64,000 nucleotides of DNA. It comes from Desulfitobacterium dehalogenans ATCC 51507 (GTDB taxonomy: Bacteria; Bacillota; Desulfitobacteriia; Desulfitobacteriales; Desulfitobacteriaceae). Shown piece by piece: positions 1-64,000 of this stretch. The notes beneath the pieces were generated by a model. It saw only the letters and a list, made by a program, of their open reading frames with translations, had not been told where the DNA came from and made no database searches. The first letter of the stretch is position 1. Every line of letters begins with the position of its first letter. Made by a program: the position numbers and the translations under genes. The stretch spans positions 1,984,001 through 2,048,000 of the forward strand of contig NC_018017.1 in assembly GCF_000243155.2 (NCBI RefSeq). The letters are read 5' to 3'.

Positions 1-342
1 CCGATCCTTAAGCTGGAATTCAAAATACTCGGCATTGTGGTACAGGTTCTCAAGACTCCGGAACAGGCTGATCTTGATGGCTCAGGGGTTATCAGCGTTA
101 AAGAAAGTCTGCTGCTGGGGACGGCGTTATCCTTGGATGCTTTTGCCTCCGGTTTGGTATTAGGTCTTGCCGTGGGAATTCTTAATTCTTTGTCCATTAT
201 TGCCTGGGTAGCCCTGGCGCAGATTTTTATGATCAAATTGGGTCAGGCTTTAGCAGGTAAACTTCCCGAAGAGCATTTAGGGAAGCTGGGCCTTTTGCCG
301 GGAACCATGCTTATTCTCATCGCCCTGGGAAAACTGATTTGA
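1..342 (+). CDS. ytaF: Sporulation membrane protein YtaF, C-terminal part (5' end outside window)
   Basis: The reading frame is open from the first base, so this is the 3' part of a longer gene. The visible 114 residues hold an EF-hand-like loop (DLDGSGVISVKE), then the motif ALSLDAF and three hydrophobic segments. This is the arrangement of the YtaF branch of the MntP-like membrane family, which is linked to sporulation in Bacillus and Clostridia; its exact role is not settled. The frame ends at a TGA about 30 bases before coaE, so the two genes may be cotranscribed. The fragment is short, but the loop followed by ALSLDAF is distinctive. Confidence 0.8.
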   Translation, partial: PILKLEFKILGIVVQVLKTPEQADLDGSGVISVKESLLLGTALSLDAFASGLVLGLAVGILNSLSIIAWVALAQIFMIKLGQALAGKLPEEHLGKLGLLPGTMLILIALGKLI

Positions 343-375
343 TTACTATAATGAATGAATTTGAGGTGTGATACT

Positions 376-978
376 ATGTGGGTCATTGGGTTAACCGGGG
401 GAATCGGGAGCGGAAAATCCACAGTCTCCCGGTGGCTCTCCCAACAAGGTATTCCGATTATTGATGCGGATCGTACAGTTCACGAACTTTATCATGAACC
501 TGAGACGATTGCAGCCATTACGGCTGGGTTTGGTCATGATATCCTGATGGATACAGGAAAAATCGATCGCAAAGCTTTAGGCAGAATTGTATTCGCCGAC
601 GACCAAGCCCGTAAACTATTGGAGAAAATTCTTCATCCCCGGGTCAGAGTGGCCATGGTAAAAGAACAAGAAACTCTGGAACGGGCGGGGGAGAGGCTCT
701 GTGTCTGGGATGTTCCTTTGCTTTTCGAAGCAGGGTATGGGTCCCAGATGGACGAGTTATGGGTGGTTTGGGTCCCGGGATATATTCAAAAACAACGGGT
801 TATGCAGCGGGACGCCTTAAGTGCGGAAGAGGTGGAACTGCGCATTCAAGCCCAATACTCTTTAGGGAAAAAGAGAAAAAAAGCGGATGTGGTTATCGAT
901 AATTCTGGAACATGGGACGAAACTGTAGTACAATTAAGGAAGGAAATGGAAAGAATAAAAAGGGAGCAGGGGCTATAG
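376..978 (+). CDS. coaE: Dephospho-CoA kinase
   Basis: This gene phosphorylates the 3'-hydroxyl of dephospho-CoA, the last step of coenzyme A synthesis in the cytoplasm. The protein starts MWVIGLTGGIGSGKST, with a P-loop at residues 8-16, and later has the family's DVPLLFEAG segment. An upstream ATG at 355 is in frame, but GAGGTG lies 7 bases before the ATG at 376, so the later start is preferred (200 residues, normal for the family). It lies just after ytaF. No terminator with a T-run is seen after it; an AGGCC/GGCCT hairpin lies near 990-1006. Confidence 0.93.
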   Translation: MWVIGLTGGIGSGKSTVSRWLSQQGIPIIDADRTVHELYHEPETIAAITAGFGHDILMDTGKIDRKALGRIVFADDQARKLLEKILHPRVRVAMVKEQETLERAGERLCVWDVPLLFEAGYGSQMDELWVVWVPGYIQKQRVMQRDALSAEEVELRIQAQYSLGKKRKKADVVIDNSGTWDETVVQLRKEMERIKREQGL

Positions 979-1160
979 AATGAAGCAATAGGCCAGAATG
1001 GGCCTCGCCATAGGTCTGCCTTGGGTCTTTAGTTCTATTCCGAAGCATGAGCCTCTCACAGTATAATATGTCCTATATGACAAAATCCGAGGAAAGAATA
1101 ATAACCTTGAGTACTTAAGATACTTTAAGACTTAAATACTGATGAAATCAAGGAGTACCC

Positions 1161-1760
1161 ATGAAAAAGAAAGGATTCACAGTGCGACGCAAGAAAAAGA
1201 GATCAGGCTTTTTCTTTACCCTGGTCTTGTGTGTGATTGCTTTGATACTCTTGTTCCAATCCCCGCCCATTAAGAAGGTGCTCTATCCTTATCCCTATAA
1301 ATCCCTTATCGAGGAGTATGCACAGCAATATCATGTGGATCCTTTGCTGGTTATCTCGGTCATTCGCGCCGAGAGTAAATTCTTGCCTTATTCCCAATCT
1401 CACAAGGGGGCCTTGGGGCTCATGCAGCTGATGCCGGATACGGCCGACTGGATTGCGGAGACATTAGGAGATAGAAGTTTCGATCAAAGTAAACTGAGGG
1501 AGCCGGAAAAGAACATTCAGTACGGCACCTGGTACATAGCCAGTCTGCAAAAGGAGTTCGAGGATATCACCCTCGTCCTGGCGGCTTACAATGGGGGACG
1601 GGGTCATGTTAATGAATGGATTCGAACAGAGCAGTTAAAGGTGGATGATTTAAATACAGATGATATTCCCTTCCGTGAGACCAGGGAATATGTAGAACGG
1701 GTTAAAGATAACTATGCTAATTATCAGAAACTCTATGGTGAAAAACCACGCTTCAAATGA
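1161..1760 (+). CDS. Membrane-anchored lytic transglycosylase (Slt-type)
   Basis: This enzyme cleaves the glycan strands of peptidoglycan at the outer face of the membrane. The N-terminus is very basic, followed by one membrane segment at about residues 17-33 that should act as a signal anchor. The catalytic domain shows the family motifs in order: RAESKF with the catalytic Glu at residue 71, GLMQLMP at 86-92, and AAYNGG near 141. The protein is 199 residues, a minimal one-domain form. AAGGAG sits just upstream of the ATG. The stop codon lies inside the hairpin of the downstream terminator. Confidence 0.9.
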   Translation: MKKKGFTVRRKKKRSGFFFTLVLCVIALILLFQSPPIKKVLYPYPYKSLIEEYAQQYHVDPLLVISVIRAESKFLPYSQSHKGALGLMQLMPDTADWIAETLGDRSFDQSKLREPEKNIQYGTWYIASLQKEFEDITLVLAAYNGGRGHVNEWIRTEQLKVDDLNTDDIPFRETREYVERVKDNYANYQKLYGEKPRFK

Positions 1761-1773
1761 AGCGTGGTTTTTT
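1741..1773 (+). terminator. Intrinsic terminator overlapping the transglycosylase stop codon
   Basis: A perfect 10-bp stem (CCACGCTTC and its complement, extended by A/T pairs) with a 4-base loop is followed by a run of T. The stop codon of the upstream gene forms part of the stem. Confidence 0.85.
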
Positions 1774-1837
1774 AGACGCTTTTGAAATTGAGACTATTGT
1801 TTCACGTAAAGATACTTCCATTACAATTAATACATCG

Positions 1838-1889
1838 TTGACCGATATATCGTATAATGGTATACTAAATATATCATCACGCGATATAT
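1838..1889 (+). promoter_or_regulatory. padR promoter with embedded ATATATC/GATATAT operators
   Basis: A -35 box TTGACC (1838-1843) and a -10 box TATACT (1861-1866) are separated by 17 bases. The palindrome CGATATATCG (1843-1852) lies in the spacer. A second inverted repeat, ATATATC (1869-1875) and GATATAT (1883-1889) with a 7-base spacer, covers the expected transcript start. PadR repressors commonly bind AT-rich inverted repeats in their own promoters, so autoregulation is inferred. Confidence 0.7.
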
Positions 1890-1904
1890 TGGAGAGTGAT
1901 CTAT

Positions 1905-2216
1905 TTGGATACCAATGGACCTTTGACAGAAGCTTTATTTTATATCTTATTGACCGTGCGTACACCAAACCATGGGTACGGTATTATTCAGGATGTAAGT
2001 GAAATGACGGACGGAAGGGTAACATTAGGACCAGGGACTTTATATGGAGCTATAAATTCCATGCTTACAAAAAGATGGATTCGTTTATATAGTGAGGATA
2101 AAGAATCCAGAAAGAAAAAGGAATACCTGATTACCGATACAGGGAGAGAAATATTTCAAAATGAAATAAAAAGGTTAAATGAGCTTATAAAAAATGCAAA
2201 AAAGATGGATAATTAG
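1905..2216 (+). CDS. PadR family transcriptional regulator
   Basis: This is a small winged-helix DNA-binding protein of 103 residues. The segments GYGIIQDV, LGPGTLYGAI and KEYLITDTGRE are typical of the PadR domain. A GTG at 1896 is in frame, but GGAGAG at 1891-1896 is placed 8 bases before a TTG at 1905, so the TTG is preferred. It is followed almost at once by a DUF2812 membrane protein. PadR/DUF2812 pairs are common in Firmicutes, and the regulator probably represses both genes until a membrane-active signal appears. The signal is unknown. Confidence 0.88.
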   Translation: MDTNGPLTEALFYILLTVRTPNHGYGIIQDVSEMTDGRVTLGPGTLYGAINSMLTKRWIRLYSEDKESRKKKEYLITDTGREIFQNEIKRLNELIKNAKKMDN

Positions 2217-2229
2217 GGGGAGTGACTCT

Positions 2230-2748
2230 ATGTTAAAGTTCAAACTATATTTTGATAAAGATGCAGAAGAAGATTGGTTAAAGAAAATGTGTTTAAAGGG
2301 ATGGGCATTAAAAAAATTTTTTCTGGGTTTTTATACTTTTGAAAAGTGTGATCCTGGGGAATACAATTATCAAATAGACTTGCTTGATAGTTGGAATGGA
2401 GAAAAAGATGATTATGCAGCTTTCATGGAGGATACGGGGGTAAAAGTAATAGCTCAATGGTGGAGATGGGTATACTTACAAAAAAGAGCATCAGATGGAC
2501 CCTTTGAAATGTATACAGACGTAGAGTCAAAAATCGCCCATTACAGTAGAATCAAGAATTTTTTCAAGGTAGTTCTGGTTATAGAAGTCATGTGTTTCTT
2601 TATAGAATTGATGGCAGCCATTAATATTGGTTCTTATGTTTTCGGGATATTTACAGTATTACTCGCAGGACTATCTTTAGTAATGTTTAAAATGGTTTGG
2701 AGTTGTAACTGGAAAATTCAACAATATAACCATGAAAGAATGATGTAA
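2230..2748 (+). CDS. DUF2812 membrane protein
   Basis: The protein has 172 residues. The N-terminal soluble part contains FKLYFDKDAEEDWLKKM and a W-rich segment (QWWRWVYLQK), both typical of DUF2812. Two membrane segments follow, at about residues 112-132 and 135-155. Its function is not known. A run of G (GGGGGAG) stands before the ATG at 2230, and the ATG at 2194 inside padR is unlikely to be used. The pairing with PadR suggests a regulated membrane-stress role, which is inference. Confidence 0.78.
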   Translation: MLKFKLYFDKDAEEDWLKKMCLKGWALKKFFLGFYTFEKCDPGEYNYQIDLLDSWNGEKDDYAAFMEDTGVKVIAQWWRWVYLQKRASDGPFEMYTDVESKIAHYSRIKNFFKVVLVIEVMCFFIELMAAINIGSYVFGIFTVLLAGLSLVMFKMVWSCNWKIQQYNHERMM

Positions 2749-2753
2749 TACTC

Positions 2754-2780
2754 GCAAGATTTAATAGTGTCAAATCTTGC
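2754..2780 (+). repeat. Perfect 9-bp hairpin after the DUF2812 gene
   Basis: GCAAGATTT and its exact complement are separated by 9 bases just after the stop codon. No T-run follows, so it is only a possible weak terminator or 3' stabiliser. It lies in a 139-base gap before the flavoprotein gene. Confidence 0.5.
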
Positions 2781-2887
2781 AGGGGTACGACCCAATGACC
2801 CATGGCGGTGGATATAAAGAGTAAAGAAAAAGGAATTCATGGTTTATTCGGAGAATATAAAAGGTACATAAAGGAGGTTTATCGAGT

Positions 2888-3769
2888 ATGAGTGAAGGAT
2901 TTCAACTAAAATCTCATTATCAATTGGCCATTGTCGGGTGCGGTCCCGCCGGGATGTCCGCTGCCTTAAATGCCAAAATTAGAAATAAAGACTTTATCCT
3001 TTTAGGAAGTGACTTTTGCAGTCCTAAATTGGCCAAAGCCCCCCAGATTGATAATTATCTCGGCTTTCATGAAATCAAAGGGGAGGACTTACGGCAGAAT
3101 TTTTTAAACCATGTCAAAGCCATGGGTATTGAGATTGTTCCCTGGAAAGTTCTCAATATTTATCCCGGACCGCCTTTTACCCTGGTCGGGAACAATGAAT
3201 CCTTTGAAGCCGATGCCGTGATTTTGGCCACAGGGGTATCCCCCACCAAACTTCTTCCCGGAGAAACAGATCTACTGGGGAGAGGAGTGGGCTATTGTGC
3301 CACTTGCGACGGCCCCTTGTACAAAGGGAAGAAAGTAGCGATCATTTCTTATAGTCATGAGGGAGAAGCCGAAGCCAACTTCATGGCTGAGATCTGCTCT
3401 GAAGTCTATTACCTGCCCTTCTATAAGGAAGTAGGTCGGCTTGACTCCAGAATCATCCAAAAGAAAGCCAGGATTAAAGAAATCTTCGGCACTCAGCAGG
3501 TAGAAAAGCTGGTTTTGGATAGTGAGGAAATCCCGGTGGACGGGGTATTCGTTCTGCGGGAAAGCCTGCCGGCAGAGCAGATTGTTCCGGGTTTGGACAT
3601 GGAAAAGGGCGCTATCAAGGTAAACCGGGATTTGGAGACCAGTGTCCCAGGACTCTTCGCCGCCGGGGACTGCTCCGGACAGCCCTACCAATTGAACAAA
3701 GCGGTAGGGGAAGGAGGAACAGCGGCTCTCAATGCGATTAAGTATTTGGATGAGATGAAAAAAGAGTAG
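2888..3769 (+). CDS. Thioredoxin-reductase-like flavoprotein with degenerate NADPH site
   Basis: The protein has 293 residues in the low-molecular-weight thioredoxin reductase fold. The N-terminal FAD motif is VGCGPAGMSAA (residues 16-26), the redox-active pair is CATC at 137-140, and the C-terminal FAD motif is FAAGDCSGQPYQ. The second nucleotide-binding site is abnormal. Where NADPH enzymes have a GxGxxA fingerprint, this one has AIISYSHEGEAEANF (about 151-165), and the basic HRR patch that binds the 2'-phosphate is not seen. This pattern resembles ferredoxin-dependent flavin thioredoxin reductases known from Clostridia, so ferredoxin may be the electron donor. AAGGAGG precedes the ATG. The gene stands alone with its own terminator. 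Confidence 0.82.
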   Translation: MSEGFQLKSHYQLAIVGCGPAGMSAALNAKIRNKDFILLGSDFCSPKLAKAPQIDNYLGFHEIKGEDLRQNFLNHVKAMGIEIVPWKVLNIYPGPPFTLVGNNESFEADAVILATGVSPTKLLPGETDLLGRGVGYCATCDGPLYKGKKVAIISYSHEGEAEANFMAEICSEVYYLPFYKEVGRLDSRIIQKKARIKEIFGTQQVEKLVLDSEEIPVDGVFVLRESLPAEQIVPGLDMEKGAIKVNRDLETSVPGLFAAGDCSGQPYQLNKAVGEGGTAALNAIKYLDEMKKE

Positions 3770-3805
3770 GTAGGGATCAAAACTCAAAGGGAGCTTCCCG
3801 TAAAT

Positions 3806-3852
3806 AAATGCCATGAATTCTGTTGAATATCTGCAGAATTCATGGCATTTTT
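3806..3852 (+). terminator. Intrinsic terminator after the flavoprotein gene
   Basis: A long stem (ATGCCATGAATTCTG and its complement) with an 11-base loop is followed by TTTTT. It separates the flavoprotein gene from the men operon promoter. Confidence 0.9.
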
Positions 3853-3895
3853 GCTGTTCAAAAAATCCCTGGGGAAGAAAGGCTGAAAAAAGGAA

Positions 3896-3924
3896 TTGAC
3901 ATTAAATATAAAAATAAGTAAAAT
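3896..3924 (+). promoter_or_regulatory. Promoter of the men operon
   Basis: A consensus -35 box TTGACA (3896-3901) is 17 bases from a -10-like TAAATT (3919-3924). The short palindrome TGAACCTAAGTTCA lies between it and menF (3935-3948) and may be an operator. Confidence 0.6.
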
Positions 3925-3985
3925 TTTAATAAAATGAACCTAAGTTCATTTCTTGAGTTCAAAAAATAACTGGGAGATAAGAGTT

Positions 3986-5137
3986 TTGAGATATCAGGAG
4001 AAGAGAATTAATCTTAAAGAACCCCTTGCCTTTTGGCGGAATTTTGAAGATGAAGAGAAAATGCTGTTTTATCATCCCTTTAAAAAGGAGCTCATTATTG
4101 GCACGATACCCCTGAAAAAGTTTTATGGGGAGGAAAACTTCCGGGGGTATCCTTATGTTTTTTCTAGAAAAACCTTCTTTCCTACACTCAAGGGCCCTCA
4201 GTGGGATGGCTTTGAGGATGAAACTACGGCATTTGAGTTTTATCTCGTGGAAAAAGAGGGGGAACAGAAGCTTTATTACAGGGATCAAGAGATTGAGATT
4301 CAAGATCAGGAGTGTATCCCCCGACGACATGATTATAAACTCACCGCCAAGGACTATGGGGAATGGCAGGGGCTATTTAATCAGGCTAAGGAAGAAATAC
4401 GGAGCAAGAAAGTGGACAAGGTGGTCATTTCACGCCAAGTGGAGATCCAGTGTCGGACGGCAGTTGCTATCGAAAGTGTGTTGAAAAACCTTATGGAGAA
4501 CAACCCCGGCTCCTTTGTGTTTGCCTGGTATAAGCAGGGCAAGACATTCCTAGGTGCAAGCCCGGAGGTTCTGGTAGAAAAAAATAAAGGTACGATCAGC
4601 AGCTATGCCTTAGCTGGGACAGGAGCACGTAATCAACAGGAAGCTGATGACATTCAGCAGGCAGCCCTTCTCAATGATCCCAAGAACCGTCATGAACATC
4701 AGCTGGTGGTTGATTATATCGCTGAGATTATGGAGAGCCATAGTGATGAGGTAGTCATCGGAGAGACGACCACCTTAGCCCTTAAGAATCTCTTTCATTT
4801 GAAAACTCCTATCCAAGGCAAGGTCAAGGAGAACAGCTCCTTGAGGGACTGGGTGTCCCGCTTGCACCCTACCCCGGCCTTGGGAGGATATCCCGCGGAA
4901 AAAGCGCTGGAGATCATTGCCCGTTATGAAAACCATGAACGAGGATTATATGGAGCTCCCCTGGGTGTGATGAATGAAGAAGGAGATGGGATCTTTGTGG
5001 TGGGAATCCGCTCGGCTCTGATTGAAGGGAATAAGCTTTATGCTTATACAGGCTGTGGAATCGTTGCCGACTCGGAGTGTGAGGCGGAATATCTGGAGAC
5101 GGCTAATAAAGCAAGGACAATCTTAGAGAGTCTATAA
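3986..5137 (+). CDS. menF: Isochorismate synthase MenF
   Basis: This enzyme converts chorismate to isochorismate, the first step of menaquinone synthesis. The chorismate-binding domain fills the C-terminal two thirds, with [41 protein letters not shown] and the terminal [21 protein letters not shown] at 3953 gives a 394-residue protein but has no ribosome site. A TTG at 3986 has GGGAG 9 bases upstream and gives 383 residues, so it is preferred with modest confidence. It leads the operon, and menD follows with almost no gap. Confidence 0.9.
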
Positions 5138-5153
5138 AATGAAGGTGAAGAGG

Positions 5154-6806
5154 ATGAGTAATTATATTGGAACTTTAGTTGATGAGCTGTATCAGATGGG
5201 AGTTCGGGAAGTGGTCATTAGCCCAGGTTCACGCTCAGCTCCATTATCCATCATATTTTGTGAGCATGATTTCCAGGTTTATGTCAGCATTGACGAACGG
5301 TCCGCGGGATTCTTTGCCTTAGGCATTGCCAAGGAAAAAGAAAGACCCGTTGTTCTGGTCTGCTCTTCAGGTTCGGCTGTCGCCCATTATTTCCCGGCGG
5401 TTGTTGAAGCCAAACATTCCAATGTTCCCTTAATTATTTTGACAGCCGATCGTCCTCCTGAATTACGCCAAGTAGGGGCCCCCCAAACCATCGATCAGAT
5501 TAAGTTTTACCATGACTATACGAAATATTTTGAAGAACTGGCTCTGCCGGAAGAGCGGGAAGAGATGTATCCCTATGTCCGCGGGGTTATGCGCAAGGCT
5601 TACGTGAGTTCCATGACCGATGGCTATGGGGTAGCCCATATCAACATCCCCTTGCGTGAACCTTTGAGCCCGGATCTGGCTAAACTGGATTTCACCCTGG
5701 GCCGCCTGGAACATCCTTTTCAATGGCAGAGAGGAGAGAGCCGCTTAACCCTTAACAGCAAGATTTTTCAGGGGAAAAAGGGGATCATCGTCTGTGGAGG
5801 GGATGCTTATGCAGACTATCATGAGGAAGTCCTTAAGCTGGCAGAACGTTTAAAGGCACCTCTATTAGCTGATCCCATTTCCAACTTCCGCAATTATGGG
5901 CATCCCCAGATCATGGACAGCTATGATGTTTTCCTGAAAAAGGACACCGTCAAACAAGAGCTTAAGCCTGAGTTCATTCTCCACTTTGGTCAGACACCGG
6001 TCTCTAAGAACCTGCAGGAATTTCTCGCCATGGAGAGAGATGGACTTTATTTTCAGATCAATCAGACCTTCCAGTATCGGGATCCCTCACTATCCATTAA
6101 TCGCTATATCCTTGCTTCCCCCAAAGCTTTTGCCCAAGCACTGAGTGTTCATAATGAAGATGATGACTACTTATACCTCTGGCAGGATTATCAGGGAAGG
6201 GCTCGTCAAAAACTGCAGCTTGCCCATGATGAAACAGAACTATTTGAAGGGGGATTAATACAGAGATTACAAGATATCCTGCCGGCTGAAAGCCGTTTAT
6301 TTGTCGCCAACAGCATGGCCATTCGGGATGTGGACTATTTCCTGGGGTCACAACCGCAAAAGCTTAAAATTCTGTGCAACCGAGGAGCCAACGGCATAGA
6401 TGGAATTACATCCACCGCTTTGGGGGTTTCTACTAATCACTATCCCACCGTGCTCCTCACCGGTGATTTGTCCTTCTTTCATGATTTGAATGGACTGCAG
6501 ATCGGGAAAAACCACCGATTGAATTTGATCATTATCCTCTTAAACAATAATGGGGGAGGAATCTTCAACTACTTATCTCACAGCAAGAGCAGACATTTTG
6601 AATTTCTCTTCAAGACCCCCCATGACATGGACTTCGGTGGGCTAAAAACCCTGTACGGTCTGACCTATTTTGAGCCGCTGGATTATAAGAGCTTCGAGGA
6701 AGATGTTGAGAAGGCTCTTTCCTTAGAAGGGATCAAGGTATTAAATGTGAAAATCGATCCCCAAGGAAGCAAAAGATTGCATGAGAAGTACACCTGTATC
6801 GACTAA
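5154..6806 (+). CDS. menD: SEPHCHC synthase MenD
   Basis: MenD is a thiamine-diphosphate enzyme that joins isochorismate and 2-oxoglutarate. The sequence shows the N-terminal pyrimidine-binding domain ([28 protein letters not shown]) and the C-terminal pyrophosphate site ([12 protein letters not shown] ... NNNGGG). The ATG at 5154 has GAAGGTG 6 bases upstream and gives 550 residues. An ATG at 5139 is in frame but less well placed. It sits between menF and menB in one operon and depends on thiamine, whose operon lies at the far end of this window. Confidence 0.95.
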
Positions 6807-6828
6807 AAGAATGATAGGAGGGGTTAGA

Positions 6829-7671
6829 GTGAAAAAATTTTGCTGGGAACCAACCAAGAGAAACTACGAGGACATTATTTACGAGACCTGGGGGGGAATA
6901 GGCAAGATAACCATCAACAGGCCGGAAGTCCGCAATGCTTTCCGGCCCAGAACCATTATGGAGTTAATGGATGCCTTTATGGCTGCTCGAGATGACAGCC
7001 ACATCGGAGTGATTATTCTAACGGGAGCCAACCATGGCCAAGGTCAAGAGAAGGAAGCCTTTTGTTCCGGAGGGGATCAGCGGGTTCGTGGTCATGGGGG
7101 GTATGTAGGAGAGGATCAGATACCCCGGCTTAATGTATTGGACCTTCAGCGTCTGATCCGGGTCACTCCTAAGCCCGTCATAGCCATGGTCAATGGCTTT
7201 GCCATCGGGGGAGGGCATGTTTTACATATCGTCTGTGATTTAACGATTGCTTCTGAAAATGCCCGGTTTGGTCAGACAGGCCCTCAAGTGGGTTCCTTTG
7301 ACGGGGGGTATGGTGCCGGTTATCTTGCCCGGATCATCGGGCACAAAAAAGCCCGGGAGATTTGGTATCTATGCCGTCAATATACAGCTCAGGAAGCTTT
7401 GGCGATGGGACTGGTGAATGCTGTGGTTCCCTTTGGGGAGCTGGAAGAAGAGACGGTAAGATGGGCCGAAGAAATTTTGCAGCATTCCCCAACTGCTTTG
7501 CGTTTTCTCAAAGCGGCCTTTAATGCCGATACGGACGGATTGGCCGGCCTACAGCAATTAGCCGGTGATGCGACCCTGCTCTACTATACAACCGATGAAG
7601 CGAAAGAAGGGCGGGATGCCTTCAAGGAAAAGCGCAAGCCTGATTTTCAGCAGTTTCCGAAATTCCCCTAA
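6829..7671 (+). CDS. menB: 1,4-dihydroxy-2-naphthoyl-CoA synthase MenB
   Basis: MenB closes the second ring of the naphthoquinone from o-succinylbenzoyl-CoA. It is a crotonase-fold protein of 280 residues with the oxyanion-hole segments FCSGGDQR and [12 protein letters not shown] and the MenB signature [17 protein letters not shown]. The start is the GTG at 6829, preceded by AGGAGGGG; the frame is open further upstream inside menD, but that region is not MenB-like. It lies 22 bases after menD. In the pathway it acts after MenC and MenE, which follow it here. Confidence 0.95.
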
Positions 7672-7700
7672 AAGTAAAAACTCAGAAGCAGGTGAGATTC

Positions 7701-9056
7701 GTGAACTGGCTCACAAAACAAGCCCGGAAAAAGGGAAAGCAAAGATTCTTAAACCATCTCTCCTTTGCAGAAGTGGAGAACCTTGTCCAAGAGCGGGCAG
7801 GCCGCTTGTACCCCTATGTCAAGGATGAGACCAGAGTAGCTCTCTATGCCCGCAACTCCGTTGAGACCGTCTTGTTTTTTCTGGCCTTGCAAGGATTGCA
7901 AAAGGAAGTATTCATGATCAATATCCGCCTCACTGAGGATGAAATCAGGAGAAAACTAACGAACTTAAAGATAGGCGTTGTTTTTTCCGAGGATCAGACC
8001 TTTATTTCCTTTCAGGATGTTCTTAACCAGCCCTTAGAGAGACAAGATGAAGGAAGGGGAGGGTATGCCCCGGAACAGATTGCTGTCATTATGGATACCA
8101 GTGCCACCCATGGTGTAGCCAAATCGGTTCCACTGCGCTGGAGGAATTTGGAGGCACATGTCCGGGCTTCTCAGCAAGTCTTGGGGGTTCGGGAAGAAGA
8201 TAACTGGCTGCTGGTACTTCCTCTCTATCATATAGGCGGTTTAGCCATCGTGTTGCGCAGCCTCTATAATGGTACCGCTGTTACTTTGACGGCAGGGTTT
8301 GATGAAGAAGAGACCTTGAAATTGATCGAAGAAGAAAAGGTCAATCTCCTTTCCCTTGTCCCGACAATGCTTCACCGCATTCTGGATCGAATCCGCGGAC
8401 ATTCCTTGCGAGCTGTTCTGGTTAGTGGGGAATTCATTCCCGAGGCCTTGGTGGCAGCATCCTTAAGGAAAGGGATACCCATTTATAAATCCTATGGCAT
8501 GACCGAGACGGCCAGTCAGGCCACAACCTTTTGCGTCTCTGAGCACCCCATGAAGCTCAAGTCTGTAGGCTATCCTTTACCAGGAATCAAAGTCCATATT
8601 CATAACCCCGATAGAGAGGAAGTCGGTGAAATAATCCTCCGGGGACCGATGGTCATGGACGGCTATCTGAGTGAAGAGCCGATTCAGGAGTTTCTTCATA
8701 CCCAGGACATTGGCTATCTGGATGAAGATGGCTATCTTTTCATTCTGGATCGGCGTGACAATATCATTATCTCCGGGGGTGAAAACATCTACCCTCAGGA
8801 GATCGAGAATATCCTCTATGCTCATCCCGCTGTATCAGAGTGTGCAATTGTGGCGATGAAGGATAAGAAATGGGGACAAGTGCCGGCCCTATTTATCGTC
8901 TCTGCGTTGGAGGATGAGGAGATTAGGAATTATCTTTCCGCAAGAATCGCCAGGTATAAACACCCCAAGAAAATCCTTCACCTTAGGGAGCTCCCCAAAA
9001 ATTCCACAGGGAAACTATTAAAAAAGGCTTTGGGTGAGATGGTTAATGAGGATTGA
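7701..9056 (+). CDS. menE: o-Succinylbenzoate-CoA ligase MenE
   Basis: MenE activates o-succinylbenzoate with ATP and CoA. Adenylation-family motifs are visible: SYGMTETASQ, DIGYLDEDGYLFILDRRDN, SGGENIYPQEIEN and the C-terminal catalytic Lys in NSTGKLLKKAL. The ATP P-loop is a variant, TSATHGVAKSVPL, where many relatives have TSGTTGKPKGV. Two GTG codons compete for the start. The one at 7701 has AGGTGA 5 bases upstream, while the one at 7692 has no clear site. The 3' end overlaps the menC start. Confidence 0.9.
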   Translation: MNWLTKQARKKGKQRFLNHLSFAEVENLVQERAGRLYPYVKDETRVALYARNSVETVLFFLALQGLQKEVFMINIRLTEDEIRRKLTNLKIGVVFSEDQTFISFQDVLNQPLERQDEGRGGYAPEQIAVIMDTSATHGVAKSVPLRWRNLEAHVRASQQVLGVREEDNWLLVLPLYHIGGLAIVLRSLYNGTAVTLTAGFDEEETLKLIEEEKVNLLSLVPTMLHRILDRIRGHSLRAVLVSGEFIPEALVAASLRKGIPIYKSYGMTETASQATTFCVSEHPMKLKSVGYPLPGIKVHIHNPDREEVGEIILRGPMVMDGYLSEEPIQEFLHTQDIGYLDEDGYLFILDRRDNIIISGGENIYPQEIENILYAHPAVSECAIVAMKDKKWGQVPALFIVSALEDEEIRNYLSARIARYKHPKKILHLRELPKNSTGKLLKKALGEMVNED

Positions 9057-10170
9057 AAGAATCGAAGTGTTACATTTAAATATGCCGATGAAATTCACCT
9101 TTCGAACGGCTCAAGGAACGATCAGTCAGCGGGAAACTCTCGTGATCAAAGTGACGGATGAACTGGGGAACTTGGGGTACGGCGAAGTGGTGGCCTTTAA
9201 TGAGCCCTTTTATAGTTCCGAGACGCTGTCCTCTGCCCAAAAAGTCCTCCTTGAGGAACTTCTTCCCCAGCTTCTAAACAAGGAAATCGACCATCCTTTT
9301 GAGATTCACCTGGGCTTTCGGGGAAACTCTCCCATGGCTATGGCCGGAATAGAAAACGCTCTTTTGGATGGCTTCGCCAAAGGACAGAATAAGTCGATGA
9401 TGAAGCTGCTGTTTAATGAAGAGACCAGGAAGGAAATCTATGGCGGCATGGTGCTGGGGGATTTGGAGCTGCCCATCCTCTTGGAAAAAATTCAAGAGAA
9501 TCTTCAAGAGGGATATAGACGCTTTAAAATCAAAATCAAGCCTGAGGACGGGTTTGCCAAACTGAAATCGATCCGGGAGCATTTCCCGGATCTAATGCTC
9601 CTGGCCGATGCCAATAGGAGCTTTAGGAAGGAAGACCTCCCGCAACTGAGAAGAATCGATGAGTTGGGGCTGGCCTGTCTTGAAGAACCTTTGGAGTCCG
9701 GAGATTTGTCCGCTTATCAAGACCTGCAGGAGCAGATGTCAACTCCCATCTGCCTGGATGAAAGCATCCAGACCATGGCTGATTTAACTGAGGCGATCAG
9801 CCTGGGAGCTTGTCAGGTGGTCAATCTCAAGGTAGGCCGGGTAGGGGGCATGGCCTATATGGAACACATGATTAAAGCCTGCAGGAAGCATAAGGTCAAG
9901 TATTGGATAGGGAGCATGCTGGAAAGCGGGATCTCCAAAATCCTCCATGTCCATTGTGCAAGCTTAATGGATAACTATATCCCTGGAGATTTATCCTCAA
10001 CAAGGCGTTATTTCAGCAAAGATGTGATTCAGCCGGAGATTGCTGTGCGGAAAGGACTCATCCAAGTGCCCCAAGGGCCGGGCTTAGGAGTCACGATTGA
10101 TCAAGAGGCTTTGGACTACTACACTATGGAGAGGTTTATTCTGGATCGAAAAATCTTCAGGAATCATTGA
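9046..10170 (+). CDS. menC: o-Succinylbenzoate synthase MenC
   Basis: MenC dehydrates SHCHC to o-succinylbenzoate. It is an enolase-superfamily enzyme of 374 residues. The Lys motif FKIKIK, the metal ligands in LLADANRSF, EEP and CLDESI, and the segment NLKVGRVGGM follow the muconate-lactonising subgroup order. The ATG at 9046 overlaps the menE stop and has GGGTGAGA upstream; a GTG at 9034 is an alternative. It is the last men gene in this window. menH, menA and menG are not here. Its stop codon overlaps the -35 box of the rhodanese promoter. Confidence 0.92.
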   Translation: MRIERIEVLHLNMPMKFTFRTAQGTISQRETLVIKVTDELGNLGYGEVVAFNEPFYSSETLSSAQKVLLEELLPQLLNKEIDHPFEIHLGFRGNSPMAMAGIENALLDGFAKGQNKSMMKLLFNEETRKEIYGGMVLGDLELPILLEKIQENLQEGYRRFKIKIKPEDGFAKLKSIREHFPDLMLLADANRSFRKEDLPQLRRIDELGLACLEEPLESGDLSAYQDLQEQMSTPICLDESIQTMADLTEAISLGACQVVNLKVGRVGGMAYMEHMIKACRKHKVKYWIGSMLESGISKILHVHCASLMDNYIPGDLSSTRRYFSKDVIQPEIAVRKGLIQVPQGPGLGVTIDQEALDYYTMERFILDRKIFRNH

Positions 10171-10195
10171 CAGGTTGCTCCTCAAAGCGTATAAT
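10167..10195 (+). promoter_or_regulatory. Consensus promoter of the rhodanese gene
   Basis: TTGACA (10167-10172) and TATAAT (10190-10195) both match consensus exactly and are 17 bases apart. Such a strong core promoter normally needs a repressor, and the palindrome just downstream is a fitting operator. Confidence 0.85.
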
Positions 10196-10197
10196 TT

Positions 10198-10222
10198 CAT
10201 CATACCCCATAGGGGTATGATG
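10198..10222 (+). promoter_or_regulatory. CstR/CsoR-like operator palindrome
   Basis: A perfect inverted repeat with 11-base arms (CATCATACCCC and its complement) and a 3-base centre lies right after the -10 box, over the expected transcript start. The core ATACCCC-ATA-GGGGTAT resembles the operators of CsoR-family repressors. The sulfur-sensing member CstR controls rhodanese genes in this way in Staphylococcus. The assignment here is inferred from the core and the gene downstream. Confidence 0.7.
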
Positions 10223-10238
10223 AAAAGGAGGGGACCCG

Positions 10239-10631
10239 GTGAATCAAAACACAGTTTGGATTATATTAGCGGTCATAATCCTGGGTTGGATACTGGTACA
10301 GACTATCCGCAAAAATAAATTTAAAATCAGCCCACAAGAAGGGAAGGAACTTTTAGACTCCACCAAAGGAGTTATCCTTTTAGATGTGCGCACCCCAGAG
10401 GAGTATCAAGAAATTCGTATTCCTAAAAGCAAGCTTATTCCTTTAGCTGTCTTAAAAACGGAAGCACCCCAGAAAATCAAAAACAAGGATGCTCAGATCT
10501 TAGTCTATTGCCGGAGTGGGAATAGAAGTGCCGCTGCGGCCAGAATTCTATTCAAATTAGGATATACCAATGTCAAAAACATGGGGGGCATTATTCATTG
10601 GCCTTTTGAAAAGGTTTCGGGAAAAAGATAG
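10239..10631 (+). CDS. Membrane-anchored rhodanese-like sulfurtransferase
   Basis: A single N-terminal membrane segment (about residues 5-22) is followed by one rhodanese domain with the active-site loop CRSGNRS and the segment ILLDVRTPEEY. Single-domain rhodaneses move sulfane sulfur to thiol acceptors. The GTG start is preceded by AAGGAGGGG. The gene has its own consensus promoter and a CstR-like operator, which suggests induction by sulfide or persulfide. A small ferredoxin gene follows within 60 bases. Confidence 0.87.
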   Translation: MNQNTVWIILAVIILGWILVQTIRKNKFKISPQEGKELLDSTKGVILLDVRTPEEYQEIRIPKSKLIPLAVLKTEAPQKIKNKDAQILVYCRSGNRSAAAARILFKLGYTNVKNMGGIIHWPFEKVSGKR

Positions 10632-10687
10632 AATTCCCCCCCGGTAAACCGGGAATGAAAACCGAAGGGCTTGAGGAGGGGAGTCCA

Positions 10688-11053
10688 ATGCCGGCCTATA
10701 TATTGGAAAAGCTTTGCCGAGGCTGCCAGCGTTGCCTTCGTGCCTGTCCGAGGGAAGCGATTAAGATGGTTGCCCATGTAGCGATTGTGGAGCCTGATCA
10801 ATGTGTAGAATGTGAGGAATGTATGGAGTCCTGCATGCATGGAGCAATCACATTTCGCGGGGAGGATCAGGCAGGTAAGGCGAGGCAGGAATTAAAGCAG
10901 AGACTCATGGAGCTGCAGACAGAGCTCACTGATTTAAGAGCCCGTTGGCCTGCCCATTCTCTGAAACCGAGCCTGATCATTCAACTCGAGGATCTGGAAG
11001 AAGAGATCCGGGAAATCAGAGAGAAGCTGGCTAATGAAGGGATGTCTATTTGA
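10688..11053 (+). CDS. Small 2[4Fe-4S] ferredoxin with C-terminal coiled coil
   Basis: The protein has 121 residues. Two cluster motifs lie in the N-terminal half, CRGCQRCLRACP and CVECEECMESCM. The C-terminal half is rich in Leu, Glu and Arg and looks like a helical hairpin (LKQRLMELQTEL ... LEDLEEEIREIREKL). It may carry electrons and also dimerise. The start at 10688 has GGAGGGGAG upstream; an ATG at 10655 is in frame but has none. It is probably cotranscribed with the rhodanese gene. Its specific partner is unknown. Confidence 0.82.
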   Translation: MPAYILEKLCRGCQRCLRACPREAIKMVAHVAIVEPDQCVECEECMESCMHGAITFRGEDQAGKARQELKQRLMELQTELTDLRARWPAHSLKPSLIIQLEDLEEEIREIREKLANEGMSI

Positions 11054-11061
11054 CTGTCCTG

Positions 11062-11271
11062 TTAATCTTCGTCGCAGTATTCCAGTAAGTCGGCAGGCTG
11101 GCATTTTAGCTCCCGGCAAATGGCCTCAAGAGTTGAAAAACGGATGGCTTTTGCTTTATTGTTTTTTAGGATGGATAAATTGGCCTGAGTGATATCCACC
11201 CTCTCCGCCAACTCAGCCAGGGAAATTTTACGTTTAGCCATCATGACATCGAGATTGACTAAAATAGGCAT
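11062..11271 (-). CDS. XRE/YozG-type helix-turn-helix regulator
   Basis: This 69-residue protein is almost entirely one Cro/C1-type HTH domain, with AELAERVDITQANLSILKNNKAKAIRFSTLEAI spread over residues 19-51. AAGGAG lies just before the ATG. It follows the DUF2975 gene by 20 bases on the same strand, a pairing often seen in Firmicutes (YozG/YoaS-like). It probably regulates its own operon; the signal is unknown. Confidence 0.85.
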   Translation of the reverse strand: MPILVNLDVMMAKRKISLAELAERVDITQANLSILKNNKAKAIRFSTLEAICRELKCQPADLLEYCDED

Positions 11272-11291
11272 GGTTTGCTCCTTTATCTTCT

Positions 11292-11762
11292 TTATATGGT
11301 TAAATCATGATCGTTTTTTATCGTAAGCGCCATTTTAAATACCTCAGCTAAAACTAAGGCCAGACACCCTAATAGGATATAGATAAATGAAGTCGCCTTG
11401 ATCACGAAATAAGGTGTATCGATGAGAACAAAGCCTTGATGGGAATTCAGATTGCCTATCAGATCGATGACTCCCAGGACAAAGATGCTGGTGGCGATGC
11501 TATAAAACCGTTTAATATTATTCGGACAGAAGGGCTCCCCGGTCTTAACCGTTATAATGATACCTTTTAATTTGTAAATCATAAAAATAAATAGACCAAA
11601 AAAGCTGAGTCTGAAGAGCGTGCCGATCACCAAATCTGAGTCCACAGAGAGATGATTCTGAAAAGAATAAATAGAAAGAGCGAGAGCTATTAAAAGTAAG
11701 AAAAAAATAGTTAAATTAAGAAGAACGATGAGGAACTTTGATATGGATTGTGCAGGGCCCAT
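11292..11762 (-). CDS. DUF2975 membrane protein
   Basis: This 156-residue protein has four hydrophobic segments: near residues 10-30, 45-65, 85-105 and 115-140. This is the DUF2975 topology, and its function is not known. The start is the ATG at 11762, which has AAGGAGG upstream. A longer in-frame start at 11804 lacks a ribosome site. It heads a two-gene unit with the small HTH regulator and has a recognisable promoter. Confidence 0.8.
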   Translation of the reverse strand: MGPAQSISKFLIVLLNLTIFFLLLIALALSIYSFQNHLSVDSDLVIGTLFRLSFFGLFIFMIYKLKGIIITVKTGEPFCPNNIKRFYSIATSIFVLGVIDLIGNLNSHQGFVLIDTPYFVIKATSFIYILLGCLALVLAEVFKMALTIKNDHDLTI

Positions 11763-11789
11763 AGTTAATCCTCCTTCAATGTGTATTTG

Positions 11790-11818
11790 CTTATAGCATG
11801 TCAAAGACCATATTGCAA
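11790..11818 (-). promoter_or_regulatory. Promoter of the DUF2975/HTH unit
   Basis: On the minus strand TTGCAA (11813-11818) and TATAAG (11790-11795) are 17 bases apart, upstream of the DUF2975 start. Confidence 0.6.
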
Positions 11819-11829
11819 ATCAATATTAA

Positions 11830-11868
11830 TTTATCGAAAAACGATAAATTCCCAAACGCTTGGGAATT
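11830..11868. repeat. Two adjacent inverted repeats upstream of the DUF2975 promoter
   Basis: TTTATCG and CGATAAA (11830-11848) are separated by 5 bases. AATTCCCAA and TTGGGAATT (11847-11868) are separated by 4. They lie between the thrB terminator and the DUF2975 promoter. They may be operators for the HTH protein or decaying hairpins; no T-run follows either. Confidence 0.5.
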
Positions 11869-11877
11869 TGAACGATA

Positions 11878-11931
11878 AGAAAAGGCCGTTGCTCAGCGAA
11901 CTGTAAAGTTCATCTGGCAACGGCCTTTTTA
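11878..11931 (-). terminator. Terminator of the hom-thrB operon
   Basis: A 13-bp stem (AAAAGGCCGTTGC and its complement) encloses a 24-base loop. On the minus strand it ends in CCTTTTCTT. The flanking A/T runs could make it work in both directions. Confidence 0.82.
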
Positions 11932-11988
11932 CTTGACGTATCAAATGACGACGCACTTTGTTCTCTGTTCCATGAAGATGTCAGCCTC

Positions 11989-12882
11989 TTAAATTACCGA
12001 CGCCCCCTCCGAATCGACGGAGAGGAGATAGGCCTTAGCACTCAAGCCATGACCGGCTAAGGAGTCCACCATGGCTTGGGAAACTTTCTCAGCCTTATCG
12101 GGAGAGACCAAAGCAAGGATGGTAGGTCCGGAGCCGCTGAGAGCGGAACCGTAGGCCCCGTGATCCAGCGCCACCTGCAAGGTTTCCCCAAGACCGGGTA
12201 CAAGGCTTGCCCGCTGGTTTTGGTGCAGCCGGTCCTGCATCCCTTCCTTAAGGAGTTCGTAATTTTCATGGATAAGAGCTTCCACCAGCAGAGCTGTCCG
12301 GGAAAGATTATAGACTGCATCGGCCCGGGAAATGGAAGTGGGCAGGACATTGCGGCTTTTTTCCGTGGAAAGGTAGAAGTCCGGAACGATGGCTAAGGCC
12401 ATGAATTGAGGATTGGAATGTAAGGTTCTGGCGATGACGGAAGTCTCCGCAGTGACCGCCAGGGTAATTCCTCCTAAAAGGGCCGGTGCCACATTATCGG
12501 GATGGCCTTCGATCTGATTGGCAATCTGAAGAATCTCCGGCTTGCTTAAGACCCCGCCAGCCCATTCATTGGCTGCCACCAACCCTCCGACGATGGCAGC
12601 CGAGCTGCTTCCCATCCCGCGAGTGGGTGGGACATTGTTTTCCAATTCCAAGGAAACCGTTGGTATCTCAAACCCAATGGTTTCCCATAAAGTGCACATG
12701 CTCTGCCAAACGAGATTGGTCTCATCCGCGGTGATACCGGCAGTGTAATCCCCTTTTAAGGTGATCTGAAAAACATCACTGCTTTCGATCTGGACAACAT
12801 TGTATAAAGAAAGGGCCATACCCAGACAATCAAAGCCTGGCCCTAAATTCGCAGAGGTGGCAGGTATTCTGACACGAACCAT
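11989..12882 (-). CDS. thrB: Homoserine kinase
   Basis: ThrB phosphorylates homoserine on the way to threonine. It is a GHMP-family kinase of 297 residues. The N-terminal motif [17 protein letters not shown] and the ATP loop [17 protein letters not shown] (about residues 86-102) are clear, as is the C-terminal [16 protein letters not shown] precedes the ATG. It lies 28 bases after hom on the same strand and is transcribed with it. Threonine synthase is not in the window. Confidence 0.95.
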
Positions 12883-12910
12883 GGTGATCCTCCTTAATCC
12901 TTCTTGCTAT

Positions 12911-14206
12911 TTAGTCGTTATGCTCTCCGGATTCAAAACGAATGACATTGTGGATGCAAAGCACCTTGCTGTAGGCGCGGACTGAATCCAAGGCCTCACG
13001 CAGCTGGGATTCTTCACAGGGATGGGTAACAAGGACGATCTCTGCTTCCTGGCGTTTTTTCTGCTTTTGAATGATGGAGGCAAAGCTGACGCCGGCCTCG
13101 GCGAAGAGCAAGGCTAAGGTAGCAAGAACCCGGGGTTCATCCTTAACCCGCAGCCGGATATAAAAAGCGCTTTTAAAATCCTGCTCGCTTTTGATGGCTA
13201 ACTCATTGTAACAGGTACAATTAATGTTGGCGGTGGAATTGGACTTGATATTCCGAGCTACTTGGATGATATCCGAAACGACTGCACTTCCTGTGGGAAG
13301 GGAGCCTGCGCCGCGGCCATAGAACATGGTTTCTCCTACAGCATCTCCCACTACATAGATGGCGTTAAAGACTCCGCTGACGGCAGCCAGGGGATGGTTG
13401 TTGGGGACGAAAGCAGGATGGACACGAACCTCGATGCCGTCCGTTTGGAATTTAGCCACAGCCAGAAGCTTGACAGTGGAATTGAGCTCCCGGGCATAGG
13501 AGATATCTTCAGCGGTGATTTTGGAGATCCCCTCCACATACACATCATTCACGGTGACACGGGAGTTGAAGGCGATAGAAGCAAGAATAGCCAGTTTTCG
13601 GGCTGCATCTAAGCCATCCACATCCGCGGTCGGATCGGCTTCCGCATAACCCAATTGCTGAGCTTCCTTCAGGACTTCATGATAGTCACGGCCTTGCTCA
13701 GTCATGGCGGTCAGGATATAGTTGGTGGTTCCATTAATAATTCCCAGCACCTCGGAGATTTTGTTTCCGGTCAGTGACTGTTTGAGGGCGGCGATAATGG
13801 GGATACCACCGGCTACGCTGCCTTCAAAATAAAGGTCCTTCCCCGCTTCTTTGGCAGCATCCAAAAGTTCATGACCATGAAGGGCTAAAAGGTCCTTATT
13901 AGCGGTCACCACATTCTTCCCATGTTTAAAGGCTTCTAATATATAGGTTCTCGCCGGTTCAATGCCGCCCATCACTTCGACCACGACACTGATGTCTGGG
14001 TCGGCAAGAACATCGTCTGCTTGATCAGTCAGAGTAAAATCGCCTGCGATAGCCCGAGGAGCGTTGAGATTCCGCACGAGGACCTTGGAGACCTTTATTT
14101 GGCTTTGGGAACGGTTCTGTATATCATTAGCGTTTTGCTCAAGGATCTGAATGACGCCACTGCCGACGGTTCCTAGACCCAGCAGTCCAATCTTAACGAC
14201 CTGCAT
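12911..14206 (-). CDS. hom: Homoserine dehydrogenase
   Basis: This enzyme reduces aspartate semialdehyde to homoserine. The 431-residue protein has an N-terminal nucleotide-binding loop (GLLGLGTVGSGV), the catalytic segment ANKDLLALHG ... GSVAGGIPI ... GIINGTTNYIL, and a C-terminal ACT domain (DEPRVLATLALLFAEAGVSF) that normally gives threonine feedback control. The ATG at 14206 has GGAGGAG upstream; the open frame reaching to 14248 lacks one. It heads the hom-thrB operon and is divergent from ilvE. Confidence 0.95.
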   Translation of the reverse strand: MQVVKIGLLGLGTVGSGVIQILEQNANDIQNRSQSQIKVSKVLVRNLNAPRAIAGDFTLTDQADDVLADPDISVVVEVMGGIEPARTYILEAFKHGKNVVTANKDLLALHGHELLDAAKEAGKDLYFEGSVAGGIPIIAALKQSLTGNKISEVLGIINGTTNYILTAMTEQGRDYHEVLKEAQQLGYAEADPTADVDGLDAARKLAILASIAFNSRVTVNDVYVEGISKITAEDISYARELNSTVKLLAVAKFQTDGIEVRVHPAFVPNNHPLAAVSGVFNAIYVVGDAVGETMFYGRGAGSLPTGSAVVSDIIQVARNIKSNSTANINCTCYNELAIKSEQDFKSAFYIRLRVKDEPRVLATLALLFAEAGVSFASIIQKQKKRQEAEIVLVTHPCEESQLREALDSVRAYSKVLCIHNVIRFESGEHND

Positions 14207-14243
14207 GAATGCTCCTCCAATCCATTTCATGAAAACAAATGTA

Positions 14244-14286
14244 TCCACATTGTGGACATTATAATATGGTTTTTTTTCTTTGACAA
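14244..14286 (-). promoter_or_regulatory. hom promoter with TCCACA palindrome
   Basis: On the minus strand TTGTCA (14281-14286) and TATAAT (14258-14263) are exactly 17 bases apart. A 13-base palindrome, TCCACA-T-TGTGGA (14244-14256), lies directly downstream of the -10 box and is well placed for a repressor. Confidence 0.7.
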
Positions 14287-14303
14287 GACTTTTTCAAAAT
14301 GGG

Positions 14304-14330
14304 TTGACACTGCCAACTGTGTATTATAAA
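14304..14330 (+). promoter_or_regulatory. Candidate promoter of the ilv operon
   Basis: TTGACA (14304-14309) and TATAAA (14325-14330) are 15 bases apart, shorter than ideal. It is the best candidate upstream of the riboswitch. The gap spacing keeps the call tentative. Confidence 0.45.
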
Positions 14331-14365
14331 CTTATTTGTAAATGAAAGAATGTATTATAACAGCA

Positions 14366-14458
14366 GGAAGTGTGCCTAGGGTTCCGGGAGATACTCCGTC
14401 TGGTCCGAGCGGTACAAGATCCAGAGAATGGATTTACACCGTGGGCGGAAAATACCCG
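14366..14458 (+). promoter_or_regulatory. ykkC-family riboswitch, subtype 2a (ppGpp) type
   Basis: The leader has the conserved ykkC blocks in order: CTAGGGTTCCGG, CTGGTCCGAGCGG, then ACACCGTGGGCGGAAAATACCCG. The placement before a branched-chain amino acid operon is typical of subtype 2a ykkC RNAs, which are established ppGpp sensors that switch genes on in starvation. The guanidine-I subtype is normally near transporters and carboxylases, and the PRPP subtype near purine genes. The exact subtype is inferred from context. A terminator follows directly, so control is by termination. Confidence 0.85.
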
Positions 14459-14504
14459 AGCGGAAAGTTCCTCGAGAGGGTAAGGAACACCGCTCGGTTT
14501 TCTT
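14456..14504 (+). terminator. Riboswitch expression-platform terminator
   Basis: CCGAGCGG (14456-14463) pairs with CCGCTCGG (14490-14497), with an inner GTTCC/GGAAC stem, and TTTTCTT follows. The left arm begins where the aptamer ends, so ligand binding can compete with the terminator. Confidence 0.85.
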
Positions 14505-14578
14505 ATAATATTCTGTAAGTAGTGGATTATAAACAGCTTAAATAAATTTATTACTAATTTTAAAGGAGAGAGTTTAGG

Positions 14579-15460
14579 ATGGAAAAACTAGTTTATCTCA
14601 ATGGCGAATTTGTAACCAAAGCGGAGGCCAAGATTTCAGTATTTGATCATGGTTTTTTATATGGGGATGGAATTTTTGAGGGTATTCGGGTTTATCATGG
14701 CCGGATCTTTAAATGTAAGGAGCATCTTGACCGGTTATATGAATCTGCCAAGACCATCATGCTGAATATCGGCATTTCCAAAGCTGAGATGGAAGAGGTC
14801 CTGTGCAGCACCCTGCGCAAGAATGACTTAGATAATGGCTATATCCGTCTTGTCGTGAGCCGGGGGGTAGGGGACTTAGGGCTGGATCCCAATAACTGCG
14901 CCGGTGCCAGCATTATCTGTATTGCCGACCAAATTAAAATTTACCCCCAGGAAATGTACGAACATGGACTGGAAGTCAAAACCGTCGCCGTGCGCCGGAC
15001 CAACCCGGATTCTCTCAGCCCCCGGGTCAAATCCCTAAACTATCTCAATAATATTATGGCTAAAATCGAATCCATCCAAGCCGGTGTGGTGGAGGCCATT
15101 ATGCTAACTCAAGAGGGCTATGTTGTGGAAGGCACCGCCGATAACATCTTTATCTTCCGCCGGGGAGCATTGCTTACACCGCCTCTATCGGCAGGCTGTT
15201 TAGAGGGAGTTACCCGCAATGCCGTCATTGAACTGGCCAAAAAGAAAGGGCTTGAAGTACGGGAAGAATTGTTTAACCGCCATGATGTCTATAATGCTGA
15301 CGAATGCTTCCTCACAGGGACAGCAGCCGAATTAATTCCTGTGGTTAAAGCGGATGGCCGGGTGATCGGAGAGGGCCAACCTGGTGAAATTTTTAAGAAT
15401 CTCCTGGAGGATTTCCGGGCCTTAACCTTAGTAGACGGGGTCCTTATAAAAGAAGGATAA
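14579..15460 (+). CDS. ilvE: Branched-chain amino acid aminotransferase
   Basis: IlvE makes the final transamination in valine, leucine and isoleucine synthesis using PLP. The fold-type IV motifs are clear: FDHGFLYGDGIFEGIR, the PLP-lysine region VKSLNYLNNIMAKIE, and GYVVEGTADNIFI. At 293 residues it is normal length. AAGGAGAG precedes the ATG. It is the first gene after the riboswitch and terminator, so it and the genes behind it are probably starvation-controlled. Confidence 0.95.
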   Translation: MEKLVYLNGEFVTKAEAKISVFDHGFLYGDGIFEGIRVYHGRIFKCKEHLDRLYESAKTIMLNIGISKAEMEEVLCSTLRKNDLDNGYIRLVVSRGVGDLGLDPNNCAGASIICIADQIKIYPQEMYEHGLEVKTVAVRRTNPDSLSPRVKSLNYLNNIMAKIESIQAGVVEAIMLTQEGYVVEGTADNIFIFRRGALLTPPLSAGCLEGVTRNAVIELAKKKGLEVREELFNRHDVYNADECFLTGTAAELIPVVKADGRVIGEGQPGEIFKNLLEDFRALTLVDGVLIKEG

Positions 15461-15524
15461 TTTTCAAAAAGAGCCAATAAATAACTCATGGATAAATTTG
15501 TGAGACAAAAGCGGAGGCGAAACT

Positions 15525-17216
15525 ATGAACAGCACTACCATAAAAACAGGAATAGACCGGGCACCTCATCGTTCCCTTTTAAAAGCCTTGGGACTGACGG
15601 ACCGTGAGATCAGCAAACCTTTTATCGGTGTGGTCAATTCCTTTACCGAGCTGGTGCCCGGTCATATGCATCTCAGGCAAGTCACGGAGGCCGTGAAAGC
15701 AGGTATCCGGGAAAATGGGGGAACCCCTTTTGAATTTTCCACGGTAGCGGTCTGTGATGGAATTGCCATGGGACATGAAGGGATGCACTATTCACTGGCC
15801 AGCCGTGAAATTGTGGCCGATGCCATCGAAGTTATGGCCAAGGGACACCAATTGGATGCATTGGTCTTGATCCCCAGCTGTGACAAGGTGGTTCCCGGGA
15901 TGTTAATGGCTGCTATGCGCTTAAATATCCCGGCGATTGTGGTCAGCGGCGGTCCCATGTTGCCTGGACGATTCGAAGGCCGTCCCGTAACCCTAAGTAC
16001 ACTTTTCGAAGGGGTGGGACAAGTGCACGCCGGCAAAAAGGATGAAGCCTGGCTTCATGAACTGGAAGCCAAAGCTTGCCCGACCTGCGGTTCTTGTGCC
16101 GGCATGTTTACCGCCAACTCCATGAACTGTCTGACAGAGGCCCTCGGCATGGCCTTGCCGGGCAATGGTACGATTCCGGCAGTTTATTCCGAACGTTTGG
16201 TTCTTGCCAAAGAAACCGGCTATCAGGTCATGGAGCTTTATCGTCAAGACCTTAGACCCAGGGATATTGTAACTCAAAGTGCTTTGAAAAATGGAGTGGC
16301 CGTCGATATGGCCTTAGGCTGCTCTACCAATACCATCCTTCACCTGCCCGCCATCGCCAACGAAGGGGATATCCCTTGGGATCTGGGCAAGGTAAATGAA
16401 GTCAGTGAAAAAACCCCCCAAATCTGTAAACTTGCCCCTGCTTCGGAAACTCCTTTAGCTGCCCTCCATGAGGCAGGCGGAGTCAGTGCGGTTCTCAAAC
16501 AGCTCCTGGATGCCGGCCTGATCGACGGCTCAACCATGACTGTGTCGGTCGTAACCATGGCTGAACGCTTAAAGAATGCCAAAGTCGTGGATAGGGAGAT
16601 TATTCGCCCTCAATCTGAGCCTTTCTCGCAGAGAGGGGGACTGCGCATCCTCTTTGGCAACTTAGCTCCTGAAGGCGCGGTCATTAAGCAAGGAGCTTTA
16701 AGCAACCAGGATTTGATCTTTGAAGGGGCGGCCAAAGTCTTCAATGGGGAAGTTCTCGCCGCCGAAGCCATTCGCAACCTTGAAATCAAAGCCGGGGATG
16801 TGGTGGTCATTCGTTACGAGGGACCGAAAGGCGGACCGGGTATGCGGGAAATGCTGGGACCAACAGCTACTTTAGCGGGTATGGGTCTCGATTCCGAGGT
16901 GGCCTTGCTCACCGACGGACGGTTCTCAGGAGCAAGCCGTGGTCTCTCCATCGGTCATGTATCACCGGAAGCCGCCTTAGGAGGGGATATCGCTCTCTTA
17001 AAGGATGGAGATAAAATCCGTATTGATTTAGGTCAAGGCCGGCTTGAGTGGGTCGTGTCGGAAGAAGAAAGAGAACAGCGCCGACAAGAATTTGCAGCCA
17101 TGGCAGTCAGACCCGATCATCTTAAGCCTGAACTACGTAAAGGCTACTTGGGACGGTATGCCTATTTCGTACAATCTGCTTCTCAGGGAGCGGCCTTACG
17201 ACGAGTAAAGGAGTGA
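15525..17216 (+). CDS. ilvD: Dihydroxyacid dehydratase
   Basis: IlvD dehydrates 2,3-dihydroxy acids to 2-oxo acids in valine and isoleucine synthesis. It uses an Fe-S cluster; cysteine-containing signatures are visible at SCDK (near residue 122) and CPTCGSCAGMFTANSM. The catalytic region GLDSEVALLTDGRFSGASRG is near the C-terminus. The 563 residues fit the family. It lies 64 bases after ilvE and 6 bases before ilvB. Confidence 0.96.
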   Translation: MNSTTIKTGIDRAPHRSLLKALGLTDREISKPFIGVVNSFTELVPGHMHLRQVTEAVKAGIRENGGTPFEFSTVAVCDGIAMGHEGMHYSLASREIVADAIEVMAKGHQLDALVLIPSCDKVVPGMLMAAMRLNIPAIVVSGGPMLPGRFEGRPVTLSTLFEGVGQVHAGKKDEAWLHELEAKACPTCGSCAGMFTANSMNCLTEALGMALPGNGTIPAVYSERLVLAKETGYQVMELYRQDLRPRDIVTQSALKNGVAVDMALGCSTNTILHLPAIANEGDIPWDLGKVNEVSEKTPQICKLAPASETPLAALHEAGGVSAVLKQLLDAGLIDGSTMTVSVVTMAERLKNAKVVDREIIRPQSEPFSQRGGLRILFGNLAPEGAVIKQGALSNQDLIFEGAAKVFNGEVLAAEAIRNLEIKAGDVVVIRYEGPKGGPGMREMLGPTATLAGMGLDSEVALLTDGRFSGASRGLSIGHVSPEAALGGDIALLKDGDKIRIDLGQGRLEWVVSEEEREQRRQEFAAMAVRPDHLKPELRKGYLGRYAYFVQSASQGAALRRVKE

Positions 17217-17222
17217 TATCAT

Positions 17223-18914
17223 TTGGGGAATGAGAAGGAGAAGGAGAGTATCACCTATGCCACAGGGGCGGCGCTTTTGCTGGATTCCCTGGTCCAGGAA
17301 GGAGTAGAAGTCATCTTCGGGTATCCCGGCGGAGCCGTTTTACCCATCTATGACGCTCTGATCAACAGCCCGATACGGCATCTTCTGCCTAGGCATGAGC
17401 AGTCTGCGGTTCATGCAGCCGATGCTTTTGCCCGGGTCAGCGGCAGAGTAGGGGTATGCCTGGCCACTTCCGGACCGGGAGCAACGAATTTAGTCACAGG
17501 GATTGCCAATGCCTATATGGATTCCATACCCATTGTGATCTTGACAGGGCAAGTTCCCACCAGTCTTTTGGGGACGGATTCTTTCCAAGAGGTGGATATT
17601 ACAGGGATTACCCATCCCATCACCAAACATTCTTATCTTGTCAAAGATCCGCGGCAGATCCCCCGGATTGTTAAGGAAGCCTTTTATATTGCCAGTACAG
17701 GACGTCCCGGTCCGGTCTTAATCGACTTGCCCAAAAATGTTCTGGCAGCAACAGAGGTCCGTCCGGCACCGGCGGAACTGAATCTAAAAAGTTATAAGTA
17801 CTTTACCAAAGGGAATGCGGGACAAATCGAAGAGGCAGCCCGGGTCATTGCTCAATCCCAACGTCCGGTCCTCTATGCCGGAGGAGGAGTCATCACCGCC
17901 GGAGCCGGGGAAGTCCTTCAGCAAGTCGTAGAATCCGCCAATCTCCCGGTGGTTACCACCTTGATGGGGATAGGAAGTCTGCCCACAAGCCATCCCAATG
18001 TCTTAGGTATGGTGGGAATGCACGGAACAGTAACGGCAAATTATGCCGTGGATGATTGTGATCTGCTGATTGCCGTAGGGGTCCGTTTTGATGACCGGGT
18101 CACCAGCGGTTTGGGCCACCGTTTTGCCACGAAGGCTAAAATCATTCATATCGACATTGATCCCGCCGAGATTGGTAAAGTCGTAAGAACCAATGTCCCC
18201 ATCGTGGGCAATGCCAAATTGGTTTTGGAAGAGCTTTTGCCTAAGCTCAGCAAACCGGAAATTGCCACCTGGTGGAAACAAATCCGCTTGTGGCAGGAAG
18301 AAAAAACAAAGGTCCATAACCCCAATCTAAATCCCCAGGTGATTATTGAGACCCTGGGTGAAATCGCCGGAGAAGATACCATCGTCACTACCGATGTGGG
18401 TCAGCACCAGATGTGGGCTGCTCAGAATTATCCGGTTCAAGCCGCCCGGCATTTTATTACCAGCGGCGGGTTAGGCACCATGGGCTTTGGACTCCCTGCA
18501 GCCATTGGAGCTCAAGTGGCTGCTCCCGATAGGACGGTCTTTCTGGTTACAGGGGATGGTTCCTTCCAGATGAGCATTCAAGAACTGGCATCCACTGTCC
18601 AATATCAACTTCCTGTGAAGATTATCCTCATGAATAACGGCGTCTTGGGCATGGTTCGCCAGCTGCAAATGGTCTTTTGTGATGAACGCTATAGTCAGAT
18701 TCAGCTTACTGCCAATCCTGATTTTATAAAGATTGCCGAAGCCTACGGCATTCACGGGATTCGCGTTACTGAAATTTCCGAAGTTCGTAACGCTCTCCTG
18801 GAAGCTATGAATCATCCCGGTCCGGTCCTCATGGATTTCGTTATATCCGAAGATGAAGTGGTCTCCCCGATGGTTCCCCCAGGGAAGGGACTCACAGAAA
18901 TGTTGGGGAGGTGA
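17223..18914 (+). CDS. ilvB: Acetolactate synthase, catalytic subunit
   Basis: IlvB condenses two pyruvates, or pyruvate and 2-oxobutyrate, with thiamine diphosphate. The ThDP-activating Glu is residue 59 in LPRHEQSAVHAADA. The cofactor site GDGSFQMSIQEL ... MNNG lies in the C-terminal third. The start is TTG with AAGGAGTGA upstream, 6 bases after ilvD. The C-terminus overlaps the regulatory subunit gene region. The 563 residues are typical for the anabolic enzyme. Confidence 0.96.
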   Translation: MGNEKEKESITYATGAALLLDSLVQEGVEVIFGYPGGAVLPIYDALINSPIRHLLPRHEQSAVHAADAFARVSGRVGVCLATSGPGATNLVTGIANAYMDSIPIVILTGQVPTSLLGTDSFQEVDITGITHPITKHSYLVKDPRQIPRIVKEAFYIASTGRPGPVLIDLPKNVLAATEVRPAPAELNLKSYKYFTKGNAGQIEEAARVIAQSQRPVLYAGGGVITAGAGEVLQQVVESANLPVVTTLMGIGSLPTSHPNVLGMVGMHGTVTANYAVDDCDLLIAVGVRFDDRVTSGLGHRFATKAKIIHIDIDPAEIGKVVRTNVPIVGNAKLVLEELLPKLSKPEIATWWKQIRLWQEEKTKVHNPNLNPQVIIETLGEIAGEDTIVTTDVGQHQMWAAQNYPVQAARHFITSGGLGTMGFGLPAAIGAQVAAPDRTVFLVTGDGSFQMSIQELASTVQYQLPVKIILMNNGVLGMVRQLQMVFCDERYSQIQLTANPDFIKIAEAYGIHGIRVTEISEVRNALLEAMNHPGPVLMDFVISEDEVVSPMVPPGKGLTEMLGR

Positions 18915-18919
18915 GGGAA

Positions 18920-19399
18920 ATGCTGCATACTTTAGCAGTTCTTGTCGAGAATAATCCCGGTGTATTGACCAGGGTGGCCGGATTATTTGCCCGGCGGGCA
19001 TACAATATCAACAGTCTTACCGTGTGTCAGACTGAAAACCCCGCCATTTCCCGGATGACCATCGTGGTTGATGGGGATGATACGGTCATTGAGCAGGTTT
19101 CCAAGCAGCTTCATAAGCTGGTGGTGGTCCATAAAGTGACGGACTTGACCAACGAGACAGTGGTGGATCGGGAGCTGGCTTTAATCCGCATCAAGGTGAA
19201 AGCGGATACCCGTCTGGAAGTCCTGCAAATCGTGGATGTCTTCCGGGGCAGAGTGGTGGATATGGGACGAAGCAACCTGACCGTGGAGCTCACCGGTGAC
19301 GAAGAGAAAATCGATGCCTTTGTAAGAACGATACGTCCCTTTGGGTTAATGGAACTGGTACGGACAGGGAAGATTGCCATAACCCGTTTAGACAGTTGA
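18920..19399 (+). CDS. ilvN: Acetolactate synthase, regulatory subunit
   Basis: This 159-residue protein starts with an ACT domain (LAVLVENNPGVLTRVAGLFARRAYNINSL spread over residues 4-32) that binds valine and controls IlvB. A C-terminal ACT-like half follows. The ATG at 18920 has GGGAGGTGAGGG upstream; a GTG at 18911 overlapping the ilvB stop is an alternative. It ends the first ilv transcription block before the separate ilvC promoter. Confidence 0.94.
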   Translation: MLHTLAVLVENNPGVLTRVAGLFARRAYNINSLTVCQTENPAISRMTIVVDGDDTVIEQVSKQLHKLVVVHKVTDLTNETVVDRELALIRIKVKADTRLEVLQIVDVFRGRVVDMGRSNLTVELTGDEEKIDAFVRTIRPFGLMELVRTGKIAITRLDS

Positions 19400-19466
19400 T
19401 CCGGCAGTTTTGTAAAAATATTTCTAATATACAGAGTTGTTATAAAAGCACTAAAATTGTCGTTTA

Positions 19467-19498
19467 CTGTTGTACAACAGGGCTCTTTATGCTATTAT
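19467..19498 (+). promoter_or_regulatory. ilvC promoter with a palindrome over the -35 box
   Basis: TTGTAC (19470-19475) and TATTAT (19493-19498) are 17 bases apart. The perfect 14-base palindrome CTGTTGTACAACAG (19467-19480) covers the -35 box, which suggests a repressor or activator site. It does not resemble a CodY box. Confidence 0.7.
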
Positions 19499-19608
19499 GA
19501 AACAGTACATTTAATCCTTACGTTTCACTATTTCTTAGAAATGCATCTCAAGCCGGCAAAAATTATATTAAGTTAATCCTCTAGGGATTCAAAAAGGAGC
19601 GTTTTATC

Positions 19609-20607
19609 ATGGCAAAAATGTATTATGATTCCGATGCAACCTTAGAATTACTCCAAGGCAAAACCATTGCAGTGATGGGTTATGGAAGCCAAGGTCATGC
19701 TCAAGCCCTGAACTTAAAAGATTCCGGTCTTAATGTCGTTGTCGGTCTTCGTGCTGATTCCCGCCGCTGGAAACAAGCGGAAGCAGCCGGCCTGAAAGTT
19801 GCTACCGTAGCTGAAGCTGCGGCTCAGGCCGATGTGATCCAAATCCTTCTCCCCGATGAGCGTCAGGCCTCCGTCTATGAAAACGAAATCAAACCCCATC
19901 TTACAGCGGGTAAATGCTTAGTATTCTCCCACGGCTTCAATATCCATTTTGGTCAAATCGTACCTCCTGCCGATGTGGATGTCTTTATGGTCGCTCCCAA
20001 AAGCCCAGGACATCTGGTGCGCAGAACCTATGAAGAGGGTGCCGGAGTCCCTGGATTGATCGCCATTCATCAAGATGCCAGCGGCCGCGCTTATGATCTG
20101 GCTTTGGCTTACGCCAAAGGAATCGGCTGTACCCGGGCAGGAGTCCTGGAGACCACGTTTAAAGAAGAAACGGAAACCGATCTCTTTGGAGAGCAAGCTG
20201 TACTCTGCGGTGGGGTATCCGAATTGATTAAAGCCGGTTTTGATACTTTAGTGGAAGCCGGCTACCAACCGGAAAGCGCTTATTTTGAGTGCTTACATGA
20301 AATGAAGCTGATTGTTGACCTCATCTATGAAGGCGGTCTAAGCCGGATGCGTTATTCCATATCCGATACCGCTGAATATGGGGATATGATGATCGGCAAA
20401 CGCATCATCACTGATGAAACCCGCAAGGAAATGAAAAAAGTCCTTGCTGAAATCCAGGATGGAACCTTTGCCAAGAACTGGCTCTTAGAGAACCAAATCA
20501 ACCGTCCCACCTTTAATGCCATCGAACGTAAAGATGCTGAACATCCCATCGAAAAAGTGGGAGCTGAGCTCCGCGGCATGATGCCCTTCATCAAAAAACG
20601 CGATTAG
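19609..20607 (+). CDS. ilvC: Ketol-acid reductoisomerase
   Basis: IlvC converts acetohydroxy acids to dihydroxy acids with NADPH and Mg2+. The N-terminal cofactor site is [15 protein letters not shown], followed by [12 protein letters not shown], whose Ser/Arg residues fit NADPH preference. The catalytic acid segment [10 protein letters not shown] and [14 protein letters not shown] are present. The 332 residues are the short class I form. It has its own promoter 110 bases upstream and AAAGGAG before the ATG. Confidence 0.96.
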
Positions 20608-20749
20608 TCTTGCCCCTAAGTTCATATAGTATCGAAAATCCCCCACCCTGCCACCTTTTTAGTCTTCTCCCGGAAATGGTTCAACCTAACCAAGAGATCG
20701 TTGGAAAAATTATTTGCTTATGAGATCAGACTTGTTGATTCGATATGAA

Positions 20750-20779
20750 ATGCGCTTTGTTCGTAATAACAAAGCGCAT
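20750..20779 (+). repeat. Perfect 12-bp hairpin in the leuC leader
   Basis: ATGCGCTTTGTT and its exact complement are separated by a 6-base loop and end about 15 bases before the leuC ribosome site. No T-run follows, so it is not a simple terminator. It may control leuC translation or act as a processing site between ilvC and leuC. Confidence 0.6.
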
Positions 20780-20810
20780 AGTTCTATCAAGAGGAAAGGA
20801 ATTGAGATGT

Positions 20811-22076
20811 ATGGGAATGACCATCACTGAGAAAATTCTTGCCGAGCATGCCGGTCTGGACAGGGTGGTACCCGGTCAATTGGTTACTGCCCAGCTGGAC
20901 CTGGCCTTGGCCAATGATATAACCGGCCCGGTCTCGATCCGGGAATTTGAAAAATTCGGCGTGGAAACCGTCTGGGACAAGACCAAAGTGGCCTTGGTTC
21001 CCGATCATTTCACCCCTAACAAAGATATAGCCTCTGCAGAATTAAGCAAAACCTTAAGAGAGTTTGCCAAGAAACAGGGGATTGTTCATTACTGGGAACA
21101 AGGACGGGTGGGAGTCGAACACTGTCTTCTTCCCGAACAAGGAGTGACTCTGCCCGGCGATGTCATCATCGGGGCAGATTCTCACACCTGTACCTACGGC
21201 GCTTTGGGGGCTTTTGCCACTGGAGTGGGAAGCACGGATCTAGCCGCCGGCATGGCCACAGGGGAGGCTTGGTTCAGAGTTCCTGAATCCATAAAGTTCA
21301 TATTCAAAGGAACACATTTCCAACCTTGGGTCAGCGGTAAGGATTTGATTCTTTACGCTATCGGCAAAATCGGGGTGGACGGCGCTCGCTATCGGGCCAT
21401 GGAATTCACTGGGGAGGGTATCGCAGCCTTGTCCATGGACGGCCGCCTAACTATGTGCAATATGGCCGTGGAAGCGGGAGCCAAGAATGGCATTATTGCC
21501 CCGGATGAAAAGACCCTGGCCTATGTGAATGAACGGGCAAAACGTCCCTATAAAGTCTATCACAGTGATCCAAATGCTCAGTATGAGGAAGTCTATGAAT
21601 GGGATGTGGCCGATATTCCCCTTCAAGTGGCCTTCCCCCATCTGCCCGAGAATTCCAAACCCGTCGGGGAAGGGAAAGGGATTAAAATCGATCAAGTGGT
21701 CATTGGTTCCTGTACCAATGGCCGTCTGGAAGATCTGCAAGTGGCTGCCCACATCCTTAAGGGCCAAAAAGTCCATGGAGATGTGCGCTTGATTGTCATA
21801 CCCGGGACTCAGGAGATTTATAAGCAAGCCATGAAAGAAGGACTCCTCGATATCTTTATCGATGCGGGAGCTGTGGTCAGCACTCCCACCTGCGGACCTT
21901 GCTTAGGCGGATATATGGGAATTCTGGCCAAAGGAGAAAGAGCCCTCTCCACCACCAACCGGAACTTCGTAGGACGGATGGGTCACCCGGAAAGTGAGGT
22001 CTACCTGTCCGGACCGGCTGTAGCGGCAGCATCCGCAGTAACCGGAGAAATCTCACATCCTGAGGAGGTGTTATAA
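20811..22076 (+). CDS. leuC: 3-isopropylmalate dehydratase, large subunit
   Basis: LeuC with LeuD isomerises isopropylmalate in leucine synthesis. It is an aconitase-family [4Fe-4S] protein of 421 residues with cluster cysteines in [29 protein letters not shown] and [10 protein letters not shown]. The open frame runs upstream to 20745 through the leader hairpin, but AAAGGA and the protein family support the ATG at 20811. The stop overlaps the leuD start by one base. Confidence 0.95.
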
Positions 22077-22564
22077 TGGCCAAGGCCTGGAAATTCGGAG
22101 ATGATATCGACACCGATGTCATTATACCGGCACGTTACTTGAATCAAAACACCCCGGAACATTTAGCGGCTCATTGCATGGAAGACGCTGATCCCAATTT
22201 TGCCCAAGAGGTAAAACCCGGAGACGTGATCATCGGCGGAAAAAACTTTGGCTGCGGCTCTTCCCGGGAGCATGCTCCGGCGGCCATTAAGGCGGCAGGG
22301 GTGAAAGCGGTTATCGCCGACTCCTATGCCCGGATTTTTTATCGGAACGCTCTGAACATCGGCATGCCTATTCTGGAATGTCCGGAGGCTGTTCGAGGGA
22401 TTGAAGCAGGGGATGAGGTCTCTGTAGATTTGGAGACCGGAAAGATTGTGAATCTGACCAGGAATACTGAATTTGAAGCTCGGCCTTTCCCGCCCTTTAT
22501 GCAGGATCTGATCAAAGCAGGGGGACTTATTCCATATGTGAAGGGGAGACGTGAACATGCCTAA
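22076..22564 (+). CDS. leuD: 3-isopropylmalate dehydratase, small subunit
   Basis: LeuD is the swivel-domain partner of LeuC. The 162-residue protein shows [16 protein letters not shown] and the loop [18 protein letters not shown] typical of the family. It overlaps leuC at TAATG and leuB by 8 bases, so the three genes are tightly coupled in translation. Confidence 0.95.
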
Positions 22565-23615
22565 AATTGCGGTATTGCCCGGAGATGGCATCGGACAAGA
22601 GATTATTCCTCAGGCCGTACGGGTACTGAAAGCGGTCCTAGCAGAAAAAGAGGCTGACTTTGAGTTCCAGGACTATCCCGTAGGGGGAGCGGCTATCGAA
22701 TTGGTGGGTAAAGCCTTGCCTGACGAGACCTTAAAGGCTTGCCAGGAAGCCGACGCGGTTCTTTTAGGTGCAGTCGGGGGACCCCAATGGGATCATCTCC
22801 CTGCCTCGAAACGGCCGGAAACAGCGGCTCTCTTAGGATTGCGCAAAGGACTGAACTTCTATGCCAATATCCGTCCCGTGCGTATGATTCCAAGCTTGCT
22901 CGCCACTTCTACCCTTAAAGAGGACGTGCTGGATGGGGTGGATATGGTGGTCATTCGGGAATTGACCGGAGGGGTTTATTTCGGAGAAAAAGGCCGCTCA
23001 GAGAATCCACGCTCCGCTTATGATCGGATGAGCTATACGGAGGAAGAGATAAGGCGTATCCTGGTCCAAGGCTTTGAGACAGCCATGCTCCGCGATAAAA
23101 AGCTCTGCTCCGTGGATAAAGCCAATGTCCTGGAAACCTCCCGCCTCTGGAGAGAGATGGCGAATGAACTTTCTAAGGATTATCCGGAAGTGGAACTAAC
23201 TCATATGTATGTGGATAATGCAGCCATGCAATTGGTCCGCAACCCTAAGCAGTTTGATGTCATCGTCACGGAGAACATGTTCGGGGATATTCTCACTGAC
23301 CTGGCTTCTATGTTGGGGGGCTCCATCGGTATGCTCTCTTCTGCAAGCTTGAGCGGTACCCAAGGGATGTATGAACCGGCTCATGGTTCCGCGCCCGATA
23401 TCGCCGGCAAGAACCTGGCCAATCCACTGGCTACTATTCTTTCCGTAGCCCTGATGCTTCGGTATTCCTTTGGTATGGAGGACGAAGCCCTGCGCATCGA
23501 GAAGGCTGTAGAGAAGGTTTTGGAGCAAGGGTATCGGACCGGAGACCTGGCTCAGGCAGGGGATAAACTTGTGGGAACGGTGGAAATGGGCGATGCAGTG
23601 CTGGCCGCGCTGTGA
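22557..23615 (+). CDS. leuB: 3-isopropylmalate dehydrogenase
   Basis: LeuB oxidises and decarboxylates 3-isopropylmalate with NAD+. The 352-residue sequence has [17 protein letters not shown], the [14 protein letters not shown] motif and the coenzyme loop [18 protein letters not shown]. The ATG at 22557 is 8 bases after AAGGGGAG, so it is preferred over the GTG at 22551. It ends the leu block. A terminator follows at 23661. Confidence 0.96.
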
Positions 23616-23660
23616 GGCTTATTTAGCGCCTTTTTTCAGTAAAAAGCTATTTAACAAAAG

Positions 23661-23700
23661 AACCTCCATGTTAATGAATGGCATGGAGGTTTCTTTGTTT
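23661..23700 (+). terminator. Terminator after leuB
   Basis: AACCTCCATG and its complement form a 10-bp stem with an 11-base loop, followed by TCTTTGTTT. Confidence 0.8.
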
Positions 23701-23727
23701 AATCTCGGCAGGCAACGTATTTTGGGC

Positions 23728-24096
23728 TTAGATTATTTTGAGCTTCTTTTCAATCTCGTCGACTCTTTTCTCAAGTAAGTCGATCCTGGCATGGTCTTCG
23801 TTGAGTTCTCCCACAGCTTGCCAAGTTAAATCTACTTTTGTACTTAGGTTATCCAGTTTTCTGTGTATTTCTCTGTTGTCTGCTCTGAGAGCCTTGATAT
23901 CCGACTCCATTTTTTCCTGGCCGTTCTTGAGTCCTTTGATATCAGATTCCATCTTCACTTGGCCGTTCTTGAGTCCTTTGATATCAGATTCCATCTTCAC
24001 TTGGCCGTTCCTGAGCCCTTTGATATCAGATTCCATTCTCTCCTGGCCTTTTTCAAGGCCTTCTAACTTCTTAAAAATTAGTTCCAAATAATCCAC
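23728..24096 (-). CDS. Coiled-coil protein with 14-residue tandem repeats
   Basis: This 122-residue protein is almost wholly predicted coiled coil. Residues 21-62 are three copies of a 14-residue unit of the type MESDIKGLKNGQVK, with a partial fourth copy (MESDIKAL) after it. The C-terminus continues as a heptad-like helix (LEKRVDEIEKKLKII). The start is GTG with AAGGAGGG about 10 bases upstream. No catalytic motif or membrane segment is seen. Related repeat proteins are widespread in Desulfitobacterium-like genomes as hypothetical proteins. Its function is unknown. Confidence 0.75.
   Translation of the reverse strand: MDYLELIFKKLEGLEKGQERMESDIKGLRNGQVKMESDIKGLKNGQVKMESDIKGLKNGQEKMESDIKALRADNREIHRKLDNLSTKVDLTWQAVGELNEDHARIDLLEKRVDEIEKKLKII
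23887..24036. repeat. 42-bp in-frame tandem repeat
   Basis: Three full units and part of a fourth, each 42 bases, lie inside the coiled-coil gene. The units are nearly identical in DNA, so copy number could change by slippage while the frame is kept. Confidence 0.85.
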
Positions 24097-24359
24097 CCGT
24101 TCTATCCCTCCTTCAATACAAAGTTCCCTTTATCTGGAGTGTCAAGTTCAATTCACTATGTTGTATTTTTAGCTTAATAGTCATCTTTTTAAAAGTCAAG
24201 AAGTTATTGGAAGGTTTGCTAATTATGGTTTTTTTTGGTTGCTGGAGTGAATAATATCTATTTAGGAATACTAAAGATGAACCTGGCAATGCTGCAACGA
24301 CTTTAATCGGATTTAATCTTTTCGGAGACCATGAATATTTAACCCGGCAAAAACACATG

Positions 24360-24850
24360 ATAATGTCGAAGGGTACGTAATGGTTGAGCCAAGATTTATA
24401 TGTGCTTCATAATAGGGGTGTATATAGGTCGGTCAAAGATGATTTATAGGCGTCCGTTTATAAATTGTCGGAGAGAAGATTCTTGTGGGTAGGGAAAAGC
24501 TCTTAGTTAGTCGACTAATCTTGATTATCTAAGGGTTCCAACTTATCTTCAAGGGTCGAGCTAAGATTGTGCTGGGTTTTGGAAGACTTTTTGTATATAG
24601 AGATACACTCCAAAGGTGCATAGCTATATATAAATTTTTCGGTCTTGTTTAGCCGTAAGGTTAAACAAGGTCGGGTAGATATCCAGTATGGTCGAACGAA
24701 CCATCAATTGAGGTGGCGATTCTGCTTAGCCATAGTCGCAAGATTATGTCTAGGTAATAAGTTATCTCACTTGGTGCAAGGTAGATCATTGCGTGCTCTT
24801 CATAATACCTTTATGAAACGGTTGAACCATTATGGTTGCTTTATATGAAA
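24360..24850 (+). ncRNA. Candidate large structured RNA, family not identified
   Basis: About 500 bases without a credible gene hold many local hairpins. The clearest is an 11-bp stem, CTTGTTTAGCC and its complement (one G-U pair), capped by a GUAA tetraloop at 24650-24675. The GNRA loop exists only on the plus strand. Others include ATGGT/ACCAT (about 24688-24704), AAGGTA/TACCTT (about 24779-24813) and AACCA/TGGTT (about 24823-24835). The block ends at a terminator. Its size is near those of the OLE and ROOL RNA classes, but I cannot match it to either. No promoter is certain, so transcription is inferred. Confidence 0.45.
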
Positions 24851-24854
24851 AATA

Positions 24855-24905
24855 AAAACCCTCCTCGCTCTATTATTGAATAGATATGAGGAAGGGTTTT
24901 GTTTT
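24855..24905. terminator. Bidirectional terminator
   Basis: AAAACCCTcCTC pairs with GAGgAAGGGTTTT, with an inner CTATT/AATAG stem. T-rich tails follow on both strands (GTTTTGTTTTG on plus, TATTTTT on minus). It can end the DUF4317 transcript from the right and the candidate RNA from the left. Confidence 0.75.
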
Positions 24906-24972
24906 GTTGATTGTGATATTTCAGTTCTTTTGCAGCTTGGGTTAGTTGTGATAGCATTCAACCTGAAAGCTT

Positions 24973-26136
24973 TTAAAAAGCCTCGGTGCTTAACTCAAAG
25001 CCTTCAAGATTGACAGTCTCATCAATTTCAATAAGCAAATACCGTTTTCCGTCTCTCTTGACTTGTTTGATATTCCGTAAGTCCTGAGGGTTTACGGAAA
25101 TACTCACCGTGTTATTCTCGATTTTTAGAGACTTTCCCTTAAAGTTAGGTACGATGTTGGAAGCCTTAAATTCATAGTTCTCCGTTCCCGTGACTTTCAT
25201 GAAAGCGGTTTCTAATCCCTGAGTGTTTTCAACCCCGCTGACCTGAAGAATTTTTTCCATATCCCTTAATCCAACACTGGGGATATCTGAGCTTTCTTCT
25301 TCTTCATTCCTCGTGATCATCGTGTTTAGGCTTTCATAGATACTGGCGATCTTCTCCGGTTCGATTTCCTTTCCCGCGACTTCTTGAACGATTTCAAGAA
25401 ATTGCTCCTTTTCGGTTTGAGCCGTCCTTTGAAAATCGCATCCCAAGACCTTGGCTAAAAACTCCGGGTTGGGGACATTGGCCTTATTAGAGTAATAGAC
25501 TACTTTATTCACATCGGCTGAATCATCACTCCAGGCAGGGAACATAAACCCATCTAAGGGAGCAGACAGATTGATGGTGACATCTATAGGTATATCGGCC
25601 TTGAACAATCGATCCTCAAAATCGAATTTTAGAGCAGTTTTGGGAAGCATGACAGGATTAATACTCCCCATTAAAAATTCAAAGGAAAATACCACGTCAT
25701 CCAGCCCTGATTCATCCTCGGTATAGTCCTTCTTTGAGGGCTTATAGACCTCACCCCGCAAAAAAGTAATCATATAATCCCCTTCATAGTGACAACTCTC
25801 AATGACCCTATGAGCAACCTTTTCAGTTCCTTCAGCGAAATGATGAGGTTGTAATGTTTCAATGAGTGCTCTTTGGGTGGGGTTTTGCCCTAATTTATTA
25901 TCCGAAAACTCCAGTTCAAAAACTTTGGAATCGAGAGGCCCTGTGAGCAGCTTTTTAAAATTCTTAAGATAGAGATCCTGCTTTTGGGCATCCATTCTTT
26001 CGAAATACTCTTTTTCTGTACCGATGATTTGTTTTAAATCTCCTTTGACATAAATGCTTACTACCTCGGCAAGCTTTAGTTTCGTATTATCCATTTTAAA
26101 TTCTTTGCGTATGCTTGCTACATCGTTTTTATTCAT
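24973..26136 (-). CDS. DUF4317 family protein
   Basis: This 387-residue soluble protein starts MNKNDVASIRKEFKMDNTKL, the usual opening of DUF4317. It contains a YYSNKANVPNPEFL segment and a C-terminal beta-rich part (VSISVNPQDLRNIKQVKRDGKRYLLIEID). No signal peptide or membrane segment is seen. AGGAGC precedes the ATG. It stands alone with a promoter and a downstream bidirectional terminator. The family has no known function. Confidence 0.8.
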   Translation of the reverse strand: MNKNDVASIRKEFKMDNTKLKLAEVVSIYVKGDLKQIIGTEKEYFERMDAQKQDLYLKNFKKLLTGPLDSKVFELEFSDNKLGQNPTQRALIETLQPHHFAEGTEKVAHRVIESCHYEGDYMITFLRGEVYKPSKKDYTEDESGLDDVVFSFEFLMGSINPVMLPKTALKFDFEDRLFKADIPIDVTINLSAPLDGFMFPAWSDDSADVNKVVYYSNKANVPNPEFLAKVLGCDFQRTAQTEKEQFLEIVQEVAGKEIEPEKIASIYESLNTMITRNEEEESSDIPSVGLRDMEKILQVSGVENTQGLETAFMKVTGTENYEFKASNIVPNFKGKSLKIENNTVSISVNPQDLRNIKQVKRDGKRYLLIEIDETVNLEGFELSTEAF

Positions 26137-26168
26137 CTCGATTGCTCCTTCTGTTTAACACTTATATT

Positions 26169-26198
26169 AAAGTAGCAAATTTTATGGATTGGAGTCAA
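26169..26198 (-). promoter_or_regulatory. Promoter of the DUF4317 gene
   Basis: On the minus strand TTGACT (26193-26198) and TACTTT (26169-26174) are 18 bases apart with a TGC just before the -10 box. Confidence 0.5.
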
Positions 26199-26199
26199 T

Positions 26200-26241
26200 A
26201 AAAAAAGCACCTCCCGGCCTAAAGCGGATTGGGGAGGTGCT
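26200..26241 (-). terminator. Terminator of the HTH/membrane protein unit
   Basis: AGCACCTCCC and its complement form a 10-bp stem. On the minus strand a run of seven T follows. Confidence 0.85.
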
Positions 26242-26249
26242 GCATAAAG

Positions 26250-26696
26250 TTAACGGTCATCATCAAATTCCATTTCATATTTATGGGCCTTGTGCTGATT
26301 GTATCGGTTGGTGATAAAGTAAACAGCCAGGAATAAAACCATAAACAAAGCTAAGAAAGTCAGGGGCCCTTGCCAGTCACCTATCGGGGAGCGTTGGAAC
26401 AATCCGTAGATGGACAGGGCGAAAGTAACAAAAAGCATGGCCGAGACCATAACCAGGTTATTACGTGATTCTTTGCTTCCCCGCTGACTGTAGATACCAA
26501 CCTTTAAGGTATGCAGGCGAATGAACTGATAGAGGGGGAAGAAGATCAGGATCAGGTATTCCGTCATGCACTCTTTAAGTCCCATATTGTAGATAAATGT
26601 TTTGACGATAAAGGACAGTGCTACACCAATAAGAATGATCACGGCTATTTCACTGCGAACCTTCTGCTGGACTTGTTCAATTCTTTCATCTTTCAT
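26250..26696 (-). CDS. DUF6773-like membrane protein
   Basis: This 148-residue protein starts MKDERIEQVQQKVRSE and has four hydrophobic segments (about residues 19-38, 45-62, 82-100 and 109-128). The basic, histidine-containing tail YNQHKAHKYEMEFDDD is probably cytoplasmic. The start at 26696 has GGGAGGATG upstream and overlaps the HTH gene by 11 bases; an in-frame start at 26723 is less likely. It is the partner of the regulator before it. The family name is a tentative recognition; no function is known. Confidence 0.65.
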   Translation of the reverse strand: MKDERIEQVQQKVRSEIAVIILIGVALSFIVKTFIYNMGLKECMTEYLILIFFPLYQFIRLHTLKVGIYSQRGSKESRNNLVMVSAMLFVTFALSIYGLFQRSPIGDWQGPLTFLALFMVLFLAVYFITNRYNQHKAHKYEMEFDDDR

Positions 26697-26895
26697 GCTT
26701 ATCATCCTCCCAAAAAAGATCATTTAAAGTTTTGCCAAGGGCTTTGCAAATGGCTATGCATAACTGCAAAGAAGGGTTGAATTTACCGGCCTCGATCATA
26801 CCGATGGTCTGGCGTGTTACTCCCACGGTTTCGGCCAATTGCTCCTGGGACATATCTAAGCCAGCCCGTGCCGCCTTTAATCTAAGGTTTTTCAA
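26686..26895 (-). CDS. XRE-family HTH regulator
   Basis: This 69-residue protein carries one HTH domain: LDMSQEQLAETVGVTRQTIGMIEAGKFNPSLQL over about residues 12-44. The best start is a TTG at 26895 with AAGGAGGAGG 8 bases upstream; the open frame continues to 26934 through the promoter region. It overlaps the downstream membrane protein gene. The pair resembles the XRE/DUF2975 unit at 11.1 kb in layout, here with the regulator gene first. Confidence 0.87.
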   Translation of the reverse strand: MKNLRLKAARAGLDMSQEQLAETVGVTRQTIGMIEAGKFNPSLQLCIAICKALGKTLNDLFWEDDKHER

Positions 26896-26922
26896 TAGTC
26901 TTTCCTCCTCCTTACAGTACAT

Positions 26923-26951
26923 ATAGTAAATCAAAATAACTAAAATGTCAA
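26923..26951 (-). promoter_or_regulatory. Promoter of the HTH/membrane protein unit
   Basis: On the minus strand TTGACA (26946-26951) and TACTAT (26923-26928) are 17 bases apart. Confidence 0.75.
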
Positions 26952-26997
26952 CTATATATTACATAATGACGTGTCGATTATTCTCTTCATTTTTTGC

Positions 26998-27033
26998 AAA
27001 AAAAGATCCCATTGCCTGAGGCAACCGGATCTT
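26998..27033 (-). terminator. Terminator of the ecsAB operon
   Basis: AAGATCC pairs with GGATCTT, with an inner TTGCC/GGCAA stem. A T-run follows on the minus strand. Confidence 0.85.
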
Positions 27034-27054
27034 CAGAAAAATATAAGATTTATA

Positions 27055-28299
27055 CTATGGATGAAGCTTTGAATTATTGACTTTGAAAATCAAGCTATTC
27101 ACAGTGAATTTACTGAGAAAGATGCCCACAGGCAGTAACACTATTCCCAGAAGCCATTGTTGCGTCAGGAAGGTGACCACCAGACCCAGGAAGATAAGCC
27201 CGGGACAAATGAAGAAAAAGAGAAACCTCCCGCGGGCTTTCTGTTTGAGTTCCCCATCCAAGACAAATAAGGAGACGAAAGGGGAATTGACCCACTCAAG
27301 CCAATGCAATTTTCCAAGGGAAGCAAGAAAGAAGATGGCCCCACCCCAAAAGATCCACTGCCAAAGAGGAGGTAAGATCGTGAGAAAGGCTCCATACATG
27401 CCCACGACCTGCAGATAAAAAAGCATATTGGAACGATGCCGCAAAAATCCCTTAAGGCCAATTTCGGTTAAGATTCTATCCGCGGTTCGCGTTTTAAAGA
27501 GCCGGCCCGAGTTTCTGAACAGCCAGGGATGCTTATTTAAGCGTATTTGCTTTTTGGTATAAGTCCCTGTATATTTCAACAACACATTGGCGAACTTCAT
27601 TTTTTCAGTTTGGGCTAAGGAAATATCTTTGAGTAACGTAGCCTTCATAGATAATCTGTAAACAAACAGCAGGATCAGCATAAGAAGGAGAATGAAAGTA
27701 AGCCAGGGATAAAATTGTCGGCTTCCTATAGAGCCGACAGCAGCCCAGAGGATGGCAGCAAAAAAACCTATAATGGGGACCTGGGCCAGACTATATCGCC
27801 AACCTTCAAATCTGTGCTGGAGGCATTGCTTTAAGAGACCGGCATCGACGCGGCAGATAAAGACGAGGAGGAAGAACCAGAGGAAGCCGGGCAGGTCAAC
27901 CTGATGGATCATCAGTAAAAAAGGAGCGGCTAGAAAGGCCAGTAAGGCGGTTGCGAAAAGACTAAAACAGATCTGCAACAAGATACTGTAGGCCGCGATC
28001 CCCTTGAGCCAGGACTGATGTTGAAAGAGGAAGATTTGATCCGCTTCCTCCACAAAGATCCTTAAAGTGCCTGACCAGGAAAAAATCACAGCAACAGGTA
28101 AGAGGAGTGTTAAAGGCAAAACGAAAAAGAGGGAAGGTGGTTCCTGCCACCAGCCCACATAGGTATCAAGGAAGAGAGCCAATCCGGGGATGACGATATA
28201 AAGGGCTACGATCCAATCCACCACCAGCTTCCAAATGGAATATTGAAATTTCCAGTCGGCGAGGAGTCGATGTCCGAAAAGACGGTGTACATTGTTCAT
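27055..28299 (-). CDS. ecsB: ABC transporter permease EcsB
   Basis: This 414-residue protein has about ten hydrophobic segments and matches the EcsB layout: an N-terminal HRLLADWKFQYSIWK segment, a first membrane pair, then a central soluble stretch (IRLNKHPWLFRNSGRLFKTRTADRIL as parts of about residues 255-285). EcsAB is an exporter linked in Bacillus to protein secretion and intramembrane proteolysis of peptide pheromones; its substrate is uncertain. The start overlaps the ecsA stop by 4 bases (ATGA). Confidence 0.82.
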   Translation of the reverse strand: MNNVHRLFGHRLLADWKFQYSIWKLVVDWIVALYIVIPGLALFLDTYVGWWQEPPSLFFVLPLTLLLPVAVIFSWSGTLRIFVEEADQIFLFQHQSWLKGIAAYSILLQICFSLFATALLAFLAAPFLLMIHQVDLPGFLWFFLLVFICRVDAGLLKQCLQHRFEGWRYSLAQVPIIGFFAAILWAAVGSIGSRQFYPWLTFILLLMLILLFVYRLSMKATLLKDISLAQTEKMKFANVLLKYTGTYTKKQIRLNKHPWLFRNSGRLFKTRTADRILTEIGLKGFLRHRSNMLFYLQVVGMYGAFLTILPPLWQWIFWGGAIFFLASLGKLHWLEWVNSPFVSLFVLDGELKQKARGRFLFFFICPGLIFLGLVVTFLTQQWLLGIVLLPVGIFLSKFTVNSLIFKVNNSKLHP

Positions 28300-29006
28300 G
28301 GCTGTATCTCCAAAAGGCTGATAAAGCAGTCAAAGAGAGAGCCTTCCGGCAACTGACTTTGTCGGCGAATATCCTCCAGATTTCCCTGACTTAGGGCTGT
28401 TCCTTCATGAATAAGGATAAAGGAAGTGCAGATTTTCTCGGCGGTATCCAGAGAGTGAGTGGACATAAGTATGCCGGCACCATCCTTGCGTGCTTGGTCC
28501 ACAAGATGAAGAAGATCCCGCATTCCGTGGGGGTCCAGGCCAATGAAAGGCTCGTCAATAATATACAAAGCAGGGCGCATCAAAAAACCGAGGATGAGCA
28601 TAACTTTTTGCTGCATCCCTTTAGAAAAAGTGACAGGGAGTTTGTGCTTCTCTTTATGGAGACGAAAAAGCTTCAGCAGTTCTTCGGCTCTAGGTAAAAA
28701 GGTGTCTTCCTTCATTTTTCCCACTGCTGCGGCGAATTCTAAATGCTCCCACAAGGTGAGGTTATCATAGAGGACAGGTTGTTCCGGAATGTAGGCATAA
28801 TGGGTGTGAGCATCCTGAAAATCAATCTTACCATCCATATACGGCAGTTGTCCCATCATGGCTTTGAGGATCGTGCTTTTTCCGGCACCGTTGGGGCCAA
28901 TTAATCCGACAAGCTCACCGGGTTTTACCCCGAAGGAAATATCTTTGAGGATGGGGTCTTTCTTTTCGTATCCGCCGGACTTGATATTCACTTGAACTAA
29001 ATCCAA
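28296..29006 (-). CDS. ecsA: ABC transporter ATP-binding protein EcsA
   Basis: This 236-residue ATPase has Walker A GPNGAGKST (about residues 37-45), a signature region VTFSKGMQQKVMLI that replaces the usual LSGGQ with FSKGMQQ as in the EcsA branch, Walker B LYIIDEPFIGLD and the H-loop STHSLD. It partners with EcsB through translational coupling. Only 28 bases separate it from the SNF2 helicase gene upstream, so all three may be cotranscribed. Confidence 0.87.
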   Translation of the reverse strand: MDLVQVNIKSGGYEKKDPILKDISFGVKPGELVGLIGPNGAGKSTILKAMMGQLPYMDGKIDFQDAHTHYAYIPEQPVLYDNLTLWEHLEFAAAVGKMKEDTFLPRAEELLKLFRLHKEKHKLPVTFSKGMQQKVMLILGFLMRPALYIIDEPFIGLDPHGMRDLLHLVDQARKDGAGILMSTHSLDTAEKICTSFILIHEGTALSQGNLEDIRRQSQLPEGSLFDCFISLLEIQP

Positions 29007-29034
29007 TCGAATCCCTGCTTCCTTTTCGGCTCAT

Positions 29035-32000
29035 TTAGGTCAACTCGAAAAGTTCTCTCAGCTCCTGCTCGGTTAATTTAGTGAGCATGGTTTCACCGGG
29101 TTGGATGACCGAATCAATGAGTTTTTTCTTTTTAGCTTGGAGAGCGTTGACTTTTTCTTCAATGGTTCCTTGAGTGAGGAGCTTAATCACTTGGACGGAA
29201 TTCTTTTGTCCTATGCGATGGGCCCGGTCGGTGGCCTGATCCTCAACTGCCGGATTCCACCAGGGATCGAAATGGATCACCGTGTCGGCACCGATCAGGT
29301 TTAATCCTGTCCCACCGGCTTTTAAGGAGATCAGAAAAACCCGGCCTTGGCCTTTGTTAAAAGAAGCAGCCATTTGAGAGCGTTCCGAGGCTTTCGTGGA
29401 CCCGCTGAGATAAAAATAATCAATGTTTTCGGAGAGCAAATAATCCCGGATAATATCCAGCATGGAGGTAAACTGGGAAAAGACCAGTACCCGGTGGCCG
29501 CTGTCCAGGATATCCCCAAGAAGCTCCTGGAAGAGGAGCATTTTCCCGCTTTCCCCCGTATAATTGTCGATAAACATCCCTGGATGGGAACAGATCTGCC
29601 GTAGTCTGGTTAAAGCCGCGAGAATCTGGATCTGGCTTTTGGCGAAACCATGGGTGGCGAGGTCCTGAGCGATCTGACTCTTGGTTTGCTGAAGGTAGGC
29701 CAGATAGATTTTTCGCTGTTCCTCGGTCAAAGTCGCTTTGATTTCCGTCTCAATCTTGGGGGGAAGTTCTTTCAGAACCTCTTTTTTAAGCCTGCGCAGG
29801 ATAAAAGGTTTGATGTGACGGCTCAACTCCAGAAGGGCCTGGGGATTCTCCCCTTTGAGAATAGGAGCGGAATATTTCTTCTGAAATTCCTGGAAAGAGA
29901 GCAAATAGCCTGGTATACAAAAGTTAAAGAGGGACCAGAGCTCGGAAAGGGAATTCTCAATCGGTGTACCGGTCAGGGCAAAATAACTCTTCGCTTTAAT
30001 TCTCTGGACAGATTTGGCGTTCAGGGTCTGTGGGTTCTTAATGTTCTGAGCCTCATCCAGGAAGCAGTAGGAAAAATCAACCTGTGCAAAGGTTTCAATA
30101 TCCCGTCTTAACAAGGCATAAGAGGTGACGACCAAATCCGCTTGGCTGAGGGCTTTTAATTGCTCCTGGCGTTCCTGAGGTGTGCCATCGACCACCAGGA
30201 TATTCAGGTCCGGCGCGAATTTTTCCCCTTCCGCCTGCCAGTTATAGATCAGAGAAGTGGGGGCAATGACCAGGGCAGGGGAGGCAAGTTCTTCAGATAA
30301 GATAAAGGCCAGAGCCTGCAGGGTTTTTCCCAGACCCATATCATCGGCCAGAATGCCCCCGAGACCATAAGCGGCCAGAGTCTTGAGCCAGCGGAACCCC
30401 GTCTTCTGATAATCCCGGAGCACATGCTTAAGAGAGGAAGGGGGATCATATTCTCCGTCCTGGGGCTCAAGAATGCTTTGGACTAATTGTTTAAAGGCTT
30501 TATTGCGCTGAATTCCGGGTAAGTTGGCTTGACGCAAAAAGCTGTCAATATACATGGCTCTGAACTTGGGCAGCAGGAGAGTCTGATTGCTCAAATCCTC
30601 CCCTTTAAGATTTAAATGTTCAAGAAAAATAGCCATGGATTCCAGTTCAGGCTGCTTCAGATCGAGAAAAGAGCCGTCCCGCAGCCGATAATATTTTCTT
30701 TTCACTTGTAAGGAATGAAAGATATTGGCCAGTTCATCCTGGTCAATATCACTATACTGAAAGGATATTTCCAGCAGGTCCAAGGACTCATCCAAACGTA
30801 CCCGGCCGGAGAAACTGGTGGAGGTGCGAACTGTCAGTTTGAAGTCGTCGGAATAGAAGGTTTCTGCATATTCTTGCAACTGAGGAAGCCAGGTCGTAAT
30901 AAAATCGAAGATCTTTTCATCATCTTCCAGGCTAATAGTCCCTTGGGAAACGATAAATTCAGCTTGCTCGAAGATCGTAAGGATTCTTCTTTCTTTATCA
31001 ATATTGCGGATAAGAATTTGCGAATCGGCCGGGTCCTGGCGATTTGCCCCTCCTTGAGAGGTGAAAGGATTGATGAGATAATCCCCGTAATGGAATTCCA
31101 GGCGGGCCCGGATGCCGTATTCACCCATCCTATCGAAATAGATCCTGGCTTGCAGCTCTTCCCGTACAAATTTTTCCGCCAGTTTGGGTTCGATAGAAAC
31201 AGAACCCAGCTGTTCAATGAGGGGGATGGCTTCTGAAGCGAAAAAATCCCTCTGATGCGCCGGAAAAGTAAGGGTTTGGCGGGATTTTCCTGACAAGGTT
31301 TTAAGGAGGTTGGGCAGGAAGGATTGCTGCTCGGGTGAGACCTGGTAGATGTTCTGATCGTAAAGATAATAGCGTCCATCAGCTGTAAGCTGCAAGGGAA
31401 GCTGGTTTTTCAGAGCTAGGGTCAGGTCCTGCTCTTTGGACTCAACGGCAAAATCCAAGGGGATATCCTGGCGTATCACCCTGATCGAGCGGGGGAGGCC
31501 GGCGGCTCCTGCTTTTGAACCGGCTTTTGAAGAAGTGTGGGCTAAGGAGAATTCTTTATCACCTAAGGCGTCGAATAATTTCCCTAAGTAGTATTGACTT
31601 AAAATGAAAGGTTTCTGACTGAAGGGGGATGCATAATAAAAACTCCTCTGTTCATTGAAGGCTTCATATTGCCTTAACATTTCCTGCAGCATGTCGATAA
31701 CAAGTTGATCCTCTGCACTAAAAGTTTGAACAAAGGGGTCGTAGGTGAATTGTTTGCCGAATTTTAGTAAGCGGCCACCTTGGACTGCGGATAAGAACTC
31801 TTCTAAGTTTTTTACCACATAAAGGCGTGCAAGTCCGACCTTGATTTGCAATTGGGCATGGATCTGACGATGGATTTCTATTTGAAGTTCAAGTTCAAGA
31901 CTTAAATTTTCGCGAACCGCTTTGGGTTCGGATTTCGTAAATAAGGCCATGAATTCAGAGACAGATTCTTTGACTACAGCAGTTCTTGGCAGAGGACCGG

Positions 32001-32295
32001 CCAACTTTCTTTGCACGGCCTTCAGAGCAGCTATCACATGCTTACAGGCTCCAGGGTATTCTTCAAAGGCCGGACAAGTACAATTACAGGAATAAACTGA
32101 GCCGTTTTTCCTCATGATGATCTCTACATCATAAAGCCAAGTGCCAATGACGACTGCAGAAATCATGTTCTTTTCCCCATCGTAAGATAATTGGCTGACC
32201 CTGCCGTTAAGGGCATAGGCTACTCCCAGCTCATAGGCCTTTTTACTGGAAGCCAAAGTGCGAATCTCCTGTTCAGTAATACCGGTAAAAGACAT
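29035..32295 (-). CDS. SWIM zinc-finger SNF2 helicase
   Basis: This 1086-residue protein belongs to the bacterial SNF2 group. An N-terminal SWIM zinc site uses CTC (72-74) and CKH (84-86). A long middle region of the SNF2-associated type follows. The ATPase has motif I DDMGLGKTLQA, motif II LDEAQNIKN, LTGTPIENSLSELW, and the C-terminal helicase half with SLKAGGTGLNL and DRAHRIGQ. Such proteins bind DNA and may displace bound proteins; the bacterial role is not settled. The ribosome site is only GGGGGA. It begins the minus-strand block that continues into ecsA. Confidence 0.92.
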   Translation of the reverse strand: MSFTGITEQEIRTLASSKKAYELGVAYALNGRVSQLSYDGEKNMISAVVIGTWLYDVEIIMRKNGSVYSCNCTCPAFEEYPGACKHVIAALKAVQRKLAGPLPRTAVVKESVSEFMALFTKSEPKAVRENLSLELELQIEIHRQIHAQLQIKVGLARLYVVKNLEEFLSAVQGGRLLKFGKQFTYDPFVQTFSAEDQLVIDMLQEMLRQYEAFNEQRSFYYASPFSQKPFILSQYYLGKLFDALGDKEFSLAHTSSKAGSKAGAAGLPRSIRVIRQDIPLDFAVESKEQDLTLALKNQLPLQLTADGRYYLYDQNIYQVSPEQQSFLPNLLKTLSGKSRQTLTFPAHQRDFFASEAIPLIEQLGSVSIEPKLAEKFVREELQARIYFDRMGEYGIRARLEFHYGDYLINPFTSQGGANRQDPADSQILIRNIDKERRILTIFEQAEFIVSQGTISLEDDEKIFDFITTWLPQLQEYAETFYSDDFKLTVRTSTSFSGRVRLDESLDLLEISFQYSDIDQDELANIFHSLQVKRKYYRLRDGSFLDLKQPELESMAIFLEHLNLKGEDLSNQTLLLPKFRAMYIDSFLRQANLPGIQRNKAFKQLVQSILEPQDGEYDPPSSLKHVLRDYQKTGFRWLKTLAAYGLGGILADDMGLGKTLQALAFILSEELASPALVIAPTSLIYNWQAEGEKFAPDLNILVVDGTPQERQEQLKALSQADLVVTSYALLRRDIETFAQVDFSYCFLDEAQNIKNPQTLNAKSVQRIKAKSYFALTGTPIENSLSELWSLFNFCIPGYLLSFQEFQKKYSAPILKGENPQALLELSRHIKPFILRRLKKEVLKELPPKIETEIKATLTEEQRKIYLAYLQQTKSQIAQDLATHGFAKSQIQILAALTRLRQICSHPGMFIDNYTGESGKMLLFQELLGDILDSGHRVLVFSQFTSMLDIIRDYLLSENIDYFYLSGSTKASERSQMAASFNKGQGRVFLISLKAGGTGLNLIGADTVIHFDPWWNPAVEDQATDRAHRIGQKNSVQVIKLLTQGTIEEKVNALQAKKKKLIDSVIQPGETMLTKLTEQELRELFELT

Positions 32296-32448
32296 TTTGC
32301 GGATTCCCCCAAGTATTTAAGAACTATAGGAATAGCATACTCCAGCACTCTTAGGGCAGTCAAATTAAATAGAGATTAAACATTGTGATAATGGCTCTAG
32401 TATTATGGCAAGGTGTTATGCTACAATATATCTAATCTAAGTATATAC

Positions 32449-32660
32449 TGCCGAGGAACGATCCAGTAGGCTGCTCATTTGACAAGAGAGGGAAGGGTGG
32501 TGCAACTTCCTGAAATGAGGAGACCGAACCCAATCGTGAGGCTTTGATGATGAATCAAACGGTTCCCGCCGTTATCGGGTTTAAGTGGCGTACAGCAATA
32601 AAGGTGGTACCGCGGAAGGCTTCTTTCGTCCTTGGAAAAAGGATGAAAGGGCCTTTTTTT
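32449..32660 (+). promoter_or_regulatory. T-box leader of the pro operon, proline type
   Basis: The leader has the AGAGAGGGAAGGGTGG block of stem I (32486-32501) and the invariant T-box AAGGTGGTACCGCGG (about 32601-32615). It ends in a terminator stem with GGCC and a run of T (32616-32660). The likely specifier is CCC or CCA in GACCGAACCCAAT (about 32522-32534), both proline codons, which matches the genes downstream. Uncharged tRNA-Pro should therefore stabilise the antiterminator. A TACAAT with an upstream TGC near 32422 may be its extended -10 box. Confidence 0.92.
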
Positions 32661-32709
32661 CATATCTAACATTCGCGCCGCAGGGTGCTCAAAAGAGGGG
32701 ACGATGTCA

Positions 32710-33513
32710 ATGAAAAGGATCGGGTTTATCGGGGCAGGAAACATGGCTGAAGCCATCATTAAGGGGCTGAACACTACAGGAAAATATGAGATTCGCGTGA
32801 CCAATCGCTCCAACCAGGCTAAACTGGAGCAGATGAAAGAAGACTATGGGGTCATTCCGGTTTCTTTTCCAGAGGCGGTCAGGGATTCCGAGATCATCCT
32901 TTTGGCAGTGAAACCTAAGGATGTGGTGGAGGTTTTAGCCCAAGTCAATAAGCATATGAGGTCAAACCAGCTTTTTATCAGTGTGGCGGCAGGAATTCCC
33001 TTAGAATTATTGGCAAAGCATTTGCCTCTCAGTCCGATGGTTCGTGCTATGCCCAATACTTCAAGCGCAGTTATGCACTCCATGACCGGCTTGGTAAAAG
33101 GGCAAAGGGTCAATGAGGAAAATCAAAGGGATGTGGAAGATATCTTTGGGGCGGTTGGGAAGGTTATCTGGATACCCGAGGAACAGATGAATTCGCTTAT
33201 CGCCATGAGCGGAAGCGGGCCGGCCTATTTCTATCTCTTTACGGAGGCTCTAGTGAAAGCGGGGGTTGATATGGGCTTTAGCAAAGAGGAGGCTGAGAAC
33301 TTAGCCAAAGAGACCTTGATGGGGGCGGCTAAGATGCTGGCCAATAGTGGAAAATCACCTGGTGAACTGCGGGTGGCAGTAACCTCACCCAAAGGAACCA
33401 CCCAAGAAGCCTTGAATGTTTTCTGGGAAAAGGGCTTGGAAGATCTTGTGGCAAGAGCAGCTAAAGCCTGCAAAAATCGTGCGGAAGAAATGGAAAGGGA
33501 GTATTTAGGGTGA
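32710..33513 (+). CDS. proC: Pyrroline-5-carboxylate reductase
   Basis: ProC reduces pyrroline-5-carboxylate to proline. The N-terminal motif is IGFIGAGNMAEAI, followed by LLAVKPKDV, VRAMPNTSSAV and the C-terminal GSGPAYFYLF ... VTSPKGTTQEAL. It has 267 residues from the ATG at 32710, which is 9 bases from GAGGGG. The ATG at 32704 is only 3 bases away and less likely. It is the first gene after the T-box and overlaps proB. Confidence 0.95.
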   Translation: MKRIGFIGAGNMAEAIIKGLNTTGKYEIRVTNRSNQAKLEQMKEDYGVIPVSFPEAVRDSEIILLAVKPKDVVEVLAQVNKHMRSNQLFISVAAGIPLELLAKHLPLSPMVRAMPNTSSAVMHSMTGLVKGQRVNEENQRDVEDIFGAVGKVIWIPEEQMNSLIAMSGSGPAYFYLFTEALVKAGVDMGFSKEEAENLAKETLMGAAKMLANSGKSPGELRVAVTSPKGTTQEALNVFWEKGLEDLVARAAKACKNRAEEMEREYLG

Positions 33514-34619
33514 ATGACCTGCGTAGAATCGTCATAAAGGTAGGGAGCAGTAGTTTAAATCATCCTGAAGGCGGTCTTGATGATCAAGCTATCCATAGAA
33601 TAGCCGGGGTGATTGCTGAGATCCGCAAGCTTGGCGTAGAATGTGTCCTGGTCAGCTCAGGAGCAGTGGCTGCCGGGGTTGGAAAGTTGGGCTTAAAAGC
33701 AAGACCTAAGGATGTGGCAGGTAAGCAGGCAGTTGCAGCCGTAGGTCAGGGAGTTTTGATTGAGAAATATGCCCTTGCTCTAGAGGAACGGGGCCTGGTA
33801 TGCGCCCAGGTATTGCTCTCCCGTATTGATTTGGCGGAGGCCTCCCGTTATCGCAATGCTCAAAACACTTTAGAGCAATTACTGCGTTATCAGGTAATTC
33901 CGATTATCAATGAGAATGATACCGTGGCGGTAGAAGAGCTTTGTTTCGGAGATAATGATCGCCTTTCTGCACTGGTGGCAGGTTTGGTTCACGGGGATTT
34001 GCTGGTGATTCTTACGGATGTGGATGGACTCTATTCTGCTAATCCGAAACTGGATCCCAGTGCGGCCCTCATCCGGGAAGTAGCGGATCTGACTCAAGTG
34101 ATGGCTATCGCTGGAGGAGCGGGCAGCTCCATGGGTACAGGAGGTATGGTGACCAAACTAAAAGCGGCGGAAATCGCCACCCGTTTTGGTATGGGAATGT
34201 TCCTTCTTCACTCCAAGCGCATGAAGGACATCACCAAGCTGATTCAGGGAGAACGGCCCTTGGGTACCTATTTTATCCCTGCTGCCCATCGGATTATGGG
34301 AAAGAAACGCTGGATTGCCTATGGAGGATTGTCCGAGGGAAGCATTTTTATTGATGAAGGGGCTGTAAAGGCTTTGCTCAAAGGAAAAAGCTTATTGGCC
34401 TCAGGAATTACCGGCATCGACGGGATCTGGGAACGCAAAGAACTGGTACGCATCAACAATCCGGATGGGATAGAGGTAGCCCGCGGCTTAGTGGAGCTGA
34501 GCAGTGAAGAGTTAGAGGAAGTGCGCGGCAAACACTCGGAAGAGATGCTGGCCATCGTCCCCAATTTAGAGGGTGAAGAGGTCGTTCATCGCGACAATAT
34601 GACTTTGATGGTCGAGTAG
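33510..34619 (+). CDS. proB: Glutamate 5-kinase
   Basis: ProB phosphorylates glutamate at the start of proline synthesis. The amino-acid-kinase domain shows VIKVGSSSL, VSSGAVAAGV, NENDTVAVEEL, LTDVDGLYSANP and GTGGMVTKLKAAEIA. The C-terminal PUA domain follows from about residue 275. It has 369 residues. The GTG start overlaps the proC stop by 4 bases. It is followed not by proA but by an 835-base non-coding block. Confidence 0.95.
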   Translation: MNDLRRIVIKVGSSSLNHPEGGLDDQAIHRIAGVIAEIRKLGVECVLVSSGAVAAGVGKLGLKARPKDVAGKQAVAAVGQGVLIEKYALALEERGLVCAQVLLSRIDLAEASRYRNAQNTLEQLLRYQVIPIINENDTVAVEELCFGDNDRLSALVAGLVHGDLLVILTDVDGLYSANPKLDPSAALIREVADLTQVMAIAGGAGSSMGTGGMVTKLKAAEIATRFGMGMFLLHSKRMKDITKLIQGERPLGTYFIPAAHRIMGKKRWIAYGGLSEGSIFIDEGAVKALLKGKSLLASGITGIDGIWERKELVRINNPDGIEVARGLVELSSEELEEVRGKHSEEMLAIVPNLEGEEVVHRDNMTLMVE

Positions 34620-35455
34620 GGGGGGAGGGCGCTTTATCTTTTGCTGGATGTGGCTGCCGTAGTAGTGGCGGGGGAATAAAGAGGCTTGCCTGGGTCGGGT
34701 CAGGTAGCTTGACGCACAACGAACCTTCGGGCGTGAGCTCCTGAAACCCTCCACCGGAGGCTTTCTTCATCGGAGCTCACGTACTCAATAGCTCCGGGGC
34801 TGGTCAACTCGCTTTCTTAACAGCTACGCCAAACCTCAGGGTAGTACCTGATGTGAACCGGCGGCTCCGCTTCGTTAAGAAAGCTTCGTTAACCCGACCG
34901 CCCCTCCACTAAATCGTTCTCTTTTGTGCGTAAAGCTACGCTGATGGGTCTCTTCCAAGCTCTCTTTCGTGTTCTTCTGGGATTTTCTTCGGAGTAGCCG
35001 ACAATGCCGTAAGCGGCGCCGGCCGACGGAAAATGAATGAAAAACGACCTGGGTCAGGCAGCTTATTCTACAACGCATCGCTCAAGCCAGAAAAGCAGCC
35101 CAAGGATTTTGATTTCAGGCAGAGAACGGATTTAAGCGAGCAGGCAAGCAATCTTCGCGAAAAGACTGCAGCGGAGTCGGGTTGGAAACAGGACGTTTCC
35201 AACCGCCCATTGAGCAGGAGCGATTTGGGCACGAAACCCGGACGAGGGTTTCGCCCAAGCCGCCAATGCCACAGAGACTACTTAGCGGCGCAGGTGCACC
35301 CGACGCAGCGGAAGTCTTGAGCGATTAGATTGCTCCGCGCAGCTTATGGAGTGAACGCCGAAAGCAAAATCCTGGAGATTTAGCTTGTGAGTCTTTTTCA
35401 GGGTGACAAAGCTTGGGAAGCAACCTATCGACGAAATAGTTAAATTCAGATTGAA
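34620..35455. other. Highly folded gene-free block between proB and proA
   Basis: No credible gene lies in this 836-base block. It contains many exact inverted repeats. CGTGAGCTCC (34732-34741) pairs with 34772-34781 around a CCTCC/GGAGG hairpin. GCTTTCTTAAC (34811-34821) pairs with 34874-34884. GGTTGGAAAC (35180-35189) pairs with 35195-35204. A 13-bp bulged hairpin lies at 35225-35258. ATCGCTCAAG (35077-35086) pairs with 35316-35325, enclosing the last two. A direct repeat, GGGTCAGGyAGCTT-N6-CAACG, occurs at 34697 and 35051. It looks like a mobile or repeated element, or a large RNA. No transposase, target duplication or known family is recognised. Confidence 0.65.
34697..35075 (+). repeat. 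Imperfect direct repeat inside the proB-proA block
   Basis: GGGTCAGGTAGCTT-N6-CAACG (34697-34721) recurs with one change, as GGGTCAGGCAGCTT-N6-CAACG (35051-35075). Each copy is soon followed by the left arm of a long-range inverted repeat, so the block may consist of two related units. Confidence 0.6.
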
Positions 35456-35469
35456 AGGAGACGATTAGA

Positions 35470-36723
35470 ATGGATTTTGCACCGGAACTGCTGACAATCG
35501 GTCAAAGAGCTAAGGATGCCGCTCGTAAGCTGGCTTATACCGGCACCGCCGCCAAGAATAAGGCTCTTCTGGCTATGGCGGAGGCCTTGCTGAGCCATGA
35601 ACAAGAGATTTTAGAAGCCAATCAAAAGGATGTGGAGGGGGCCATTCAAAAGGGAACCAAAAAATCCTTAGTTAATCGTTTGGCTTTGACCTCTGAAGGG
35701 ATTCGCCAAATGAGTGATTCCCTTAAAGAAGTGGTCAATTTAGGGGACCCGGTAGGGGAAGGGGAGTTTTGGACCCGTCCCAACGGTTTGCGCATTCAGC
35801 GTACCCGTGTTCCCTTAGGTGTGGTGGCGATGATCTATGAAGCCCGTCCCAATGTAACGGTAGATGCGGCGGCTCTCTGCCTGAAGTCCGGCAATGCGGT
35901 CATTCTCCGGGGAGGCTCCGAAGCCATTGAGAGCAATAAGGTTTTAAGCAGGGTGATCTCTGCAGCCGCGGAAAGCCAGGGTATGCCGGCGGCCTGCATT
36001 CAACTTCTGGAGAATACGGATCGGCAATGGGTTCAGCAGCTCATGAAAATGAACGGGTATGTGGATGTCATCATACCGCGGGGAGGTGCAGGACTCATTC
36101 AGACCGTGGTTAAAGAATCCACAGTCCCCGTCATTGAGACCGGTACCGGAGTATGTCATGCTTTTGTAGACCGGGAAGCCGATCTAGCTAAAGGGGTCAG
36201 CATTGTCTTCAATGCCAAAACCCAAAAACCCGGGGTATGCAACGCCTTGGAGACCGTGCTGGTGGATGAAGCGGTAGCTTTAGAATTTCTGCCTCTGCTG
36301 GGGGAGAAATTCCAAGATTATGGGGTGGAAATAAGGGGCTGTGAAAAGACCTGTGCCATTCTCCCTTACGCCGCTAAAGCCACGGAAGAGGATTGGGGAA
36401 CAGAGTATCTGGATCTCATCATCAGTGCCAAAGTGGTCAAAGATGTGGATGAAGCGATGGACCATATTTATCACTATGGGACCAGGCATTCAGAAACCAT
36501 AATCACTGAGAATTACACTACGGCACAGCGCTTCCTGCATGAGGTGGATGCTGCAGCTGTTTATGTCAATGCCTCCACTCGCTTCACCGACGGCGGACGC
36601 TTCGGCTTTGGAGCAGAGATCGGTATCAGCACCCAGAAGCTTCATGCCCGGGGACCCATGGGGCTGCAAGCATTAACCACCATGAAATATATGATTTATG
36701 GTGAAGATCAGATTGTAACTTAA
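35470..36723 (+). CDS. proA: Glutamate-5-semialdehyde dehydrogenase
   Basis: ProA reduces gamma-glutamyl phosphate. The aldehyde-dehydrogenase-fold protein has 417 residues. The cofactor region is EARPNVTVDAAALCLKSGNAVILRGGSEA (parts of residues 121-149). The catalytic Cys is in NAKTQKPGVCNALET, and the C-terminal GRFGFGAEIGISTQKLHARGP region is also present. AAAGGAGA precedes the ATG. It is separated from proB by the folded block, so its expression may depend on read-through or on an internal promoter. Confidence 0.95.
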   Translation: MDFAPELLTIGQRAKDAARKLAYTGTAAKNKALLAMAEALLSHEQEILEANQKDVEGAIQKGTKKSLVNRLALTSEGIRQMSDSLKEVVNLGDPVGEGEFWTRPNGLRIQRTRVPLGVVAMIYEARPNVTVDAAALCLKSGNAVILRGGSEAIESNKVLSRVISAAAESQGMPAACIQLLENTDRQWVQQLMKMNGYVDVIIPRGGAGLIQTVVKESTVPVIETGTGVCHAFVDREADLAKGVSIVFNAKTQKPGVCNALETVLVDEAVALEFLPLLGEKFQDYGVEIRGCEKTCAILPYAAKATEEDWGTEYLDLIISAKVVKDVDEAMDHIYHYGTRHSETIITENYTTAQRFLHEVDAAAVYVNASTRFTDGGRFGFGAEIGISTQKLHARGPMGLQALTTMKYMIYGEDQIVT

Positions 36724-36851
36724 ATCAACATTAATTGCCATGGAGACTCTTACCATGGGTTCAATTCCCTAAATAATAAAACATAGACTCATCCATACTA
36801 GTTTTAGAGTTTCGTATGGGTGTCTTGTCTATTGATTAAGGAGGAATTGAA

Positions 36852-36986
36852 ATGGATAAGAGAATCCTGGAAAGCGTTAAAGAGTTCTACAAAAATGTTA
36901 AAGGGCAAGAATTCTTCCCGGATATAATTCCGTACATGGAATATTCACCCGATGAGCAAGAGTACAAGAATCATTTTAATTTCTAA
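36852..36986 (+). CDS. Small 44-residue ORF, unknown
   Basis: AAGGAGG stands 8 bases before an ATG that opens a 44-codon frame starting MDKRILESVKEFYKN and ending KNHFNF. It is mostly helical and charged at the N-terminus. It could be an intact small protein or the truncated 5' end of a larger gene, since the sequence following the stop shows no continuation I can recognise. A hairpin (about 36791-36826) lies just upstream and may end the proA transcript. Confidence 0.5.
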   Translation: MDKRILESVKEFYKNVKGQEFFPDIIPYMEYSPDEQEYKNHFNF

Positions 36987-37049
36987 GTTTAAGACTTGTC
37001 TTAAGTTTTGTCTTCTAGCTCTAAAAGGGGCGTGTGAAAACTCAGTCAG

Positions 37050-37086
37050 AAAAACGCTTGGAATCGAGAGATTTCAAGCGTTTTTA
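37050..37086 (+). terminator. Intrinsic terminator upstream of the first kinase gene
   Basis: AAAAACGCTTG and its complement form an 11-bp stem with a 14-base loop and a T-run. It follows the small ORF by about 60 bases. Confidence 0.8.
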
Positions 37087-37126
37087 GCGCATTATAAACT
37101 AAATATTCTTCCCCAAACATCTCTTT

Positions 37127-37176
37127 TGCATGACCGGCAGATTGCTTGACCCCGCTCTGTCGGTCATGCATTTTTT
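37127..37176 (+). terminator. Second intrinsic terminator, in tandem
   Basis: TGCATGACCGGCAGA pairs with its complement (one G-U type mismatch) around a 14-base loop, followed by TTTTTT. With no gene between it and the terminator at 37050, it may end a short RNA or insulate the kinase promoter. Confidence 0.8.
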
Positions 37177-37203
37177 AAAGCTGCGCAGAATAAAAGTGTC
37201 ATG

Positions 37204-37241
37204 TTTTTCACTACAGAAATTTTTGGCCTAAAGGGTATAAT
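37204..37241 (+). promoter_or_regulatory. Kinase-1 promoter with TTTTTCACTACAGAA element
   Basis: TATAAT (37236-37241) is preceded, 17 bases upstream, by TTTTTCACTACAGAA (37204-37218) in place of a normal -35 box. The same 15 bases occur at the same distance from TATAAT before the TorD-type gene (50584). Confidence 0.65.
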
Positions 37242-37273
37242 GGAACCAAGTTTATAATAGGGGGGGCACCCAT

Positions 37274-38425
37274 TTGTTTATATCTAAGTTGGATTTTTGG
37301 CGTGCTTTAACCAATAAGGTGGTCAGCCAGGCCGGAGCGGACGTCTTTATGGATGTCCTTCAGGAAATTATCGCTTTTTTTGCAGCCGATCAGGGTTATA
37401 TTTATCTGTTTAACAGCAATGACCAACTTCTCCCCTTAGCTTGTTATCCCCAGGAAATCACTGAGGTGAGATTAAGTGAAAACCTTCGAAGGTATATCAG
37501 TAACCTGAATCAGGTCACTATCTATACGGACGATACGGTGTGCACGGATCAAGGGTGTCAACAGGAAATAATGGCCATGGGGTATGCGACCCTTGCCTTT
37601 GCTCCGATTTGGAAACAGGATAAGGTTACCGGCTTTATGCTCCTGGCCTGGAAGGAAAGCCACCGGTTTAAACGCGATGATGACGATTTGCTCTATACCA
37701 TCGGAAACCTGCTGGGCATCGGTTTATTCAACGCGCATTTGATTGGCGGGATGCAGATCCGGGAAGATGAACTGCAAACCATGTGCCGGGCCCTGCTGAA
37801 AGCCAAAGAAGAAGAAGCAAAGCGAATCTCCCGGGAATTGCATGACGAGGTGGGGCAGGATCTGACAACCATCGTTTTGCGGCTGAAAATGATCCAGGGC
37901 CAGAACGATGTGGAAATCATCCATGACGATGTGAAGGATTTGCTCTTTATGGTGCGGGAGACCCTGGCTGACGTGCAGCGGATTGCCATGAACCTCCGGC
38001 CTTCGGCTTTAGACAATCTGGGTTTGCTGCCGGCGATTAATTGGCAGTTGGATCAGTTCCGGGCCGACAATCAAGTGGAGATCGCCTTTCATCATCCCCC
38101 TAAATTAGAGCAGCTTACTGAAGAGCAGGAATTATTGCTCTACCGTGTGCTGCTGGAGATTCTGACCAATATATCCCGCCATGCCCAAGCAACCAAGGTG
38201 AACATTTGTCTGCAGCAGGCAGAGGACCTTTTGACTCTGCAGGTAGATGACGATGGCATCGGCTTTGATCTGGAGGGCAGCAATACCTTGGGATTAGGAC
38301 TGATGGGCATGAAAGAACGAATTAAGGAACAGAACGGAACCTTCCTGCTGGACAGCAAGATTGGCAAAGGAACCACGGTGACAGTGGCTGTTCCCATGAA
38401 GAACCCGGGAGGAATGAAGGTGTAA
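37274..38425 (+). CDS. GAF-domain sensor histidine kinase (NarL/LuxR partner type)
   Basis: This 383-residue cytoplasmic kinase has an N-terminal GAF-like domain (about residues 1-150), a dimerisation helix with the phospho-His at 190 (ISRELHDEVGQDL), and a HATPase domain with DDDGIGFDLEG and LGLGLMGMKERI. The GAF part has cysteines at 57, 90 and 95, which could sense redox state; that is speculative. The start is TTG with AGGGGGG upstream. It overlaps the regulator gene by one base. It probably controls the molybdoenzyme operon that follows. Confidence 0.87.
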   Translation: MFISKLDFWRALTNKVVSQAGADVFMDVLQEIIAFFAADQGYIYLFNSNDQLLPLACYPQEITEVRLSENLRRYISNLNQVTIYTDDTVCTDQGCQQEIMAMGYATLAFAPIWKQDKVTGFMLLAWKESHRFKRDDDDLLYTIGNLLGIGLFNAHLIGGMQIREDELQTMCRALLKAKEEEAKRISRELHDEVGQDLTTIVLRLKMIQGQNDVEIIHDDVKDLLFMVRETLADVQRIAMNLRPSALDNLGLLPAINWQLDQFRADNQVEIAFHHPPKLEQLTEEQELLLYRVLLEILTNISRHAQATKVNICLQQAEDLLTLQVDDDGIGFDLEGSNTLGLGLMGMKERIKEQNGTFLLDSKIGKGTTVTVAVPMKNPGGMKV

Positions 38426-39066
38426 TGGAAAAGATCCGTCTTTTGCTGGTTGATGATCATACTCTGCTGCGCCGGGCCTTATCTGCCCTTTTGCAAGGTG
38501 AAGAGCACCTTACGGTGGTGGGTGAGGCCGGCAGCGGCGAAGAAGCCGTTGTGCTGGCCGGGCAGCTCCAGCCGGATATTATTCTGATGGATATCACACT
38601 GCCGGATATGGATGGACTGGAAGCCACCCGGCAAATTCGCTGTCAATATGAAGGAATTAAGATCATTGCCCTGACCATGCATGTGGAGGAAGAATACCTG
38701 CTGCAGTTTTTAGCGGCAGGCGGCAACGGCTACCTGCATAAATCCACAGCCGATCTGGAACTGCTGCAGGCTATTGAACGGGTCATAGCCGGAGAAATTT
38801 ATCTCGGGCCAACCGGAGTGCAGGTGCTGGCCAACCGCCAGTACGTCCGCCCCCGGGAAGGGGATGTGGACCCGGAAGTGCTTTCCATGCGGGAGCGCCA
38901 GGTGCTGGTGCTGGTAGCGGCCGGCTGCACCAGTGCGGAGATCGCCAAAAAACTGTTCTTATCTCCCAGCACCATTGATACTTACCGCAACCGCATCGCC
39001 AATAAGCTGAATTTGGAAAGCCGTTCCCAGTGGGTGGAATATGTGGCCAGGCACCGCCTGGATTAA
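38425..39066 (+). CDS. NarL-family response regulator 1
   Basis: This 213-residue regulator has a receiver domain (acidic pair D10/D11, phospho-Asp D56 in ILMDITLPDMDG, Lys in YLHKSTAD) and a C-terminal LuxR-type HTH (LSMRERQVLVLVAAGCTSAEIAKKLFLSPSTIDTYRNR as parts of residues 152-190). The ATG overlaps the kinase stop. It should be phosphorylated by the kinase and act on the molybdoenzyme promoter downstream; the binding site is not identified. Confidence 0.9.
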   Translation: MEKIRLLLVDDHTLLRRALSALLQGEEHLTVVGEAGSGEEAVVLAGQLQPDIILMDITLPDMDGLEATRQIRCQYEGIKIIALTMHVEEEYLLQFLAAGGNGYLHKSTADLELLQAIERVIAGEIYLGPTGVQVLANRQYVRPREGDVDPEVLSMRERQVLVLVAAGCTSAEIAKKLFLSPSTIDTYRNRIANKLNLESRSQWVEYVARHRLD

Positions 39067-39189
39067 TGTGTAGAGGAAATCTCCACAGGATATCGCGGAT
39101 TTTTGGTTATTATGATCTTACCTTTTCTTGACAGACATTTCACATGCCTTCCCGTACAATCAGGGTGCAGGCAAAAGGAGGAGAACCCA

Positions 39190-42100
39190 TTGGCTACAAA
39201 ACAGCTGCCGCCGCAACTGGAAGAAACTGCAGAGTCTTCCCATATCACTTTGGTTGTGTCCCATCCCTGGCTGCAGGAAGCTTTTATGCGCTTGCTGCAG
39301 GATGCGGGGATTGCCGTATCTGTTATAGCAGAGCCGGAGGAACTGCTGAAGGGCGTGGATGAAACTGTGGATATCGTGATGGTGGATGTCATGGCTTATC
39401 AGAGCCAGTACCGGCATTTGTTCGAGATGATGAGGCAAAAGCACCCGGGGCTTTTGATCATTGCCCTGTTATCCGAACATACGGCTTACCACGCAAGCAA
39501 TGTAGCCAAGGCCGGAGCCAATGGGATTGTGATTAAAGAGAATGCGGATACTGAATTGCTGTCAGCCTTATATAGCGCACTGTCAGGGTCCCGTATTACA
39601 AAACTCTCCTCCCGATTGCTGAATGCTGTAAAGAAGTGTGAAGCCATGCAAGAAGAGGAGGTAGCCAAATTGATCGAAAAGAAAGAGCTGGAAGAAAAAG
39701 ATGATGGAGGCCTATTGGGAAGTAAGTTTGGCAGAAGAAGTTTCTTAAAAGGTACGGCCGCGGCCGCGGCAGTGGTTGGCGTTACCACATCCGTGCCGGG
39801 AGGGCTGACCAATATGTTAAGCCCTGTCACGGCCCAAGCCAGTGAAAATCCGGAAGAAAAGGTTTACGCAGTAAGCTGCCGCAGTAATTGTTTTTCCGGC
39901 TGCCATTTGAATGCCACCGTCCGCAACGGAAAATTAGTGAAAACAGAAATGAGAGAATTTCCTGACCCCGAGTACAGCCGTGCTTGTTTAAAAGGGCTGA
40001 CTCATGTCCAACGGGTTTATGATCCGGATCGTTTGAAAAAGCCAATGAGGCGCGCAGGCAAACGGGGTGAAGGTCAGTGGGAAGAAATATCATGGGATGA
40101 AGCTATTAATGAAATCTGTACCAAATGGAAAGCCATTCGCAGCCAATACGGGGACAGTGCGGTTTCCTTTGCCAGTTTGTCCGGTTGCTTTGGCATCAAC
40201 TCATGGTACAGCTACCAGCCTCTGATGAACTTAATGAACGCTTCTTCATTTGCGCACAATGTAGACGCGGCCTATGCTTATACAGCCTTTACTGTATTTG
40301 GTTTAGGCCCTTTCAATTGCGGCAATGAAACCAAAGATATTAAAAATGCCCGGAGTATTATCGTCTGGGGGTCTAACCCGGCGGAAGCTCAGATCCAGAG
40401 CTGGCACTTTTTTGCTGAAGCCATCGATAATGGGGCGACGATGATCGTCATTGATCCGAACTATACGATTACCGCATCAAAAGCGAAACATTTTGTGCCC
40501 GTCAACCCGGCAACGGACGGTATCCTGGCCATGGCGATGATCAATTTGGTCATCGAAGAGGATTGGGTGGATTGGGATTTTGTGAAGAAATCCAGTGTCG
40601 GACCCTTTTGGGTGATCGAGTCGGAAGATAAGGATTTGGATGGTTTATTTTTACGTACATCCCATTTCCGTCCTTTGCAGGAGGGAGAAGAAGATACCAT
40701 CCTGGTTCGTGACGCCGACGGGAATTTTGCCTCGCCTCAGAGTATTTCCGATCCTGTGGTGGAGGGTGCCGATCATATCGAACTGTTGAAAGACGGCGTT
40801 AAGATAGCCGTTAAGGTTGAGACAGCCTACGCCAAGCTTAAAAAAGCCATTGCAGCCTACACACTGGCTGACGCCGTGAAGGCTTGCGGTGTCGATGAAG
40901 CTATGATTCGGGAAATTACCCGGATTTATGCAACCCAAGGGCCTTCGATTATTTATAACGGCTATGGCCCCGACCATTATACCAATGGCCATCAGGCGGT
41001 TTTTGCCATCACCACTCTGGCCATCCTTACCGGCAATGCCGGCAAAAAAGGCGCCTTTGCCGGGAATCCTGGCAATGCGGCCCTGTTTCTTAACTATGGA
41101 GCCGCAGCCCCTGATGGAATCGCCACCAAATCTCCGGTAATCAATAGTATTGTTGGACCGGATACCATAAAAAACAAAAAATATGGAGATATCCCCGTGG
41201 ATGTGAAAAGCCTCTACGTCAGCTGCGGTAACATGATCGGTAATTGGCCGGATCGCAACGCCTGGCTTGAAGCCTTTGAACAGTTGGAGCTGGTTGTGGT
41301 CGCCGACATGACCATGTCGGATACCGCCATGTACGCAGATATCGTGCTTCCGGTTTGCCATTGGTTCGAGATGTCCGACATTCTCACGACGGTTACCCAA
41401 CATCCCTATATGCTGCTGTCTGAGAAGGCCATCGAACCCCTGTATGAGAGTAAAACCGATTGGGATATCATTGCTCTCCTGGGACGCGGTATGGGATATG
41501 AAAAATATTTTAATAAGACCGGAGATGAATTTGTAAAAGAATTCGTGTTTGGCGCTCCCCAATCCATGAGGGCTCTAGGTGTTCCTGAGAATGTCACTTG
41601 GGACAATTTAATGAAGGAGAAGGCCCTGCGGGTTTTACCTGGGGACAATTATATTCATGGTGAAAACGGTGTCTTTCCCACGGCCCATGGCCGCGCGCAA
41701 TTCTATCTGGAACGTCCCTATCCCATCGGCGGTTTTTATGGGCAGGAAGTGGATTTGGTGAAAGAACGCCTTCCCTATTGGGAACCGGCTACAGAAGTAT
41801 TTGCAGATAATCCCCTTAAGGAAAAATACCCCCTTTCTTTGATTCAGGGCCACAGCCGTTTTCGGACGCATACCCAGTGGGGATTGGGCGTTCCCTGGCT
41901 GAATGAACTGATTACCAAACACTCCGAGAAAGAACCCAGTGTTCAGCTGAATCCCTTGGATGCAAGAGCGCGGGGTCTCCAGGAGGGTGATCTTGTCAAG
42001 CTTTATAATGACCGGGGATATGTAGTAGTAAAAGCCATTTTAAATGACGGCATCCGGCCTGGGACGCTCCTCATGTATAAAGGCTGGCAAAGAGATCAAT

Positions 42101-42216
42101 TCATTGAAGGGCACTATCAGAATTTGACCCTTAGCAAGGCCCATGGTTTTTGCGCGAATTCCCCCTATTTTGATGTGCTTGTCGAAGTGGAATTGTACAA
42201 AGGAGGGAAGCACTGA
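39190..42216 (+). CDS. Receiver-like domain fused to Tat-exported molybdopterin oxidoreductase 1
   Basis: The full frame from TTG 39190 (AAGGAGGAG upstream) gives 1008 residues. Residues about 18-135 resemble a NarL receiver: VVSHPWLQEAFMRLL, MVDVM with the phospho-Asp position, and GANGIVIKENAD with the Lys, but the acidic pair is replaced by SH. A charged linker leads to a Tat motif GRRSFLKG at 182-183. Then comes a DMSO-reductase-family catalytic subunit with cluster cysteines CRSNCFSGC and a C-terminal GCHLN...molybdopterin domain (RGLQEGDLVKLYNDRGYVVVKA). An internal start at 39670 gives an 848-residue form beginning 21 residues before the twin Arg, the normal size of this family. The substrate is unknown. 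Confidence 0.88.
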   Translation: MATKQLPPQLEETAESSHITLVVSHPWLQEAFMRLLQDAGIAVSVIAEPEELLKGVDETVDIVMVDVMAYQSQYRHLFEMMRQKHPGLLIIALLSEHTAYHASNVAKAGANGIVIKENADTELLSALYSALSGSRITKLSSRLLNAVKKCEAMQEEEVAKLIEKKELEEKDDGGLLGSKFGRRSFLKGTAAAAAVVGVTTSVPGGLTNMLSPVTAQASENPEEKVYAVSCRSNCFSGCHLNATVRNGKLVKTEMREFPDPEYSRACLKGLTHVQRVYDPDRLKKPMRRAGKRGEGQWEEISWDEAINEICTKWKAIRSQYGDSAVSFASLSGCFGINSWYSYQPLMNLMNASSFAHNVDAAYAYTAFTVFGLGPFNCGNETKDIKNARSIIVWGSNPAEAQIQSWHFFAEAIDNGATMIVIDPNYTITASKAKHFVPVNPATDGILAMAMINLVIEEDWVDWDFVKKSSVGPFWVIESEDKDLDGLFLRTSHFRPLQEGEEDTILVRDADGNFASPQSISDPVVEGADHIELLKDGVKIAVKVETAYAKLKKAIAAYTLADAVKACGVDEAMIREITRIYATQGPSIIYNGYGPDHYTNGHQAVFAITTLAILTGNAGKKGAFAGNPGNAALFLNYGAAAPDGIATKSPVINSIVGPDTIKNKKYGDIPVDVKSLYVSCGNMIGNWPDRNAWLEAFEQLELVVVADMTMSDTAMYADIVLPVCHWFEMSDILTTVTQHPYMLLSEKAIEPLYESKTDWDIIALLGRGMGYEKYFNKTGDEFVKEFVFGAPQSMRALGVPENVTWDNLMKEKALRVLPGDNYIHGENGVFPTAHGRAQFYLERPYPIGGFYGQEVDLVKERLPYWEPATEVFADNPLKEKYPLSLIQGHSRFRTHTQWGLGVPWLNELITKHSEKEPSVQLNPLDARARGLQEGDLVKLYNDRGYVVVKAILNDGIRPGTLLMYKGWQRDQFIEGHYQNLTLSKAHGFCANSPYFDVLVEVELYKGGKH
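39656..39672 (+). promoter_or_regulatory. Internal ribosome site and TTG start before the Tat signal (enzyme 1)
   Basis: AGGAGGT (39656-39662) lies 8 bases before an in-frame TTG (39670-39672), codon 161 of the long form. The product would start 21 residues before the twin-Arg pair, like an ordinary Tat signal peptide. It suggests a second, receiver-free product. Confidence 0.6.
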
Positions 42217-42833
42217 TGCGTTATGGAATGGCCATTGATTTAAAGCGCTGTATCGGCTGTCACACCTGCTCCGTAGCTTGCAAGCAGGCCAATAATTTGC
42301 CGAACCATATTTGGTGGAACCGGGTGCTGACCATGGGCGGGGAAAGTATCGATACGGCGGAAGGCTCTTATCCCAATGTAAAAATGCAGTATTTAACGGT
42401 AAACTGCCAGCATTGTGAAAACCCGCCCTGCACCAAGGCCTGCCCGGTAGGTGCTACGTATAAAAGAAAAGAAGACGGCATTGTCATCCAGGATTATGAC
42501 AAATGCATCGGTTGCCGGATGTGCATGGTGGCTTGCCCTTATAATGCCCGCAGCTTTAACTGGAGCAAACCGGAGTATTATGTGGACCACGCCGTGGGAG
42601 ATATTGACGCCCCGGCCCATCAATACAATGTGGTGGAAAAATGCACCTTCTGTGTGCACCGGATTGCCAAAGGAGAAAAACCCGCCTGTATGGTGTATTG
42701 TCCGGGCCGCGCCCGCTACTGGGGAGATCTCGATGATCCGAACAGCGAAGTAAGCAAGGCCATCCAAGGCCGCAGCTACGTCAAATTGCTCGAAGAAAAG
42801 GGTACCAAACCCTCCACCTTCTATTTAACCTAG
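42216..42833 (+). CDS. Four-cluster ferredoxin subunit 1 (DmsB/NrfC-like)
   Basis: This 205-residue electron-transfer subunit has four cysteine groups: CIGCHTCSVACKQ, CENPPCTKACP (with a preceding CQHC), CIGCRMCMVACPYN and CTFCVHRIAKGEKPACMVYCP. It has no Tat signal and is probably carried out by the Tat-exported catalytic partner. The ATG overlaps the oxidoreductase stop by one base, and AAAGGAGGG precedes it. Electrons should pass from the NrfD subunit through it to the molybdenum site. Confidence 0.92.
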   Translation: MRYGMAIDLKRCIGCHTCSVACKQANNLPNHIWWNRVLTMGGESIDTAEGSYPNVKMQYLTVNCQHCENPPCTKACPVGATYKRKEDGIVIQDYDKCIGCRMCMVACPYNARSFNWSKPEYYVDHAVGDIDAPAHQYNVVEKCTFCVHRIAKGEKPACMVYCPGRARYWGDLDDPNSEVSKAIQGRSYVKLLEEKGTKPSTFYLT

Positions 42834-42850
42834 GAAAGGGGCGAAACTAC

Positions 42851-44047
42851 ATGAGTGCAAAAGAGCAACGCAAGATCTTTACCCAACCCCTGTTTATCAT
42901 CTTCGCCCTGCTCACCATAGTGGGCCTCGTCTGCTGGTTCCTGCAGCTGACCAAAGGGCTGCAGCTTACCCATCTGAACAACTACAACACCTGGGGCCTT
43001 TATATTATCGGCTTCATGATCTTTACCGGCATCGCAGCCGGCTCCTTGATCTTCGCTTCCTCAGCCTATCTTTTTCCGGCCATGGCGGAATACAAGCCCT
43101 ATACCCGGATCGCCGCTTTTGTGGGAGCGATCGGCAGCGTGGTAGCCGCCGGGCTCTTTATCATCGTGGACATCGGCAACCCGGAACGGGCCTGGCATAT
43201 CATCACCAGCGCCAATATTGCTTCCCCCATGTTCTGGGATACCGTGATCCTGGGTACCTATGTGATCCTTGGTATTTTCTTTACCCGTCAGCTTATGGCG
43301 GTACACGCGGGACGGAAAGAAGAAAAATCATTAAAAGGGATCGCGGTCGTATCCTTTATCGCCGGGCTCTTCGTCATGGTCACCTCTTTTGTTTTTGCCC
43401 TGCAGGTAGCGAGACCTTTGTGGAACAACCCGGCGGAGCCGGTATCCTTTCTGGCAGCGGCCCTGGTCGCTGCGCTGGCACTCCTAATCATTATCTTTAC
43501 CGTCCTGAATAAAAGCGGCTACATCGACATAAGTCAGGAGAAGCTCAGTAAGCTTGGCAAACTGGCAGCCGTCTTTCTTTTCTTCGAACTCTTCATCGTC
43601 CTCGGGGAAGCAGCTATTGGGCTGTATGTCGGCAGCGGGGAAGAAGCGGAGATCATTCACTGGCTGGTAAAGGGAGAGGGCGCACCCTTCTTTTGGGTAG
43701 AGCTGATCGCCATTGTGGCCGGGCTGGTACTGTTGCTCAGCAAAAAGCCGGGTGTGCTGGCCGCAGGATCGGCAGTCTCAATCTTTGCCATCTTCATGAT
43801 CAAATACAACCTCTTGCAGGCGCAGCTTTTGAATCCGTTGATCACTTATGCGGGACCCCCCGGATACGGCGGCGGAGAAGGGGTCTATTTGCCATCTCTG
43901 GTCGAACTCGGCGTAGCCGTGGGCATTATTTCCCTGGGCGCCCTGCTAGTGATAATTGGGCTGGATAAGCTGAATTTGGGGTTGAGATCCGGCAAGGGAG
44001 CCGGCAGGGCTGCGGATAGCTTCTCGGGCAAAGCCGGGCAAGCCTAG
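42851..44047 (+). CDS. NrfD/PsrC-type membrane anchor 1
   Basis: This 398-residue protein has about nine membrane segments, starting with IIFALLTIVGLVCWFLQL. The family oxidises or reduces menaquinol without heme and hands electrons to a ferredoxin-like subunit. GAAAGGGGCG precedes the ATG 17 bases after the ferredoxin stop. It is nearly identical in protein to the second anchor at 49344, and 98 bases of DNA near its 5' end are identical to it. A terminator follows. Confidence 0.92.
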   Translation: MSAKEQRKIFTQPLFIIFALLTIVGLVCWFLQLTKGLQLTHLNNYNTWGLYIIGFMIFTGIAAGSLIFASSAYLFPAMAEYKPYTRIAAFVGAIGSVVAAGLFIIVDIGNPERAWHIITSANIASPMFWDTVILGTYVILGIFFTRQLMAVHAGRKEEKSLKGIAVVSFIAGLFVMVTSFVFALQVARPLWNNPAEPVSFLAAALVAALALLIIIFTVLNKSGYIDISQEKLSKLGKLAAVFLFFELFIVLGEAAIGLYVGSGEEAEIIHWLVKGEGAPFFWVELIAIVAGLVLLLSKKPGVLAAGSAVSIFAIFMIKYNLLQAQLLNPLITYAGPPGYGGGEGVYLPSLVELGVAVGIISLGALLVIIGLDKLNLGLRSGKGAGRAADSFSGKAGQA

Positions 44048-44088
44048 AATGTTTTCATTCTGAATAAAGCAAGTTTTTATCATATCGA

Positions 44089-44133
44089 GGCAATTGCAGG
44101 CGATTTCAAGTAAGTCGTCTGTAATTGCCTTTT
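44089..44133 (+). terminator. Terminator of the first molybdoenzyme operon
   Basis: GGCAATTGCAGGCGA pairs with TCGTCTGTAATTGCC using G-U pairs, followed by TTTT. Confidence 0.75.
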
Positions 44134-44136
44134 GGT

Positions 44137-44190
44137 ATATGAATCGGTCCCAAATTCGTAAGCGCGTACGAATTTGGGACCGATTCATAT
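44137..44190. repeat. Perfect 24-bp inverted repeat between the two modules
   Basis: Two exactly complementary 24-base arms (44137-44160 and 44167-44190) are separated by 6 bases. No T-run follows on the plus strand. It directly precedes a further palindrome (44194-44205) and lies about 100 bases before the second kinase gene. It could be a protein-binding site, a transcript hairpin or a trace of a recombination event. Confidence 0.85.
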
Positions 44191-44193
44191 GTA

Positions 44194-44205
44194 CGTAAAT
44201 TTACG
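44194..44205. promoter_or_regulatory. Palindrome CGTAAATTTACG upstream of kinase 2
   Basis: This exact 12-base palindrome lies about 100 bases before the kinase-2 start. An extended -10 box (TGCTAGAAT, 44252-44260) follows about 47 bases later. It may be a regulator site. Confidence 0.5.
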
Positions 44206-44293
44206 GACAACCTTGTACGGAGGACACGCTTTTATTGAGATAAAGCAATATGCTAGAATTGATAAAGCAATTCTTAGAACATAAGAGGTACGT

Positions 44294-44992
44294 ATGGCGG
44301 AATCAAATGGACGCATCCCTGCCCAAGAGGAACAGATCGCCGCGCTGAAAAACGCCCTGACTTTATTGGAGAGCGCGCGGGAAGCTGAATATCGCCGGAT
44401 TTCCCGGGAACTCCATGATGAGGTCGGGCAATCCCTTACTTCCTTATTGCTGCAAATCAAAGCCCTGCAAATGGAAGAAATGTCGGCGGAAGCGGCGGAT
44501 GGGCTGAATTTTTTGCGTACGACCGTTACCGATATGTTGGGGAATGTACGCCGTCTCGCGCAAAACCTGCGGCCTGTTGTCCTGGAGAATCTCGGTCTGG
44601 TTGCGGCTATCGAGTGGTATGCCGAAGGCTTGATGGAGCACGCCGACATCGACATTGCCTGCCGCCTGCCCCGGGAAAGACTGGTGATCAGCGAACGGAT
44701 CGAATTGGCGGCATACCGGATCGTCCAGGAGGGGTTAACCAATATCCTTCGCCATGCCAAGGCCAACAATGTGGTGATTCATTTAAATGCCTATAACGGT
44801 AAGCTGATCCTCTCGATCCGCGACGACGGCTGTGGTATGAATACAGATAATAAACGGAATGGGCTTGGCCTGAGCGGGATGCGGGAACGGGCCATGCTTT
44901 TGGGCGGCAGCCTGCGTATCCTAAGTGGAATCGGCCAGGGAACTCAGCTGATTGTTGAGCTTCCGCTGTCAGAGAAAGGAGACGCTCAATGA
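44294..44992 (+). CDS. Sensor-less NarL-type histidine kinase 2
   Basis: This 232-residue kinase has only a short helical lead (about 28 residues), the phospho-His at 41 (ISRELHDEVGQSL), and the HATPase domain (RDDGCGM, GLGLSGMRERA). It lacks the GAF domain of kinase 1 and has no membrane segment. Its input must therefore come from a partner protein, or it may serve as a shared phosphodonor. GAGGTA precedes the ATG, and it overlaps the regulator gene by ATGA. Confidence 0.88.
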   Translation: MAESNGRIPAQEEQIAALKNALTLLESAREAEYRRISRELHDEVGQSLTSLLLQIKALQMEEMSAEAADGLNFLRTTVTDMLGNVRRLAQNLRPVVLENLGLVAAIEWYAEGLMEHADIDIACRLPRERLVISERIELAAYRIVQEGLTNILRHAKANNVVIHLNAYNGKLILSIRDDGCGMNTDNKRNGLGLSGMRERAMLLGGSLRILSGIGQGTQLIVELPLSEKGDAQ

Positions 44993-45657
44993 CGAAAGCC
45001 AGCTTGTTTTTAAGCGATGATCATAACATCCTGCGCCACTCCCTGTGCTTGCTTCTGGAGAAGTACGGGTATGTCATCTGTGGGGAGGCGGCAACCGGGG
45101 CGGATACCATTGCCGCAGTCAGTCAATTAAAGCCTGATCTGCTGCTTTTGGATATCACCTTACCCGATATGAATGGAGTAGAGGTAACGGCTGAGCTCAT
45201 CGGACTTTTGCCCGATTTGCGTATTCTGGCGCTGACCATGCACGATGAGAAGGATTACCTTCTGCCTTTTCTCGAAGCCGGCGGACATGGTTATGTCCAT
45301 AAATCGGCGGCGGACGCTGATTTGCTCAATGCCATCGAGCGGGTACTCGCCGGGGAGATGTTCCTCCGGCCCCCTGGAGTCCAACTTCTGGCCCAGAGCC
45401 ACAAAAACCTCAAACAACAGCAATCCGCTTCTTCCGCAGTCCAGCTTTCTAAACGCGAGCGGGAGGTGCTGGGATATCTGGCGCGGGGTTATACCTACAA
45501 GGAAATCGCCGAGCTTCTCTATCTTTCGGTGCGCACCATCGAGACCTACCGGATGCGCATCATGAATAAACTGCAAATCAATAACCGTTTTGAACTGGTG
45601 GAATACGCCATTGAGCACCAGATTTTTCCGAACCGTCCCGATCGTGAAATTCCGTAA
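44989..45657 (+). CDS. NarL-family response regulator 2
   Basis: This 222-residue regulator has a receiver domain with D10/D11, phospho-Asp D55 (LLLLDITLPDMNG) and Lys in YVHKSAAD, then a LuxR-type HTH (LSKREREVLGYLARGYTYKEIAELLYLSVRTIETYRMR as parts of residues 150-190). It is paired with kinase 2 by overlap and precedes the second molybdoenzyme gene by about 100 bases. Confidence 0.9.
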   Translation: MTKASLFLSDDHNILRHSLCLLLEKYGYVICGEAATGADTIAAVSQLKPDLLLLDITLPDMNGVEVTAELIGLLPDLRILALTMHDEKDYLLPFLEAGGHGYVHKSAADADLLNAIERVLAGEMFLRPPGVQLLAQSHKNLKQQQSASSAVQLSKREREVLGYLARGYTYKEIAELLYLSVRTIETYRMRIMNKLQINNRFELVEYAIEHQIFPNRPDREIP

Positions 45658-45760
45658 AAACCCGTACACGCATACCGGAAAAAAACAGCTGTAAAAGAGA
45701 CGTGTTTTCCTGGATTTATAGCTTCCTTCTTTTCTATATAATGACCTTGGCAAGAAAGAA

Positions 45761-48694
45761 GTGTTCGAAATGCTGTCACAAGAGAGTATCCATAACAACA
45801 TAAGGAAGAAATCCGGCAAATACATCTGCTTCCTGCTGGAAAAAAATACGGAACGCGGCAAGTATTTACGGAGGCTCCTTCAGGCCGAAAACCTGTCCGT
45901 GCTCTCTTTCTATTCACGGCAGGAGGTTTTGGAAAAGGTGAATGATACCACACAGGTCATCATTGTCGACGCCACGGATTATGGTGTGGATTATGCCGCC
46001 TTCTTTGCCGAGCTGCGGCAGAGAAGTCCTGGCATCGCCGTTGTTGCCCTCTTGGCCGACAGTTCAAGGGCCTATCGGCAGCATATGCTCTCAGGTGGTG
46101 CTGATGCCGCCTTGGCCATTGAGCGGGCTGACGAATTACTGGCTGCAGCAGTATGGCATAGCGCCCGTAAGAATACTTCGGTTTTTGCCTCCAATGATTG
46201 TGTAGAGCAAGCGAAGGAGGGAATTCAAAACGTGAAAGAGGATCTAAAGTTATTTGAACGTCAGTTTAACAGGAGAGCATTTCTTAAAGGATCCGCTGCT
46301 GCTGCGGCAGTTACCGGTGTGACGGTCGCCAGTCCGGGGAAGATGGCAACCAAGGCGCTGGCCGCTGGGGACGGGACCGCGAGCGTAAAACAGGAGCAAA
46401 TTTTTTATGGTGCTTGCAGGGCTAACTGTTTTGGCGGCTGCCGTCTGAAAATTACGGTCCGCAATGGCAAGGTAGTAAAAACACAAATGGCCGAGGTTCC
46501 GGACAAACGCTACAACCGGGTCTGCGCCAGGGGATTGACTCATACTCAAATGATGTATAGTCCCGACCGGCTGAAACATCCGCTGAAAAGGGTGGGGGAA
46601 CGTGGAGCCGGGCAATGGGAGCAGATTACCTGGGAAGAAGCCATTAAAACGATAACGGACACATGGAAAAAAATCCGGACGGAATTAGGAAATAATAGTA
46701 TAGGATTTTCCCACGGCACTGGCAGCAACGGCGTATTGACCAATAACGGTTTTCACAGGTTGCGCAATTTGATGGAGGCCACCTGTTTTTATTGTAATTA
46801 TGACAGCAATCATATAGTTACGATTGGTCAGTGTTTGGGCATTGGCCCTAATTATAACGGGAATGAAATGGCCGACCTGATAAATGCTAAAACAATTATA
46901 TTTTTTGGCGCCAATATTACTGAATCGCAACCTCAGAATTGGCATTTTGTAAAGGAAGCACAGGAAAATGGCACTAAGCTCATCTGTATTGATCCTGTCA
47001 GCACAACCTTGGCGATCCGTTCCGATATTCACGTGCCAATCCGTCCGGGGACTGATGCTGCCTTGGCTATGGCGATGATGAATATCATTATAAAAAACGG
47101 CTGGACTGATGACACATTTATCAAAAAGTCTTCAGTTGGACCTTTTCTGGTAAAAGAAAGCGACGGTACTTATTTAAGGTTTAGTGACCTGTGGCCATTG
47201 CCGGAAGGAGAACAGGATGCTATTGTCGTCCGGGATAAAGATGGGAACATCGGTGTTCCCGGTAGAATTCCAGATCCTGTCATCAAAGGCAGCTATACGG
47301 TCAACGGTATCAAAGTGACAACAGCTTTTGACCTTCTTGTCAACAGGGTGGCAGAGTGGACCCCTGAGCGTACGGCGGAATTATGCGATATTCCGGTAGA
47401 TCAGCTTCATGAAATTACCCGTATTTACGCCACCGAAACACCAAGCACTATTTTTACAGGGTTTGGGCCGGACCATTATGTGAATGGCAATCATGCTTAT
47501 GTAGCAATATTTGCCTTGGGCATGATCACGGGTAATATCGGCAAACCGGGTGCGAGCACCGGCTGGCCTTTCAACCTGGGCTTCAACATCAATGCCGGAG
47601 CTATTTCGACTGCGCCCGGATCGCCAATCGGCCCTACATTACCTCAGGTTAAAATTCCCTATATTGTGGAAAATAAGCAATATGGGGGCAAGCCTTTGGA
47701 GCTCAGAAGTATCTATCATGTCAATACGAATCCATTGGGCAATTTCGCCGGGCGTCAGGAACTTTTGCAAGCATATGAAAAGCTGGAGCTCATTGTCGCG
47801 TCCGACTGGAGACTGACGGATACGGCTCGTTATGCGGATATTGTGCTGCCGGCTGCTCACTGGTTTGAGGTGGAAGATATTCATAGCAGCGGTCAGACAA
47901 CCTGGACGGCGTTCCAGGAAAAAGCGGTGGAGCCGCCTTTTGAATGTAAGTCCGATTGGGAGATGATCCGGATGTTGGCGGAGGCGATGGGGTATGGAGA
48001 ACATTGCTCCTACACCGACAGTGAAATGCTCAGAATGGCTTGCGAAGGTCCCGGACCGGAGGCATTCGGTATTTCTTACGACAAGCTGAAAAGCGAAAAA
48101 GTGGTAAGAGGGGCTCTCCCTCCCGGTAAAACGTATCTCTATGGAGAAGACGGTGTTTTCAAGACTGCAACCGGTCGCGTTCAATTTTATTTTGAAAATC
48201 CGCAGCCGGATTATCTTTATGATCCTGTAAATCAAAAGATTAATCCCGATGAAGAACGCCTGCCTTATTTTGAACCGCCACGCGAAGCATGGCCTGAAAC
48301 GGTTGGAAGTTTTACCAGAAAGCCATTGGCTGAAAAATATCCTTTGGTGTATACCTCCGAGCGCAATAAATTAAAAACCCATACCATGTTTGGACATAAC
48401 CCATGGTTGCTGGAATTATATCCTGAACCAATAGTTAAAGTAAATCCGCAGGACGCCCGACAACGGGGCATAGCGGACGGAGATTATGCCAAAGTATACA
48501 ATGACCGGGGATACGTGGTTTTAAAAGTTGTTTTCAGCAGCGGCGTTCGGCCAGGAATGCTTGTAGTACCTAAAGGATGGCAAGCGGATCAATTTAAAGA
48601 AGGGCATTACTCCGACCTGGTGGGAAATTTGGTTGACGATTATAGGCTGAATAATAATTATTTTGATACCTTATGCGAAATGGAAAAAGTATAA
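45761..48694 (+). CDS. Receiver-like domain fused to Tat-exported molybdopterin oxidoreductase 2
   Basis: The full frame (977 residues from GTG 45761; an ATG at 45770 is also possible, neither with a strong ribosome site) has a receiver-like N-terminus: YICFLLEKN, VIIVDATDYG with the Asp position, and ADAALAIERAD, where the receiver Lys has become Glu. A linker leads to the Tat motif NRRAFLKG (171-172). The catalytic part has cluster cysteines CRANCFGGC and the C-terminal RGIADGDYAKVYNDRGYVVLKV. An internal GTG at 46232 gives an 820-residue Tat protein. The catalytic part is clearly diverged from enzyme 1, so the substrates may differ. Confidence 0.87.
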   Translation: MFEMLSQESIHNNIRKKSGKYICFLLEKNTERGKYLRRLLQAENLSVLSFYSRQEVLEKVNDTTQVIIVDATDYGVDYAAFFAELRQRSPGIAVVALLADSSRAYRQHMLSGGADAALAIERADELLAAAVWHSARKNTSVFASNDCVEQAKEGIQNVKEDLKLFERQFNRRAFLKGSAAAAAVTGVTVASPGKMATKALAAGDGTASVKQEQIFYGACRANCFGGCRLKITVRNGKVVKTQMAEVPDKRYNRVCARGLTHTQMMYSPDRLKHPLKRVGERGAGQWEQITWEEAIKTITDTWKKIRTELGNNSIGFSHGTGSNGVLTNNGFHRLRNLMEATCFYCNYDSNHIVTIGQCLGIGPNYNGNEMADLINAKTIIFFGANITESQPQNWHFVKEAQENGTKLICIDPVSTTLAIRSDIHVPIRPGTDAALAMAMMNIIIKNGWTDDTFIKKSSVGPFLVKESDGTYLRFSDLWPLPEGEQDAIVVRDKDGNIGVPGRIPDPVIKGSYTVNGIKVTTAFDLLVNRVAEWTPERTAELCDIPVDQLHEITRIYATETPSTIFTGFGPDHYVNGNHAYVAIFALGMITGNIGKPGASTGWPFNLGFNINAGAISTAPGSPIGPTLPQVKIPYIVENKQYGGKPLELRSIYHVNTNPLGNFAGRQELLQAYEKLELIVASDWRLTDTARYADIVLPAAHWFEVEDIHSSGQTTWTAFQEKAVEPPFECKSDWEMIRMLAEAMGYGEHCSYTDSEMLRMACEGPGPEAFGISYDKLKSEKVVRGALPPGKTYLYGEDGVFKTATGRVQFYFENPQPDYLYDPVNQKINPDEERLPYFEPPREAWPETVGSFTRKPLAEKYPLVYTSERNKLKTHTMFGHNPWLLELYPEPIVKVNPQDARQRGIADGDYAKVYNDRGYVVLKVVFSSGVRPGMLVVPKGWQADQFKEGHYSDLVGNLVDDYRLNNNYFDTLCEMEKV
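46214..46234 (+). promoter_or_regulatory. Internal ribosome site and GTG start before the Tat signal (enzyme 2)
   Basis: AAGGAGGG (46214-46221) lies 10 bases before an in-frame GTG (46232-46234), codon 158. The twin-Arg pair would be residues 14-15 of that product, as in ordinary Tat signals. It is the counterpart of the site in enzyme 1. Confidence 0.6.
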
Positions 48695-48708
48695 AGGAGG
48701 GCTGATAC

Positions 48709-49326
48709 ATGCGTTATGGAATGGCTATTGATTTGGAGCGCTGCATTGGCTGTCACGCTTGCTCGGTAGCGTGCAAGCAAGCGAATAATCTGCCCAATAA
48801 AATTTGGTGGAACCGGGTTTTGACAGTGGGCGGCGAAGCGATGGATACAGCAATGGGAACCTATCCTAATAATAAGATACAGTTTCTGCCGGTAAACTGT
48901 CAGCATTGTGATAATCCGCCCTGCACCAAAGCCTGTCCGGTCGGCGCCACTTACAAACGGGAAGAGGACGGCATTGTTATCCAGGATTATGACAAATGCA
49001 TCGGCTGCCGCATGTGTATGGTGGCTTGCCCCTACAACGCCAGAAGCTTCAACTGGAGCAAACCGGAGTATTATGTGGACTTTGCCGCCGGCGACAGCGA
49101 CGCGCCTGTTCATCAGTACAATGTGGTAGAAAAATGTACCTTCTGTGCCAACCGGATTGCCCAGGACGAAGTTCCTGCCTGCATGGAGCTTTGTCCGGGA
49201 AGGGCCCGTTACTGGGGTGATCTGGACGATCCGAACAGCGAAGTGAGCCGCGCCATCAGAGGCCGCAGTTATGTTAAACTGCTCGAAGAAAAGGGTACCA
49301 AACCCTCTACCTTCTATTTAACGTAG
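48709..49326 (+). CDS. Four-cluster ferredoxin subunit 2
   Basis: This 205-residue protein is a close paralog of the subunit at 42216, with the same cysteine groups (CIGCHACSVACKQ, CDNPPCTKACP, CIGCRMCMVACPYN, CTFCANRIAQDEVPACMELCP). AAAGGAGGG precedes the ATG, 14 bases after enzyme 2. Its last 30 codons and the gap to the anchor gene are very similar to the first copy in DNA. Confidence 0.92.
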   Translation: MRYGMAIDLERCIGCHACSVACKQANNLPNKIWWNRVLTVGGEAMDTAMGTYPNNKIQFLPVNCQHCDNPPCTKACPVGATYKREEDGIVIQDYDKCIGCRMCMVACPYNARSFNWSKPEYYVDFAAGDSDAPVHQYNVVEKCTFCANRIAQDEVPACMELCPGRARYWGDLDDPNSEVSRAIRGRSYVKLLEEKGTKPSTFYLT

Positions 49327-49343
49327 GAAAGGGGCGAAATGAC

Positions 49344-50534
49344 ATGAGTGAAAAAGTACAAAAGAAGATCTTTACCCAACCCCTGTTTATCATCTTCGCC
49401 CTGCTCACCATAGTGGGCCTCGTCTGCTGGTTCCTGCAGCTGACCAAAGGGCTGCAGCTTACTCATCTGAACAACTACAACACCTGGGGCCTCTACATCA
49501 TCGGCTTCATGATCTTCACCGGCATCGCGGCCGGCTCGCTGATCATCGCTTCCTCGGCCTATCTTTTTCCGGCCATGGCGGAATACAAGCCCTATACCCG
49601 GATCGCCGCTTTTGTGGGAGCCATCGGCAGCGTGGTAGCCGCAGGGCTCTTTATCATCGTGGACATCGGCAACCCGGAGCGGGCCTGGCATATCATCACT
49701 AGCGCCAATATCGCTTCCCCCATGTTCTGGGACACCGTGATCCTGGGCATCTATGTGATCCTTGGTATTTTCTATACCCGCCAGCTCATGGCGGTACACG
49801 CGGGACAGAAAGAAGAAAAATCTCTGAAAGCGATTTCCATCGTATCCTTTATTGCCGGGCTCTCCGTCATGGTGACCTCCTTTGTCTTTGCCCTGCAGGT
49901 AGCGAGACCGTTGTGGAACAACCCGGCGGAGCCGGTGTCGTTCTTAGCCGCTGCTTTGGTTGTCGCCTTAGCCCTCTTACTCATCATCTTTGCCATACTG
50001 AATAAAAGCGGCTATATCGACATAAGCTTGGAAAAGCTTAACAAGCTCGGTAAACTGGCCGCGGTATTCCTGTTCTTTGAGCTATTTGTTGTCCTCGGGG
50101 AAACCGCCATCGGCTTGTATGCCGGAACAGGGGAAGAAGCGGAGATCATCCATTGGCTGGTAACCGGAGAAGGGGCGCCGTTTTTCTGGATAGAGCTGAT
50201 AGCGATCCTCGCCGGACTGGTGCTTCTGTTAAGCAGGAAGTCAGGAGCCTTAATCTTAGGTTCAGCAGCAGCGATCTTGGCTGTCTTTATGATCAAGTAC
50301 AATCTCCTTCAGGCCCAGCTTTTGAATCCGCTGATCACTTATGCGGGGCCCCCCGGATACGGCGGCGGAGAAGGGGTCTATCTGCCCTCTTTCATTGAGA
50401 TTGGCGTGGCTGTGGGCATTATCTCCCTGGGGGGACTGCTGGTGATGATTGGGTTGGATAAACTCAGCCTGGGGATAAAATCCGGTCTGAACATGTCCGG
50501 CTTAGAGCGCGGAATTAAGTCCAAACAGGCCTAA
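49344..50534 (+). CDS. NrfD/PsrC-type membrane anchor 2
   Basis: This 396-residue menaquinol-linked anchor is a near-copy of the one at 42851, with the same membrane segments and the conserved YAGPPGYGGGEGVYLPS loop near residue 340. The C-terminal tail differs (LNMSGLERGIKSKQA). DNA identity is highest in the 5' half. It closes the second module and is followed by a terminator. Confidence 0.92.
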   Translation: MSEKVQKKIFTQPLFIIFALLTIVGLVCWFLQLTKGLQLTHLNNYNTWGLYIIGFMIFTGIAAGSLIIASSAYLFPAMAEYKPYTRIAAFVGAIGSVVAAGLFIIVDIGNPERAWHIITSANIASPMFWDTVILGIYVILGIFYTRQLMAVHAGQKEEKSLKAISIVSFIAGLSVMVTSFVFALQVARPLWNNPAEPVSFLAAALVVALALLLIIFAILNKSGYIDISLEKLNKLGKLAAVFLFFELFVVLGETAIGLYAGTGEEAEIIHWLVTGEGAPFFWIELIAILAGLVLLLSRKSGALILGSAAAILAVFMIKYNLLQAQLLNPLITYAGPPGYGGGEGVYLPSFIEIGVAVGIISLGGLLVMIGLDKLSLGIKSGLNMSGLERGIKSKQA

Positions 50535-50547
50535 ACTTTTTCTGTTT

Positions 50548-50578
50548 GAGGAACGCAATTTTCAGCGTTCCTCTTTGT
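50548..50578 (+). terminator. Terminator of the second molybdoenzyme operon
   Basis: GAGGAACGC and its complement form a 9-bp stem with an 8-base loop, followed by TTTGT. Confidence 0.75.
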
Positions 50579-50583
50579 CGTGA

Positions 50584-50622
50584 TTTTTCACTACAGAACC
50601 TTTCCAGAATTGGGAGTATAAT
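50584..50622 (+). promoter_or_regulatory. TorD-gene promoter with TTTTTCACTACAGAA element
   Basis: TTTTTCACTACAGAA (50584-50598) lies 18 bases before TATAAT (50617-50622), as in the promoter of kinase 1. This suggests one regulator for the two units. Confidence 0.65.
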
Positions 50623-50662
50623 TATGTTAAGAATAAAAGGTGAACAGCGTTAGGAGGAAATT

Positions 50663-51355
50663 ATGCAAAAAACAACCCAACAGGAAATGCAAACGGCGAT
50701 CGCAGCCTCGGATCTCTATCAACTGCTGGCGATGTGGCTGCAGCTGCCAACCAGGGAAATTGCGGCAGGTTTGTTGAATGGAAGTCTAGCCGAGGATGTC
50801 CTGGCTATTTTTGATGAACTGGGATTTCCTGCTCACCTGCAGAAAGGTTTGAAGTCGGTATTTTCACAAATTCAGGAGGAGAGCAAAAGTCAGGAAGAGC
50901 TCTTTTCTGATTTGCGGAAAGAGTATACCCGCTTGTTCACCCACCCGAAGCAGCCCCAGATCCATATTTATGAATCCCTCTTTCTCTTTAATCCGGAAGG
51001 AGACGAGGCAAGGCCATCCCTATTCATCAGCCCGGCGGCTTTGGATGCGGAACGCTGTTATAAAAAAGCAGGCGTGGCCCGTGCCAAGGAAGTCAACGAA
51101 CCCGGCGATCATATGGCAACAGAGATGGAATTCATGATGTTTCTTTATCTGCAGAAAGCTAAAGCCTTGCAGGAAGGCGACCGGACTGAAGTTGAGCGGA
51201 GAGGGAAAGAAATACAGGAGTTTTACGAGATCCATTTGCAGAAATGGGCGAAAGAATTTTTTGCCCGCTGTAGCACCTTGAGTGAGCATCCCTTTTTTAA
51301 GACGGTGGGCGAAATCGGAAGTATTTTTATGAAAGAAATGTTGCCGGCTCATTAA
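50663..51355 (+). CDS. TorD/DmsD-family molybdoenzyme chaperone
   Basis: This 230-residue all-helical protein has the TorD signature EPGDHMATEMEFM (about residues 153-165). Such chaperones bind Tat signals of molybdoenzymes, help cofactor insertion and delay export until folding is complete. The natural clients are the two oxidoreductases upstream. TTAGGAGG precedes the ATG. A multi-cluster Fe-S protein follows 35 bases later. Confidence 0.88.
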   Translation: MQKTTQQEMQTAIAASDLYQLLAMWLQLPTREIAAGLLNGSLAEDVLAIFDELGFPAHLQKGLKSVFSQIQEESKSQEELFSDLRKEYTRLFTHPKQPQIHIYESLFLFNPEGDEARPSLFISPAALDAERCYKKAGVARAKEVNEPGDHMATEMEFMMFLYLQKAKALQEGDRTEVERRGKEIQEFYEIHLQKWAKEFFARCSTLSEHPFFKTVGEIGSIFMKEMLPAH

Positions 51356-51390
51356 AGCGGTTTGCGTACGGACTGCAGAGGAGGCAGAAT

Positions 51391-52557
51391 ATGAGTATGA
51401 TATTTAGCAAGGGCGCTTATATAGACATTGAAGAGAAGCGATGTTTGAATCTGAGGCACCAGGAGGTTGAGTGCAGCCATTGCCTGGGGCATTGCCCGGC
51501 GGAGGCTATTGTTTACAGCGAGGGTCATATTTATTTGGACAAAGATCGATGCAGCGGCTGCGGGTTATGCTTCAGCGATTGCCCCACCGAGGTCTTCCGC
51601 TCCAAACAATGGGATGAAAGCACGATCATCCGAGATATTGAAGACGAAGGATGGAAAGTTACCGAGTTTTTCTGCGGCAGGCATACCGCACCGTACAAAA
51701 TGGATAAGGCGAAGGACCGGGGAGCCGTCCAACTGCCGGCTTGCCTCAGTGCTGTTTCCAAAGGGGCCTGGTATGAAGCGGGCCTGAAAACGGAAATAGA
51801 AATCCACCTGGACCAATGCAAAGACTGTCCTCTGGCCAAAACCATTCCGCGTTTGGAGTACAATGCCGGTATAACCGCGGAATGGCTGGAGGCCTCAGGA
51901 GAATCCCCAGCTTTCAGCTATATCCGCTTAAGCGGTCAGGGTAAAACCAAAAAGAGCTTGTTGGCCATTGAAACCGGTTTAAAGGTTACCTCCCGGCGTG
52001 ATTTATTCGTATCCTTAATCAATAAAGGACAGCGGTTGGCGGGGAAAGGGACCGGCGGAACAAACACCTTCCCGGAGGAACACGATAAGAACATGCGCAA
52101 CAGCTGTCTGCCGGGTTGGCAGCGGCGTCTTGGCGAAGTGCTGCAGCAAAACAGCAGCAATAAAGACAGCGCCCATCCGGCCTACTGGCCCACCATCAAA
52201 ATCAATGAGCAATGTGTGAACTGCGGGATGTGCAGCCGTTTTTGCCCTTCCGGAACCTTGCAGATCACAGTTAAAGAAGGTGAGTGCAATCACCTGTTTA
52301 CCAGCGGCTTCTGCCTGGACTGCCGGATCTGTCAATTGTTCTGTCCCCGGGGGGCTATAAGCAGGGACCGGGAAAAAGTCAAAAGGCCTTTTGAAGTGTT
52401 GTCCATCGCCAATAATTCAAACACGACTTGCCAGATTTGCGGGTCTGCAACCGCTCATCGCGGCAAAAATTTATGTTATTGGTGCGAGCAGGAGGCTGCC
52501 AGCGATCAGGAGCTAAAGAGTTCTTTCCGAAAAATGTTCTCAATAACGAACAATTAA
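51391..52557 (+). CDS. Multi-cluster Fe-S protein of the molybdoenzyme locus
   Basis: This 388-residue cytoplasmic protein has an N-terminal ferredoxin-like pair (CSHCLGHCP, CSGCGLCFSDCP), a middle region with isolated cysteines (FFCGRH, LPACLS, CKDCP), a second ferredoxin pair (CVNCGMCSRFCP, CLDCRICQLFCP) and a C-terminal zinc-ribbon-like end (CQICG ... CYWC). No export signal is seen. Proteins of this kind sit beside DMSO-reductase-type loci, but the role is not established; it could supply electrons or help maturation. GAGGAGGC precedes the ATG. Confidence 0.78.
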   Translation: MSMIFSKGAYIDIEEKRCLNLRHQEVECSHCLGHCPAEAIVYSEGHIYLDKDRCSGCGLCFSDCPTEVFRSKQWDESTIIRDIEDEGWKVTEFFCGRHTAPYKMDKAKDRGAVQLPACLSAVSKGAWYEAGLKTEIEIHLDQCKDCPLAKTIPRLEYNAGITAEWLEASGESPAFSYIRLSGQGKTKKSLLAIETGLKVTSRRDLFVSLINKGQRLAGKGTGGTNTFPEEHDKNMRNSCLPGWQRRLGEVLQQNSSNKDSAHPAYWPTIKINEQCVNCGMCSRFCPSGTLQITVKEGECNHLFTSGFCLDCRICQLFCPRGAISRDREKVKRPFEVLSIANNSNTTCQICGSATAHRGKNLCYWCEQEAASDQELKSSFRKMFSITNN

Positions 52558-52694
52558 ATGAACCAACCCGTCCTCTGTGTTTGGTTGTTTCAGAAATAGT
52601 GCAGTATAGTCAAACTAAATGGATGATATGGCTCTCCTTCGGAGAAACTAGGAAAGTTGTTAAAACTATGCCGTTTTTGAGGAGTACTGCAGCC

Positions 52695-53693
52695 ATGACA
52701 GGTTCAACACTCACCATTCTGCTTAGCTTTGGGACAGGGATTTTGTCCCTGGTAGGGCTTATGTCCATCTTTATCTCCATGAACAGTCAACACAATGTGC
52801 AGCGCAGCCGGGAGATCCTCTGGACCTTGGCTGCCCTGCCCTATGAGAGGAATTTATTTCATGAGAAAGGCTCGATTGGCAAGGAAGTCTTTCGCCACTT
52901 CATTATCTATGAACAAATTATCAATCAAAAGCATGGTTTTTCCAAGATTATCATCCAATTTGCACAATATGCCCTGGGGTTTTGCATCCTTATCTGGACC
53001 ACTATGGGCTTTAGTCTGATGTTCTCGGAGCGCCCTCTTTTTGAAAAGATATTCATCTTCAGTGGCTGGCTTTTGACAGTTTCCTTTACCCTTTACTTTA
53101 TCCTGAAAATCTTTGAGGAACTTAAAAGTACCAGTAAGGTAGGACGCCTGCCTGCTGTAGAAGAAATCGTGGATGCCGATCGTGTCAACTCAGGGATAAG
53201 CGTGGTGACATTAGCCGCCATCTCTTCCTGTATTCGCATGGTGGATTCAAGGGTCTATTTAGGTTTTCCGCTACCTTTTAAAAACCTACGCATCAATCTT
53301 TCCTTTTTCGATTCCAAAGAGGGGGGCCTTCCCGACATTGGTTCCCGTCTGACCTTTAAAGAGTGCATGGAAAGCTACACACCCCTCGACCCGGAGAAGT
53401 TTGAAATCTTGGAAGATGACTACTGCTGGTATCTGATCAAGATTCTTGATCATCATAAAAACGGACACAAAGATAGTTTGATTACTCTGGAGGTTCTAAG
53501 CCTGCAGGGCTTGGTGACCGTTGAATTCTATATCGAAGAGTTCTCTGGCCAAAAGAATACCAGCTTAAATATTTACCCCTATTCTTTTGAAGAGCGCTTT
53601 ATTAATCGGGTAAGCACCTTAGATCCCTTTAGCATTAATCAAATAAAGAGTAGTACAGAAGTGAAAGAAGAAGTGAACTCTTGCTTGAATTAA
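52695..53693 (+). CDS. Membrane protein of unknown function, 332 residues
   Basis: Three hydrophobic segments (about residues 5-25, 95-113 and 120-140) are followed by a soluble C-terminal half. I recognise no family. The open frame starts far upstream inside the Fe-S gene, but GAGGAGT (52679-52685) 9 bases before the ATG at 52695 gives the best start; an ATG at 52668 is an alternative. It may end the operon started by the TorD gene. No terminator is obvious after it. Confidence 0.6.
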   Translation: MTGSTLTILLSFGTGILSLVGLMSIFISMNSQHNVQRSREILWTLAALPYERNLFHEKGSIGKEVFRHFIIYEQIINQKHGFSKIIIQFAQYALGFCILIWTTMGFSLMFSERPLFEKIFIFSGWLLTVSFTLYFILKIFEELKSTSKVGRLPAVEEIVDADRVNSGISVVTLAAISSCIRMVDSRVYLGFPLPFKNLRINLSFFDSKEGGLPDIGSRLTFKECMESYTPLDPEKFEILEDDYCWYLIKILDHHKNGHKDSLITLEVLSLQGLVTVEFYIEEFSGQKNTSLNIYPYSFEERFINRVSTLDPFSINQIKSSTEVKEEVNSCLN

Positions 53694-54067
53694 TGGATTT
53701 GCTATCAAACAATGTAGAAAAGAAAATTATTATAACTAATCCCATATATATTGTGTGAAACTTTTAACTAATCAGGGTTGACTTTTCTATAGCTCCTGGT
53801 GTATGGTCATTAATGTAAATCTTCGTGTTAATAAAAATTTCCAGATAGTAAAAATCTCCCCTAAGCACCTCAAGATCAATTATTTTTAAACTCAAATATT
53901 AAAACGCGACGACAATCCTCAGCATCGTATGTGAAAATAAGATCAATCACTAGTTCCCGTCGGAGATAAGCTAAGGCTTATTCTATTAAACTTTATCTAA
54001 AGGAAGGTGGTGCTGGAGGTAAAGGACGTAACAGCGGGTACCTAAAAAATATAAGGGAGGCTTAAGA
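53694..54067 (+). other. AT-rich intergenic region before the flavoprotein gene
   Basis: These 374 bases hold no gene I can support. A TTGACT near 53785 with TATGGT 18 bases later is a weak promoter candidate. The hairpin GATAAGC-TAAG-GCTTATT is near 53966. AAGGGAGG stands before the ATG of the flavoprotein. Confidence 0.5.
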
Positions 54068-55872
54068 ATGTCTAAGGAAAAGAAAGAAGAACTGAAAAGG
54101 GAAAAACTTTCGCGTAGAGATTTCTTAAAGAACGCGGGTATTATGACTGCGGGTACGGCCGTAGGTGCCGGCTTCCTGCTCTCGGGCTGCAGCCAGGGAA
54201 CACAAGGGGAAACTGCAAAACCTCAAGCTGCTGAAGCAAAGCCCTGGCTACCGGAAAAATGGGATAAGGAAACGGATGTCGTCGTTGTAGGTACTGGCTG
54301 CGGTCTAGCTGCTGCTATTGAAGCAAAAAATGCCGGATCAGATGTTATCGTCCTTGAAAAAAATGATTGGGCCGGCGGACTGTATAAAACGGCAGGGGGT
54401 CACGCCATCCTTGGTGGGACACGGATTCAGAAGGAAGGAGGAATACAGGATAGCCTGGAAGATTGGTTTGAAGATGAAATGAAAGCCAGCGGATACCGTG
54501 GGGTACCTGAGCTGATTCGTACTTATGTAGAAAGAGGACCGGAACTTATCGAATGGATGGAATCCATGGGCTTTAAATGGTACGCCACTGTGGGGAATTC
54601 TAGTCCGGAAGTTCATCGTGCCAATCGTTCCCACTATCCGGCAGCCAATCCGGGAGTATACGATGCTAAAGCCAACAATCCCATGAGTTTTGGCTTGGCC
54701 TGGACCACAGTCTGGGAAAAAAAGCTTCAGGAAATGGGTGTTCCTATCCTTTTCAAACACCGGATGAGGAAGGTTTACCGGGAACCCGGTGGTCCGGTTC
54801 TGGGGATATCCGTAGAAACTCCGGAAGGCATGATTGCTATTAAAGCCCGTAAAGGCGTCATACTTTGTACAGGAACCTGGACGGATAACTACCGCATGGC
54901 TCAGGCTTGGGACCCACGGGTCGTGGGACCGGATTGTTTTGGGGACGGAGGTACCCCGGCCGACGGAACACTGTTTGTCGACAGTGCCGGTGACGGTCAT
55001 TTCGCAGCTGCTGAGATTGGGGCCGGCTTCAGCGATATGTCCTTTACTTCATACATCTATCTCTTCTATGGTTCTCGTTCATACTGGGGTTGGGAACCGC
55101 CCGATTTCAAAACAGCAGCTTATTACGCCGATGGAAAGGGAATTTCGCGTCCTGCCGCCTTCTTTGAGCGGGTTATTTTGGTAAAAAACGATGGTTCCCG
55201 TTATATTAATGAAATAGAGGGAGCGAAGAAAGCTGACCCGGCCAAAGGTGAAGCCGGCGGTCTGAACGAAAACCCTGAATGGCCCTACACAGCCAAATAC
55301 CTTAGCCTGCCCCAGCCTCGAAATGTTTGGGCGATAGCCGACTCTGACAGTGCTGCAGCCTTGAAATGGCCAATTGAGGACTTGAAGAATCCGAACCCCA
55401 AGAAGGGGCTTATGTTTGATCCGGCCTGCATCGCTATCGCCGACAGTATTCCCGAATTGGCGGAAAAAATGGGTATTCCAGTTGCGGAATTGGAGAAAAC
55501 CATCAACCGTTACAATGGTTTCGTCGATGCAGGCAAGGATGAGGATTTTGGCAAAACCACTCTATTCAAGATTGCCAAACCGCCTTTCTACGGGCTGAAA
55601 GCCTCCTTGATCCGTCATACCCAACGCAATGGTATCCGTGTTAATACCAAATCCCAAGTCATTGAACAGGCCGACCAACTGCTGGATACAAAGGCAAAGC
55701 AATTGATGGAAGCATTTCCATTGACCAGGAAAAAGTCATTCCTCATCTCTATGCCGCAGGTGAGTTAGGGAATGCCATGGGCTGGAGACGTCCACACGGT
55801 TCCTTGGGGAACTATGCCACCGTCGCCCGCATTGCTGGGGAGAATGCGGCCAAGGAGACGTCATGGGGGTAA
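54068..55872 (+). pseudogene. Tat/lipobox FAD-binding flavoprotein, frameshifted near the 3' end
   Basis: The protein has a Tat motif SRRDFLKN, a lipobox LLSGC at the end of the signal (about residue 39), and a fumarate-reductase-type FAD domain (VVVVGTGCGLAAAIEAKNAG; GGLYKTAGGH). The first frame ends early at 55768. The expected C-terminus (SISIDQEKVIPHLYAAGELGN ... RRPHGSLGNYATVARIAGENAA, in parts) is intact in the next frame and ends at 55872. One missing G near 55693, in AAAGGCAAAG, would explain the break. It is either a real mutation or a sequencing error. Relatives transfer electrons to organic acceptors outside the membrane. Confidence 0.85.
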
Positions 55873-56789
55873 TGGCACATCAAGTAATTCTTGAGATTGT
55901 TGAGGCTCCCTTTACGGCAATAAATCCAGGAGCTTTTATTATTATAAAAGCCAGAGTGACTTGTCCTATGCGATGCAATTTTAAGGCCGATAAAGTCCGA
56001 ATCATTAACCATGATGGAAAGGTGATTAAAGAAGCTCCACTGGTTATCCCTATGGGCACGGCCTTTGAAACGGATCCGATAGTCCTTAAAGCGCCGATCT
56101 TGGCAGGAAGCTTTACCTGGAAGGCTTGTTATTACGAGCAAGAGAAAGAAGGAATCACCCACCTGGAGACTTCGGTTCCTGTTTCCTTTACAGTAAAGCC
56201 CCTTCACATGACCGGCATAGCCATCTGGGATGTGCCCTCACCCGTAGTGGCCAAGGAAACTATGAAATTCAAGGTTGGGGTGAAATGCTCTGCGGATTGC
56301 CGGCTCACCGGTCAAGTGATCAAAGTCTATAATCACAAAAACAGGGAAGTGGCTACAGCAAAACTTGGCGATAAACCTTGGGCGGAAACTCAAGCACTCT
56401 ATTGGACAGAGGTGAAATTACTGGCCCCTGATCAAGCAGGCAGCTACAATTGGCAGGTAAAATTTCCTGAGCAGGATAGGGAGACCCCACACCTGGAGAC
56501 AGAGTCCTCCTTTAGTTTCAGAGTGGCGAACCCGCCTGAATGTACCGTAAATGTAAAAGTAATGGACGGGAAGGATAGGACCCCTATTCAAGGAGCTGCC
56601 GTAATACTTCACCCTTACAAGGGGGAGACGGATGAACAAGGAAAAGCCTGCTTTGAGATAACAAAAGGGGAATATCAGCTTTATGTAGGCGGGCTAAATT
56701 CCTATGAAAGCCGGCAAAGCAAAATAATTGTCCAGCAAAGCACATATATGGAAGTAGAGCTGGAGAGTTCAAACTTTATGGGAGATTAG
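55863..56789 (+). CDS. Beta-sandwich protein of unknown function
   Basis: This 308-residue protein has no signal peptide. Two similar Ig-like halves are visible (VTCPMRCNFKADKVRIIN and VKCSADCRLTGQVIKVYN, both with paired cysteines), then a carboxypeptidase-regulatory-like end (GKDRTPIQGAAVILHPYKGETDEQGKA in parts). The ATG at 55863 has AAGGAG 5 bases upstream and overlaps the frameshifted C-terminus of the flavoprotein gene by 10 bases, so the two are a single unit. A function with the flavoprotein is inferred only from the overlap. Confidence 0.65.
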   Translation: MGVMAHQVILEIVEAPFTAINPGAFIIIKARVTCPMRCNFKADKVRIINHDGKVIKEAPLVIPMGTAFETDPIVLKAPILAGSFTWKACYYEQEKEGITHLETSVPVSFTVKPLHMTGIAIWDVPSPVVAKETMKFKVGVKCSADCRLTGQVIKVYNHKNREVATAKLGDKPWAETQALYWTEVKLLAPDQAGSYNWQVKFPEQDRETPHLETESSFSFRVANPPECTVNVKVMDGKDRTPIQGAAVILHPYKGETDEQGKACFEITKGEYQLYVGGLNSYESRQSKIIVQQSTYMEVELESSNFMGD

Positions 56790-56815
56790 GAAGATAGAGG
56801 AAAGAAAGTTACATA

Positions 56816-56860
56816 ACAAAGCAGGCCTTTGAAAAATAGTTTAAGGCCTGCTTTGTTTTA
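56816..56860 (+). terminator. Terminator after the flavoprotein unit
   Basis: ACAAAGCAGGCCTT and its complement form a 14-bp stem with a 13-base loop, followed by TTTTA. Confidence 0.9.
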
Positions 56861-56926
56861 GGAATCATACCAGCTATTATAGAAAAAATAAATTTAAAAG
56901 AATTGTTATATACAAGGTGTTTTTTC

Positions 56927-56955
56927 TTGCGATTCTTATAGAATAAATCTATACT
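56927..56955 (+). promoter_or_regulatory. Promoter of the DAHP synthase gene
   Basis: TTGCGA (56927-56932) and TATACT (56950-56955) are 17 bases apart, about 50 bases before the ATG. Confidence 0.55.
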
Positions 56956-57003
56956 TGTAATTATATCAGTTTTCTATATAGAGGATAATAGGGGTGGAGA
57001 ACT

Positions 57004-58032
57004 ATGAGTATGAATTTTATCAAAAAATTACCGCCGGCGGAAGAAATTATTGCCCACTTGCCTTTGAGCAAGGAGGTTACTGAACTCCGGGATAAACGAG
57101 TGGAAGAGATGAGAAAGATCCTGACCAATGAAGATCAACGATTCATGTTGATTATTGGTCCTTGCTCCGCAGATCATGAGGATCCCGTTTGTGAGTATAT
57201 TGAACGATTAGCCAAAGTGCAGGAAAAGGTCAAAGATGCCATCCTGATCGTGCCCAGGATCTATACCAATAAGCCACGCACCACAGGAGAAGGCTATAAA
57301 GGAATGGTTCATCAGCCGGATCCGGAAAAAGCACCGGATATGTGTGAAGGTATTAAAGCCATTCGCCGCTTGCATATTCGCGCCGTATCGGAATTTGGGA
57401 TGCCGGCTGCTGATGAGATGCTCTATCCGGAGAACTATAGTTATCTCGCAGATGTCTTAGGGTATGTTGCCATCGGAGCCCGTTCCGTCGAAAACCAACA
57501 GCATCGCCTCACGGTCAGTGGCGTTGAACTTCCGGTGGGGATGAAAAACCCCACCAGCGGCGATATTACCGTCATGTTTAATTCATTAATTGCTGCCCAA
57601 AGCGACCATTCCTTCATCTATAATGGGTGGGAAGTTGAAACCACGGGGAATCCATATGCTCATGCCATTTTAAGGGGAGCAGTAAATGCTAACGGGGAAA
57701 ATATCCCCAATTACCATTTTGAAAATCTCATTCAGACTGCCCAGGAGTATGAGCGACTCGAATTAGCCAATCCAGCCATTATCGTGGATGTGAATCATGC
57801 CAACTCCATGAAGCGCTATTACGAACAGCCGCGTATTTCCCGGGAGGTACTGCTCAGTCGCAAGTACGATTCCTTGCTGAAGAAAATGATCAAAGGCTTG
57901 ATGATCGAGAGCTATCTGGAGGAAGGCCGGCAGGGCATCGGGGAAAATATCTATGGGAAATCCATTACAGATGCTTGCTTAGGTTGGGAAAGTACGGAGA
58001 AATTAATTTATTTTATAGCTGAGAATGTTTAA
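57004..58032 (+). CDS. aroF: 3-deoxy-7-phosphoheptulonate synthase, class I (AroG/F type)
   Basis: This enzyme joins phosphoenolpyruvate and erythrose-4-phosphate at the start of the shikimate pathway. The 342-residue protein has MLIIGPCSADHED, PRIYTNKPRTTGEGYKGM, AIGARSVENQQHR, GMKNPTSGD and the C-terminal VDVNHANS of the class I alpha branch. It lacks a fused chorismate mutase. GGGGTGG precedes the ATG. Its chorismate also feeds menaquinone synthesis. Its stop overlaps the convergent LysM gene by 4 bases, with no terminator between. Confidence 0.94.
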   Translation: MSMNFIKKLPPAEEIIAHLPLSKEVTELRDKRVEEMRKILTNEDQRFMLIIGPCSADHEDPVCEYIERLAKVQEKVKDAILIVPRIYTNKPRTTGEGYKGMVHQPDPEKAPDMCEGIKAIRRLHIRAVSEFGMPAADEMLYPENYSYLADVLGYVAIGARSVENQQHRLTVSGVELPVGMKNPTSGDITVMFNSLIAAQSDHSFIYNGWEVETTGNPYAHAILRGAVNANGENIPNYHFENLIQTAQEYERLELANPAIIVDVNHANSMKRYYEQPRISREVLLSRKYDSLLKKMIKGLMIESYLEEGRQGIGENIYGKSITDACLGWESTEKLIYFIAENV

Positions 58033-58697
58033 CCACCGCAATGTTTAGCCAGACTATCCCGGAACAGGCGGAGATGATGTTCTTCATCCTTGATAATACG
58101 TGCTAAGAGCGCTTGGATGTAGGGATCCTGAATCTGCTGAATATGGTTCCGGTAATTGTGGATGGCTGCTTCCTCGGCCTGGATATCGGCGCGCAGCTGG
58201 GCACAAAAATCAAAATCGTGATAACTCACATAGAGAGGGGTCCAAGGCTGCTGGCAGCCATCCCAATAGCGGGCATTTCCTCCTAAGAGCAGAATCGTTT
58301 CTCCTAACATCTCCAGATGCTTCATCTCAATGATGCTTATCCCTTCTTGCAGAGCAGCAACCTCGCTCCAAGCGGGGTGAGTATCCATCTGCATATGATG
58401 ATGGACATACTGCATTATGGCGGTAAGCTCGCTGACTTGGCCGGCATAATCGTCATACAGGAGCTGGGCATAGTATGGGTTTTCGCCTAACACTTTAATT
58501 TCAGGATAAGGTTCATCCACACGGTATTTCTCATAGGACTGGGGGCGGGACTTGTCAGGAAGTTTGATGACTTGACCTGGAAAAATGAGAGTAGGGTTTT
58601 GTATCTGGGGATTAGCTTGTTGCAGCTCTTCTAAAGATAGACCATGTTTTTGCGCTATGAGGTAGAAAGTGTCCCCGGGTTGAACGGTATAGTCCAT
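58029..58697 (-). CDS. LysM domain fused to ferritin-like protein
   Basis: The 222-residue protein has an N-terminal LysM domain (YTVQPGDTFYLIAQKHGLSLEEL in parts of residues 3-25, ending FPGQVIKLP near 46). A ferritin-like four-helix region follows with two ExxH motifs (EMKH; EEHH) that suit a di-metal site. No signal peptide is seen, though such LysM proteins are often spore-coat or cortex components. The start at 58697 has GGAGGG upstream; the frame also opens at 58712. It converges on aroF. Confidence 0.78.
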   Translation of the reverse strand: MDYTVQPGDTFYLIAQKHGLSLEELQQANPQIQNPTLIFPGQVIKLPDKSRPQSYEKYRVDEPYPEIKVLGENPYYAQLLYDDYAGQVSELTAIMQYVHHHMQMDTHPAWSEVAALQEGISIIEMKHLEMLGETILLLGGNARYWDGCQQPWTPLYVSYHDFDFCAQLRADIQAEEAAIHNYRNHIQQIQDPYIQALLARIIKDEEHHLRLFRDSLAKHCGG

Positions 58698-58864
58698 TCG
58701 CATTCCCTCCATTAGTATTCCGTAGGTAACACATCCGAGTTTGATCCTAATTATTAATGCCTATGTCAGGAATTTAAGCATTATAACTGTTGGTCATAGA
58801 AGGTGCTCTTTTAATGTCTTATGACTTGTGCTATACTTTAACTAGAATTACAACTGCATAATCA

Positions 58865-58957
58865 CTAGGGGGGCCGAATAAGGTCGGCTGAGATAAAGGA
58901 CCGAAGAATCCTTTGACCCTTAACCTGATCTGGGTAATGCCAGCGTAGGGAAGGTGG
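58865..58957 (+). promoter_or_regulatory. TPP riboswitch (thi box)
   Basis: The conserved blocks are present: GGGGGGCC, GGTCGGCTGAGA, GACCCTTAACCTGATCTGGGT (in parts) and AATGCCAGCGTAGGGAA. The site precedes thiC and is followed by a terminator, so thiamine diphosphate should reduce transcription. A TATACT with an upstream TGC (58829-58837) may be its extended -10 box. Confidence 0.97.
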
Positions 58958-58978
58958 ACAATAACATGCGTTTATTAG

Positions 58979-59011
58979 AATACAGACCTACCTGGGTCTG
59001 TATTTTTTTTA
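58979..59011 (+). terminator. Riboswitch-controlled terminator before thiC
   Basis: AATACAGACC and its complement form a 10-bp stem with a 6-base loop region and a run of eight T. Confidence 0.9.
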
Positions 59012-59037
59012 TTTTACATAAGAAAGGTGTGGTTTAA

Positions 59038-60336
59038 TTGACACAATTGGAAGAAGCAAGAAAAGGAAATGTTACTACGGAAATGGCCAAGGCGGCTGAA
59101 TTGGAGGGAATTACGGGGGAGGAACTGAGGCAAAAAATCGCCATAGGTGAAGCGGTTTTACCCTGCAACATCAACCACAAGGGTCTTCAGCCCATCGCTG
59201 TCGGTAAGGGCTTATCTACGAAAGTAAATGCCAACATCGGAACTTCCGACACCTATCCGGAGTTAGCCAATGAAATGAGAAAACTGGATGTTGCTCTGGC
59301 GGCTGGTGCACATTCCATCATGGATTTAAGTACAGGCGGAGATATCGATGAAGTCAGAAGAACCATTATCCGGCACTGTCCGGTCATGGTTGGAACGGTT
59401 CCTTTATACCAGGTCATGGTGGATACGCATCAGACCGGCCGGGGCTTAGTGGAAATGACGGATGAGGAAATATTCGCCGGGATAGAAAAACATTGCCAGG
59501 ATGGAGCGGATTTTATTACGGTTCACTGTGGGGTAACCTTAGAGGTCATTCAGGAGCTCAAGGAGCAGGGACGGGTGATGGATATTGTTTCCCGGGGAGG
59601 TTCCTTTATCACCGCCTGGATGCTGCATCATAAGAAACAAAACCCTCTTTTTGAGCAGTACGATCGCCTGTTAAAGATTGCATTAAAGTATGACGTTACT
59701 TTGAGTTTGGGAGATGGCCTGCGGCCAGGTTGTTTAGCCGACGCCACAGACGGTCCCCAAATCAAAGAGCTGATCACTTTGGGGGGCTTGGTCAAACGGG
59801 CCCAGGAAGCAGGAGTACAGGTTATGGTGGAAGGCCCCGGACATGTTCCCTTAGATCAAATTAAAGCAAATATGCAGTTGGAAAAAACCCTCTGCCATAA
59901 TGCCCCTTTCTATGTCTTAGGCCCTTTGGTTACCGATGTTGCTCCAGGATATGACCATATTACATCTGCCATTGGGGGAGCCATCGCGGCTTCCAGCGGT
60001 GCGGACTTCCTCTGTTATGTAACCCCTGCTGAGCATCTTGGCTTGCCCACGGAAGAGGATGTTAAGGAAGGGGTCATTGCCGCCCGTATCGCGGCTCATG
60101 CAGCAGACCTGGTTAAGGGGGTTAAAGGGGCTTGGGAATGGGATCTGGAAATGGCTAAAGCCCGCAAGGCTCTGGATTGGACAAAACAAATCGAGCTTTC
60201 CATCGATCCGGAAAAAGCGGGGCGAATGCGAAAGGAAAAAAATGAAGACAACCAGGAACGCTGCACTATGTGCGGCAAGTTCTGCGCCTATCAATTAATC
60301 AGCGACTATATGGGAACCCCTTTTAAAGGATGTTAA
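59038..60336 (+). CDS. thiC: Phosphomethylpyrimidine synthase
   Basis: ThiC is a radical-SAM enzyme that makes the hydroxymethylpyrimidine phosphate of thiamine from aminoimidazole ribotide. The C-terminal cluster motif is CTMCGKFC, and the segments TDVAPGYDHITSAIGGA and GPGHVPLDQI are typical. The start is TTG with AAAGGTGTGG upstream and gives 432 residues. It is the first gene after the TPP riboswitch. Confidence 0.96.
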   Translation: MTQLEEARKGNVTTEMAKAAELEGITGEELRQKIAIGEAVLPCNINHKGLQPIAVGKGLSTKVNANIGTSDTYPELANEMRKLDVALAAGAHSIMDLSTGGDIDEVRRTIIRHCPVMVGTVPLYQVMVDTHQTGRGLVEMTDEEIFAGIEKHCQDGADFITVHCGVTLEVIQELKEQGRVMDIVSRGGSFITAWMLHHKKQNPLFEQYDRLLKIALKYDVTLSLGDGLRPGCLADATDGPQIKELITLGGLVKRAQEAGVQVMVEGPGHVPLDQIKANMQLEKTLCHNAPFYVLGPLVTDVAPGYDHITSAIGGAIAASSGADFLCYVTPAEHLGLPTEEDVKEGVIAARIAAHAADLVKGVKGAWEWDLEMAKARKALDWTKQIELSIDPEKAGRMRKEKNEDNQERCTMCGKFCAYQLISDYMGTPFKGC

Positions 60337-60380
60337 AACGATCTTTTGAAAATCAATCTTAATGAAAGAAGGAGAGAGTT

Positions 60381-61184
60381 ATGAAAGAAAAGTTGATAGA
60401 AGCTCTTCAAGCCGTCAAACAAAAAACTCCCTTGGTCCATGCTATTACCAATGTTGTTACAGTCAATGACTGTGCCAATAGTTTGCTGGCCATTGGAGCA
60501 TCCCCTGCCATGTGCGAAGCAGTGGATGAGGTGTTTGAATTCAGTCAGATTGCCAGTTCCCTGTATCTGAATTTCGGAACGTTTACCCAGGAACAGGAAA
60601 TGGCAGTCTATCTGGCTACCCGGGGAGCGGATTTAAAAGGGATTCCGGTGATCCTTGATCCCGTAGCCTGCGGCGCCATTCCCCGTAAAAAAGTGACGAT
60701 TGAAAGATTGCGCCATTTTGGCCGGTTTACGGTTATTAAAGGAAATTTGGGCGAGATAAAGGCTTTGGCCGGGCTGGAAGCCAGGGTCAGAGGGGTGGAT
60801 TCTCTTGATGAAGGAAAGGATGGTCTGGAAGCTTGTCAAAGTCTGGCCAGAGCGTACGGGTGCGTAGTAGCCGCTACGGGCAAGGTGGATATCATTACTG
60901 ACGGAAAAAATTCCTGTTTTATTAAAAATGGAACCGAGATGCTGACCCGGATTACTGGGGCAGGCTGTATGGCGGGGGCGTTGGTGGCTGGTTTCTGCGG
61001 GGCTTATAAAGATGCTTTCTGGGCAACGGCAGCGGCCTTGATGACCATGTCTCTGGCGGGAGAATTGGCCCAGGAAACATCCGGTGGGGTACTGCCGGGA
61101 ACTTTCCGGGCTCACTTGATTGATCAAATCAGCCTGGTGGATGGGGAACTGATGGAGAAAAGAGGGCGGGCGCAATGGCTGTAG
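60381..61184 (+). CDS. thiM: Hydroxyethylthiazole kinase
   Basis: ThiM phosphorylates salvaged hydroxyethylthiazole. The 267-residue ribokinase-like protein has THE opening [25 protein letters not shown] (parts of residues 20-45), [11 protein letters not shown] and the ATP site [22 protein letters not shown] precedes the ATG. It overlaps thiE by 10 bases. Thiazole synthesis genes (thiG, thiS, thiF) are absent here, so salvage may matter. Confidence 0.95.
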
Positions 61185-61816
61185 ATTATAGCCTTTATTT
61201 GGTCACGGACCGAATTTTAGTAGGGTCGAAAGATTTTTTACTGTCCCTTAGAAAAGCTTTGGAGGGTGGAGTGACCTTGCTCCAACTGCGGGAAAAGGAG
61301 GCGAATTCTCGGGATTTTTATGAAATTGGGTTAAAAGTAAAAGAGATGGCAGCTGAGTTCCGGGTACCTCTGATCATCAATGATCGGGTGGATCTGGCCC
61401 TGGCCCTGGATGCCGATGGGGTGCATATAGGTCAAAAGGATCTCCCTATCGAAGTGGTCCGAAACATGATCGGCTCCGACAAAATCCTCGGCTATTCTGT
61501 TTCCAGCCTGGAAGAAGCACTCTGGGGGGAGAGGCTGGGAGCGGATTATCTGGGGGCCGGCCCGGTCTTTCCGACAGGGAGTAAAAAGGATGCTTCAGAG
61601 GCAATCGGTTTAGCAACCCTTAAAAAAATCAAAGACAGTGTCAATCTTCCGGTTGTCGGCATCGGCGGCATCGGACCGGCAAACCTCAAGGAAGTGAAAG
61701 AGACAGGGATTGACGGCATCTCCATAATTTCAGCAATTCTAAGTCAGGAGGATCCTTATGCTGCCGCAAAGGGTTTGGGGGATTTATGGAAGAGCAGGGA
61801 GATCAATGAATATTGA
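61175..61816 (+). CDS. thiE: Thiamine-phosphate synthase
   Basis: ThiE joins the pyrimidine and thiazole phosphates. The 213-residue TIM-barrel protein shows [45 protein letters not shown] and the phosphate loop [15 protein letters not shown]. It overlaps thiM upstream and the thiD open frame downstream, so the three are translationally coupled. Confidence 0.95.
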
Positions 61817-61833
61817 AAAGAGGAGGGATCGGG

Positions 61834-62622
61834 TTGAAAAATCTTTTAACCATTGCCGGCTCGGACTCTAGCGGCGGAGCGGGTATCCAAGCGGATTTGA
61901 AGACTTTTTCTGCCTTAGGGGTTTATGGGATGAGCGTCATAACCGCGGTGACCGCTCAAAATACTCTGGGGGTGGATGAGGTCGCCGAGATAGGACGGGA
62001 TATGGTTAAAGCTCAAATCGACGCAGTTTTCAGGGATATCCCGGTGCATGCCGTAAAAATAGGAATGGTGTCCAATCCGGAGATCATCGAACAAATCGCC
62101 CTATCATTGAAAGAATGGAAGGCCTCCAATATTGTCGTCGATCCGGTAATGATCTCTAAAAGCGGTTACTCTCTTCTAAAACCGGAGGCTGTGGCAACTC
62201 TGAAGCAGGAATTGATCCCCATGGCCCGGGTCATTACGCCTAACCTGCCTGAAGCCTGCTGCCTGCTGGATATTGAAGCCCTAGCTGAGGAGGGTATGGA
62301 GCTTGCTGCTCGGGAGCTCCATCAATTAGGGCCAGATAGTGTTCTTATTAAAGGAGGACATTTAAAAGGAGCTGCCAACGACCTTCTTTTTGACGGAGAG
62401 GATTTTTCCTGGTTTAAGGCACCCCATTTAAACCAAAAGCATACCCATGGCACCGGATGTACCCTTTCATCAGCCCTTGCGGCTCATTTAGCCTTGGGCT
62501 ATGATCTAAAAACAACTGTACAAAAATCAAAAGATTATCTTTTTGGAGCCATCGAGCACGCCCTTCCCTTGGGGCATGGTGTTGGGCCGGTGCACCATTT
62601 TTATCGAATAGCTTATCGGTAG
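61834..62622 (+). CDS. thiD: Hydroxymethylpyrimidine/phosphomethylpyrimidine kinase
   Basis: ThiD phosphorylates hydroxymethylpyrimidine and its phosphate. The 262-residue protein starts [21 protein letters not shown] and has [18 protein letters not shown] and the ATP site [19 protein letters not shown]. The TTG at 61834 has AGGAGGGA 5 bases upstream; a TTG at 61813 overlapping the thiE stop is less likely. It ends the thi operon. Confidence 0.95.
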
Positions 62623-62649
62623 ACTGGAAGGATCATCACCATAAAGCCT

Positions 62650-62688
62650 ACAGACCAAAGTCCGATTTTGGACCGAGGTCTGTTTTTT
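62650..62688 (+). terminator. Terminator of the thi operon
   Basis: ACAGACC pairs with GGTCTGT around an inner GTCC/GGAC stem, followed by TTTTTT. Confidence 0.85.
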
Positions 62689-62701
62689 ATTGACTTGGTG
62701 T

Positions 62702-62722
62702 TATCCGCTTTGTTTGCGGATA
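62702..62722. repeat. Inverted repeat TATCCGC/GCGGATA upstream of the hydrolase gene
   Basis: TATCCGC (62702-62708) and GCGGATA (62716-62722) are exact complements with a 7-base spacer, starting 6 bases after a TTGACT (62690-62695). It could be an operator or a short hairpin. Confidence 0.5.
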
Positions 62723-62772
62723 GAATAGGAGTGAATCCTTGATTTTATATTTCCGGTAGATGAGGTAAGCCA

Positions 62773-63567
62773 ATGCCTATAGTAACTCTCTCCGATGGAA
62801 AGCTCCATTACTTGGATCGTGGAACAGGTAAGCCCCTTGTCTTTATTCATGGACTTGGAGCGAACCTGAGCTTCCATGACCCGCAAATTGAGTTTTTCAG
62901 TCGGACTCACCGGGTCATTTGCCCTGAGTTACGGGGCAATGCCCGGTCCAGCAAACTCACCGGCCCTATCCACAAGATCCTGGACATCCAGTGTCAGGAT
63001 GTGGCAGCCTTAATGGAGCATTTGGGTATTGAGCGAAGCGTTTTGGCGGGCACGTCTTACGGCGGTGTCTTATGTTTTAACTTTGTTCTTCGTTATCCTG
63101 AGAAGGTTTCCGGGTTGATCATTGGGGATGCTCTGGGAGACACTCAAATAAGCAGCTTCAGGGAAGCTCTTCTTATGTTCGTGCAATACATAGGGCTATG
63201 GGGGCTTTACCTCCCCAAGCCCTTGCTGATTTCTATGGTGAAGCATCAATACAAACAATGGCCTTATGCACGGGACCATGTGGTGAACTTTGTCAGAGGT
63301 ATGCGACGGACAGAATTTCTGCTTCAGCTTTTGGCAATGAATCGAATTGATTTTTCTCCTTATCTTAAGCAAGTAAGTTGCCCTGCCTTGGGAATTGTAG
63401 GAGAGCAAAATAAAGTGGGGGTGGGCTGGATGAAAAGTGCTATGAAGGAAATTCCTCACTCTTCCCTGGAAATCGTTCCTCATTCCTTGGATCCTACGAA
63501 TCTGTGTCAGCCCGAACGATACAACTATTTAGTGAAAGAATTTCTGGAAAGACTGAACTATATATAA
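62773..63567 (+). CDS. Alpha/beta hydrolase
   Basis: This 264-residue protein has the HG oxyanion motif FIHGLGANLSFHD and the nucleophile elbow GTSYGG (Ser near residue 95). The expected acid is unclear: the usual GxxD segment reads VGEQNKVG, with no Asp. A His is present in IVPHSLDP, with a 3-residue shift against the common GHxxxxExP pattern. The substrate cannot be told. The gene lies alone between the thi operon and an ABC transporter gene. Confidence 0.8.
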   Translation: MPIVTLSDGKLHYLDRGTGKPLVFIHGLGANLSFHDPQIEFFSRTHRVICPELRGNARSSKLTGPIHKILDIQCQDVAALMEHLGIERSVLAGTSYGGVLCFNFVLRYPEKVSGLIIGDALGDTQISSFREALLMFVQYIGLWGLYLPKPLLISMVKHQYKQWPYARDHVVNFVRGMRRTEFLLQLLAMNRIDFSPYLKQVSCPALGIVGEQNKVGVGWMKSAMKEIPHSSLEIVPHSLDPTNLCQPERYNYLVKEFLERLNYI

Positions 63568-63616
63568 ATGAGAGGGAAAGCTATCCATCTTCCTATGTCG
63601 TAATAAAATTATAGAA

Positions 63617-63631
63617 TGATAACATTTATCA
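63617..63631. promoter_or_regulatory. Fur-box-like palindrome
   Basis: TGATAACATTTATCA differs at two positions from the 7-1-7 Fur box TGATAATnATTATCA. It lies about 135 bases before the ABC exporter gene. Fur regulation is inferred from the match alone. Confidence 0.5.
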
Positions 63632-63764
63632 TTTGGCTAGCGGAGATTTTTGTGCTAGGATAATTATGTCAGCGGTTTTGGAGGTTTATTGCCAGACCAG
63701 GGGAGCTGTACCAGGATTCTTTTCTAGATACGACAACGATTAGCAGAAAGAGTGGAGTTTCGAA

Positions 63765-64000
63765 GTGACTATTTTTAAGCGTTTTATCAGCTACTACAAG
63801 CCCTACCGAGTGCTTTTTTACACGGATATGCTGTGTGCAATCATCGTATCCGCCATTGATTTGTCCTTTCCCATGATTCTAAGCTATTTGATCAACAGGG
63901 TATTTACTCAGGGGCGGGAAGTTATTCTGGACACAATCCTTGCGGTGGGTATAGCCCTATTGGCTATGTACATCATCAAATATTTTTGTCAGTTTTTTAT
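63765..64000 (+). CDS. ABC exporter, N-terminal fragment (continues beyond window)
   Basis: A GTG with GTGGAG upstream opens a frame that runs off the end of the window. The 78 visible residues start MTIFKRFISYYKPYRVLF, followed by two hydrophobic stretches (CAIIVSAIDLSFPMILSYLI and TILAVGIALLAMYIIKYF, given in parts). This is the opening of the membrane domain of MsbA-like half-transporters. The ATPase domain is not visible, so the family call is inferred. A Fur-like palindrome lies upstream. Confidence 0.72.
   Translation, partial: MTIFKRFISYYKPYRVLFYTDMLCAIIVSAIDLSFPMILSYLINRVFTQGREVILDTILAVGIALLAMYIIKYFCQFF

Follow-up and report, generated by a model that had tools for sequence, protein, structure and literature searches.

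Among the closest described systems are the membrane molybdoenzyme complexes of the DmsABC/PhsABC type, with which the locus reported here shares the catalytic domains, the four-cluster ferredoxin subunit, the NrfD-like subunit and a gene for a TorD-family chaperone. No known member of this type carrying an N-terminal receiver was found, unlike the fused enzymes described below. As regards the production of two proteins from one gene, the long and short forms of CheA are an example of an internal in-frame start.

The Tat signal of exported enzymes takes a hairpin shape on insertion, and its twin arginine is held by TatC on the cytoplasmic face (PMC7317946). A domain that is recognised as a receiver but has lost one or more of the five active-site residues has been defined as a pseudo-receiver (PsR), and binding to a kinase or a regulator has been proposed as the mode of action of such domains (PMC12632262). 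In E. coli, apo-TorC acts on the sensor TorS and lowers torCAD expression (PMC10845959, citing Gon 2001).

The window analysed here is a stretch of 64,000 nucleotides of Desulfitobacterium dehalogenans ATCC 51507, in which a pseudo-receiver is almost certainly fused ahead of the Tat signal of a molybdoenzyme of the DMSO reductase family. No published receiver-Tat-molybdoenzyme fusion was found in the open-access literature.

The fused enzymes and their pseudo-receiver

The features of the two clusters described in the following all lie on the forward strand. Upstream of the first fused gene are a soluble histidine kinase with GAF, HisKA_3 and HATPase_c domains and no transmembrane helix (37274..38425, Pfam), and a NarL-type response regulator with intact D-D / D / T / K residues (38425..39066, Pfam). 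The gene is followed by a DmsB-like four-cluster ferredoxin subunit, recognised from its sequence motif (42216..42833), and by an NrfD/PsrC-like membrane subunit, recognised from its sequence (42851..44047). A second copy is present 6.6 kb downstream, and the order kinase, regulator, fused enzyme, two subunits and chaperone is repeated. The second kinase (44294..44992, 232 aa, Pfam) has HisKA_3 and HATPase_c, with neither a sensor domain nor a membrane helix, and is followed by a canonical NarL-type regulator (44989..45657, Pfam), the second fused gene, whose long form has 974 aa (45770..48694; ORF list, Pfam and AlphaFold2), a DmsB-like ferredoxin subunit (48709..49326), an NrfD-like membrane subunit (49344..50534) and a TorD/DmsD-like chaperone (50663..51355), which the TIGR03482 and TorD models match below their curated cut-offs. 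This second copy, together with the same fusion in related genomes, indicates that the fusion exceeds chance. Further along the window there is a Tat-exported flavoprotein of the fumarate-reductase-like kind (54068-55768), followed by a protein of repeated beta-rich segments (55863-56789).

In both copies the Molybdop_Fe4S4, Molybdopterin and Molydop_binding domains are found in this order, all above the Pfam gathering cut-offs. With 329.9 and 359.9 bits against the type II DMSO reductase model TIGR03479, whose curated cut-off is 984.75, the enzymes fall outside this subfamily, and the scores are likewise well under the curated cut-offs of all the named subfamilies. The nearest solved structures include the perchlorate reductase PcrA, at low similarity, and the single-contig source genome of 4.32 Mb holds about 40 matches to the molybdopterin family.

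The long form of the first gene (39190..42216, 1008 aa) has a TTG start at 39190 with AAAAGGAGGAG as its Shine-Dalgarno sequence, is open throughout and consists, from the N- to the C-terminus, of the pseudo-receiver, a linker, the Tat signal and the molybdoenzyme. The original prediction of a receiver fold ahead of the Tat signal, an unusual arrangement, is borne out by Pfam, AlphaFold2 and Foldseek, which place the domain at residues 18-132 (39241..39585). PF00072 (Response_reg) matches residues 22-127 with 32.9 bits, against a cut-off of 30.2, and reaches 37.0 bits when the N-terminus is searched alone. Using ten relatives as input for the receiver models, AlphaFold2 predicts a confident (beta/alpha)5 receiver fold for both window copies. 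In the first gene the mean pLDDT is mostly 80-92 across residues 20-130, and the predicted elements are beta1 18-22, alpha1 26-38, beta2 42-46, alpha2 49-55, beta3 60-66, alpha3 67-84, beta4 89-94, alpha4 96-108, beta5 112-115 and alpha5 116-132. The top 50 Foldseek hits of this model in the PDB are receivers almost throughout, such as Thermotoga maritima CheY (TMt 0.85) and NarL (1rnl). The corresponding domain of the second gene (45824..46174; AlphaFold2 and VIA-align) has the same fold as the first and a VIA-align Z of up to 16.9 against receivers, with a PF00072 score of 22.5-26.7 bits, below the cut-off of 30.2.

A long helix, of lower model confidence, connects the pseudo-receiver to the Tat signal (39733..39840, RRSFLKG... 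to TAQA/S; motif and Pfam), in which the hallmarks of a Tat substrate are present, namely the twin-arginine motif, a hydrophobic stretch and an AxA-type cleavage site. The TAT_signal model (PF10518) scores 21.2 bits over residues 181-198 of the first gene, slightly below the cut-off of 22.7, and 23.0 bits, above the cut-off, in the second copy.

The reading of the active-site residues made earlier also stands. The first gene keeps the phospho-Asp position D66, has Ser at the switch-Thr position (S95) and keeps the Lys (K116), and the Mg-binding acidic pair at the end of beta1 is replaced by V-S. The Asp66 codon (39385..39387) corresponds to a position that is invariant in the ten aligned relatives, and in the same number of aligned sequences (10/10) the acidic pair is gone, its place being taken by V-S, L-E, I-S, I-P, V-P or V-R. 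Receivers usually carry Pro at position D+4, where the ten-sequence alignment has Tyr or Phe. Within the domain, conservation is highest in the beta5-alpha5 loop, which in known complexes belongs to the face that docks the kinase, and lowest in alpha4. Judged by these residues, with the acidic pair lost and the Asp kept, the domain is a pseudo-receiver according to the definition in PMC12632262. No member has the metal-binding pair, and ordinary phospho-signalling by the domain is therefore not supported.

The dN/dS values of the receiver part are 0.13 (L063/L083), 0.15 (L078/L063) and 0.19 (L079/L066), 0.15-0.29 in Desulfosporosinus, and about 0.4 in L081/L082 and L080/L066. They are higher than those of the catalytic part, yet below 1, and no stop codon is found in the linker of any of 14 fused genes. 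By these ratios (about 0.13-0.4) the receiver frame is under purifying selection. A promoter-like block, TTGACAGACA ... TACAAT (39128..39160), precedes the long start, a position that is kept in the alignment of the relatives. Its pattern, TTCxYGACAGA, about 21 bases and TAnAAT, is found in most relatives at a similar distance to the long start, and the -10-like box is found in nearly all of them, even where the surroundings have diverged. The purifying selection and the promoter-like block make it very probable that transcription of the long frame begins in a start region of its own and that the frame is translated. An untranslated upstream frame, considered earlier as a way to refute the prediction, is contradicted by these two observations and by the conserved Shine-Dalgarno sequence.

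In several relatives (L063, L078, L079, L080 and L081) the Shine-Dalgarno sequence of the long start is immediately preceded by an inverted repeat of 6-10 bp, which reads TTGTGC-N6-GCACAA or, with changes on either side, AATTGTA...TACGATT. Both window copies (region 39140-39190 in the first) have it in weak form or not at all. This repeat could form an RNA hairpin or serve as an operator.

A conserved internal start

In the long form the twin arginine is at residue 182, and thus not near the N-terminus. A Tat signal close to the N-terminus, with 21 residues ahead of the twin arginine, would be found only in a putative short form of 848 aa, an ordinary Tat precursor that starts at an in-frame TTG (39670..42216). 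This TTG is preceded by the Shine-Dalgarno sequence GAGGAGGT (39655..39662, duplex -13.7 kcal/mol), the complete site being GAGGAGGT-AGCCAAA-TTG. In the second gene the long start has a weak Shine-Dalgarno sequence (duplex -6.8 kcal/mol), and the internal one, AAGGAGG (46214..46220, -11.2 kcal/mol), belongs to the site AAGGAGG-GAATTCAAAAC-GTG, from which the corresponding short form would begin at an in-frame GTG (46232..48694).

An in-frame TTG, GTG or ATG behind a Shine-Dalgarno sequence, 12-21 codons ahead of the twin arginine, is found in all 14 fused genes listed, as in GGGGAGGTC-AAGGAA-GTG (L077), AAAAGGAGGT-AATTACA-TTG (L080) and AAAAGGAGGT-AAATTTG-ATG (L081). Duplex energies lie between -11.2 and -13.7 kcal/mol, close to the best possible, in 10 of the 14 and are weaker in the remaining four (-8.3 to -9.3 kcal/mol), whereas -11 kcal/mol is not attained in any of 276 windows from the catalytic parts. 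Synonymous shuffles match the observed duplex in 0-6% of trials per gene (p up to 0.06), and the combined p is about 1e-7 over eight rows treated as lineages, a value to be taken as a guide, with kinship only roughly allowed for. Leu at the internal site is always encoded by TTG and Val always by GTG, codons that account for 23% of Leu and 18% of Val, respectively, in the fused genes overall. The spacing between the internal Shine-Dalgarno sequence and the in-frame start codon is kept though the surrounding peptide varies. In addition, the unfused L125, which is nested in the fused clade, has its sole start, GGAGGAGGTACGGGAAATG (ATG), at the position matching the internal start, and the peptide there is LKEEVREM as compared with LIKEEVTEL.

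Taken together, these features make it very likely that the genes have two starts, one for the long form with the pseudo-receiver and one for an ordinary Tat precursor. Unfused members of the family mostly start with ATG, and the internal site of the fused genes mostly has TTG or GTG, as if the internal start had been tuned down.

Distribution and linkage with two-component systems

The original prediction called for a search for the same fusion in other genomes, and this was rewarded: the fusion is present in at least 14 genes, two in the window and at least 12 in related genomes, one of the 12 outside genes being weakly assigned and another cut by the contig start. A wider search in three genomes of the class of G077 gave no further member. 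The weakly assigned gene is that of L068 (Lachnospiraceae), whose N-terminus falls short of PF00072 and which has no kinase next door. The NarL-like regulator ahead of this fused enzyme (L068 3634-4347) lacks the acidic pair as well as the phospho-Asp (Q instead), so that both receivers of this locus are pseudo-receivers. Two candidates were rejected: L124, whose open frame has 1,012 codons, shows no twin arginine by pattern and an N-terminus unlike a receiver, and was counted as unfused, and in L069 the receiver match belongs to an ordinary regulator close to a gene of the formate-dehydrogenase-like kind.

A kinase and a NarL-type regulator are found directly upstream in each of the 11 listed fused genes with full upstream sequence. 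All the kinases examined beside fused genes are devoid of transmembrane helices, and two are without any sensor domain, so that their input could be a protein partner. The histidine kinase that adjoins the fused gene of L078 (7087-7830, 247 aa) is sensorless and has no membrane helix. Recent duplication of the neighbouring regulator is not supported as the origin of the domain: other NarL-type regulators outscore the own one against the pseudo-receiver profile, a comparison that argues only weakly against descent from the own regulator, its set of regulators having been chosen by similarity to the pseudo-receiver.

The tree of the catalytic part places the fusion at the base of a group of 18 rows, followed by two losses, a number that is not firm given the long branches. 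The losses concern L125 and one branch of five genes, two of them from the source genome, and in all six unfused genes from both losses a divergent Crp/Fnr-like regulator, so labelled by likeness as its Pfam matches are mostly under the cut-off, replaces the two-component system. Two unfused relatives of the enzyme in the source genome, about 49% identical (L122 4058-6553 and 13388-15856), both carry a divergent Crp/Fnr-like regulator with a conserved Cys near the N-terminus. The other genes, including those for the subunits and the TorD chaperone, are common to fused and unfused clusters. Since the unfused relatives keep the same subunits and chaperone, the domain appears dispensable for maturation, and the shared remaining genes together with the exchange of the regulator suggest that the domain serves regulation and not catalysis or maturation, with the association between domain and regulator type resting on few independent events. 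The second copy, the conserved internal start and this match between receiver fusion and two-component system had escaped the original prediction.

Possible roles of the pseudo-receiver

The evidence suggests feedback from the unexported enzyme to its own regulators. Translation from the TTG at 39190 would give a long precursor with the pseudo-receiver ahead of the Tat signal, and translation from the TTG at 39670 an ordinary Tat precursor, which would be the bulk source of the exported molybdoenzyme. In the usual Tat topology the part ahead of the twin arginine remains cytoplasmic, and the pseudo-receiver on the long form would then be a cytoplasmic tag that marks enzyme not yet exported. This tag may bind the upstream soluble histidine kinase and/or the NarL-type regulator without accepting phosphate, shifting their activity, and the expression of the cluster would thereby follow the maturation and export of the enzyme. 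We infer that the cell produces both forms, that export and cleavage of the long form proceed normally, which partner is bound, and that the feedback is probably negative upon precursor build-up. We consider it an even proposition that the domain exerts its effect via its own two-component system. The more specific version, in which the tag is read by a dedicated soluble, sometimes sensorless kinase, export and maturation are measured directly and the two starts set the tagged share, is put forward tentatively. As for the earlier proposal that a partner kinase is involved, gene order supports the link, and it is the ordinary phospho-signalling that is not supported, with the metal-binding pair absent in all members. 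The linkage with the two-component system may also mean only a shared ancestry of the cassette, which counts against a signalling role.

Other explanations were weighed. Signal peptidase, or a cut in the linker, might separate the domain from the long form, leaving it to act as a regulator that is either free or anchored in the membrane; the fusion would then mainly tie its amount to that of the enzyme. An AxA-type cleavage site is indeed present behind the Tat signal, and hairpin insertion (PMC7317946) would leave the domain in the cytoplasm, joined to the signal peptide; a separate gene, however, would serve equally well, and a relative with split genes was not found, which makes this rather unlikely. 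It is unlikely, too, that the pseudo-receiver retains the long precursor in the cytoplasm, or checks its folding or quality before export, with no part in two-component signalling. The original prediction had raised such retention or a folding checkpoint, and it is conceivable in that the domain directly precedes the Tat signal in every member, linked to it by the long helix of lower model confidence, and the short form would bypass the check, resulting in two pools. It is less favoured because unfused relatives from the same genome (about 49% identity), which have these subunits and a TorD-type chaperone as well, manage without the domain, whose presence tracks the type of regulator and not the branch of the enzyme.

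Much less probable is that the upstream frame is a translated leader that tunes internal initiation, the encoded domain being a by-product: the conserved Shine-Dalgarno sequence and start in the linker would fit, as would the hairpin-like element just ahead of the first Shine-Dalgarno sequence in several relatives, but selection acts at the protein level, Asp66 is invariant over ten divergent sequences, and a fold of about 115 residues is far beyond the needs of a leader. It is very improbable that only the long form is made, with the internal Shine-Dalgarno sequence as a by-product of a Lys/Glu-rich linker or as a site of pausing ahead of the Tat signal. The codons for Glu and Lys are rich in purines and some synonymous shuffles do equal the observed value (p up to 0.06), but the start spacing is kept amid peptide change, Leu and Val are without exception TTG and GTG, and the unfused L125 begins at the matching place. 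That the domain is a decaying, now functionless relic of a response-regulator fusion, as the loss of the acidic pair in all members, the faster evolution of the receiver than of the catalytic part and the at least two losses of the domain might suggest, is scarcely credible in view of dN/dS values well below 1, the linkers of 14 genes free of stops and a fold of good confidence in both copies.

Returning to feedback from the unexported precursor, if true it would be a new way for a cell to sense the maturation and export of an exported enzyme. It also raises the question whether natural Tat export copes with a folded domain of about 180 residues that lies on the wrong side of the signal. The working mode of bacterial pseudo-receivers has been called a mystery (PMC12632262). 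The fused genes are a natural set of pseudo-receivers with an obvious candidate for the partner, a cargo that is easy to measure and, in the unfused sisters of the same genome, natural knock-outs, which makes the question of PsR function testable.

With the PsR domains described by Bourret et al. 2025 (PMC12632262), the present domain shares the (beta/alpha)5 fold detected by PF00072, the lack of key active-site residues and the absence of Pro at D+4; those known are mostly in regulators and cytoplasmic signalling proteins, whereas here the domain precedes the Tat signal of an exported respiratory enzyme. As in CheA and in Cas11b, the latter made by internal in-frame translation (PMC11899642), one gene would give two proteins with a common C-terminal part; the two forms predicted here from sequence would differ by a signalling domain before an export signal. 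Finally, the proposal has in common with TorC-TorS (PMC10845959) that the two-component system of an exported molybdoenzyme complex would be acted on by an immature part of that complex. With TorC-TorS the signal comes from a separate subunit, apo-TorC, whereas the candidate here, a dedicated cytoplasmic domain, is carried by the catalytic precursor and is encoded beside soluble kinases.
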